Shown in pieces: positions 1-35,833 of a stretch of DNA of 35,833 nucleotides; within the stretch, counting starts at the first letter, position 1, and each line of letters starts with the position of its first letter. The position numbers were made by a program, and so were the translations under genes. Source of the DNA: a virus; the IMG/VR virus record IMGVR_UViG_3300045918_000033, positions 1 to 35,833 of that record; one strand, written 5' to 3'. Below the pieces are notes generated by a model. It was not told the DNA's origin. It searched no databases and saw only the letters and a program-made list of their open reading frames with translations.

Positions 1-389
1 CGTGTTTCTTGCTACTAGGTATGAATTATCATGATTTTTTATCCCCTTGTCTAATGATTTATTTTCATAAGTGGGGCATCCTTTAGCATAAAAACGAATA
101 AGGATTAAAACGCGATTCTACGCATCTGTGTGCTCGCCCTAATCACCCTATCAAAATTTTATGACAAAGTCTCCTGGCCCCCTCCTGGCCCTTCCTAGGC
201 TACCTGGGTGGTTATCAGACTTTTACAATTTTCCGCCTCGGTGGGCCCAACCGCACGTAAATTATTTCAAAATAAAGCTACCAAGTCATTTTACTGCATA
301 AACTGCATAAACTACATAAACTGCATAAACTGCATAAACTGCATAAACTGCATAAACCTAATAAATCAAAGCACTTAATAAATTTTGTC
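1..389. other. Non-coding leader upstream of terS
   Basis: No convincing gene is visible here. The stretch holds a pair of CCTCCTGGCCC-like repeats around 171-191 and the 9-bp tandem repeats listed separately. Its place directly before the small terminase gene makes it a candidate packaging site (cos or pac) or a genome end, but that is inferred from position only. Confidence 0.5.
294..356 (+). repeat. Seven tandem 9-bp repeats (CTGCATAAA)
   Basis: The unit CTGCATAAA is repeated seven times without gaps (294-302, 303-311, 312-320, 321-329, 330-338, 339-347, 348-356). The third copy reads CTACATAAA; the other six are identical. The array ends 33 bases before the promoter -35 box and about 130 bases before terS. 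Iterated short sites next to a small terminase gene are typical of terminase recognition sites, and iterons also occur at replication origins or regulator sites. The sequence alone does not decide between these. Confidence 0.9.
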
Positions 390-418
390 TTGACCCCTCC
401 CGCTAAAAGTAGTATAAT
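390..418 (+). promoter_or_regulatory. Sigma70 promoter for the terS operon
   Basis: A -35 box TTGACC (390-395) and a perfect -10 box TATAAT (413-418) are separated by exactly 17 bases. Transcription would begin near 425, about 60 bases before terS. It is the first of several near-consensus promoters in the window and probably drives the run of tightly packed genes up to the terminator at 4281. Confidence 0.85.
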
Positions 419-447
419 ATATTCTTTGGAAAGTGAAAAAACACTAT

Positions 448-483
448 ATGCGACAGCATCAACTAATTATTAGGAACCCTTAA
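448..483 (+). CDS. Possible 11-codon leader peptide before terS
   Basis: ATG at 448 opens an 11-codon frame (MRQHQLIIRNP) whose TAA stop directly abuts the terS ATG at 484, in the same frame. It lies between the promoter start point and terS. The nearest Shine-Dalgarno-like stretch (GGAAAG, 428-433) is too far upstream to be convincing. It may be chance, or it may couple translation into terS. Confidence 0.2.
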   Translation: MRQHQLIIRNP

Positions 484-1008
484 ATGAGTCAATCAGGTTC
501 AATGGCTAACCTTGTAAGAGGAGGTGTAAGGAAGGGCCTAGCGTTCAGCCCCCCTACTGCTAGCCCAGCCGAAATGCTACGAATATCCCCCGAAGGTTTA
601 GAGGTAGCAAATGTTTACCTAGCCTGCCAAAGTATTGAAGAAACTTCTAGGTCTTTAGGAATACCTACGGATATGGTATCACAATTCCTAGCTAAGTCAG
701 ATATTCGTCAATATATTGATAGTATCTTTCTAGATATAGGATATAATAACCAGTTCAAATTATCGCAAGTTATGGACGCAGTAATTGCTAAGAAGCTACA
801 AACGATGGATGAGGCTGAAATAGGCTCGGATAAAGATATTATAGAAATTCTAGCTCTTAAGCATAAAATGGCTATGGACGTTCTAGATAGGCAGATTAAA
901 CTAGAAACAGTACGTAATAGTGGGGTCAGAAATCAAACTAATGTACAAATTAACGGAGGTGGTTCAGCGTATGATTCTTTGCTTGAGAAACTTATTTCTA
1001 AGGGTTAG
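484..1008 (+). CDS. Probable terminase small subunit (TerS)
   Basis: This 174-residue protein probably binds the packaging site and hands DNA to the large terminase. Residues about 39-80 look like a helix-turn-helix region (VYLACQSIEETSRSLGIP and what follows), and the rest is largely helical, ending in a flexible Gly/Asn-rich tail, which fits small terminase architecture and size. An AGGA Shine-Dalgarno at 472-475 sits eight bases before the ATG. It is the first gene after a strong promoter and a repeat array, as expected for terS, although terL lies 3.4 kb downstream instead of next to it. The call rests on position and general shape, not on a diagnostic motif. Confidence 0.6.
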   Translation: MSQSGSMANLVRGGVRKGLAFSPPTASPAEMLRISPEGLEVANVYLACQSIEETSRSLGIPTDMVSQFLAKSDIRQYIDSIFLDIGYNNQFKLSQVMDAVIAKKLQTMDEAEIGSDKDIIEILALKHKMAMDVLDRQIKLETVRNSGVRNQTNVQINGGGSAYDSLLEKLISKG

Positions 1009-1123
1009 TGGGTACTTACTAAGCTTAGGAGGAGTACTAGTGGGAGCGCTTGCTATTCCCTTAATTATTATTTTAGCAGGTTTATTCTTTGGAGGCATAT
1101 GGCTATTAGTAAAGTCAGAGTAA
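971..1123 (+). CDS. Small membrane protein, 50 residues
   Basis: I do not recognise this protein. It has a short basic N-terminus followed by a long hydrophobic, glycine-rich stretch (about residues 13-46) that would form one long or two short membrane helices. The frame is open further upstream to an ATG at 920, but the ATG at 971 is preceded by a strong Shine-Dalgarno (GGAGGT, 955-960), so 971 is preferred. It overlaps the last 38 bases of terS and the first 25 bases of the glycosyltransferase gene, which suggests coupled translation. It could be an inner-membrane partner of the downstream glycosyltransferase, but that is inference. Confidence 0.5.
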   Translation: MILCLRNLFLRVSGYLLSLGGVLVGALAIPLIIILAGLFFGGIWLLVKSE

Positions 1124-2313
1124 CGCATGCTCAATTAGTAGCATTCGATGCGGCAACCGCACTTTTGGAGAAGCGTAAATATTTACCAGCTTCTCGGAAA
1201 TTCTTAGCGTTGCTCAAAGTGGTGAAATTCGCCGAAGCTTATGTAAACTTAGGCAACTGCTACCGTGGTTTAGGACGTGAAGATTCAGCTGGAATGGCGT
1301 ATGAGTCCTCTCTTAGTGTACCTTTACTATCGGGTAATCATGGAATGGCTCTTAATAATCTAGGTTTACACCAGTATGTACTAGGAAACGATGTAGAGGC
1401 TATTCGCTGGTATAAGAAGTGTATTGAAGCTGACCCAGAGAACTTAGATGTTTACTGGAATCAAGCTACCTCAGTATTACGAATGGCTTGCTCGGGGCGA
1501 CTAGACTTGATGGGTATTGGTTGGGACTTGTATGAGACTCGGTTTTCTAAGACAGTACCTACTAAATTACACACGGATGTTACGTTACCTTTGTGGTCGG
1601 GTGATAAATGCGCTGTTATCGTACTAGCGGAGCAAGGTATAGGTGACCAATTCATGTTTGGGCGGTATTTATTTGCTTTACGTGAGTATACAGGGTGTAG
1701 AGTAGTAGTACAGTGCGAAGCTTCTTTAGCTTTTATGTTCAACTTAGCTGGCTTTTCTACCTGCTTTAAGCCTTCTGACGTAGCTGCTTCATTAGAGGGG
1801 GTTCAAGTAATACCGATATGCTCCTTAGCTAGAGCATTTTGGGATTCTCCTTTGATTCGTGCGGAGTGGATGGATGGTTTAGTTAGTAGTGTTAGAGAAT
1901 TTTCTAGCGACTTTTATAACATCGGGGTTGTATGGGCGGGGTCAGCTACTCACGCTAACGATAAGCACCGATCTGTTGGAGTTGGTAGATTCAACCGCCT
2001 TAACCGTATTGAAGGGGTTAAGCTGTGGTCGTTCCAAGGTGGTGGGTATAACTCATTAGAGTGTAAGAACTGGCATGATACTATGGCAGCAATTAATGGG
2101 CTTGACCTAGTAATTACTGTAGATACTTCTGTAGCGCATGCTTGTGGAGCTATGGGTAAACCTTGTTGGGTAATGATGCCTTCTCAAGAGACTGACTTTA
2201 GATGGGGTTCAGAAGGCTCTTCTAACTTCTGGTATCCTTCGGTACGTGTATTCAGGAACCCCAATGATTGGGATTTCGTATTTAATAATGTGTATGAGGA
2301 GCTAGCAGGATGA
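1099..2313 (+). CDS. TPR-repeat glycosyltransferase (GT9/heptosyltransferase-like)
   Basis: This 404-residue protein has TPR-like helical repeats over about residues 5-130 (for example AEAYVNLGNCYRGLGRED) and a C-terminal glycosyltransferase domain. Matching motifs are a QGIGDQFMFGRY segment near residue 180, VVWAGS near 276, and DLVITVDTSVAHACGAMGKP near 335-354, followed by W-rich PSQETDFRWG and WYPSVRVF. These fit the TPR-linked heptosyltransferase-like (GT9-type) fold, which transfers a sugar from a nucleotide donor. Substrate is unknown: host lipopolysaccharide, a virion protein or modified DNA are all possible. A GGAGG Shine-Dalgarno at 1091-1095 supports the start. It lies in a cassette with small membrane peptides and a FkbM methyltransferase. 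Confidence 0.8.
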   Translation: MAISKVRVTHAQLVAFDAATALLEKRKYLPASRKFLALLKVVKFAEAYVNLGNCYRGLGREDSAGMAYESSLSVPLLSGNHGMALNNLGLHQYVLGNDVEAIRWYKKCIEADPENLDVYWNQATSVLRMACSGRLDLMGIGWDLYETRFSKTVPTKLHTDVTLPLWSGDKCAVIVLAEQGIGDQFMFGRYLFALREYTGCRVVVQCEASLAFMFNLAGFSTCFKPSDVAASLEGVQVIPICSLARAFWDSPLIRAEWMDGLVSSVREFSSDFYNIGVVWAGSATHANDKHRSVGVGRFNRLNRIEGVKLWSFQGGGYNSLECKNWHDTMAAINGLDLVITVDTSVAHACGAMGKPCWVMMPSQETDFRWGSEGSSNFWYPSVRVFRNPNDWDFVFNNVYEELAG

Positions 2314-2393
2314 TTTGGTTTTTACTATTTATGGCGTTCGTAGGCTGCTTATGGGCGTATGACTTTATTACACGATACTTTAAAGGGTTCTAA
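2310..2393 (+). CDS. Mini membrane protein, 27 residues
   Basis: The ATG at 2310 overlaps the glycosyltransferase stop (ATGA), and the short frame ends with TAA at 2393, one base before the next gene. The peptide is 27 residues: a hydrophobic helix with W, F and L (MIWFLLFMAFVGCLWAYDF), then a short basic tail. This is the plan of a single-pass membrane peptide. The ATGA coupling and exact fit between two genes argue that it is real. Its function is unknown; it might anchor or regulate the neighbouring enzymes. Confidence 0.5.
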   Translation: MIWFLLFMAFVGCLWAYDFITRYFKGF

Positions 2394-2394
2394 T

Positions 2395-3117
2395 ATGAAA
2401 GACTATGTAGCTAAAGTACAAGGACGTTGGGGGGATTGTTACTACGTAAAAGGGGACCAGTTTGTTGGGTATTCCTTACGTGAATACGGAGAATATAACC
2501 CTGACGAGACGGAGTATATACTTCAGCTAGCTGATGAAAAACAGGGACTCGTACTAGATATTGGCGCTAATATTGGCGTAATTGCTCAAGCACTTGCTTA
2601 TAAGGGACACCATGTTGTAGCTTTTGAACCACAAGTAGGGCTATTTGATATTTTAACCGAGAACCTCAAGCCCTATCCTCTTAGTACTACTGTGTATAAT
2701 ACTGCAGTAGGCTCTTCTAATAGTACTACCACAATGCCACGCCAACGTTACTATAATAAAGGTAACTTTGGAGGTATTAGTTGTGGATCTGGTGACATTA
2801 TAGTACCAGTAGCTACTATTGACTCCTTAGAGCTAGGTACAGTTAGCCTAATGAAGGTGGATGTTGAAGGCTGGGAAGAGGAAGTACTACGAGGTGCAGT
2901 ATCTACTATTCTAAAGGATAAGCCGATTCTATACTTAGAAGCTGATAGAGAGGATAAGATTCCTTCGTTATACAGATTCGTTACTGAAGTACTGGAATAT
3001 ACATGGGAACATCATAATCCTAGACTTTTCCGAGAAGAGAACTTCTTTAATAATCCTAGCAATGTATGGGCTCCTATGAACTATGCTTCTTATAACGTAG
3101 TGTGTAGACCAAAATGA
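2395..3117 (+). CDS. FkbM-family SAM-dependent methyltransferase
   Basis: This 240-residue protein has a Rossmann methyltransferase core: the SAM-binding motif LVLDIGANIGVIAQALA (about residues 52-68), an acidic residue after the second strand (VVAFEPQ), and MKVDVEGWEEEVLRGA, the hallmark of the FkbM family. FkbM enzymes O-methylate sugars and natural products. Directly after a glycosyltransferase, the likely role is capping or decorating a glycan. The frame extends upstream to an ATG at 2359, but the ATG at 2395 has a well-placed AAAGGG Shine-Dalgarno and follows the mini-gene stop, so 2395 is chosen. Its TGA overlaps the next start (ATGA). Confidence 0.8.
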   Translation: MKDYVAKVQGRWGDCYYVKGDQFVGYSLREYGEYNPDETEYILQLADEKQGLVLDIGANIGVIAQALAYKGHHVVAFEPQVGLFDILTENLKPYPLSTTVYNTAVGSSNSTTTMPRQRYYNKGNFGGISCGSGDIIVPVATIDSLELGTVSLMKVDVEGWEEEVLRGAVSTILKDKPILYLEADREDKIPSLYRFVTEVLEYTWEHHNPRLFREENFFNNPSNVWAPMNYASYNVVCRPK

Positions 3118-3731
3118 AAATCCTAGTAGCCTATGAGTACTCTGGTAGGGTACGTGAAGCCTTCCGAGCTTTAGGACATGACGTTATTTCCTGTGACTTC
3201 GAAGAGTCAGATGATACTAGCCCTTACCACTACGTAGGCGACGTACTAGAGTTAATTAGTGAGTTAGGTCATGAGTTTGACTTAATGATTGCTCACCCTC
3301 CTTGCACCTACCTAACTGTATCAGCTAATAAATGGTTTAAAGACCAACCTCCTAGAGCGTCAGGTGTACTAGTAGGTCAAGCTCGTAGGGATGCTAGGGA
3401 AGAGGCAGTTGACTTCTTTATGAAGTTATACAACTGCCCTATTCCTAAGATAGCTATTGAAAACCCTATAGGTACTATGAGTTCTAGGTTTCGTAAGCCT
3501 AACCAAGTTATCCAACCTTGGATGTTTGGTCTCCCAGTTACAAAAGCTACGTGCCTATGGACTCGTGGACTACCTAATTTAACCCCAACTAATGAAATAA
3601 AAGAAGAAATGCTAGCTAACCCAAATAGAGAATACTCCCAAAATTTACCACCTAGCCCTACTAGGTGGAAAGAGCGTTCACGTACTTATCAAGGAATTGC
3701 AGACGCGATGGCGTCTCAATGGGGGCAATAA
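3114..3731 (+). CDS. Short cytosine-DNA-methyltransferase-like protein
   Basis: This 205-residue protein begins with a strand-loop motif (ILVAYEYSGRVREAFRALGH), followed by an acidic SCDFEESD strand end, a GDVLEL segment, and AHPPCTYLTVSAN, which carries the Pro-Pro-Cys of cytosine-5 methyltransferases. A later IAIENPIG resembles the ENV motif. It belongs to a short phage family usually annotated as DNA cytosine methyltransferase. At 205 residues it lacks room for a normal target-recognition domain, so its real target is uncertain. It may protect phage DNA from restriction. It is translationally coupled to the FkbM gene by ATGA. Confidence 0.6.
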   Translation: MKILVAYEYSGRVREAFRALGHDVISCDFEESDDTSPYHYVGDVLELISELGHEFDLMIAHPPCTYLTVSANKWFKDQPPRASGVLVGQARRDAREEAVDFFMKLYNCPIPKIAIENPIGTMSSRFRKPNQVIQPWMFGLPVTKATCLWTRGLPNLTPTNEIKEEMLANPNREYSQNLPPSPTRWKERSRTYQGIADAMASQWGQ

Positions 3732-4276
3732 TGACAATCGGAATTTACAAGATTAGTTGGGACGGAGTAGTTTATATTGGTCAATCTGTTAATGTAGATA
3801 AGCGTATTAAGACCCATATGAATAATTTAGTAAAATCTAAACATTCTAATAAAACTATGCAGTCCATGTATGATACTTGGGGGCCTCCTAGGTTTGCCGG
3901 TTTAATCTGTAAAGTTAGCGAGTATGAGCTAAACTCCGCTGAAGTATACTTTATTGAAGAGTTTAACTCATACCACGAAGGGTTAAATGGTAACGCAGGT
4001 GGAGGTACAAGGACAGGTGGAGAGTTAGATAAGTCTTGGACTCCTGAGTACTCCGTATCTTATAAAGAACCAGAGTGTACTAGACCTATAAGGGTAAAGG
4101 ATCCTTTAGGATACTTAGCTAACCATAGTTGGCCTGAAGGGTGGAAGAGAAAGCATATTGCAGCTTACTGTTCTGGTAAACCTATTCCTCTAGTAGGGAG
4201 CCCTATTAGTACTACTTGGTGTGTTATTGCAATAATCGCTATAATTTTAATAACTACTGTTAGTTTATTTACATAA
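3731..4276 (+). CDS. GIY-YIG endonuclease with C-terminal membrane segment
   Basis: The 181-residue protein opens with a GIY-YIG nuclease domain: GIY at residues 4-6, YIG at 15-17, the conserved Arg at 25 and the metal-binding Glu probably at 71 (AEVYFIEEF). Such free-standing nucleases are usually mobile homing endonucleases in phage genomes. The middle (about 95-155) is not recognised. The last 25 residues are strongly hydrophobic (TTWCVIAIIAIILITTVSLF), which is unusual for a DNA nuclease and suggests a membrane anchor or a fused peptide. The ATG overlaps the previous stop (TAATG); an upstream in-frame ATG at 3665 would overlap the MTase gene and is not favoured. A terminator follows at once. 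Confidence 0.8.
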   Translation: MTIGIYKISWDGVVYIGQSVNVDKRIKTHMNNLVKSKHSNKTMQSMYDTWGPPRFAGLICKVSEYELNSAEVYFIEEFNSYHEGLNGNAGGGTRTGGELDKSWTPEYSVSYKEPECTRPIRVKDPLGYLANHSWPEGWKRKHIAAYCSGKPIPLVGSPISTTWCVIAIIAIILITTVSLFT

Positions 4277-4280
4277 CAAA

Positions 4281-4316
4281 AGCCCCTAACTCACTGAGTT
4301 AGGGGCTTTAATTTTA
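4281..4316 (+). terminator. Rho-independent terminator of the terS cassette
   Basis: A perfect 12-bp stem (AGCCCCTAACTC at 4281-4292 with GAGTTAGGGGCT at 4296-4307) and a 3-base loop are followed by TTAATTTTAT. It closes the accessory cassette, separating it from terL, which has its own promoter just downstream. Confidence 0.9.
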
Positions 4317-4319
4317 TAC

Positions 4320-4348
4320 TTGACTTATTCTGTTATTAGTGTTAAGAT
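4320..4348 (+). promoter_or_regulatory. Promoter for terL
   Basis: TTGACT (4320-4325), a 17-base spacer and TAAGAT (4343-4348). The upstream part, ATTTTATACTTGACTT (4311-4326), is identical over 16 bases to the promoter before the gpL-like gene at 21407-21422. Placed between a terminator and terL, it should drive the large terminase. Confidence 0.75.
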
Positions 4349-4376
4349 AGCAAGATAATAACTATAAGAGTATAAA

Positions 4377-5678
4377 ATGCTTACTATCAGTAGACCCGAT
4401 GTAGAATTCGAACGCATAACCCCCTTTCCAGTAGAGACTAGGTTTATTAAGTTACCTATTGAGAACTACCTAGATGCCTTGGCAAACCCTAATAGAGGAG
4501 ATGAGACTAATAACGCACAGCGGGCACTTATTAATGCAGTTAATAACCCTAAGTACCGATTCATATGTGCGGCGCTCTCGCGCCGGTTAGGAAAAACGTA
4601 TATAGCAAATATTATTGCGCAGCTAGTACTCCTAGTACCTAATAGCACCGTACTTATTATTAGTCCAAACTATAATCTATCAGGTATCTCATTTGAGCTA
4701 CAGCGTAAGTTTATCAAGCATTTTGGACTAGAAGTTGCTCGTGATAACTTAAAAGATAAAGTTTTAGAGCTTCCAAATGGCTCAATGATTCGATTAGGAG
4801 CGGCTACGCAAGTTGACTCATGCGTTGGGCGTTCGTATGATTTGATTGTGTTCGATGAAAGTGCGCTTTGCAAAGGGGGTCAAGAGGCGTTTAATGTGGC
4901 GCTTCGTCCTACACTAGATAAGCCTGGTAGTAAAGCGATCTTCATTTCTACACCCCGTGGTAAGAAGAATTGGTTCGCTGTATTCCATCAGCGTGGATTT
5001 TCTAGTGAATTTCCTGAATGGTGCAGTATTCATGCTGACTATCATGAGAATCCTAGAATGGATGAAAAGGATATTGCAGAAGCTCGTAAGGTAATGTCTA
5101 AGGCTGAATTTGACCAAGAGTATATGGCATCATTTGTTACCTATGAAGGAGCTATTTATTGTCTACCTCCTGAATGTGTAGTTGAACATGAAATAGAGGT
5201 AGAAGAGCACTGGGAAATTATTGGAGGTCTTGACCCAGGTTACCGGGATCCAACTGCCTTTATTATTCTAGCGTATGATGGATACAAAGAGAGGTTCTAT
5301 GTTCTAGCTGAATACCAAAATGCGGAAGCTACTACTGAAGGTCACGCAGCAATTCTTAATGAAATGATAGCCAAATATAAAGTAGAGACAGTTTTTATTG
5401 ACCCTGCTGCTGCTCAGTTTGCGGGCGATTTAGCGATGACCTACGATATTGCTACGTCCAAAGCTAAAAAAGATATACTACCTGGAATCACATACTGCCA
5501 GAACGTAGTTGATACAGGCCGTTTGATTGTACCTGCGGACTGTTTAGTTACATTAGAGGGCCTAGACCAGTACCAATGGGACCAGAATGAAACTATCTCG
5601 AGAGAGCGTCCTATGCATGGTATGGCCTCCCATATGATGGATGCCCTACGTTACGCTATTTACAGCTTCACCCGATAG
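4377..5678 (+). CDS. Terminase large subunit
   Basis: This 433-residue ATP-driven packaging motor and nuclease has an N-terminal ATPase domain: a deviant Walker A SRRLGKT (residues 68-74), Walker B LIVFDE (156-161), and the coupling motif ISTPRG (190-195). The C-terminal RNase-H-like nuclease shows GGLDPGY (Asp near 286), VFIDPAA (Asp near 342) and MMDALRY near 421. The length is typical. The start lacks a strong Shine-Dalgarno but lies 28 bases after a promoter. A terminator shared with the opposing gene ends the unit. TerL is normally next to TerS; here an accessory cassette separates them. Confidence 0.95.
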   Translation: MLTISRPDVEFERITPFPVETRFIKLPIENYLDALANPNRGDETNNAQRALINAVNNPKYRFICAALSRRLGKTYIANIIAQLVLLVPNSTVLIISPNYNLSGISFELQRKFIKHFGLEVARDNLKDKVLELPNGSMIRLGAATQVDSCVGRSYDLIVFDESALCKGGQEAFNVALRPTLDKPGSKAIFISTPRGKKNWFAVFHQRGFSSEFPEWCSIHADYHENPRMDEKDIAEARKVMSKAEFDQEYMASFVTYEGAIYCLPPECVVEHEIEVEEHWEIIGGLDPGYRDPTAFIILAYDGYKERFYVLAEYQNAEATTEGHAAILNEMIAKYKVETVFIDPAAAQFAGDLAMTYDIATSKAKKDILPGITYCQNVVDTGRLIVPADCLVTLEGLDQYQWDQNETISRERPMHGMASHMMDALRYAIYSFTR

Positions 5679-5700
5679 GTTATTTACGTAACAAAATAAA

Positions 5701-5733
5701 AGCCCTAATTCTTAGTTGAATTAGGGCTTTTTC
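5701..5733. terminator. Bidirectional terminator between convergent genes
   Basis: The stem AGCCCTAATTC (5701-5711) with GAATTAGGGCT (5718-5728) has a 6-base loop. It has A-rich sequence (AAAATAAA) on its left and TTTTTCTATTT on its right, so it can stop transcription from both strands. It sits between terL (plus) and the minus-strand endonuclease gene, which end facing each other. Confidence 0.9.
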
Positions 5734-7397
5734 TATTTATACTCTTTTACAAATACTAAGTTGCCGGAATTATATACTCTAGTCCACCCAGCCGCCTCGG
5801 TCATCTGACGCTCCGTTTTCGTCGCGTCCCAGACCTCTGGCATAAGTTCCTCAAGTTTAGCCTTTTGGAACTTATAACGGTTAACTCGTTCCTTACCCTT
5901 ATAGTACGCATAGCCTGGCACTGTTTCACCAATTTTATTAAATCCTAGTGTCTCATACAGTTTACCGGTACTCCAGTCTCTAGCAGCGTAAGACATAATA
6001 GACTTAGGAGTATGTTGCTTAACAAAATAACTAAGTAGTTTACTAGCACCTCCTACTACGTTAGTGCCTAACTTCGAACAGTAGCGCACTAGCTCCCAGT
6101 CTACTGTACTCATCATTTTAGGTGTACCAAAGGTCATAATAGCTACTAACTCATTATCTTGGTAAAGGCCATAACGCACTCCTGAGGGGGCACCTGCACC
6201 TTGAATATGGTTAGTATCTAAGAATGATGTACTTTCGGCGTAAGGAACTTCTTTTACTTGTAGCTTTCTAGCAAAGATACGCGCGTTCTGGCCTAAAAGC
6301 CCTGCTATGCGCGATTTAATAATCTCTCGCTGATTTTCCCACTCCCATTCTAGAATATGGATAAGTTGGTAGCCAAAAGCTTCCACGCCATTTGTTTTAT
6401 CTTGATGGTACGTGCTAGGCTTCTTATCGTCTGAGTGCCAGTAAGTCCCATTGAACTCAAAGGCCAAACCTACGTCTGGCAGCACAATATCTAGCTCCTT
6501 GCCTACGAGTATCTTCCTATCATTTTCCTCAACCCAACCATCGTATAAGCTCTTTATATACTCTAGTAAGGACTTTTCTGCTTTTGATGTTCCTTTAGGC
6601 GAGCAGGCGGGACACGTAGTACAGTGCCCTGATAATAAGTCATTAGGTATTACTTCTGAGGTATGTCCACAGGAGGTATACCGTACCTCTACTTTATTTT
6701 TAACACCTGTGTACTCCCCAACTAGGCTAACGAAGGGATATTTAAGATTTAATTGTTCCTCAAATTCAGCAGAGGACTTCTTAGAAGAGCCCCTATGCCC
6801 CAAGTTACATATAGGACATATGTTACCCGCCCCTTTTAGCAAACTTGAGGGAGTTATACTATACTCATGCCTACATGCGCTATACTTATACAGTAGTGCA
6901 GTCTTACTATTAATATATTCCCCTAGTAGAGTAATACTAGGGTTTACACGTAGTAATTCTTCTGTAAACGCCTGTGTAGACTTTCTGTGGCCCCCTGATC
7001 TATTATTACATACAGGGCACTCCAAACCTAAACCTCCAAGTAACTGGCTCGGTGTAGCTTCATGGGAGTGCCCACAGGTACCATACATGTAAGACACCTT
7101 AGTCCTAGCACTAGCGTACTTACTAGTAAGTTTAATAGCAGGGTTTACTAAGTGTAACTCTTGCTTAAAGGTTTCATGGCTCTTTCTACGGGGGTCAGAA
7201 CACTTAGGGCATACTCCCTTTAATTTATTGATTAAGTTATGTGCAGATGTTCTATGCGTATGCCCACACTTAGTAAACTTAAGTTCTAAAGGCTCTTTAG
7301 CTCCAAGGTACTTACTTAGTAACTCTACCGCGCATCCAAGGTTATTTAGTTTGGCAATAAAGGTTTTAGCTCTTAGTAGTAACTCTTTATCATCCAT
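5733..7397 (-). CDS. Homing-type endonuclease: four zinc ribbons plus Vsr-like nuclease
   Basis: This 554-residue protein is the only plus-opposed gene. Residues 1-268 hold four tandem modules of about 65 residues, each with a C-[GR]-H and a C-P-x-C pair (Cys44/63/66, 108/127/130, 175/194/197, 243/262/265), resembling treble-clef or zinc-ribbon DNA-binding units. Residues 270-370 look like a Vsr/EDxHD-type nuclease: Glu274, Asp303 (KELDIVLP), FEFNGTYWHS (314-322) and a His331/Asp333 region. Residues 375-510 resemble a GNAT-like fold found in Hef-type phage homing proteins. It has its own near-consensus promoter. Function as a mobile endonuclease is inferred from the family. Confidence 0.75.
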   Translation of the reverse strand: MDDKELLLRAKTFIAKLNNLGCAVELLSKYLGAKEPLELKFTKCGHTHRTSAHNLINKLKGVCPKCSDPRRKSHETFKQELHLVNPAIKLTSKYASARTKVSYMYGTCGHSHEATPSQLLGGLGLECPVCNNRSGGHRKSTQAFTEELLRVNPSITLLGEYINSKTALLYKYSACRHEYSITPSSLLKGAGNICPICNLGHRGSSKKSSAEFEEQLNLKYPFVSLVGEYTGVKNKVEVRYTSCGHTSEVIPNDLLSGHCTTCPACSPKGTSKAEKSLLEYIKSLYDGWVEENDRKILVGKELDIVLPDVGLAFEFNGTYWHSDDKKPSTYHQDKTNGVEAFGYQLIHILEWEWENQREIIKSRIAGLLGQNARIFARKLQVKEVPYAESTSFLDTNHIQGAGAPSGVRYGLYQDNELVAIMTFGTPKMMSTVDWELVRYCSKLGTNVVGGASKLLSYFVKQHTPKSIMSYAARDWSTGKLYETLGFNKIGETVPGYAYYKGKERVNRYKFQKAKLEELMPEVWDATKTERQMTEAAGWTRVYNSGNLVFVKEYK

Positions 7398-7419
7398 ATA
7401 TTTTCCTATTTAAAGTACT

Positions 7420-7448
7420 ATTATACTCCTCACGGCTACTAAAGTCAA
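7420..7448 (-). promoter_or_regulatory. Minus-strand promoter of the zinc-ribbon endonuclease
   Basis: Read on the minus strand: TTGACT (7448-7443), 17-base spacer, TATAAT (7425-7420). It shares the string TATACTTGACTT with the plus-strand promoters at 4320 and 21416. It points into the endonuclease gene starting at 7397, which also has AGGAAA ahead of its ATG. Confidence 0.85.
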
Positions 7449-7484
7449 GTATATTTTCACTTATCTACAAAATAAAAATTATCC

Positions 7485-7513
7485 TTGCTATTCATTTGCT
7501 ACCGGGGTATACT
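7485..7513 (+). promoter_or_regulatory. Promoter for the HNH-portal-capsid unit
   Basis: TTGCTA (7485-7490), 17-base spacer, TATACT (7508-7513). It diverges from the minus-strand promoter at 7420-7448, with 36 bases between the two -35 boxes. The likely transcript starts near 7520 and would carry HNH, portal and capsid genes as far as the terminator at 11142. Confidence 0.75.
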
Positions 7514-7546
7514 TAACAATAATAAATAAATACCTCCTAAGTACGA

Positions 7547-8026
7547 ATGGCTACTAATACTCGTAAGCGGTACCCTATAAAACATGTCCGCGACCGTGCT
7601 AAGAGCGCGTACAATAAGCAGACAGAATGCTTTATATGCGGAAGTACGGAGTCTCTCGAATTACATCATACGCATGGTATGGTTAACTTACTTAATAAAT
7701 GGGCTAAAGAAAACGGTTATTCACTAGATACAGATGAGCAAGTTATTGATATTAGGGACGATTTCATAGAAATGCACCATAAAGAAATTTATGAGGACGT
7801 TTTTACGTTATGCCTTAAACATCATAGAACGCTGCATTCTGTATATGGTAAGTCTCCTTCTTTGAGTACTTCTGATAAGCAGGCTAGCTGGATTCAGCGT
7901 CAAAAGGATAAACACAATGGAATTATCGCAATTGAACCCACTAAACTGGTTCAGCAAAGCTCCTCCGCAGGATTCTTCACAGGACTATATTATATCAGAC
8001 CTGGGGGACTATCAGGAAAAGCTTAA
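7547..8026 (+). CDS. HNH endonuclease
   Basis: This 159-residue protein has an HNH/zinc-finger nuclease core: CFICGSTESLELHHTHG (about residues 29-45) with a CxxC knuckle and His-His, then LCLKHHRTLHSVYG (about 88-101) with the closing Cys and His residues. HNH proteins beside terminase and portal genes often aid terminase in cutting DNA during packaging; others are homing enzymes. The start has no clear Shine-Dalgarno (CCTCC precedes it instead), so expression may be low. Its last 110 bases overlap the portal gene in another frame, so residues about 124-159 are overprinted; the HNH core is complete before that. Confidence 0.8.
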   Translation: MATNTRKRYPIKHVRDRAKSAYNKQTECFICGSTESLELHHTHGMVNLLNKWAKENGYSLDTDEQVIDIRDDFIEMHHKEIYEDVFTLCLKHHRTLHSVYGKSPSLSTSDKQASWIQRQKDKHNGIIAIEPTKLVQQSSSAGFFTGLYYIRPGGLSGKA

Positions 8027-9179
8027 TCCTGCCCAGAGCCTAATCGCTGCGGGTCAGGGTAGTCAAGCCTACACATCATTTGTCGTAGCGTATCGAGAAG
8101 CCTTCACTAAGATTGAGTCTGTTCGTCGTGGTGTAGACCTAATAGTCAATGGCTGCTCTAGCTTGGACTACGATATTAAAGATTCACTAAATACTTCAGT
8201 AGTTAAGGGTATTAAGCAGAAAACATTGCAGCGCCTTCTTAACTTTGAGCCAAATCCATATCAATCTCAGCAGTCATTCAGAATGAACATCTTTACAGAC
8301 TTCATTTTAGAGGGTAATGCATTTTTATACTTTGATGGTGCGTACCTATATCATCTGCCTGCTGCAAATATGCAGATTAACACAGACCCTACAACATACG
8401 TAAAGTCATACAGCTACAACGGGATGACGGACTTTAAGCCAGATGAAATTATACACCTAGCAGATACGTCAGCAGTCTCTATTTACCGTGGGACAAGTCG
8501 TTTACAAGCTGCTTCCAATAGTATAAAGACGCTATATAGCATGAGATTGTTTCAACAACAGTTTTTTGACAATGGTGCAATTCCGGGAATCATACTTGAA
8601 ACAGAGAACACTCTGTCAGCCACGGCTAAAGTACGTACTGTAGAAAATTGGAAACGTACATATAACCCCCGTAACGGCGCTCGTACCCCTATTATAATTG
8701 ATAATGGACTTAAGGTTCGAAATCTTAATGAGACCTCTTTCAAAGAACTCGACTTTGAATCTTCTGTTGAAACGCACGAAGTATTGATCCTAAAGGCTCT
8801 CGGAGTACCCCCTATCCTACTAGACGGTGGAAATAACGCTAATATTAATCCTAATATGCGCTTGTTTTACCTAGAAACAGTTCTTCCTATAACTAGAAAG
8901 TATGTTTCAGCCCTTGAACGCTACTTTGGCTATGATATAGAAGCCATTACTGCTACAGTATCCGCGTTACAGCCGGATATTAGGGAGTTAGCTAGCTACT
9001 ATAGTACTTTAGTTAATGGGGGTATCATGACGCCAGCTGAAGCTCGCGAAGCTTTACGACTAACTAAGCTACCAGATAAATCTCTAGAAGAGATTAGAGT
9101 TCCGGCTAATATTGCTGGCTCTGCAACCAACCCAGATACGGGCGGGGCTCCAAAGAAAGACCCAAATGCAACACCTTAA
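7917..9179 (+). CDS. Portal protein (HK97-type)
   Basis: This 420-residue protein fits the portal family: an N-terminal segment with YREAFTKIESVRRGVDLI (residues about 59-76), a FILEGNAFLYF core strand region, and the conserved ALGVPPILLDGG near residue 293, followed by FYLETVLPITRKYVSALERYF. Portals form the 12-subunit ring through which DNA enters and to which the connector binds. AAGGA at 7904-7908 supports the start. The C-terminal tail is proline- and glycine-rich. It precedes the capsid fusion gene, the usual order. Confidence 0.9.
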   Translation: MELSQLNPLNWFSKAPPQDSSQDYIISDLGDYQEKLNPAQSLIAAGQGSQAYTSFVVAYREAFTKIESVRRGVDLIVNGCSSLDYDIKDSLNTSVVKGIKQKTLQRLLNFEPNPYQSQQSFRMNIFTDFILEGNAFLYFDGAYLYHLPAANMQINTDPTTYVKSYSYNGMTDFKPDEIIHLADTSAVSIYRGTSRLQAASNSIKTLYSMRLFQQQFFDNGAIPGIILETENTLSATAKVRTVENWKRTYNPRNGARTPIIIDNGLKVRNLNETSFKELDFESSVETHEVLILKALGVPPILLDGGNNANINPNMRLFYLETVLPITRKYVSALERYFGYDIEAITATVSALQPDIRELASYYSTLVNGGIMTPAEAREALRLTKLPDKSLEEIRVPANIAGSATNPDTGGAPKKDPNATP

Positions 9180-9188
9180 AGGAACTAC

Positions 9189-11135
9189 ATGACCGATAGA
9201 CTAAATAATAAAATTATTCATCTATCAGCGCAGTTTACTAAGGATGCGATGCTCCCTAATGCTGATGGAAAAATTGATTCCATTTTCATTGAGGGTTATG
9301 CTAATACTACTAGTACAGACCGCAGCGGTGATGTTATTACTGCTGAGGCTTGGAACAAAGGACTAGCAAATTACCTTAAAAACCCAATTATTCTCGCGTA
9401 CCATGACCACGATGAACCAATTGGGCGAATGACCGAGCATCGTGTAGATGCAAACGGACTATGGATTAAAGCTCGCATCTCAGCTGCTGCTGAAGACGTA
9501 TTCAACCTAGTAAAAGATGGAATTCTTACAGCGTTTAGCGTAGGATTTTATATTAAAGATGCTGAGTACAATAACCTATTAGACTTGTTCATTATCAAAG
9601 AACTAGAACTAATTGAAATATCAGTAGTATCTGTACCTTGCAATCAGGATAGTTTGTTTGACCTTTCAAAGTCTTTCGAAACCCCTGCTGCTCTTAAGTC
9701 GTTTAAGCAACAATTCTCTTCTAGCAAATCTTCGGATAATAGTCCAAGCGATGTGGAAGTAACTCTACCAAAGGAAAAATTTAATATGGATGAAGCACAA
9801 CTAGCAGCACTTCTGGCAAAAACAGCTCAAGACGCAGCTACTAAGGCACTTGCAGACCAAGCGGAAGCAGTTGCAAAAGCCGCTAAAGCTAAAGTGGATG
9901 CTGAAGCTGAAGATGCTCGTATCTCCGCGATCGTTAAGAGCCAAATCTCTCTTGGCCAATCTGGAGCAGAAAAGCTTCTGGCTGACGTTACCAAGCGTTT
10001 TGAAGATGCTGAAGCTGTAACAAAATCAACACTTGAAGGCCTACATGCTGCTCTAGCTGAGAAAGCTAATGAGATCAAGGCTATTCAATCTAGCAAAATG
10101 TCCTTCTCAGAAAAAGGGTCGCCAGAAGCCACCAGCTATACCGAACGTGAAACAGCTGTTCTGTTGGCCTCTTTTGCTAGTAAGGCTATCGGTGATACTA
10201 AATATGGTCGTCAAATGCTTGAAAAAGCTGGCGCTCACGTACCTGGCGCTGTGCCTTGGGAACAAGAAGTTAGCCTGAATCTGGAACAAGCTATACGTGC
10301 TCGTTTGGTAGTTGCTCCAGTCTTCCGTGCTATTGATATGAAGACCAACGTAATGAAGTTGCCTCTGAATCCTGAAGCAGGTCTGGGCACTTGGATCGCT
10401 AACGCTGGCTTCGGTACTTCGACCTCCGCCGGTGCTGCACAAACTCACCAACTGTCTGAAGTTACTCTGAATGCTTATAAGGTTGCTACTCAAGAATCTA
10501 TCGCATTCGAAGAAGAAGAAGACAGCTTGATTATCCTGACTCCAATTATCCGTGATGGTATGATTCGTCGTATTGCTCGTGCTGTTGACCGTGCTTACCT
10601 ACGTGGTGCTGGTATCGCGGCTGACCCAATCACAGGTGTTTCACTGTATGATGCTACTTCTGTAGTTACTCCTACAAATATTGGCGCATCTTCTATCGCT
10701 CACATGCGTGCTCTGCGTAAAGACTTGGGAATTTACGGTCTGGACCCCGCTGATGTTGTTTACATCGTTTCTACCGAAGTCTACTATGACTTGCTTGACG
10801 ATACACAGTTCCAAACAATGAACCAAGTCGGCCCTCAAGCCACGTTGCTAACTGGCCAAATCGGTCAAATTGGTAATTCTCCAGTTCTTGTTTCTGCTGA
10901 GTTCTCAACTAAGGCCGGTGGTGCTGCAACAGCTTCAACTAATATCGGTGCTATCGCTGTTGCCCCTCGTAACTTCCTAGCGGGTAACCAACGTGGTCTG
11001 CGTTTCGATACCCAAGATTTGGCTTACGAACAACGTAAGGTACTGGTAAGCTCATTGCGTACTGGTTTCACTCAAATCACTCCAACTTATCAAGGCGTGG
11101 CACTGCCAGGTGTTTCTACACTTCGCTGGTCTTAA
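9189..11135 (+). CDS. Fused prohead protease, scaffold and major capsid protein
   Basis: This 648-residue polyprotein combines three normally separate functions. Residues about 1-160 form an HK97-type S78 prohead protease, with His72 in LAYHDHDEPIG, Ser117 in TAFSVGF, and an acidic ELELIEISVVSVP segment after 136. Residues 200-305 are Ala/Lys/Glu-rich and coiled, like the scaffolding delta domain. Residues about 310-648 form an HK97-fold capsid protein (VPWEQEVSLNLEQAIRARLV, VDRAYLRGAG, and GFTQITPTYQGVALPG near the end). The protease would cleave scaffold from capsid during maturation. Codon use changes along the gene and there is an internal start. AAAGGA precedes the ATG. Confidence 0.9.
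   Translation: MTDRLNNKIIHLSAQFTKDAMLPNADGKIDSIFIEGYANTTSTDRSGDVITAEAWNKGLANYLKNPIILAYHDHDEPIGRMTEHRVDANGLWIKARISAAAEDVFNLVKDGILTAFSVGFYIKDAEYNNLLDLFIIKELELIEISVVSVPCNQDSLFDLSKSFETPAALKSFKQQFSSSKSSDNSPSDVEVTLPKEKFNMDEAQLAALLAKTAQDAATKALADQAEAVAKAAKAKVDAEAEDARISAIVKSQISLGQSGAEKLLADVTKRFEDAEAVTKSTLEGLHAALAEKANEIKAIQSSKMSFSEKGSPEATSYTERETAVLLASFASKAIGDTKYGRQMLEKAGAHVPGAVPWEQEVSLNLEQAIRARLVVAPVFRAIDMKTNVMKLPLNPEAGLGTWIANAGFGTSTSAGAAQTHQLSEVTLNAYKVATQESIAFEEEEDSLIILTPIIRDGMIRRIARAVDRAYLRGAGIAADPITGVSLYDATSVVTPTNIGASSIAHMRALRKDLGIYGLDPADVVYIVSTEVYYDLLDDTQFQTMNQVGPQATLLTGQIGQIGNSPVLVSAEFSTKAGGAATASTNIGAIAVAPRNFLAGNQRGLRFDTQDLAYEQRKVLVSSLRTGFTQITPTYQGVALPGVSTLRWS
9771..9788 (+). promoter_or_regulatory. 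Internal ribosome binding site and start in the capsid fusion gene
   Basis: AAGGA (9771-9775) lies 10 bases before an in-frame ATG (9786) at codon 200, exactly between the protease and scaffold parts. It could produce a protease-free scaffold-capsid protein in excess, comparable to lambda C/Nu3 nested starts. Confidence 0.55.
9786..11135 (+). CDS. Probable internal-start product: scaffold plus major capsid
   Basis: Starting at Met200 of the fusion, this 449-residue product would contain only scaffold (MDEAQLAALLAKTAQ onward) and the HK97-fold capsid domain. Capsid assembly needs hundreds of capsid subunits but few proteases, so a nested start is a sensible way to set the ratio. Leucine codons shift from CTA towards CTG/CTT and arginine to CGT from about here, as in highly expressed genes. 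This supports most translation beginning here, but the product itself is inferred. Confidence 0.5.
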   Translation: MDEAQLAALLAKTAQDAATKALADQAEAVAKAAKAKVDAEAEDARISAIVKSQISLGQSGAEKLLADVTKRFEDAEAVTKSTLEGLHAALAEKANEIKAIQSSKMSFSEKGSPEATSYTERETAVLLASFASKAIGDTKYGRQMLEKAGAHVPGAVPWEQEVSLNLEQAIRARLVVAPVFRAIDMKTNVMKLPLNPEAGLGTWIANAGFGTSTSAGAAQTHQLSEVTLNAYKVATQESIAFEEEEDSLIILTPIIRDGMIRRIARAVDRAYLRGAGIAADPITGVSLYDATSVVTPTNIGASSIAHMRALRKDLGIYGLDPADVVYIVSTEVYYDLLDDTQFQTMNQVGPQATLLTGQIGQIGNSPVLVSAEFSTKAGGAATASTNIGAIAVAPRNFLAGNQRGLRFDTQDLAYEQRKVLVSSLRTGFTQITPTYQGVALPGVSTLRWS

Positions 11136-11141
11136 TAGTTA

Positions 11142-11179
11142 AATAAAAGATAAGGGGCCTAGGCCCCTTATCTTTTATT
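11142..11179. terminator. Perfect 19-bp inverted repeat after the capsid gene
   Basis: Positions 11142-11160 and 11161-11179 are exact reverse complements with no spacer, centred on GGGGCCTAGGCCCC, with A-rich sequence on the left arm and TCTTTTATT on the right. It can act as a terminator in either direction and, being partial for read-through, could reduce expression of downstream connector genes. No clear promoter was found before 11244, so read-through is likely. Confidence 0.8.
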
Positions 11180-11243
11180 AGCCCTCTTACTACAGTGACC
11201 CATATAAAAGAGTGCTAATAAAAGATAAATTAAGGAGTTATAA

Positions 11244-11882
11244 ATGGCAGGAGCCAATTTAGTAACACTAGAAGAAGTAAAGTCATACGCTACTATTAAT
11301 AGTACTAATAGTGATGCCCTTATTTCTGTCCTAATTCCAAGAGTTAGTGATTATATTAAAGAATATTGTAACCGTACGTTCGTCGACTTCGCGACGACTA
11401 ATAAGACCGAGATAGTAAGTGGGGGTTCACCATTTATTTACTTATCAGAAGCCCCGCTTATTAGCCTAGTAAGCTTTGAGAGTTCTAGGGACTATGGAGC
11501 AACCTACGTACCACTTACCGAGTTTGTGGACTATGTAGTTGATACTGAGTTTGATAGACTACAGGCTATAACAGCTTCTCTAGCTGACTTTATATCCCCA
11601 CCATTTGTTCCTACTCTGCAGAATACCCCTATTATTGTAGGTCCGATGTTCCAAAAGCGTATAAATGGATATAGAATTACGTACAAAGCAGGGTATCTTA
11701 GCGTACCTAACTCGCTAAAGCTAGCGGTTATTGACTTAATTATGTACTATACTAAAGCCGATATGAATGTCAAGGGTGCACGTACTGTAGGCACTAATAG
11801 TGTAGCTGTTGAGTATATTACTAACGCAGCGCTTCCTACACATATTCGTCGTATTCTTGATGTGCATAAGTTGACTTACTAA
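11244..11882 (+). CDS. Head-tail connector protein (HK97 gp6-like)
   Basis: This 212-residue protein resembles the gp6/gp15 connector family: an N-terminal VTLEEVKSYATINSTNSDALI, then a helical IPRVSDYIKEYCNRTF (residues about 30-45), a central beta region, and C-terminal helices (LKLAVIDLIMYYTKAD). Such proteins form a ring under the portal. AAGGAG at 11232-11237 gives a strong start. It follows the capsid gene, as in HK97 and T5-like maps. It is somewhat longer than HK97 gp6, with an extra loop around residues 95-140. Confidence 0.75.
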   Translation: MAGANLVTLEEVKSYATINSTNSDALISVLIPRVSDYIKEYCNRTFVDFATTNKTEIVSGGSPFIYLSEAPLISLVSFESSRDYGATYVPLTEFVDYVVDTEFDRLQAITASLADFISPPFVPTLQNTPIIVGPMFQKRINGYRITYKAGYLSVPNSLKLAVIDLIMYYTKADMNVKGARTVGTNSVAVEYITNAALPTHIRRILDVHKLTY

Positions 11883-11883
11883 T

Positions 11884-13245
11884 ATGTTTCCTGATAAGAC
11901 TATAGAGGCAGTGGGTGCTTTAGTTAATAACTTTGTAAACTCTGGTACTGATCAGAATAGGTTGATACTAAACAGGGGTATGCAAGTATGTGATATTAGC
12001 CCTAATACACTAAAGTCGACTCTTATAGCAGAGTCTCCTGAAGTAGCTAAGATGCATAGGGCCTTTATAAAAAAGATAGAGAGTATGGTAGTTAAAGCTA
12101 CAGATGCCTCAAGTCTAAGTAGGTACCTAGTAACTAACACTACTGATAGCTTATCTCCTGTGATTATTAAACACTTTGGAGTTATACTTCTAGCTACTCC
12201 TGATGGTCAAAAGGTACTAATAGCACAATCTAACGCAAAGTTACGCCAAGTACTGTCTGCGGCAGAAAAAGAAGTATCTAAAGAGTACAAGGTAAATATT
12301 AAGCATGGAGTAGGTGGCAGTACCGCTGCACTAGGCAAGCTAATTGAATTTAGAGAGACACTTACTAAGCTATCCACTAGTAATTCTACTAATAATATCC
12401 AAAAACGAGTAGCTAAGTCCATTGAGGATATTACTAAGGTACACGCTAGGGTATCAAATAAAGTACAAACTAATTTAAAGTTCTTAGAGGGATACGGCTC
12501 CTTAGGCGCTGAAATACTAAGAATTAGTACTGTTGTTACAGTAGGCTCCGTAGCCTCTAACTTAGCTAAAGCTCAACTAGAGAAACGAGCCGTAGAGGCC
12601 GTTAGGAATACTTGTAGAGCTAGCTCTTTCAAGGAGTATATAATAGCTCCTGAAAGTAATAGGGGACTTGGATTAAAAGATAAGATAAGGACATCCTTAC
12701 TTAATACCTTAACTGGAGAACTAGGTAGCGTTAGACACTCCTACTCCTATGCAAATACTCCACCAAGTAAGTCTTTAGAGCTAAAGTCCAAAGAGCTAGG
12801 AATACCTAGTCTACACGTTACAGATTACTTCAGAGAGCTAGAAGGCTCAGGTAAGTTCGATGTTATAAGTATTTCTGGACTTCAAGCTTTATTAGACGCT
12901 AAGTTTAACGAGAAGTTAAAAGAGGATATGGGGGAGGGTAGTAGACAGGATATCCTTAATAACCGTACAGGTAACTTTGCGAAAACTACCAAAATAGAGG
13001 GGTTATCACTAACTAGGGATGACGCTATACAGGTATACTATAAGTACCAGAAGTATATTCCTGGGCAGTCTAGTGCCAATTCAGCTACAGGTAAGTTTCA
13101 CGCGTATGATTCTTTTGAACCGGGCAACTCACAAGGTAACCCCGTATCCCGTAACCCCCGACTACTAATTGGAAAAACTGTACGTGAAATACTAGGCCCC
13201 TTAGTCGCAAATAGGCTAAAACTAGTAGATGCAGGAGGAATATGA
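11884..13245 (+). CDS. Neck protein of unknown family (structural)
   Basis: I do not recognise this 453-residue protein. It is rich in Lys, Ser and Leu, mostly helical in appearance to about residue 240, with a mildly hydrophobic VVTVGSVASNLAKAQ near 217-231 and a C-terminal region (about 370-453) that is more globular. The slot between connector and tail terminator normally holds head-closure or neck proteins, so a head-closure or neck role is inferred from position. It starts two bases after the connector stop without an obvious Shine-Dalgarno, so it may be translated by coupling. Its end overlaps the tail terminator start (ATGA). Confidence 0.5.
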   Translation: MFPDKTIEAVGALVNNFVNSGTDQNRLILNRGMQVCDISPNTLKSTLIAESPEVAKMHRAFIKKIESMVVKATDASSLSRYLVTNTTDSLSPVIIKHFGVILLATPDGQKVLIAQSNAKLRQVLSAAEKEVSKEYKVNIKHGVGGSTAALGKLIEFRETLTKLSTSNSTNNIQKRVAKSIEDITKVHARVSNKVQTNLKFLEGYGSLGAEILRISTVVTVGSVASNLAKAQLEKRAVEAVRNTCRASSFKEYIIAPESNRGLGLKDKIRTSLLNTLTGELGSVRHSYSYANTPPSKSLELKSKELGIPSLHVTDYFRELEGSGKFDVISISGLQALLDAKFNEKLKEDMGEGSRQDILNNRTGNFAKTTKIEGLSLTRDDAIQVYYKYQKYIPGQSSANSATGKFHAYDSFEPGNSQGNPVSRNPRLLIGKTVREILGPLVANRLKLVDAGGI

Positions 13246-13688
13246 GCGCAAGAACATTAATATGTGCTGCACTAGTAAATGCTCTAAAGACGCAGATAAA
13301 TGGTGTAGCACCTTATACTACTAACTTATTTAGTAATGCACTAGATAGCTTGAAATACTGGGATGAACTTAACGACTTCCCCTTTATTTGCGCTGTAGCA
13401 GGAAATGAAGTAAGGGAATACCTACCAGGGCAGTTTAAATGGGGGCACTTAGGGATCTCCCTAAAGGTTTACGTTAGGTCTGAGACTTCAGGTGCCGACC
13501 TAGAAAACCTAATGGAAGACATAGAACGCGTAGTAGATTCTAATAGGCAAATAGCGTATGACCCAGCTAACCCTAGTAGACGTACAACAGAAGTACTAAT
13601 TACCAGCATTATAACTGATGAAGGTTTACTAGCTCCTTATGGCATCGGGGAGATAAATATCAAGGTGCAGTATCAAGTCCTAATCTAG
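13242..13688 (+). CDS. Tail terminator protein (gpU-like)
   Basis: This 148-residue protein has the alpha/beta plan of tail terminators: N-terminal helix (LICAALVNALKTQING), FPFICAVAGNEVREYLPG, a WGHLGISLKVYVRSE strand, a helix with DLENLMEDIERVVD, and final strands ending IGEINIKVQYQV. Such proteins cap the tube and join it to the head. A textbook AGGAGG lies before the ATG, which overlaps the preceding stop. It sits directly before the tube gene, as expected. Function rests on fold pattern and position. Confidence 0.7.
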   Translation: MSARTLICAALVNALKTQINGVAPYTTNLFSNALDSLKYWDELNDFPFICAVAGNEVREYLPGQFKWGHLGISLKVYVRSETSGADLENLMEDIERVVDSNRQIAYDPANPSRRTTEVLITSIITDEGLLAPYGIGEINIKVQYQVLI

Positions 13689-13719
13689 GTAACAAGGTAA
13701 ATATCTAAAAACCTAGATT
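13682..13719 (+). repeat. Inverted repeat after the tail terminator gene
   Basis: AATCTAGGT (13682-13690) pairs with ACCTAGATT (13711-13719), with a 20-base loop; the arms extend by TCC/GGA with one bulge. It includes the stop codon of the preceding gene. No T-run follows, so it looks more like an mRNA processing or stability element than a terminator. Confidence 0.55.
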
Positions 13720-13753
13720 GGATTCATAAATAATACTTAGGAGAATTAAGTAA

Positions 13754-15184
13754 ATGGCTTTAAATCTAATCCGTAACGCCCGAGTATTTGTTACTACAAA
13801 CGTTAACGCAGCTAATGGGGTATATGCAGGTCATGCTACTACTACTTCTGCAAATACCTTCGAAGTACAGGTACAACAAGGTTTCACCTTCAATCAGGGT
13901 ACTGCTACACAAAACATTACACTAAATGAAGCAGGCGCTACGCCCACACGTGGGCAACGCGCCTTCAACACAGCTTTAAACCCTGCAGACTTTAGCTTCC
14001 AAACTTATATGCGCCCTGTAGTTACTGCAGGTATTGTAGATGCTTGCGAAAAAGTACTATGGAATGCTCTACTAAGCTCTTCAGTTATCCCTACGGCTAT
14101 AGCAGCAGTATTTACTTCAGCTACTTACACAGTAGGTACAGGTAATATCGCAATTGTAGGTACTAGCATTACTGCAGGTCTTGCAATCGGCTCTTATGTT
14201 ACCCTAACAGGTTTCGCTGGGGCTAACATGGACTTCAATGGCGTAATTCAGCTAACTGCAGTTTCTACTACTACAGCCCTAACAGGTAACTATATTAACA
14301 AACCTGCTAGCACCTACGCAGCACCTACTGCTGCTAGTATTAAGATTTACGTAGGTGCAGGTTGGAGTGCTGGTGTTGGTACAGCTAATACCCCTAACTC
14401 TTGCTCAATTATCAGCTCAATAGGTACAGATGTACATGTACTCCAAAAGTTTGCCGTTATTATAGTTGCTGATACAGCAACCTACGTAATTAATAACTGT
14501 GGTCTAGACCAAGCTACTGTAGATTTCGGTCTAGATGCTATCTCTAGTATCGCATGGACTGGTAAAGGTACTGCAATTGATACTACCCAAACTACTCCTA
14601 CTCTAGCAGCTCTGGGTACTACTGTAGCTTCTGGTACAGTATCCATTCTTGGGTATACTGCCCCAGTACTAACTGCTAACTACTTACAAAATAAGCTATC
14701 TACCGTTACTTTGCAGTCTAATATCGGAGGTGTAGCAGGAACTTCATATACCTTAGCACTAACAGGCGGTTCAGTGCAGATTCAGAATAACCTGAACTAC
14801 AAAACTCCTCAGAATCTAGGCGTAGTTAATACACCTATTGGGTATACTACAGGTGTTCGTGCAGTTAGTGGTAATATTACTGCGTATCTACGTACTGGTA
14901 CAGCTGGTGACGCTGGCTCTCTAATGAGTACTATCCTAGCCGCTTCTGCTACTGCTACAGATACTAAGTATCGTTTGCAAATCGAAATTGGTGGAGCTGC
15001 TAGTGGTACTCGTGTTGAGATTGAAACAGATGGTGCAATGCTTTCTGTTCCAACTATTAATACTGCTGATGTAGTAGCTACTCAGATTAACTTCGTAGCT
15101 CAAGGTACAGACCAACTAGCCGCAACTACTGGTTACGATCTAACTAAGGGTAATGAACTAGTTGTCCGTTATTTGTCTATCTAA
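13754..15184 (+). CDS. Major tail tube protein (T5 pb6-like)
   Basis: This 476-residue protein matches the T5 tube protein pb6 as I recall it: LIRNARVFVTT at the N-terminus, ITLNEAGATPTRGQRAFN (about 54-71), DFSFQTYMRP, INNCGLDQATVDFG and SIAWTGKGT (about 248-277), and YLQNKLSTVTLQ plus TGGSVQIQNNLNYKTPQ (about 314-360). T5-type tube subunits are two fused lambda-V-like domains that form trimeric rings. Residues about 112-204 appear to be an extra beta-rich, Thr/Ala-rich insertion absent from T5. AGGAG lies before the ATG. A terminator follows. Confidence 0.85.
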   Translation: MALNLIRNARVFVTTNVNAANGVYAGHATTTSANTFEVQVQQGFTFNQGTATQNITLNEAGATPTRGQRAFNTALNPADFSFQTYMRPVVTAGIVDACEKVLWNALLSSSVIPTAIAAVFTSATYTVGTGNIAIVGTSITAGLAIGSYVTLTGFAGANMDFNGVIQLTAVSTTTALTGNYINKPASTYAAPTAASIKIYVGAGWSAGVGTANTPNSCSIISSIGTDVHVLQKFAVIIVADTATYVINNCGLDQATVDFGLDAISSIAWTGKGTAIDTTQTTPTLAALGTTVASGTVSILGYTAPVLTANYLQNKLSTVTLQSNIGGVAGTSYTLALTGGSVQIQNNLNYKTPQNLGVVNTPIGYTTGVRAVSGNITAYLRTGTAGDAGSLMSTILAASATATDTKYRLQIEIGGAASGTRVEIETDGAMLSVPTINTADVVATQINFVAQGTDQLAATTGYDLTKGNELVVRYLSI

Positions 15185-15200
15185 ACTGTTTCAAAGGGAC

Positions 15201-15236
15201 TAAGGGGGTTGCAACCCCCTTATCAACCCTCTTTTT
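15201..15236 (+). terminator. Terminator after the tail tube gene
   Basis: TAAGGGGGTT (15201-15210) pairs perfectly with AACCCCCTTA (15213-15222) around a GC loop, followed by a pyrimidine run with CTTTTTCTTC. It probably limits read-through into the low-abundance chaperone and tape measure genes. Confidence 0.85.
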
Positions 15237-15261
15237 CTTCTAATATAATAAGGATAATATC

Positions 15262-15672
15262 ATGGCTGAAGTCGCAACCCTGAGTCTTAGCACTCTTTTA
15301 GTACCAAGCAAAGCAACTACTGTTGACTTTCCTGGTTACCCCGGTTTTGAAGTAGAACTATCATTTCTTTCACGTGAGGAACTAATTAAGATTCGTAAAA
15401 AAGCAACTACAATTAGTTTTAAGAAGCGTCAACCAGTTGAAGAACTAAATGACGAGCTATTTTTGAGCTTGTATTGCCAAGCTACAATTAAGGGCTGGAA
15501 AGGCCTAAAACTTGCTTATGTATCCCAACTTGCTCCTGTTGACCTAACAGGTAAGAACTTAGAAGATACTCTTGGGTTCTCTCAAGAAAATGCTTTATCA
15601 CTAATGAAGAGTTCAGGTGACTTCGATAGTTTCGTAAGTGAAACTGTTGCAGACCTACAAAATTTTCAGTAA
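15262..15672 (+). CDS. Tail assembly chaperone (gpG-like)
   Basis: This 136-residue protein is the short product of a G/G-T pair. It is placed between the tube and tape measure genes, the standard chaperone slot. It carries a SFLSREELIKIRKKATT helix (about residues 35-51) and an NDELFLSLYCQATIKGWKGLK segment (about 61-81) typical of this group. It binds tape measure during tail assembly and is absent from virions in relatives. AAGGA supports the start. The reading frame ends just after a slippery heptamer, so a fraction of ribosomes would make the longer G-T product. Confidence 0.8.
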   Translation: MAEVATLSLSTLLVPSKATTVDFPGYPGFEVELSFLSREELIKIRKKATTISFKKRQPVEELNDELFLSLYCQATIKGWKGLKLAYVSQLAPVDLTGKNLEDTLGFSQENALSLMKSSGDFDSFVSETVADLQNFQ

Positions 15673-16046
15673 GCCAGTGGCAGCTAGTTGAGAAGCAACT
15701 AGACTCATATTTTCAGAACTCAAGCGTAGCAATGACTAAAGAGCAGTACTTAGACATGTGTGAAGTTTTAGGTTCTGAACCTATAGAGGAAGAGATTCCT
15801 GTAGAGTTTAGCGACTTGCCTCTGGATATACAAGAAACCTACTGTATCTATGCTATGATGCAGGATATATGGGAACCAATGTCAGGCTCGTATATTGGTA
15901 AGAATTACTCGGGGCTTTCAGATATTTTAGATATTATGGAGGTCGATGATAAGCGCACTATGTTATTCTTAATTGAAGCAATAGATAGATTTAGGAAAAA
16001 ATCAATAGCGGCGCAACGAGCTAACAATGAAACCCCGCCCGCATAA
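15262..16046 (+). CDS. Tail assembly chaperone G-T fusion (via -1 frameshift)
   Basis: The G frame is read to codon TTT at 15664-15666, then -1 shifting continues from 15666 to the TAA at 16044-16046, giving about 261 residues. The T part contains WQLVEKQLDSYFQNSS, then TKEQYLDMCEVLGSEP and a DILDIMEVDDKRTML helix. An ATG at 15732 begins the same frame but lacks a good Shine-Dalgarno, so the T part is most likely made only as a fusion. G-T links tape measure to tube subunits in lambda. Confidence 0.8.
15660..15702 (+). promoter_or_regulatory. Programmed -1 frameshift site
   Basis: The heptamer A AAT TTT (15660-15666), in the G reading frame, fits the X XXY YYZ slippery pattern. After slipping, the -1 frame reads TCA GTA AGC and stays open through to 16046. 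A 7-bp hairpin (CTAGTTG 15684-15690, CAACTAG 15696-15702) lies 17 bases downstream and may stimulate pausing, though the distance is larger than usual. Confidence 0.8.
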
Positions 16047-16060
16047 GGTGGGGTTTTATT
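16030..16060 (+). terminator. Hairpin overlapping the end of the G-T frame
   Basis: AAACCCCGCC (16030-16039) pairs with GGTGGGGTTT (16047-16056), with one G-T pair and a 7-base loop, followed by TATTTT. The arms bracket the G-T stop codon. The tape measure gene starts 18 bases after the hairpin, so termination must be partial, or it acts as an attenuator. Confidence 0.65.
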
Positions 16061-16077
16061 TTAACTAAAGGAAAATA

Positions 16078-19000
16078 ATGTCTGATGATATAAAAATTGG
16101 CCTTAGTGTAGCTGATTCAGGTGGTTCCGTTAATAAACGTGCTGCTGAAGCTAAAGCACTACGTGAAGAACTAGATAAGGTTACTGCTTCTGCTAATGCT
16201 GCTAGTGCTGCATTAAAGCAAGCAGCCTCGGCTCAATCAGCGGGGAGTACCTATGCTATGGGAGGTTCTCGTACTAGCCAAAAAGCACCTAGTATAGTAA
16301 ATACTGATTCTGAAGGCGAAGAAACAGGATATCGTAGAGCTAGAGGAGTAGCTCAAGCAACAGGTGCAGGTGCTCGTGATTTTGCTAGAGAATCCCAAGG
16401 ACTGGGCGGACTAGTCCATCTGTATGCTACATTTGCAGCTAATATATTTGCGGTTGGCGCAGCTTACGAAATGCTTGATAAAACTTTTTCCGTATCTCGT
16501 ATGGAAAAAGCTACAGATATGCTATCTGGTAAGTTCGGGGTTAACCTAAAACAAGTATCTAATAACCTAGTAGAAGCAACAGGCCATGCTATTAGTTTTC
16601 AAGAGGCTATCCAGTTTACCAATATGGGTACCGCTGCTGGACTAACGGGTAAGCAAATTGAAAACCTAACCGTTATTGCCAAGGGTGCCGCAAATGCTCT
16701 TGGTCGTGATATGAGTGACTCTGTTAGACGTATTGTTCAAGGTACAGCTAAGCAAGAGCAGGAGATTCTAGACGAATTAGGCATCTTTGTTAAGGCTAAG
16801 GATGCTTATGCTGCGTATGCTAAAAAGATAGGTACTACAGCTAATGAGTTATCCGCTACTGAAAAAGTAAAAGCGTATGCGGAAGCTGTAGCATTATCAG
16901 GCGAGAAGTGGAAAGAGTTTGCAGCAATCGAAGACCCATTCTCGAAGTTTCTATCCGCCTCAAAAGAGGCGGGTATTGCCATACTTAAAAACATAGCAGA
17001 ACCTATTAGTAAAGTACTTGGAGTTTTAGCAGATAGTAAGGGCGCTATTGAAGCTTTAATGGTTTTAGTAGTAGCTAAGCTAGCTGGAATGGCTGTGCCA
17101 CACTTGGGAGATAAGTTAAAAAAGGCCTTTGCTGTAGACCCCACTGAAATTGCTTCATTTAATGAGTCTAAGGAAGTTAACCTTAAGAATATTGATAGGG
17201 ATATTCATACTCAAAAAAAGACTCTTAATACTGCTGAAGCTAGTTATGATAAGATTGGGTCACTACAGGATAACATATCTATAAATGGGTTTAATGCTAA
17301 ACGGCTCTCTGCGCGCCTTAATGCTGATGTAGGGGATATAGCTAGAATAGAGGGTACTGATAGTGTCAAAATTAAAGATGCCATACAAAAATCCATAGTT
17401 ACTTCTATAAAAACAGAAGATCAGCTAAATGACGCTATTAATAACAAACTTATTAATAAAACCTCCATTCTTGGTAAAATAGAGGTTAATGGTACTACAG
17501 TTAATAGACTAACTAAGGAAACTCTAGCGTATGCTGAGGCTACTAATAAGGCTTACCAATCCCAAGTACTTGAGCAAGAGAAATTGAAAGCATTAGAGGG
17601 TCATAGAATGTCTATATCTGAAGAAACGCATAAGCGTTCAGATATAAATAACCCCTCTAGAGCCTTTAATAAAGACTTAGTTACAGAGAAAGTTAACCTA
17701 ATTAACCAAGACCTAGGCTCTTCAGGTATTGGAACATGGGAAAAACTAGGTAATACTTTTAGAAACTTAGGTGGAATAGTATCAGAGGCCAAAGGTAACT
17801 TTACTAGTTTGGGGGGCATAGCCTTAAAAACTGGGGCAATTATCCAGATGGTAGGTGTGGCAAGTAGTTTAGCTATAAGAGGCTTACTAGCAGTATTAGG
17901 TCCACTAATGCTAGCTTGGACAGCTTGGGAACTAGTAGGGGCTCGGATAGCTGAATCTTTAGGGTTCTTTGGTAAGGAAGCCTCTGTAGCCTCAGATAGT
18001 GCTAAAATACTAAAAGAGGATGCGGATATACTTACGTCAGCCACTTTAGCCCTTAATAAGGCTGAAGAAGACGCTACTATGACTAAGAAGGGGCTAGCTA
18101 AATACTCCGAGGCGTATGCTTCTGCACTAAATCAGCAAGTAGATGCTACTAGAATGGCTATAAATAAGTCCATCGAGGAAGAGGCCTCCTTTAAAAATAG
18201 GGGCATAGTATACTCTATATGGCGAGCAGCCGTGGCCCAGCTAACCCTAGTATTCAATAAATTGGGCGAAGCTATTAGTTTTGTAGGAGAAGTCGTATCC
18301 TCTAAGTTCTCTAACATAGGCGAGGGTATTAGTACTGCACTATTTAGAGCTAATATTATAATAGATAATAGCCTTCATAAGTTAGGAAGACTAGGAGATA
18401 TCATCCTTAGTATACTTAATGGTGTTCGAGACCTAGGCTCTTTAAGCTCGGACGCCCCTGTTGATAAGAAGGAGGGTAACCTAGATAAAGCTCGTAGACT
18501 CATAGGAGTTACAGACTCAGGTGAATCTCAGGCTAAAATACTATCTAACGAAATAGCTAGCTTACAGGCTATTATAGATGCTAAAGACTCCACAAAAGGT
18601 TTAAAAGCCTACGCGGAGTCCGCGAAGCTGAGTGTACAGAGCAACCTAGCGCTTGTACGCAAGGAGATGGATGCTGCCGCAAAGGGAATAACCTTATCTA
18701 CCTCTACTGATATTCTAAAGTTAGCTCAAGTAGGACACACTACTGCTTTAGCGGTACTAGAGAAGGGGAAGAAAGAATCCGCTGATCTAGCAAGAATAAG
18801 GGAGAAGGATTCACAAGACCCTACAGAAGCTAACTCTAAAGAGTTAGCTATGCGTGAAAAGCTAGCTAAAGGGTTCGAGAGTCTATACCACTTAAGGGTG
18901 TCTAACGAAGAAAAACTACAAGGGTACGCTAGTAGTAATTTAATATCTCAAGAGTTCTCTAAAAAGGCTAAGGTAATAGAGGCGCAGTTTGCTAAGGAGG

Positions 19001-20973
19001 CTTTAACAGCAAAAGGAGACGAACTAGAACTAGCTAAATTACTTAGGGTAGAAAAGCTATCTGAGCTAAAAATACAACAAGCAATTATAGAAGCTACCCA
19101 GCAGTCAAAGAAAGCAGCAATGGATGCCGCAGAGGGTATCCGTAACAAAAAGCTTGCAGTTAGCTCCTCTGGGTTAGATATAGCCTTAGGAAATACTACA
19201 CAGATTGAGCATACTAAACTAGTAAATGAGGAGAAACGTCTAGAACTAACTAGAAAGAGAGCAACAGCAGAGGCTCTAGTGGTATCTTTTAGTAAGTCTG
19301 GTATACTGAGTACAGAAGCGTCTAATAAGCTACTAGAAGCGGATCTAGCCCTTAATATCTTTGACTTAGAAGTACAGAAGGCTGAGGTCCTACGAGACCA
19401 AGTATCTACACGTAATAAGCTCACTAACCAAGCTTTCCTATACTCTGAGTATATGAAAAAGGCTATTGAAGAAGGTGCTACACTTGCTGACTTCACCTCT
19501 TCAGAAGTCAAGGGTGAAGAACTAGTTCTTCAAAAGATGAATCAGCAGTTAGTAACACTGAATACTCTATCTGGAACTGAAAAAGTGTCATTTGCCGAAA
19601 AACTTAAGTTAGAGACTGATCTAGCACTTAAAGATGCTCAGAAACTAGAACGTAAGCGTGTATTACGTAATCTAGAGCAGGAAATAGATAAAATCGGTAC
19701 TACTAAGCTAACTAAAGATCGAGTAATGCCCGTACTAGCAGACGAATCATTCGCCAGATTTGAAGACTTCCGCAATAAAATGCGAGGCGTCATAACAGGC
19801 ACCTTTGATGCAGTTTACAAAGGTATGGATGGTGTGATTGACTCTCTAACTACTAAACTAATGAAGCGTCAACGTATTGACGGAAGAGCCTTAATACGCG
19901 ATTTCGGCAATGCAATGGCCGAAGAGTTTAGGCAAATGGCTGCGGATCGTATGAAGTTATCTCTTCGTACTATGATTACTAACTCTCTAGGAGGTCCTGC
20001 AGCTGATAAAGCTAGGGAAGATAAGCGAGCTGAGGATATAAAGCTTGGAGGTCTTGATCTTAAGAGTATTATAGCAAAAACTGCAGGAGATACCTCCGCT
20101 AAAGCCAAGGAGGGGGCTCTAGGTACAGAGGCTACTACAGATGCGGGTAAAAAGGCTATAGAGGCTGCACGTAAGGGAACAGCTGATGCAGTTAATAGCC
20201 TAACAGACGCCCAGTTAAGTGTATCACTACTAGATAGGATTGCTAAGGCTACAGAAACTACAGCTTCTAGAACTTTAGACCCATCAATTCCTAAGCCAGC
20301 AGCCGTACAAGCAGTTGATAATGCTAGTGCCGTCCAAGTTAATAAAGCAATAGGTCAAGTATCTAAGGATGCTGCAATAGCACCTGGAGTGCTGCCTAGT
20401 ACTGTAGGAACTGGATGGATGGATGCAGGTTCTACTAAGAATAGTATAGGTAACGCAGGTATTGGTGCACTATCAGGACTTTTAATGAGTAAACTAATGG
20501 GCGGTAATAATAAACTTGCTCCTTGGATTTCTGCTATAGGAGGAGGGCTTCTAGGGGGTTTAGGGAACCAACAAGGCGGTATAATGGGAGTCATAGGAAA
20601 GCTATTTGGATTTGAGAATGGTGGGATTATGTCTTCGATGGGCTCTCTACCTCTGAATAAGTATGCTAATGGAGGTATAGCCGCAACACCACAATTAGCC
20701 TTATTTGGGGAGGGTAGAATGAATGAAGCATTTGTTCCATTACCTGATGGTCGTAGCATTCCTGTTAGTATGAAGAGCCCAATAGGTGCAGGTAATAATG
20801 TATCTAATCAGGCGAACCAAGTAACAGTTCATGTTAATCCTACTACAGGAACTTCTAGTACTAATGCTTCCGGTAATGACCCAACTATGATGCAACAGCT
20901 GGGCGCAAGTATAGGTGCAAAAATTCGTGAAGAATTGATGTTCCAAAAACGTCCTGGTGGACTTCTCTACTAG
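16078..20973 (+). CDS. Tail tape measure protein (gpH-like)
   Basis: At 1631 residues, this is by far the largest gene; it sets tail length and in relatives helps DNA entry. It has long Lys/Glu/Ala-rich helical stretches, hydrophobic segments at about 295-341 and 578-631, and a C-terminal region from about 1231 with FDAVYKGMDGVIDSL and MAEEFRQMAADRMKLSLRT, as in lambda-type tape measures. The end is glycine-rich, with FENGGIMSSMG, YANGGIA and LALFGEGRMNEAFVPLPDGR. No lysozyme or peptidase domain is visible. By the lambda rule of about 0.15 nm per residue, the tail would be near 240 nm. AAAGGA precedes the ATG. Confidence 0.95.
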   Translation: MSDDIKIGLSVADSGGSVNKRAAEAKALREELDKVTASANAASAALKQAASAQSAGSTYAMGGSRTSQKAPSIVNTDSEGEETGYRRARGVAQATGAGARDFARESQGLGGLVHLYATFAANIFAVGAAYEMLDKTFSVSRMEKATDMLSGKFGVNLKQVSNNLVEATGHAISFQEAIQFTNMGTAAGLTGKQIENLTVIAKGAANALGRDMSDSVRRIVQGTAKQEQEILDELGIFVKAKDAYAAYAKKIGTTANELSATEKVKAYAEAVALSGEKWKEFAAIEDPFSKFLSASKEAGIAILKNIAEPISKVLGVLADSKGAIEALMVLVVAKLAGMAVPHLGDKLKKAFAVDPTEIASFNESKEVNLKNIDRDIHTQKKTLNTAEASYDKIGSLQDNISINGFNAKRLSARLNADVGDIARIEGTDSVKIKDAIQKSIVTSIKTEDQLNDAINNKLINKTSILGKIEVNGTTVNRLTKETLAYAEATNKAYQSQVLEQEKLKALEGHRMSISEETHKRSDINNPSRAFNKDLVTEKVNLINQDLGSSGIGTWEKLGNTFRNLGGIVSEAKGNFTSLGGIALKTGAIIQMVGVASSLAIRGLLAVLGPLMLAWTAWELVGARIAESLGFFGKEASVASDSAKILKEDADILTSATLALNKAEEDATMTKKGLAKYSEAYASALNQQVDATRMAINKSIEEEASFKNRGIVYSIWRAAVAQLTLVFNKLGEAISFVGEVVSSKFSNIGEGISTALFRANIIIDNSLHKLGRLGDIILSILNGVRDLGSLSSDAPVDKKEGNLDKARRLIGVTDSGESQAKILSNEIASLQAIIDAKDSTKGLKAYAESAKLSVQSNLALVRKEMDAAAKGITLSTSTDILKLAQVGHTTALAVLEKGKKESADLARIREKDSQDPTEANSKELAMREKLAKGFESLYHLRVSNEEKLQGYASSNLISQEFSKKAKVIEAQFAKEALTAKGDELELAKLLRVEKLSELKIQQAIIEATQQSKKAAMDAAEGIRNKKLAVSSSGLDIALGNTTQIEHTKLVNEEKRLELTRKRATAEALVVSFSKSGILSTEASNKLLEADLALNIFDLEVQKAEVLRDQVSTRNKLTNQAFLYSEYMKKAIEEGATLADFTSSEVKGEELVLQKMNQQLVTLNTLSGTEKVSFAEKLKLETDLALKDAQKLERKRVLRNLEQEIDKIGTTKLTKDRVMPVLADESFARFEDFRNKMRGVITGTFDAVYKGMDGVIDSLTTKLMKRQRIDGRALIRDFGNAMAEEFRQMAADRMKLSLRTMITNSLGGPAADKAREDKRAEDIKLGGLDLKSIIAKTAGDTSAKAKEGALGTEATTDAGKKAIEAARKGTADAVNSLTDAQLSVSLLDRIAKATETTASRTLDPSIPKPAAVQAVDNASAVQVNKAIGQVSKDAAIAPGVLPSTVGTGWMDAGSTKNSIGNAGIGALSGLLMSKLMGGNNKLAPWISAIGGGLLGGLGNQQGGIMGVIGKLFGFENGGIMSSMGSLPLNKYANGGIAATPQLALFGEGRMNEAFVPLPDGRSIPVSMKSPIGAGNNVSNQANQVTVHVNPTTGTSSTNASGNDPTMMQQLGASIGAKIREELMFQKRPGGLLY

Positions 20974-20984
20974 GTTGTAGTATC

Positions 20985-21008
20985 GAGTAGCTCGGCAACG
21001 GGCTACTC
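20985..21008 (+). repeat. Hairpin with GNRA tetraloop between tape measure and M
   Basis: GAGTAGCTCG (20985-20994), loop GCAA, CGGGCTACTC (20999-21008): a 10-bp stem with one G-T pair. No T-run follows, so it is probably an RNA processing or stability structure, not a terminator. Confidence 0.65.
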
Positions 21009-21042
21009 CTTAGTACACTAACAATAATAAAGGATAATAAAT

Positions 21043-21405
21043 ATGGCCGCAGTATTTACATGGGTTCCCTCACTAAACTTCCGTAAACAAGTGAAAGCTC
21101 GTAATATTATAGCACAGTTCGGGGAAGGATACGCTCAGCGTACTGCCGAAGGAATTAATACACAAACTAATTCATGGTCCCTTAGTTTTGTAAATCAACC
21201 AATTGACATAGCCAATGCAATTGAGGACTTTCTTAGTACAGCTGGAACTGGTATTGCTACAAATGCGGGTAATGTGTACTTCTTATGGACACCCCCTAAT
21301 AGTAGCGTACAGTACAAGGTTATATGTGATACATGGGATATTGAGGATACTTCTCATATATCCCGTACAATAACTACTACGTTTAATAGGGTATTTGACC
21401 TATAA
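21043..21405 (+). CDS. Minor tail protein M-like
   Basis: This 120-residue protein starts the tail-tip module. It shows the gpM-family pattern: TWVPSLNFRKQVKARNIIAQFGEGYAQRTAEG split over residues 6-37, a central WSLSFVNQP strand, an AIEDFLSTAG helix, and a C-terminal ISRTITTTFNRVFDL. It is close to lambda gpM in length. In relatives it sits at the junction of tube and tip. AAAGGAT lies before the ATG. Confidence 0.85.
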   Translation: MAAVFTWVPSLNFRKQVKARNIIAQFGEGYAQRTAEGINTQTNSWSLSFVNQPIDIANAIEDFLSTAGTGIATNAGNVYFLWTPPNSSVQYKVICDTWDIEDTSHISRTITTTFNRVFDL

Positions 21406-21415
21406 AATTTTATAC

Positions 21416-21444
21416 TTGACTTTTTCTTTTGAGCTTGCTATACT
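21416..21444 (+). promoter_or_regulatory. Promoter for the L-K-I-J tip genes
   Basis: TTGACT (21416-21421), 17-base spacer, TATACT (21439-21444). Its upstream flank is identical over 16 bases to the terL promoter (ATTTTATACTTGACTT). It would drive the tip and fibre genes, giving them supply independent of the capsid promoter. Confidence 0.8.
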
Positions 21445-21472
21445 AGTTCAAATAATCTATTGGTAGTAATAT

Positions 21473-23461
21473 ATGGAAGCCCATAAAAATATATCAGGTG
21501 AGGGAGGAGTAGTAACACCTCAACTACCCTACTATAACCCCCTTACAGTAGGCTATCTGTCTATAAGTACAAGTATAGATACTAACCCTAATCCTAACCC
21601 CGCAATTATACCTGGTAGTACTAATACTCAAGTAAATCCTATAATTAAGGGTGTGTACCAGTCTTTAAACCCTGGTGCTATTGTAGAACTATTCGAACTA
21701 GATACTTCATCTATAGAACCAGCTACTCCAAATGTATATAGATTCCACTCAGGAGTATCTTTAGCTAATACAGAAGTAGTATGGCAGGGTAGAACTTACT
21801 TTAGATACCCGATAGAAAGCTCAGGATACGAGTGGACAGGTAAGGGTCAGTTACCCAGACCTACTTTAAAAGTAGCCAATATTAGCGGATTAGTAAGTGC
21901 TATGAACCGAACTAAGCAAGATTTAGTAGGTGCAAAGATTACTCGTAGGCAAACTTTTTATAAGTATATGGATGAAGTAAATCATTATACTGGTATTAGT
22001 TTAACAAAAATGCCATGGCAAGTAGCAGTAACTATTAGTACAGTATCAGCCTCGCAGGATACAACAGTAGCTACTAATACGATGTTAAGTAGTTTCCCAA
22101 TTAGTAGTACTGATTCTAGTTATTGGGAAACTTTAGTAACTATGGTAGGCTCTGGTATTTATTTAGGTATAGCGTACTCTGGTAATTCTCTTAAGTATGG
22201 AACTACTGGGTACTTAGGTGTAGATACCTTATCCTGGGGGGCCTTATCTTCTGGAACTTTTTGGTATAACGGAGTATCTAGTACACTAGGCTTTACATTT
22301 ACTACGGGGGATACTGTTGGAATACTATATACCCCCAGTACTAATAGCTTAACTTTTTACTTAAATGGTGTACTAGCTAGTGTAAAGACCCTAAATGCGC
22401 CATCCTCTATACAGCGAGCATACCCTGCTATTACTACCTCCACCTCTAGTGCATGTAAAATCGAGTGGGATGCTACTAAAGTTACGTATCCAATAAATCA
22501 TAGTATGTATATGTATAAAATACCTAAACAGGGTGGATTTTATACTAATAACTCCGACAACCTAAGCGCAGCAGACGCACTAATCCCCAAAACTATTAGT
22601 GATTCCACTATAACTCGGGGAACCGGTGCAAGTAGCTGGCTATCTAGGTCTATAGGACCTAAGTTATTTAAAGGTAAGTATTACGTAGAAGTTAGCCTAA
22701 CTGTAGGAGCTAATATGATGGTAGGTATTGCTAATAACCTACTAACTACTGATGCCTCTACGCATTTAAATACTAATGTATGGGTATACGATTTATATAA
22801 CGCAGCTATATATGCTAATGGTGTACCTACTAGTGCAGGGCCCGCAGCTACTTTGGGAGCTAATATAGGCATCGCTATAGATATAGACTTACGTACTATT
22901 AGTTACTATATAAATAGCAGTACTATACCATCAAAAGTGCAAACTTTTATTTTACCAGTAAATGGGTATGTATATCCTATTGTTTCTTGGTTTGATGCCG
23001 CTACATCTATCAAAATAAGATATGGATCAGCGTTTATAGATAATGCCTTTATTAATACTCCGCCTCCAGGTCACCAACCACTGCCTGCTGTTTCTAATCA
23101 AAATATATCTACAGATGTAACTGTAGCCTTGGATGATGAGGTATACTTCATTAATCGTAAAATTAATGAAAATAGGGTACAAGTAGACTACGAGCTATCC
23201 TCATCTTTAGATGTACAAGGTATTAAATTACCCCGCAGACAGGTACTACAGAATATCTGTGCCTGGGCCTATAAAGGTGCAGAGTGCGGGTATACTGGAC
23301 CTGCTGTAGCAGATAACCTAGACCAACCTATTTTTTCACCTGCTACTACTTCTAGTAATAACTTACCAGATAGCTGCAGTAAAACATTAGATGGATGTAA
23401 AATGAGATTTAATGGGCTAATTTTACCATATGGCGGCTTCCCAGGTAGTTCATTAATATGA
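21473..23461 (+). CDS. Minor tail protein L-like with inserted SPRY-type domains
   Basis: At 662 residues, this is almost three times lambda gpL (232). The N-terminal part matches gpL (WQGRTYFRYPIESSGYEWTG, LPRPTLKVANISGLV, DLVGAKITRRQTFYKYMDEV up to about 168). The C-terminal part matches again from about 560, with CAWAYKGAECGYTGPAVAD. Four cysteines, 596, 605, 635 and 642, repeat the 9- and 7-residue spacings of the lambda Fe-S cluster ligands. Between them, about 370 residues form two SPRY-like beta sandwiches (about 175-335 and 355-535; KGKYYVEVSL marks the second). The first 60 residues are an added, Pro/Asn-rich extension. Start support is weak. It ends ATGA with the K gene. Confidence 0.85.
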   Translation: MEAHKNISGEGGVVTPQLPYYNPLTVGYLSISTSIDTNPNPNPAIIPGSTNTQVNPIIKGVYQSLNPGAIVELFELDTSSIEPATPNVYRFHSGVSLANTEVVWQGRTYFRYPIESSGYEWTGKGQLPRPTLKVANISGLVSAMNRTKQDLVGAKITRRQTFYKYMDEVNHYTGISLTKMPWQVAVTISTVSASQDTTVATNTMLSSFPISSTDSSYWETLVTMVGSGIYLGIAYSGNSLKYGTTGYLGVDTLSWGALSSGTFWYNGVSSTLGFTFTTGDTVGILYTPSTNSLTFYLNGVLASVKTLNAPSSIQRAYPAITTSTSSACKIEWDATKVTYPINHSMYMYKIPKQGGFYTNNSDNLSAADALIPKTISDSTITRGTGASSWLSRSIGPKLFKGKYYVEVSLTVGANMMVGIANNLLTTDASTHLNTNVWVYDLYNAAIYANGVPTSAGPAATLGANIGIAIDIDLRTISYYINSSTIPSKVQTFILPVNGYVYPIVSWFDAATSIKIRYGSAFIDNAFINTPPPGHQPLPAVSNQNISTDVTVALDDEVYFINRKINENRVQVDYELSSSLDVQGIKLPRRQVLQNICAWAYKGAECGYTGPAVADNLDQPIFSPATTSSNNLPDSCSKTLDGCKMRFNGLILPYGGFPGSSLI

Positions 23462-24159
23462 TAAGTACTAAGGAGTACTTAAAAGTTTTAGCGCATGCTA
23501 AGGCTGAATACCCAAAAGAATCTTGTGGTGTTATAGTTAGTACAGGAGAGTATATTCCTTGTACTAATATAGCAGGTTCTGATAGCGAATTTATTATAAG
23601 TTATGAGGAACTAGACAGCTTAGGGAAAGAGATACTGAAGTATATACACTCACACCCTACTACAGCTCCCATACCCTCTGAAGCTGATAAGCAAGGTATG
23701 CAGGCTACTGGTGTACCTTGGGGCATAATTAGTCCTAATACAGGAGACTACTTTGAGTATTTACCAGATAATACTATACCTCCTCTAATTGGTAGAGAGT
23801 TTAAGTTTGGGTCTATGGATTGTTACTCAATAGTACGTGATTACTATAAGTTAACGTATAATATAGACTTAATAAATCCTACTAGAGAAGATAGCTTCTG
23901 GGAACTTGGTAAGTCTTACTATATAGACTACTATGAAGCTGCAGGATTTATAAAAGTTATAGACTTAAAAATTGGTGACGTTATATTAATGACAATTGGC
24001 GCAAGTATCCCAAATCATGCAGCCGTGTACTTGGGAGACGAGCGTATGATACACCATATACAAAATAGGTTATCTAGTGAAGATATATACTCAGGGTACT
24101 GGGTTAAACGTACTGTAGGGTACTATAGGCATAAGGATACTATTAATGAAAAAAGTTAA
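23458..24159 (+). CDS. Tail tip peptidase K-like (JAMM plus NlpC/P60)
   Basis: This 233-residue protein combines two domains as in lambda gpK. The N-terminal JAMM/MPN metallopeptidase has Glu21, His64-Ser-His66-Pro, Ser74 and Asp77. The C-terminal NlpC/P60 domain has Cys122 (SMDCYSIVRDYY), His187 (IPNHAAVYLGD) and a His pair further on. NlpC/P60 enzymes cut peptidoglycan peptides, which suits penetration of the cell wall. The start overlaps the L stop (ATGA), so the two are coupled. All key catalytic residues are present. Confidence 0.9.
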   Translation: MISTKEYLKVLAHAKAEYPKESCGVIVSTGEYIPCTNIAGSDSEFIISYEELDSLGKEILKYIHSHPTTAPIPSEADKQGMQATGVPWGIISPNTGDYFEYLPDNTIPPLIGREFKFGSMDCYSIVRDYYKLTYNIDLINPTREDSFWELGKSYYIDYYEAAGFIKVIDLKIGDVILMTIGASIPNHAAVYLGDERMIHHIQNRLSSEDIYSGYWVKRTVGYYRHKDTINEKS

Positions 24160-24757
24160 GCTATATGGGCATTTAGCAAAGGAATTTGGTGAAGAATTCT
24201 CTTTTTTAGCCAAATCCCCTGCAGAAGTTATACAGCTTTTAAATATTAACTTTAGTACTTTTCAGCAGGCTATACTAAACTTCAAAGGGGAAGGATACCT
24301 AGTTAAAGTTGGTATAGATATACTACCACTAGAAGATATACATAAGCCTACTTCTTCCTATGAAACTATCAAAATTATTCCTATAGTTAAAGGAAGTGGT
24401 GGTGGTAAGGGTGGGGGTCTTCTAATGTTAATAGCTGGAGCTGCTCTAATAGCCTTCTCAGGGCCTATAGGAGCAGCTATGGTAGGATCTGAAGTAGGGG
24501 CTACTACACTAGGGTTAACTGCAGGAGCTTGGGGCAGTATAGCCTCTTCTATAGGTATGTCTCTAGTATTATCCGGAGTTTCAATGCTACTATACTCACC
24601 CCCTCCTATACCCTCTAACGCCCAGTCTATTAATTTTGATGGTGCAGTTAATACAATTAAACAAGGGGAATGTGTACCTGTAGGATATGGTAGGTGTATG
24701 GTTGGTTCCGCTGTAATTAGCGCGGGTATTAGTACTCAACTATTTAATGGTATATGA
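24146..24757 (+). CDS. Tail assembly protein I-like
   Basis: The 203-residue protein has a ubiquitin-like N-terminal part (KKVKLYGHLAKEFGEEFSF, about 2-20), then a glycine-rich linker (KGSGGGKGGG), a hydrophobic stretch (about 90-150) and an SINFDGAVNTIKQGECVPVGYG motif near 165-186. This is the plan of lambda gpI, which is needed for tip assembly with J. It overlaps K by 14 bases with AAGGAT upstream, and its TGA overlaps the J start. Confidence 0.85.
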   Translation: MKKVKLYGHLAKEFGEEFSFLAKSPAEVIQLLNINFSTFQQAILNFKGEGYLVKVGIDILPLEDIHKPTSSYETIKIIPIVKGSGGGKGGGLLMLIAGAALIAFSGPIGAAMVGSEVGATTLGLTAGAWGSIASSIGMSLVLSGVSMLLYSPPPIPSNAQSINFDGAVNTIKQGECVPVGYGRCMVGSAVISAGISTQLFNGI

Positions 24758-27700
24758 TGAATAACTGTTTTAATATTAGCTATCCTGGAGTATCAGGGCA
24801 AGGTGGAGGCGGTGGAGGTAAGGGAGGGTCTAGTGGTGGAGGCGTAGAAGCCCCTGATAGCTTATTCTCCCATCAGTATGCTAAAGTTTTAGATGCTATA
24901 TCCGAGGGGGAAATTGTAGGCTTAGTAAATGGATTACAGTCAGTATTTTTAGATGATGTACCTTTAATGAACACTTTAGGGCAGTATAACTATCAAGGAT
25001 TTAGCTTGGCCTTTAGAACCGGCGTACCTAACCAGTCTATTATACAGGGATTTAATGCACAGGAGTCTAGTCAACCTATAAGTACTAGACTTAAGTATGG
25101 TGCACCATTAATTAGGTCAGTACTTTCTAATACAGTTGATAGCGTAACAGTATCTATAGGTATTCCTAATTTAGGTAGTGTAGACTCTAATGGTAATATT
25201 AATAGTACTATTGTATCCTATAGTATAGAGATTAAGCAATCTGGTGGAGCATGGTATCCTGCTAACCTATCTTCTACTAGGTATGTAGTTTATAGCAATA
25301 CTACGGGTATTGCCACTACACCTATAGCTACGTCTATAATAGATGTAACAGCTACTATTGCCCTTGTATCTACATGGAGTAGTACAGGAGTAGCTAATGC
25401 GGCCCCTACTGGAACATTTGTACTAGAGTACGCCCCTATTAGTACCGGAGTATATATACTAGCTGCAAATTTAACACTTAGTCGAACATTACGGCCAAAT
25501 GGGCTAGTTTACGCCTACGATATATCTGTACCTAGTTTTAGTATACCAACTGCTGGGCAATACTTAGTTAGGGTTAGAAATAGTACTACAGGTACAGTGT
25601 ACCCCTGCATAGTTGGGTGCTCTACGGCTTCCTATACATATACTATAAATGGTAAGTGTACAGGTAAATATATATCTGATCACTATATTAGTTTAGCTGG
25701 AATTCCTAACTCAGGATTCCCTGTGGATATTAGAGTTACTAGATTAACACCAGATAGCTTATCTGCAAAGCTTAATAATGAGACTTGGTGGGAAACGTTT
25801 ACTGAAAGAGTAGAAGTTCCTATTAACTATACTAATACTGCAATTGCAGGCCTACAAATAGACGCTAGGTACTTTAGAGGTATTCCTAAAAGGTCATACG
25901 ATTGTAAACTACTAAAAGTAAAAGTACCCAGTAACTACTTTCCTGAGAAACAGATAATAGTATCGGCAGGTCAAACTACACAACAAGCGCTACTGCAAAG
26001 ATACACTAGAAATGCTACTACAGGTGTAGATACAGGAGTTCTACAAGTGTGGGATGGCACATTTTATACCGCTTGGACTGATAACCCCGTTTGGTGTTTT
26101 TATGATATGCTTACAAATACTAGGTATGGCCTAGGTAGTCATATAGCCTATAAGAATATTGGAACTACTAATTTATACAAGATAGCCCAGTACTGTGATG
26201 AACCCGTACAAGATGGGTTTGGTAATTATGAGTCTAGATTTACTTGTAACCTTTATATACAGTCTAGAGGGGATGCTTACCAAGTACTAAATACTATGGC
26301 ATCTGTATTTAGAGCTATGGTATATTGGGATAGTGTAAGGGGTATGACTGCTGTACAGGACGCACCAGGTAGTATTATTGCTCAGTTTACTAATGCTAAT
26401 ATTATTGACGGTACTTTTAACTATACAGGTTCGGCGTCTCAAGCTAGGCATACTACAGCTCTAGTTACTTGGAATGACCCTGCTGAGCACTATAAGCAAA
26501 AAGTCGAATTTGTAGAAAACGCTACAGATGTATCTAGATTTGGTGTTAATCAACTTGATATCCCTGCTATTGGGTGTACCTCAAGAGGGCAAGCACACCG
26601 TATAGGTAAGTGGGCCTTATTTTCAGAATCGTTGGAAACTGAAATAGTACATTTTAAAACTGGCTTCGAAGGCCTAAGTATAAAGCCAGGAGATTTAATC
26701 CGTACAATAGATAGTTTCCGTGCGGGTTTACGATATGGTGGTCGAATAGCTACAGTATACCCTAGTATTGACTTAGCTGTATTCACTGGTATAGGTAGTC
26801 TATCTAATACCTCACTAAATATAGGTATACCCTATGAGCAATTGACCGCGTATATAGATATATATAGTATTGTTACTACTAGCATTACTCTTAGTATAGA
26901 GAGAGTAGGTATACCTCAGAATATCTTTGTTACTCAAGTAATACCTGCGGGAATATGGTCTAGAGTGCAAGTAAGTGGTACTCTAGATAGTAGTACATCT
27001 AGTCCTTTAGTAAAAGTTACCAGCTCTGCTACAACTTCGTTATACTTTGGTAAAGCACAACTAAATAATGGGCTAACAGCTCAGCTTTTTGATACCATAG
27101 GTACAGTAAATAAATTAACTTTTCCGCATATATTAAGTAATACTGCCTGGGTAAAGGTAAATACTGCAATAACTACTACTAATACGGCACAAGTAACTAT
27201 AGATGCACCCATAACCTTAGCTACGGGTACTACGTATACGCTATCTTCCCAGACAGCTATAGGCACTTTAATAGATATGCCCATAGTTAATACAACTATG
27301 GGTAGTACACAAGTTCTACAAACAGCCCCTATGCTAGCACAGTTACCTCAAGAAGGAGCTATTTGGACAGTTACTAGTAGCGTACTAAATCCTGAAACTT
27401 GGCGTATTATGTCTATAGTTGAAGATCAAAAAGGTATCTATGCGGTTACTGCTTTAGAGCATAATACAAGTAAGTACGATGCAATTGAAAAAAACCTACA
27501 ACTACAAGTACTAAATACTTCAGTAATAACTACTGTACCAACACCTGTTACTAATATATTAGTAGTTGGCAGTAAATATACTATATCACCTGGAGTACAA
27601 GGTACTAAAATGAGTATATCCTGGGATAAGTCTCCTACAGCAATTAAGTATATTGTTAGTTATATTGAAAATGCTAATCCACTAATAGAACTACCCCCTA

Positions 27701-27798
27701 CTGCTAATACTTCAATAGAAATACTAAGTGCTGTTGTAGGAGCTACATATACAATTACAGTTACTGCGTATAACGCACTAGGAAAGGCGTCTCCTTGA
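24754..27798 (+). CDS. Central tip protein J, N-terminal part
   Basis: This 1014-residue protein matches lambda gpJ along its length: VRVTRLTPDSLSAKL, TNTAIAGLQIDARYF, VWDGTFYTAWTDNPVWCFYD, TRYGLGSHI, QYCDEPVQDGFG, ALVTWNDPAEHYKQ and GCTSRGQAHRIGKW. Gly-rich repeats open it. Two insertions relative to lambda are seen: residues about 171-296, and a CBM/jelly-roll-like stretch about 682-792. It ends inside or just after a fibronectin type III domain (TYTITVTAYNALGKASP) at a TGA that overlaps the next start, while lambda J continues. The C-terminal part is therefore in the following gene. Role: tip hub and host recognition. Confidence 0.9.
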   Translation: MMNNCFNISYPGVSGQGGGGGGKGGSSGGGVEAPDSLFSHQYAKVLDAISEGEIVGLVNGLQSVFLDDVPLMNTLGQYNYQGFSLAFRTGVPNQSIIQGFNAQESSQPISTRLKYGAPLIRSVLSNTVDSVTVSIGIPNLGSVDSNGNINSTIVSYSIEIKQSGGAWYPANLSSTRYVVYSNTTGIATTPIATSIIDVTATIALVSTWSSTGVANAAPTGTFVLEYAPISTGVYILAANLTLSRTLRPNGLVYAYDISVPSFSIPTAGQYLVRVRNSTTGTVYPCIVGCSTASYTYTINGKCTGKYISDHYISLAGIPNSGFPVDIRVTRLTPDSLSAKLNNETWWETFTERVEVPINYTNTAIAGLQIDARYFRGIPKRSYDCKLLKVKVPSNYFPEKQIIVSAGQTTQQALLQRYTRNATTGVDTGVLQVWDGTFYTAWTDNPVWCFYDMLTNTRYGLGSHIAYKNIGTTNLYKIAQYCDEPVQDGFGNYESRFTCNLYIQSRGDAYQVLNTMASVFRAMVYWDSVRGMTAVQDAPGSIIAQFTNANIIDGTFNYTGSASQARHTTALVTWNDPAEHYKQKVEFVENATDVSRFGVNQLDIPAIGCTSRGQAHRIGKWALFSESLETEIVHFKTGFEGLSIKPGDLIRTIDSFRAGLRYGGRIATVYPSIDLAVFTGIGSLSNTSLNIGIPYEQLTAYIDIYSIVTTSITLSIERVGIPQNIFVTQVIPAGIWSRVQVSGTLDSSTSSPLVKVTSSATTSLYFGKAQLNNGLTAQLFDTIGTVNKLTFPHILSNTAWVKVNTAITTTNTAQVTIDAPITLATGTTYTLSSQTAIGTLIDMPIVNTTMGSTQVLQTAPMLAQLPQEGAIWTVTSSVLNPETWRIMSIVEDQKGIYAVTALEHNTSKYDAIEKNLQLQVLNTSVITTVPTPVTNILVVGSKYTISPGVQGTKMSISWDKSPTAIKYIVSYIENANPLIELPPTANTSIEILSAVVGATYTITVTAYNALGKASP

Positions 27799-29984
27799 CA
27801 ACTATAAATTTTACATTTGTATTAACTCCTAGTACTCCTGCAGATGTTACTAATTTTAATATAGCCATAGTTGGATCTGCAGCTACTTTAAGCTGGGACC
27901 CTGTATTAGGGGACCCTGACTTAAGCCACTATGTTATACGATATTCTTCGGATTTAGTAACCCCTCTATGGAATAATAGTAGCATATTAATACCTAGTAT
28001 TCCCGCTAAGTCAGGAAGTGCTATAGTAGTTTCCTTAGTAGGGTCTTACCTTATTAAAGCAGTAGACTTACAGGGGTATGAAAGTAATAATGCCTCTATA
28101 ATTAGTACTACTATAGCAATACTAGATACTATTAATGTGATATCTACACATAATGAAACAGCTTTACTAGGAGCTAAAGTTAATTGTGGTGTTGGGGCAG
28201 GTATTTTGTATACCCAAGGAAACTCCGCGAGAGCTTGGAGTACTATGAGTGACGTAGTTAATATGGCTTATGGTAGTACTAATAGCTTACTTGGTATTAC
28301 TGATAAAGACCCTTTACATACAGTAGCTAGTGATGGTACGGTGACTTTGGCTAGCCTATCAGGTTGGCGTACTTTTAGAGCCCCCGTAGGGATATCTAGA
28401 GGTAAATGGTACTGGGAAATATACTGCTCCTCGAATGATATATCAGCTAACTATGCGGCATACCAAATGGTAGGGGTATCTGAAGCAGCCCTTAATGTAG
28501 GGTACCCTAGTTTGGGTAGTAATCCTGGTCCAGCACATATGTATTATGGTGCTACAGGACTATCCTATGGTAATGGTAGTACTGGACAAGCGTTACTTGG
28601 GGGGGTTTCACGTCCTTGGGCGGTACTTAACACGGGGCCATACACTTTAGGTATTGCTTTTAATGCTGATATTGGGTTAGTAGAGTACTACTTGAATAAT
28701 GAGTACCAAGGGGCTATTCCTACTAACTTACCTAGGAATAGCCTAGTATTTCCTACAGTATCTCAGTATGCTGGTTGGGCAGGTGTTACACAGTCTGCAT
28801 TATTTAACTTTGGTAGTACAGCATATAAGTTTACACCACCTATAGGGTATTTAAGCCTTACTAATGGAGTAATGCCTAAAGCTTATTACTACTTTAGAGG
28901 AATACAAGATACTAAAATAACTACTGATACCTCTCCTAGTATATTACTAACTAATAATGGTTTAACTATTCAAACAGCAACTACTACACCTAATTCATGG
29001 CATAGTGCTAGAGCTAATATTGGGGTATCTAAGGGTAAATGGTATTGGGAAGTAAGTGTAACTCAGAATTGTTTACTAGGTATTTCTCAAGCTTCCCATG
29101 TACTTACTAATTACTGCGGATCGGGTATTACAGGGTATAGCTGGAGACCTAGTATTGGGCAACGATATAATAATGGGGTAGCTACTACTACAACAGGATA
29201 CCCATCTAAAGACTTAAGATGGTTAATAGGGGTATGTTTAGACTTAGATACTAATGTGTTAATATTTTACTATGATGGAATGTATATCACTGAGGCAGCC
29301 ATAGCGAGTGGTACCTACTACCCTACTTTATCAGTATATAATAGTGTAGCTAATGTACCTACGGATGATGCTAGGTTTAACTTTGGGGCAAATGGATTTA
29401 TGTTTAATCCACCTGAGGGGTTTGAACCTTTAGTACTCCCTACTATTGACCTAGGAGTTAATACTACATCTAGAACTATTACAGATATTAGTTATACTCC
29501 ACATAATATTCTTAATCTAGCAGTTGGTTGGAGTAATATGGCTAGTATAAGTGAGTTCTCAGGTACTGCAGCAGCAGATGCCTCTGCATTAATAGAGGTC
29601 TCTACTTCTCTAGACACATTTACTTGGGCTCCCTGGGCCCCTTTAGTAGCAGCTAGTTTTACTACTAGATACTATAAGCTACGAGTAAAACTACTAAGTA
29701 CGCATAGTATTGATACACCCCTAGTATCTCTTATTAATGCAGTAATTGATATGCCAGATGTAACTCAAGCTGGTAATAATATAGCTTCCTCAAGTACTAT
29801 AGATACTACTTGTGTTTATAGCTTTCATGAAGTTCCTGCTATTGCTATAGCTGGGCAAAATATGGCTACAGGGGATTACTACTCTATAACTAGTAAAACA
29901 TCTAGCGGATTTACCGTTAATTTCTATAATTCCAGTAATATACGTATTTCACGTATATTTGACTGGGTAGCTAAAGGATACTAA
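27795..29984 (+). CDS. Central tip protein J, C-terminal part (FN3 plus SPRY-type domains)
   Basis: This 729-residue gene starts at a TTG that overlaps the preceding stop (TTGA), with AGGAAAGG at 27780-27787 in a good position. Residues 1-105 form a fibronectin type III domain continuing directly from the previous protein. Two SPRY-like domains follow (about 180-356 and 387-546), each marked by GKWYWE and ending FNFG...PP.G. The last 170 residues end IRISRIFDWVAKGY, as C-termini of many J proteins do. It appears to be the natural C-terminal half of J, split off by a -1 frame difference. Role: receptor binding, by inference. Confidence 0.8.
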   Translation: MTTINFTFVLTPSTPADVTNFNIAIVGSAATLSWDPVLGDPDLSHYVIRYSSDLVTPLWNNSSILIPSIPAKSGSAIVVSLVGSYLIKAVDLQGYESNNASIISTTIAILDTINVISTHNETALLGAKVNCGVGAGILYTQGNSARAWSTMSDVVNMAYGSTNSLLGITDKDPLHTVASDGTVTLASLSGWRTFRAPVGISRGKWYWEIYCSSNDISANYAAYQMVGVSEAALNVGYPSLGSNPGPAHMYYGATGLSYGNGSTGQALLGGVSRPWAVLNTGPYTLGIAFNADIGLVEYYLNNEYQGAIPTNLPRNSLVFPTVSQYAGWAGVTQSALFNFGSTAYKFTPPIGYLSLTNGVMPKAYYYFRGIQDTKITTDTSPSILLTNNGLTIQTATTTPNSWHSARANIGVSKGKWYWEVSVTQNCLLGISQASHVLTNYCGSGITGYSWRPSIGQRYNNGVATTTTGYPSKDLRWLIGVCLDLDTNVLIFYYDGMYITEAAIASGTYYPTLSVYNSVANVPTDDARFNFGANGFMFNPPEGFEPLVLPTIDLGVNTTSRTITDISYTPHNILNLAVGWSNMASISEFSGTAAADASALIEVSTSLDTFTWAPWAPLVAASFTTRYYKLRVKLLSTHSIDTPLVSLINAVIDMPDVTQAGNNIASSSTIDTTCVYSFHEVPAIAIAGQNMATGDYYSITSKTSSGFTVNFYNSSNIRISRIFDWVAKGY

Positions 29985-31567
29985 TGTCACAATTTGATTG
30001 GGGTACGTTAAACCCTCTTACAGAATCAGGAACTCAATTAATGCTAGACCTTAATGCGTTTAGGTCCGCAGTTGAAAGTACACATAGTGGAACAGTTAGA
30101 CCTACGTATCTAGGTGCAGGGGGTACTTGGATTAATAATGCTTCAACTCCTTGGGTAGTTTACTCCTGCACTACTAGCAATAGTGCAGGAGACATAGTAA
30201 TAGGGTACTTAGACCCTACAACACTAGTATATATTGGTGTTACTACAGAAGGACTTCTATCTAAAAGTGTAGCAGGGGCCTCTAATGTTACTCTAACACC
30301 TATTGAGAGTATTAATAGTATCTTTGAATTTACAGGGGCTCTAACTGCTAGTATAGCAGTAATAGTACCTGATACTAAGAAGCGCTATCAAGTGGAGAAT
30401 TTAACTACTGGTGCGTATACCTTAACTATAAAGACGGCAGGGGGTTCGGGTATCTCAGTACCCCAAGGTACTACAGCTTCTCTATACTGTAATGGAATAA
30501 ATATAGAAGACTCTAATAGCTCTAAACAGGGTATTAGTGGCCAGATTTCAGGCTTCCGTAACAAGATCATCAATGGAGATATGCAGGTAAGTCAGGTTAA
30601 TGGTGGGACTGCGGTTACACCAACTGGCCTAGTTTATCCAATTGACCAATGGCAGTTTGTGCCAAGTGTAAGTTCTAAGTTAACATTTCAGCAAGTAGTT
30701 GACGCACCTGCAGGGTTCAAGTATTCGACGAAGATTACAGTTGCTACTCAATACTCACCATCAGCAGCAGATTACTTAATATTCCAGCAACCTATTGAAG
30801 GTCAAAACGTTGTTGATCTTGGCTTTGGTACATCAACCCCTGCAACCATTGCCGTAAGTATGTGGATTAAGGGTTCTATAGCTGGAACTTACGCATTCTC
30901 TATAACAAACCAAGGTGTAAGAGCTTATGTAGGTACAGTTAGTGTAACTGCTAGCTGGACTAAACAAACTGTAGTATTAGTTTGTGATAATATAGGTGTT
31001 TGGACTACTGATAACACTCAAAGTGCAACAATCAGGTTCGACTTAGGGTGCGGAACTAATTATTCACAAGCGGCAAATACTTGGGTGGCTGGTACAATTG
31101 GTAATTGCAGAACTTCAACCTCGACCATTTTTTGTAATCAAGTAGCTGGTAGCACCTTAAACATCACAGGTGTACAGTTAGAGCAAGTCTCTCCAGGCGC
31201 TACGCAAGGCACTGCGTTTGAGCACGTTAGTTACGCTGACCAGTTGAGAGGGTGTCAGAGGTACCTCCCATACTTTAATGCTGGGGCTTATAGCATGGTT
31301 CTACAAGCTACGGGCGCTACAGCGGCATATGGAGGACCTATTACATTCCCGGTTCAGACTAGAGTAGGTGTGACGGGTATTGTTTCGGTAGGTGTAGCTA
31401 CTGCCTCAGCAGCTAATGGCGTATCGGCAGGGGGAACCCTAGGTGTATACATAAGTAGCAATACAAATCCGACTATTAGTATGACGGGATGCACGGGGTT
31501 AGTTGCGGGTAACGCCTCAGCAGTGTTTGGAATGTCAGCAGTTTACTTTACTGGGAGTCAAATGTAA
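29984..31567 (+). CDS. Tail fibre protein with carbohydrate-binding-type domain
   Basis: This 527-residue protein starts at TAATG from J. Residues 1-185 look like a tail-attachment part (TLNPLTESGTQLMLDLN). From about 189 a domain common in phage fibres follows: RNKIINGDMQVSQVNGGT, VYPIDQWQF, and VQLEQVSPGATQGTAFEH near 393-411, then GCQRYLPYF. This family is usually described as a lectin or CBM-like beta sandwich. The final 100 residues are beta-rich and glycine-rich. Codon choice changes at the start of the second domain, suggesting a swapped fibre tip. Confidence 0.75.
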   Translation: MSQFDWGTLNPLTESGTQLMLDLNAFRSAVESTHSGTVRPTYLGAGGTWINNASTPWVVYSCTTSNSAGDIVIGYLDPTTLVYIGVTTEGLLSKSVAGASNVTLTPIESINSIFEFTGALTASIAVIVPDTKKRYQVENLTTGAYTLTIKTAGGSGISVPQGTTASLYCNGINIEDSNSSKQGISGQISGFRNKIINGDMQVSQVNGGTAVTPTGLVYPIDQWQFVPSVSSKLTFQQVVDAPAGFKYSTKITVATQYSPSAADYLIFQQPIEGQNVVDLGFGTSTPATIAVSMWIKGSIAGTYAFSITNQGVRAYVGTVSVTASWTKQTVVLVCDNIGVWTTDNTQSATIRFDLGCGTNYSQAANTWVAGTIGNCRTSTSTIFCNQVAGSTLNITGVQLEQVSPGATQGTAFEHVSYADQLRGCQRYLPYFNAGAYSMVLQATGATAAYGGPITFPVQTRVGVTGIVSVGVATASAANGVSAGGTLGVYISSNTNPTISMTGCTGLVAGNASAVFGMSAVYFTGSQM

Positions 31568-31836
31568 TGAACTGGAAACTTTCGCAAGACGGATTATCGG
31601 CTTATCGCACACTGGGCAACGGTTGCGTGGAGTCGCGCATGGTTCATGCCATTGATGTTGATGAGTTGGTAAGTGCATTACCTGCAGATATTATCATTCC
31701 AGACTATCGCGAACAACGTGCAGCAGAGTACCCACCAATGACTGATTATCTTGATGCGATTGTTAAAGGCGATCTGGCGCAACAGCAAGCCTACATCGAC
31801 AAGTGTTTGGCTGTAAAATCTAAATATCCAAAATGA
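31567..31836 (+). CDS. Small tail-fibre-associated protein, 89 residues
   Basis: I do not know its function. It starts at TAATG from the fibre gene. Its second half, DYREQRAAEYPPMTDYLDAI and on to VKSKYPK, resembles short domains at the ends of phage fibre or fibre-assembly proteins (the EYPP...D.LDA pattern). It could be a fibre chaperone or tip piece. Its end overlaps the following gene (ATGA). Base composition is clearly different from the genes before 30.5 kb. Confidence 0.55.
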   Translation: MNWKLSQDGLSAYRTLGNGCVESRMVHAIDVDELVSALPADIIIPDYREQRAAEYPPMTDYLDAIVKGDLAQQQAYIDKCLAVKSKYPK

Positions 31837-32174
31837 TAATTTATCTGATCTTCTCACTTGTATTGTTTCTAGCTACAGCGTCACTCTATATCAGCGTGAT
31901 GAAGCTGCGCGAGTTGCGTGACAGTGGTGAACTCAACCGAGCGCACTGGTCACTCACCGTTGTCGCCTACACACTACTCGGGGTCGGACTGGTGTGCGAC
32001 ATGCTGCTGAACTGGATGGTATTCACTGTCGTACTGCTGGAATTGCCACAGGAAGTCCTGACGACTGCGCGAGTGCGCAGACACAAATTTACCGGTACAG
32101 GCTGGAGGCAATCAGTGTGCATCTGGTTCTGCACCAACTTCCTTAAACCGTTTGACGCTAACCACTGCGAGTAA
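31833..32174 (+). CDS. Small membrane protein, two helices
   Basis: The 113-residue protein has an N-terminal hydrophobic helix (IIYLIFSLVLFLATASLYI) and a second near 45-72 (VVAYTLLGVGLVCDMLLNW, FTVVLL), then a basic ELPQEVLTTARVRRHK region and WFCTNFLKPFDANHC. I recall similar small proteins from proteobacterial phages and prophages, near fibre and lysis genes, without assigned function. A holin role is possible but unsupported: no endolysin is beside it. It overlaps the 89-residue gene by ATGA. Confidence 0.6.
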   Translation: MIIYLIFSLVLFLATASLYISVMKLRELRDSGELNRAHWSLTVVAYTLLGVGLVCDMLLNWMVFTVVLLELPQEVLTTARVRRHKFTGTGWRQSVCIWFCTNFLKPFDANHCE

Positions 32175-32177
32175 CCT

Positions 32178-33992
32178 ATGAGACGCACATTCAGAGCAGA
32201 CAGATCCGGCAGAACAGGCGGCGGAAGGTTCAACCTCAACCCCTTCGCCACAGCCTCCTTCTTCGCCCCTCTAACCTCCTCGCTGACACTGACTAGGGGC
32301 ACGGGAGTGGCTACGTTTACGCGGGCAACGACTGCTACTGTGGTTGACTTCGAGGGTAATGTTAGGTTGTGTAAAGCTGGCGAGGCACGGTTTACTGGGG
32401 CTAGGAGGGTGGAGAATCTGCTAAACTCTACGATCTCTATATGGAATCAATTGAGTGGAAGTACGGCTACAGATAACACCGCCATTGCGCCAGATGGTAC
32501 GCTTTCAGCATCAACTATCGCGTTCGCAGCTACTGGCTCCAATGGGCCATATCTAGTGTTAGGTAGCGTTTCAATGTCCTCGGGTGTATGTTCTGTGTGG
32601 CTGCGCTCTAGTACAGCAAGATCGGTTAGGTTCATTTGGTACGCAACTGCGCAGACAATATCACCAAACATCCCTTTGACAAGTACGTGGACTAAATATA
32701 CCTACTTAGGGTCTGGAATAATCCCCCCTGTATTTAACTTCGGTTTTTTAAATGACTCTGCGGGAACGGCTGGAAGCATTGAGGTCTGGCATCCTCAACT
32801 CGAAAACGTCACAGGTCAATCCGTCCAGACAGCGTCCGAATATGTCTCCAGCACAGAGAACAGCACTGGCGCACTCGGAGTTAAATACTTCGAGACGGAT
32901 TACGCAGGAAATCCGATTCCAGCAGCGACACTCAAAGGTTATCTAGCCGAGGGGGTGGCGACTAATTTGTGTTTGCAGAGTAATACTTTTACTTCTGCAC
33001 CTTGGATTGGCTCTGGTTCTTCCGTTGCATTAGCTCCCTCAATCGTAGATCCTAGTGGCGGAGCTAATAGTTATTTACTGAGTATAAGTGCAGGAACCGC
33101 GTATTTTCTCCAGGCAGGTAGTATAGCTGCCAATAATACTCGCTCTATCTGGATGAAAGCAGGGACTGCTCCATATGTATGGTTGAGTGGTACTTACGCA
33201 AACAACTCAGAGGCTTGTTTTGATTTATTACTAGGGGTTGTCCAGCTCGTAAATGGAGTTGGCACTACTGCAAGCATTAAGGCTTATCCAAATGGTTGGT
33301 ATAGATGCAGCCTAACCTCTCCTGGTGCTGATATTTCTTGTTACCTAGTCATCAGCCCTAAAAGTTTTTCAGGCTCTTTAAACGGAGCAGTCTCGACATC
33401 AGCTTGCACTTGTTACATCTATGGAGCACAAGTAGAACTCGGCTCGTTCGCAACCTCCTACATCCCAACCACAACAGTCGCGGTTACGCGGAGTGCGGAT
33501 GTGCTGACTTATCCTAGTGCGGGGAATGTAGATAGCACGATGGGATCAGCGTTTTGTGAATCTACATTGACATCCCCATGTACAAATCATAGAACTTTAG
33601 TGGGTTCTCAAACGCTAGACCGTGACGTGGTTATGGTCACAAATATAGGTAATATGGTACGTCATTATGACGGAACATATTGGCTGGGCGGTCAGGTGGC
33701 TAACGTAGCAGGCACATTAAATAAGCATGGCATCTCTTTCGGCGGAATATCTGCTGTGCACGCATTAAGCGGAGTGGTGGAGGGATCAACGGCATTCGAT
33801 GGTAGCTTCGAGTTGCCTCAAATCAGCATTGGAACATCCAATTCAGGGCTGTATGTATTGAATGGCAACATCAAAAACGTCCGCCTCTGGACAACCCAAC
33901 TCACCGCCGCCCAACTGGTACAGATCACCACGCCGACTTATTCCGTCCTCGGCACAACCTTCATTCTTGGCAGTTCTTCATTAGGAGCATAA
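32178..33992 (+). CDS. Tail fibre or tailspike-like protein with tandem lectin-type domains
   Basis: This 604-residue protein begins with a basic, glycine-rich segment, then SLTLTRGTGVATFTRATTAT. Two CBM-like beta domains follow (about 80-220 and 255-440); the second ends YGAQVELGSFATSYIPTTT and VAVTRSADVLTYP, a pattern common in phage fibre and lectin-like proteins. A C-terminal LamG/concanavalin-like domain (about 455-590) includes NGNIKNVRLWTTQLTAAQLV. No lyase motif is visible. It likely binds surface sugars. The Shine-Dalgarno is weak. Confidence 0.7.
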   Translation: MRRTFRADRSGRTGGGRFNLNPFATASFFAPLTSSLTLTRGTGVATFTRATTATVVDFEGNVRLCKAGEARFTGARRVENLLNSTISIWNQLSGSTATDNTAIAPDGTLSASTIAFAATGSNGPYLVLGSVSMSSGVCSVWLRSSTARSVRFIWYATAQTISPNIPLTSTWTKYTYLGSGIIPPVFNFGFLNDSAGTAGSIEVWHPQLENVTGQSVQTASEYVSSTENSTGALGVKYFETDYAGNPIPAATLKGYLAEGVATNLCLQSNTFTSAPWIGSGSSVALAPSIVDPSGGANSYLLSISAGTAYFLQAGSIAANNTRSIWMKAGTAPYVWLSGTYANNSEACFDLLLGVVQLVNGVGTTASIKAYPNGWYRCSLTSPGADISCYLVISPKSFSGSLNGAVSTSACTCYIYGAQVELGSFATSYIPTTTVAVTRSADVLTYPSAGNVDSTMGSAFCESTLTSPCTNHRTLVGSQTLDRDVVMVTNIGNMVRHYDGTYWLGGQVANVAGTLNKHGISFGGISAVHALSGVVEGSTAFDGSFELPQISIGTSNSGLYVLNGNIKNVRLWTTQLTAAQLVQITTPTYSVLGTTFILGSSSLGA

Positions 33993-33993
33993 C

Positions 33994-34950
33994 ATGGCAC
34001 TCCCATTCGTAAACGGAACAGTTTTACAAGCAGCAGATTTAAACCTTTTGACGGCTAACGGCTCATCCTACGCTGGCACGGCAGGCGGAACAGTAGACGC
34101 TATCACTTTAACCGTGTCCCCTGCTCCAGCTAGTTACGCGGCTATTGTTGGCAACCAGTACCAGTTCAAATCCTCCGGAGCTAACACGATCAGCCCAACG
34201 ATCAACATCAACGGACTCGGTGCGCTTGCTACTACGATGGGTAGCGTTGCGCTCCCTGCTGGCGGGTTGATAAGTGGTAACTGGTACAACGCTTTTGTTG
34301 AGAGCGCTACTAGTATTAGAGTTGCTCCGATGGATGCGGCTAGCGTTAACGGGGATTCGCTTATCGGAGATTACTCTGTAGGTGGGGTACTCACGGTTGG
34401 GAGTGGGGCAACCGGGTCGGTCTTGCGACCATATACGGGTGGTAGTTCGGCTGCAATTTACAGTGCGAATGTTACTCCAGCAAATGGGAATTTTGCGTTT
34501 ACCACCACGGGTAATGTAACTAACCTGAACGGGGCAACAGATTCTCAGTTGATGGTAAACAGCACCGCAATAGTGCACGCAACATCAACAGGTGCTGCAG
34601 TAACAGGTACGCTGTCCGCAACAAAAGGGGTAGTCACTAACGTAGTCACCATCGCAGATACCGGAACTGCTCCAGTTAATGCTGACATCACTGACTTGTA
34701 CGAGATAACAGCACTGGCTCAAGCACTCACCTTTGCAGCTCCAACGGGTACGCCACTCAATGGACAAGGATTGATGTACCGCATCAAGGACGTTACCGCT
34801 GCGCGTGCGCTGGCGTTTAATGCGATCTTCGTGCCTGCAGGTGTTGCACTTCCGACTACCACTGTGCTGGGTAAATGGATGCACCTTGCCTTTATCTACA
34901 ACACCACACTGGTTAAGTGGCAATTTATTGCAGTGGCACAGGAGGCATAA
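33994..34950 (+). CDS. Tail fibre-like protein, 318 residues
   Basis: It is rich in Thr, Ala, Gly and Ser and beta-like throughout. The opening, PFVNGTVLQAADLNLLT, resembles the attachment start of phage fibres; the middle (about 130-215) has repeated VTGTLSATKGVV and NLNGATDSQLMV stretches like shaft segments of fibre proteins. The end, GKWMHLAFIYNTTLVKWQFI, is typical of fibre C-terminal domains of this type. AGGAG lies before the ATG. A specific ligand cannot be named. Confidence 0.65.
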   Translation: MALPFVNGTVLQAADLNLLTANGSSYAGTAGGTVDAITLTVSPAPASYAAIVGNQYQFKSSGANTISPTININGLGALATTMGSVALPAGGLISGNWYNAFVESATSIRVAPMDAASVNGDSLIGDYSVGGVLTVGSGATGSVLRPYTGGSSAAIYSANVTPANGNFAFTTTGNVTNLNGATDSQLMVNSTAIVHATSTGAAVTGTLSATKGVVTNVVTIADTGTAPVNADITDLYEITALAQALTFAAPTGTPLNGQGLMYRIKDVTAARALAFNAIFVPAGVALPTTTVLGKWMHLAFIYNTTLVKWQFIAVAQEA

Positions 34951-35633
34951 TGAGGCCAGCTAAGATGATGGCTATGATGCCTAGGGCGGCTGGGGCATCT
35001 CTGTGGTCACAAGTAGTGCTGCAACTGGCTAACGACAGCGCAGCGAATGGGTCTAGTGTCTTTGTTGACCAGTCCAGCTTTGCCAGAACAGTGACAGCAA
35101 CTGGAGTTTCCTACTCCAATGTAACGCCCCCAACAGGACTTACAACTTGGGCAAATTTTGCCTTAGCAACTGGAGTGCTCACCACTCCACACCAGGCGAA
35201 TCTCCAACTTACAGGAGATTTCACTGTTGAGTTTACGTCAAATTCTGCAACGATAACTACAGGAAACTTCATTATTCTGAATAAAGCACCAGCTATTACA
35301 ACTTCATATATCCAAATCTATTTGGGTAGTTTATATGTGAAGGATTCTACAGGGGCATCTGTATTTGGGGGACTCCCCTTAGGATTGGCAAACAGCACAA
35401 CATTCAATATTGCTATTTCAAGAGTAGGCTCTACTTACTACGCACACGCAAATGGCATCTTAAAAGCTACCGCAGCCGGCGCTGGTTTTGGGGATGCAGT
35501 AAGTAATTTTGTTTTCGGCACTCTTGTTTACAACACCCCTGAGTATATGGGTTCTGTACGAATTACCAATGGAGTTGCAAGATACGGCAATGCTAATTAC
35601 ACCCCACCAACTCTACCTCTACCTACAGCTTAA
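34950..35633 (+). CDS. LamG/concanavalin-like protein, probable host-binding
   Basis: I start this protein at the ATG at 34950 (TAATG with the preceding stop, GGAGG just before); an upstream in-frame ATG at 34917 would overlap the previous gene and lacks a signal. The 227-residue product opens with a Met-rich MRPAKMMAMMPRAAG, then a LamG-type jelly roll: VVLQLANDSAANGSSVFVDQ, ARTVTATGVSYSN, LTGDFTVEFTSN, and GSVRITNGVARYG near the end. Such domains bind sugars. Similar proteins are common downstream of phage fibres. Confidence 0.7.
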   Translation: MRPAKMMAMMPRAAGASLWSQVVLQLANDSAANGSSVFVDQSSFARTVTATGVSYSNVTPPTGLTTWANFALATGVLTTPHQANLQLTGDFTVEFTSNSATITTGNFIILNKAPAITTSYIQIYLGSLYVKDSTGASVFGGLPLGLANSTTFNIAISRVGSTYYAHANGILKATAAGAGFGDAVSNFVFGTLVYNTPEYMGSVRITNGVARYGNANYTPPTLPLPTA

Positions 35634-35643
35634 GGAGAATTAA

Positions 35644-35833
35644 ATGTACATGAAAAACGGTTTACCTATTACTGAATCAATTGAGATTAACGAGGTTGTG
35701 TATCCACCCAACTTCTGGGCACAGGCTAACACTCAGATGCTGGCAGATTGTGGCGTATCTTACGCTGATGACCCTGTGCCGGTAATGCCAGTTCCTACCG
35801 CGCGCGAGATTGCACTGGGGCAAATTCCTCCGC
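35644..35833 (+). CDS. Tail-fibre-associated protein, cut by window end
   Basis: The ATG at 35644 follows AAGGAG (35632-35637) and opens a frame of 63 codons to the window edge with no stop. It begins MYMKNGLPITESIEINEVVY, then PPNFWAQANTQMLADCGVS, resembling the N-terminal part of small phage fibre-assembly or fibre-associated proteins. The function cannot be settled from this fragment. Confidence 0.6.
   Translation, partial: MYMKNGLPITESIEINEVVYPPNFWAQANTQMLADCGVSYADDPVPVMPVPTAREIALGQIPP

Follow-up and report, generated by a model that had tools for sequence, protein, structure and literature searches.

Predicted tandem SPRY domains in the HDI loop of a phage gpL homologue, at a site of recurrent insertion

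So far, gpL has been regarded as an invariant component of lambda-type tail tips. In a viral DNA of 35,833 nucleotides (IMG/VR record IMGVR_UViG_3300045918_000033, positions 1 to 35,833; hereafter the window), one open reading frame (ORF) carries both parts of gpL with a long additional sequence between them, which raises the questions of whether the insertion is genuine, what was inserted, and what such a module might do at the tail tip. A first-pass annotation, made from the sequence alone, had proposed that about 370 residues with two SPRY-like domains interrupt gpL and would be displayed around the tip. Here, we followed up this proposal by profile searches, structure prediction, and comparison with other gpL proteins.

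The ORF matches Phage_tail_L (PF05100) in two stretches, and its HDI and C-terminal parts are both significant by Pfam and by separate N- and C-part HMMs (Table 1). With phmmer, the two flanks match the solved lambda gpL chain (8iyk_L) over residues 71-179 and 568-656 (2.5e-34), and also match the F2-pyocin hub. All four Fe-S cysteines are kept (4/4): C596, C605, C635, and C642 align with C173, C182, C205, and C212 of lambda gpL, which hold the cluster in that protein (PMC10721106). These results (Pfam 3.7e-56, the 8iyk_L flank alignment, and the four cysteines) bear out the earlier view that the N-terminal part and the Fe-S cysteine part are preserved, and its placement of gpL at the tail tip agrees with the lambda structures, in which gpL HDI and gpJ HDII build the last tail ring (PMC10721106). 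The gene order M-L-K-I-J is present around the ORF, although the gpI match itself is weak, and the tail-fibre-like genes after gpJ include PHROG_12796. The N-terminal extension is rich in Asn, Pro, and Thr and its start codon is uncertain; a GTG codon in the same frame is found close to where gpL usually begins, and the first internal Met is residue 144.

Table 1. Coordinates of the gpL locus and of compared genes. Positions refer to the window unless another locus is named.
Feature	Position	Strand	Evidence or remark
gpM (distal tail protein) homologue, upstream of gpL	21043..21405	+	Pfam Phage_min_tail 6.2e-24
gpL homologue with predicted tandem SPRY insert, 662 aa	21473..23461	+	Pfam PF05100 3.7e-56; PHROG_18 7.9e-82
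gpL N-terminal extension, 57 residues, missing in most gpL	21473..21643	+	Alignment
gpL HDI, first part, residues 58-174	21644..21994	+	N-part HMM match stops at G174
gpL insert, residues 175-543, 369 aa	21995..23101	+	No counterpart in six aligned insert-free gpL, one of them lambda; 369 residues between the N and C HMM matches
gpL SPRY domain 1 (predicted fold)	22031..22525	+	Pfam 35.5 bits; AlphaFold2 core pLDDT above 90; Foldseek ASH2L SPRY 2.8e-8, probability 1.00
gpL SPRY domain 2 (by sequence)	22592..23071	+	Pfam 36.9 bits; phmmer HERC1 SPRY 6e-4, RyR SPRY 2.4e-3
gpL HDI remainder and [4Fe-4S] domain, residues 544-662	23102..23458	+	Alignment to lambda gpL
gpL Fe-S Cys codons	23258, 23285, 23375, 23396	+	Cys list
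gpK homologue (JAB + NlpC/P60)	23458..24159	+	Pfam
gpI-like, weak match	24146..24757	+	Lambda_tail_I by Pfam, 0.035 (under the cut-off); position in the order K-I-J
gpJ, first ORF of split gene, with hub domains and a terminal FNIII	24754..27798	+	PHROG_31 1.8e-207
gpJ, second ORF, FN3 + two SPRY + conserved C-terminus	27795..29984	+	Overlaps first ORF at TTGA
gpJ second ORF, first SPRY	28323..28847	+	Sub-threshold by Pfam alone, 19.9 bits
gpJ second ORF, second SPRY	28950..29420	+	Pfam 33.4 bits
gpL with large non-SPRY insert	5780-7051 of L294		
gpL of Cys-rich-insert clade	5145-6434 of L020		

To locate the insert, we aligned the ORF with five phage gpLs and lambda gpL. In an ordinary gpL, the two residues that border the insert are direct neighbours; insert-free relatives run continuously through this junction (...DAVNF..G/NP.ADP..., the slash marking the site), and the gap between the N-side and C-side profiles holds 369 extra residues here versus 0-1 in most relatives. 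The large insert that the first-pass annotation placed at 21980-23095 (residues 170-541) does lie there, but its ends are a few residues off, the aligned limits being residues 175-543 (21995-23101). The contig is metagenomic and a single-sequence AlphaFold2 prediction of the whole gpL was uninformative (pLDDT 29), both of which would leave room for an assembly chimera or for an ordinary gpL domain that had been misread. However, the insert has the same GC content (0.379), GC3, and codon usage as its flanks, and the same gpL ORF occurs in a second contig, IMGVR_UViG_3300045825_000093, with zero base differences over window positions 15473-29458. The identity of the second contig extends to window position 31608, after which the two sequences part in the fibre region; therefore, the two contigs most likely represent different strains with the same gpL, which argues against chimeric assembly. 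From the identical gene in the second contig and the matching composition we ruled out a chimera, and with the predicted SPRY fold of domain 1 (see below), an artefact of either kind is extremely improbable. The divergence of the two contigs downstream of gpJ, from 31608 onward, is a typical mosaic boundary. Close relatives of the insert are scarce: a search among 50,697 phage records gave one weak match only, and in IMG/VR the near-identical contig was the sole close relative found.

The identity of the inserted sequence was examined at the levels of sequence and predicted structure. Pfam reports SPRY (PF00622) in two stretches of the gpL ORF (1.2e-17), and a six-frame search located two matches inside gpL above the cut-off of 26.3, at 22121-22465 (35.5 bits) and 22676-22990 (36.9 bits), so that the two SPRY-like domains suspected from the letters alone are confirmed by the HMM. 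Phmmer alone links the insert to SPRY chains of HERC1, RyR, SPSB3, and RanBP9, and a profile built from 98 SPRY domains of viruses, those of gpL included, retrieved the SPRY structures of RanBP10, ASH2L, and RyR at 1e-22 to 1e-26. The AlphaFold2 model of residues 175-365, built from a 98-row alignment, is all beta strands (pLDDT 75.8, core above 90). The top Foldseek matches of this model against the PDB are all SPRY domains, led by ASH2L (2.8e-8), RyR SPRY2 (3.3e-8), and RanBP10 (4.5e-8), each with a probability of 1.00 and a TM-score of about 0.6. Hence the predicted structure of the first domain is the SPRY beta-sandwich and no unrelated fold, as had been anticipated, while the second domain is assigned as SPRY by its sequence. 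The structural matches (RanBP10, ASH2L, and RyR) are eukaryotic proteins, and the likeness is one of fold.

Is this insertion peculiar to one phage? We measured the HDI junction in 259 distinct gpLs, drawn from phages, prophages, and viral contigs. Of these, 38 have over 8 extra residues there and the other 221 have 8 or fewer; since these proteins were sampled by similarity, among the matches listed, 38/259 is not a frequency. The loop ranges from 0 to 369 residues across the sampled gpLs, the maximum being that of the present phage, and the inserts differ in kind: about 24 residues in two groups (those of L050 and L421), 51-122 Cys-rich residues (L382, L397, L399, L020, and others), 176-192 non-SPRY residues (L294, L297-L305, and L377), 251 residues (L321 and L343), and 353 residues made of one repeated module (L308). 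Surveys with PF05100 in 399 and 369 genomes added a single large-insert gpL for the HDI site, that of L294. In a tree of the gpL core, the inserted gpLs lie on several separate branches, with L377 beside the insert-free L060 and L321 beside the insert-free Bcep176 (support 1.00 each), and with L308 and L305 nested among insert-free relatives. Inserts were gained at the HDI loop several times; the deeper nodes of the tree are poorly supported, and we therefore claim several gains without giving a number.

The inserts of 176-353 residues gave no Pfam match, but carry a closing motif of the type Q.E.G....T.Y.PT and look like phage jelly-roll binding modules, as far as their sequences indicate. 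Among the matches listed, no inserted gpL other than that of the present phage matched the SPRY profile, and no other SPRY-bearing gpL was found among the more than 300 gpL loci or the 262 SPRY loci listed. Thus, a gpL with an insert is not unique, given that unrelated modules of 24-353 residues recur at the same loop elsewhere, whereas the SPRY content of the insert appears to be found only here within the set of sequences searched. The more general result is that the gpL HDI loop is an insertion hot spot, and since unrelated domains occupy it in other phages, the loop looks like a socket for host-binding modules.

Several further observations concern the sampled gpLs. Those with Cys-rich inserts (L020, L399, L397, and L382) form a clade, and two of them (L020 and L397) have further inserted sequence in the Fe-S domain or the C-terminal part. 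Extra inserts of roughly 150-250 residues are present in the Fe-S domain loop or near the C-terminus of L062, L067, L083, L050, and L079, and L068 also has an insert in one of these places. These Fe-S and C-terminal inserts make a second hot spot, placed comparably to the oligosaccharide-binding domain of R4C and RcGTA. Silvergun (L008, 972-1463) and Bcep176 (L010, 445-1452) have an additional 'tail fiber' gene between M and L, which in Silvergun gives a weak Laminin_G_3 match.

The present phage carries a second tandem of SPRY domains in gpJ. The gpJ gene is split into two ORFs, and the tandem (28200-29450) lies in the second, between an FN3 domain and the conserved C-terminal domain. The flanks of this region are about 430 residues apart, versus 34 to about 90 in the relatives compared (Pelagibacter phage HTVC202P, Rhizobium phage RHph_Y3_1, and viral contigs), in which gpJ is one ORF; thus, in this phage two tip proteins have each acquired a SPRY pair. 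The split, at the TTGA overlap (27795-27798), has no obvious slippery site, and the cultured relatives have a single ORF; it is present in the second contig too and is therefore not a lone sequencing error. We considered whether the gpJ pair had recently been copied into gpL and found no support for it, as the four domains are as distant from one another as from other SPRY domains. A clade of three has a support of 0.86 and very long branches, and the four are too divergent to tell whether one pair begot the other.

What could the SPRY pair do on gpL? Our preferred reading is that this is a decorated gpL, the SPRY pair of which probably serves as an accessory host-surface binder at the tail tip; we infer its outward display, its binding, the type of ligand, and its role in adsorption. 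The HDI domain, which resembles tail-tube proteins, and the Fe-S domain would still form the hub ring under gpM, while the HDI surface loop would carry the tandem. With three copies of gpL, six SPRY domains would surround the tip cone at its base, and another six would lie below them on gpJ. An insert of 369 residues per subunit is too big for the 3-nm lumen, and outward display is therefore the only comfortable reading. The domains most likely bind the host surface multivalently, through many contacts that are each fairly weak, to capsule, LPS, some other glycan, or possibly a surface protein, and these contacts would keep the tail tip close to the envelope until the fibres or the main receptor-binding part of gpJ take hold.

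In eukaryotes, the SPRY domains whose function is known have mostly protein or peptide ligands; a glycan ligand is thus an extrapolation, and for the same reason the main rival is that the pair docks onto or braces another virion protein (a side fibre, gpJ, or gpM), organising the tip without host contact. The second SPRY pair in gpJ and the tail-fibre-like genes that follow it (PHROG_12796) would be in line with such docking. However, the occurrence of unrelated domain types in the same loop elsewhere fits changing external targets better than one internal contact, and the large majority of gpLs work insert-free, so we consider docking unlikely. Alternatively, the HDI loop, which spans 0 to 369 residues, might merely tolerate length, in which case the insert would be near-neutral and have no present role. 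This is quite improbable, as the insert is in frame and stop-free with the SPRY pattern kept in both domains, is identical in two strains, and has a counterpart in gpJ, which also received a SPRY pair. Returning to the decorated gpL, we also lean, on balance, towards a broader reading in which the HDI loop is a general plug-in site of lambda-type tips where unrelated binding modules, be they a SPRY pair, single or tandem jelly-roll-like modules, or Cys-rich ones, have repeatedly been inserted at one residue position and tune host adsorption, with matching SPRY tandems on gpL and gpJ in the present phage.

Open-access full text yielded no description of SPRY within gpL, nor of the HDI loop as a place of insertion, in keeping with the first-pass statement that no described gpL with SPRY insertions was known. 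Decoration of tail-tip proteins is already known, as is a sugar-binding domain inside the Fe-S domain of a gpL-type hub (R4C and RcGTA); what appears to be new is the HDI-loop socket and the SPRY module in gpL, the idea being familiar from other tail proteins. The finding also gives a bacterial-virus setting to SPRY, a fold familiar mainly from immunity and signalling in eukaryotes. Should one gpL loop commonly serve as a socket for adhesion modules, many phages annotated by gpJ and fibres alone would hold further host-range determinants, readable from sequence and testable insert by insert.

The locus can be compared with several known systems. Lambda gpL (PF05100; 8iyk chain L) has the same HDI and Fe-S domains, the four cysteines, and the gene order M-L-K-I-J, but has neither the 57-residue N-terminal extension nor an insert, residues 175-543 falling between its VNG and NSYADP segments. 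The gpLs of L294, L297-L305, L308, and L377 keep the gpL scaffold and carry inserts of similar size at the same junction, though these are unrelated to SPRY by HMM search. SPRY domains occur on tail proteins elsewhere (PMC7824862; Xanthomonas phage DoCa8; Methylophilales phage MEP301 gp16), at the end of or within fibres, whereas here they lie inside the hub protein gpL. Viral SPRY recurs in tail-fibre-like ORFs (at least 288 ORFs in at least 262 loci), DoCa8 has one at the C-terminus of a gpJ-like protein, and the SPRY/LamG domains on jumbo-phage tail fibres have been called lectins (PMC7824862). RcGTA g13 and the R4C hub (PMC7296036, PMC10276861) are gpL-type hubs with an Fe-S cluster and a sugar-binding domain, and three of the 21 proposed sugar sites of the RcGTA tail lie in this hub (PMC7296036). 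Their oligosaccharide-binding domain, related to a T4 hub domain, sits inside the Fe-S (ion-binding) domain, whereas by alignment the present insert is upstream of the Fe-S domain, in the HDI loop. The evolved Dit and Tal proteins of Gram-positive siphophages (PMC7291167, PMC10688798, PMC6669499) likewise have a lectin-like module, set into a loop of a ring protein of the tail tip. The best precedent is the evolved Dit, whose loops hold CBM modules that attach to host sugars (PMC7291167); when such inserts were transferred to phages without them, adsorption to EPS-covered lactococci was restored (PMC10688798). The decorated gpL would work in the same way if its SPRY pair binds the host. In those phages the carrier is the Dit galectin or Tal and the module a BppA-type CBM, whereas here the carrier is gpL HDI in a lambda-type tip and the module SPRY; since the carrier is neither Dit nor Tal, the decorated gpL is an analogue of evolved Dit and Tal and not a member of that group.
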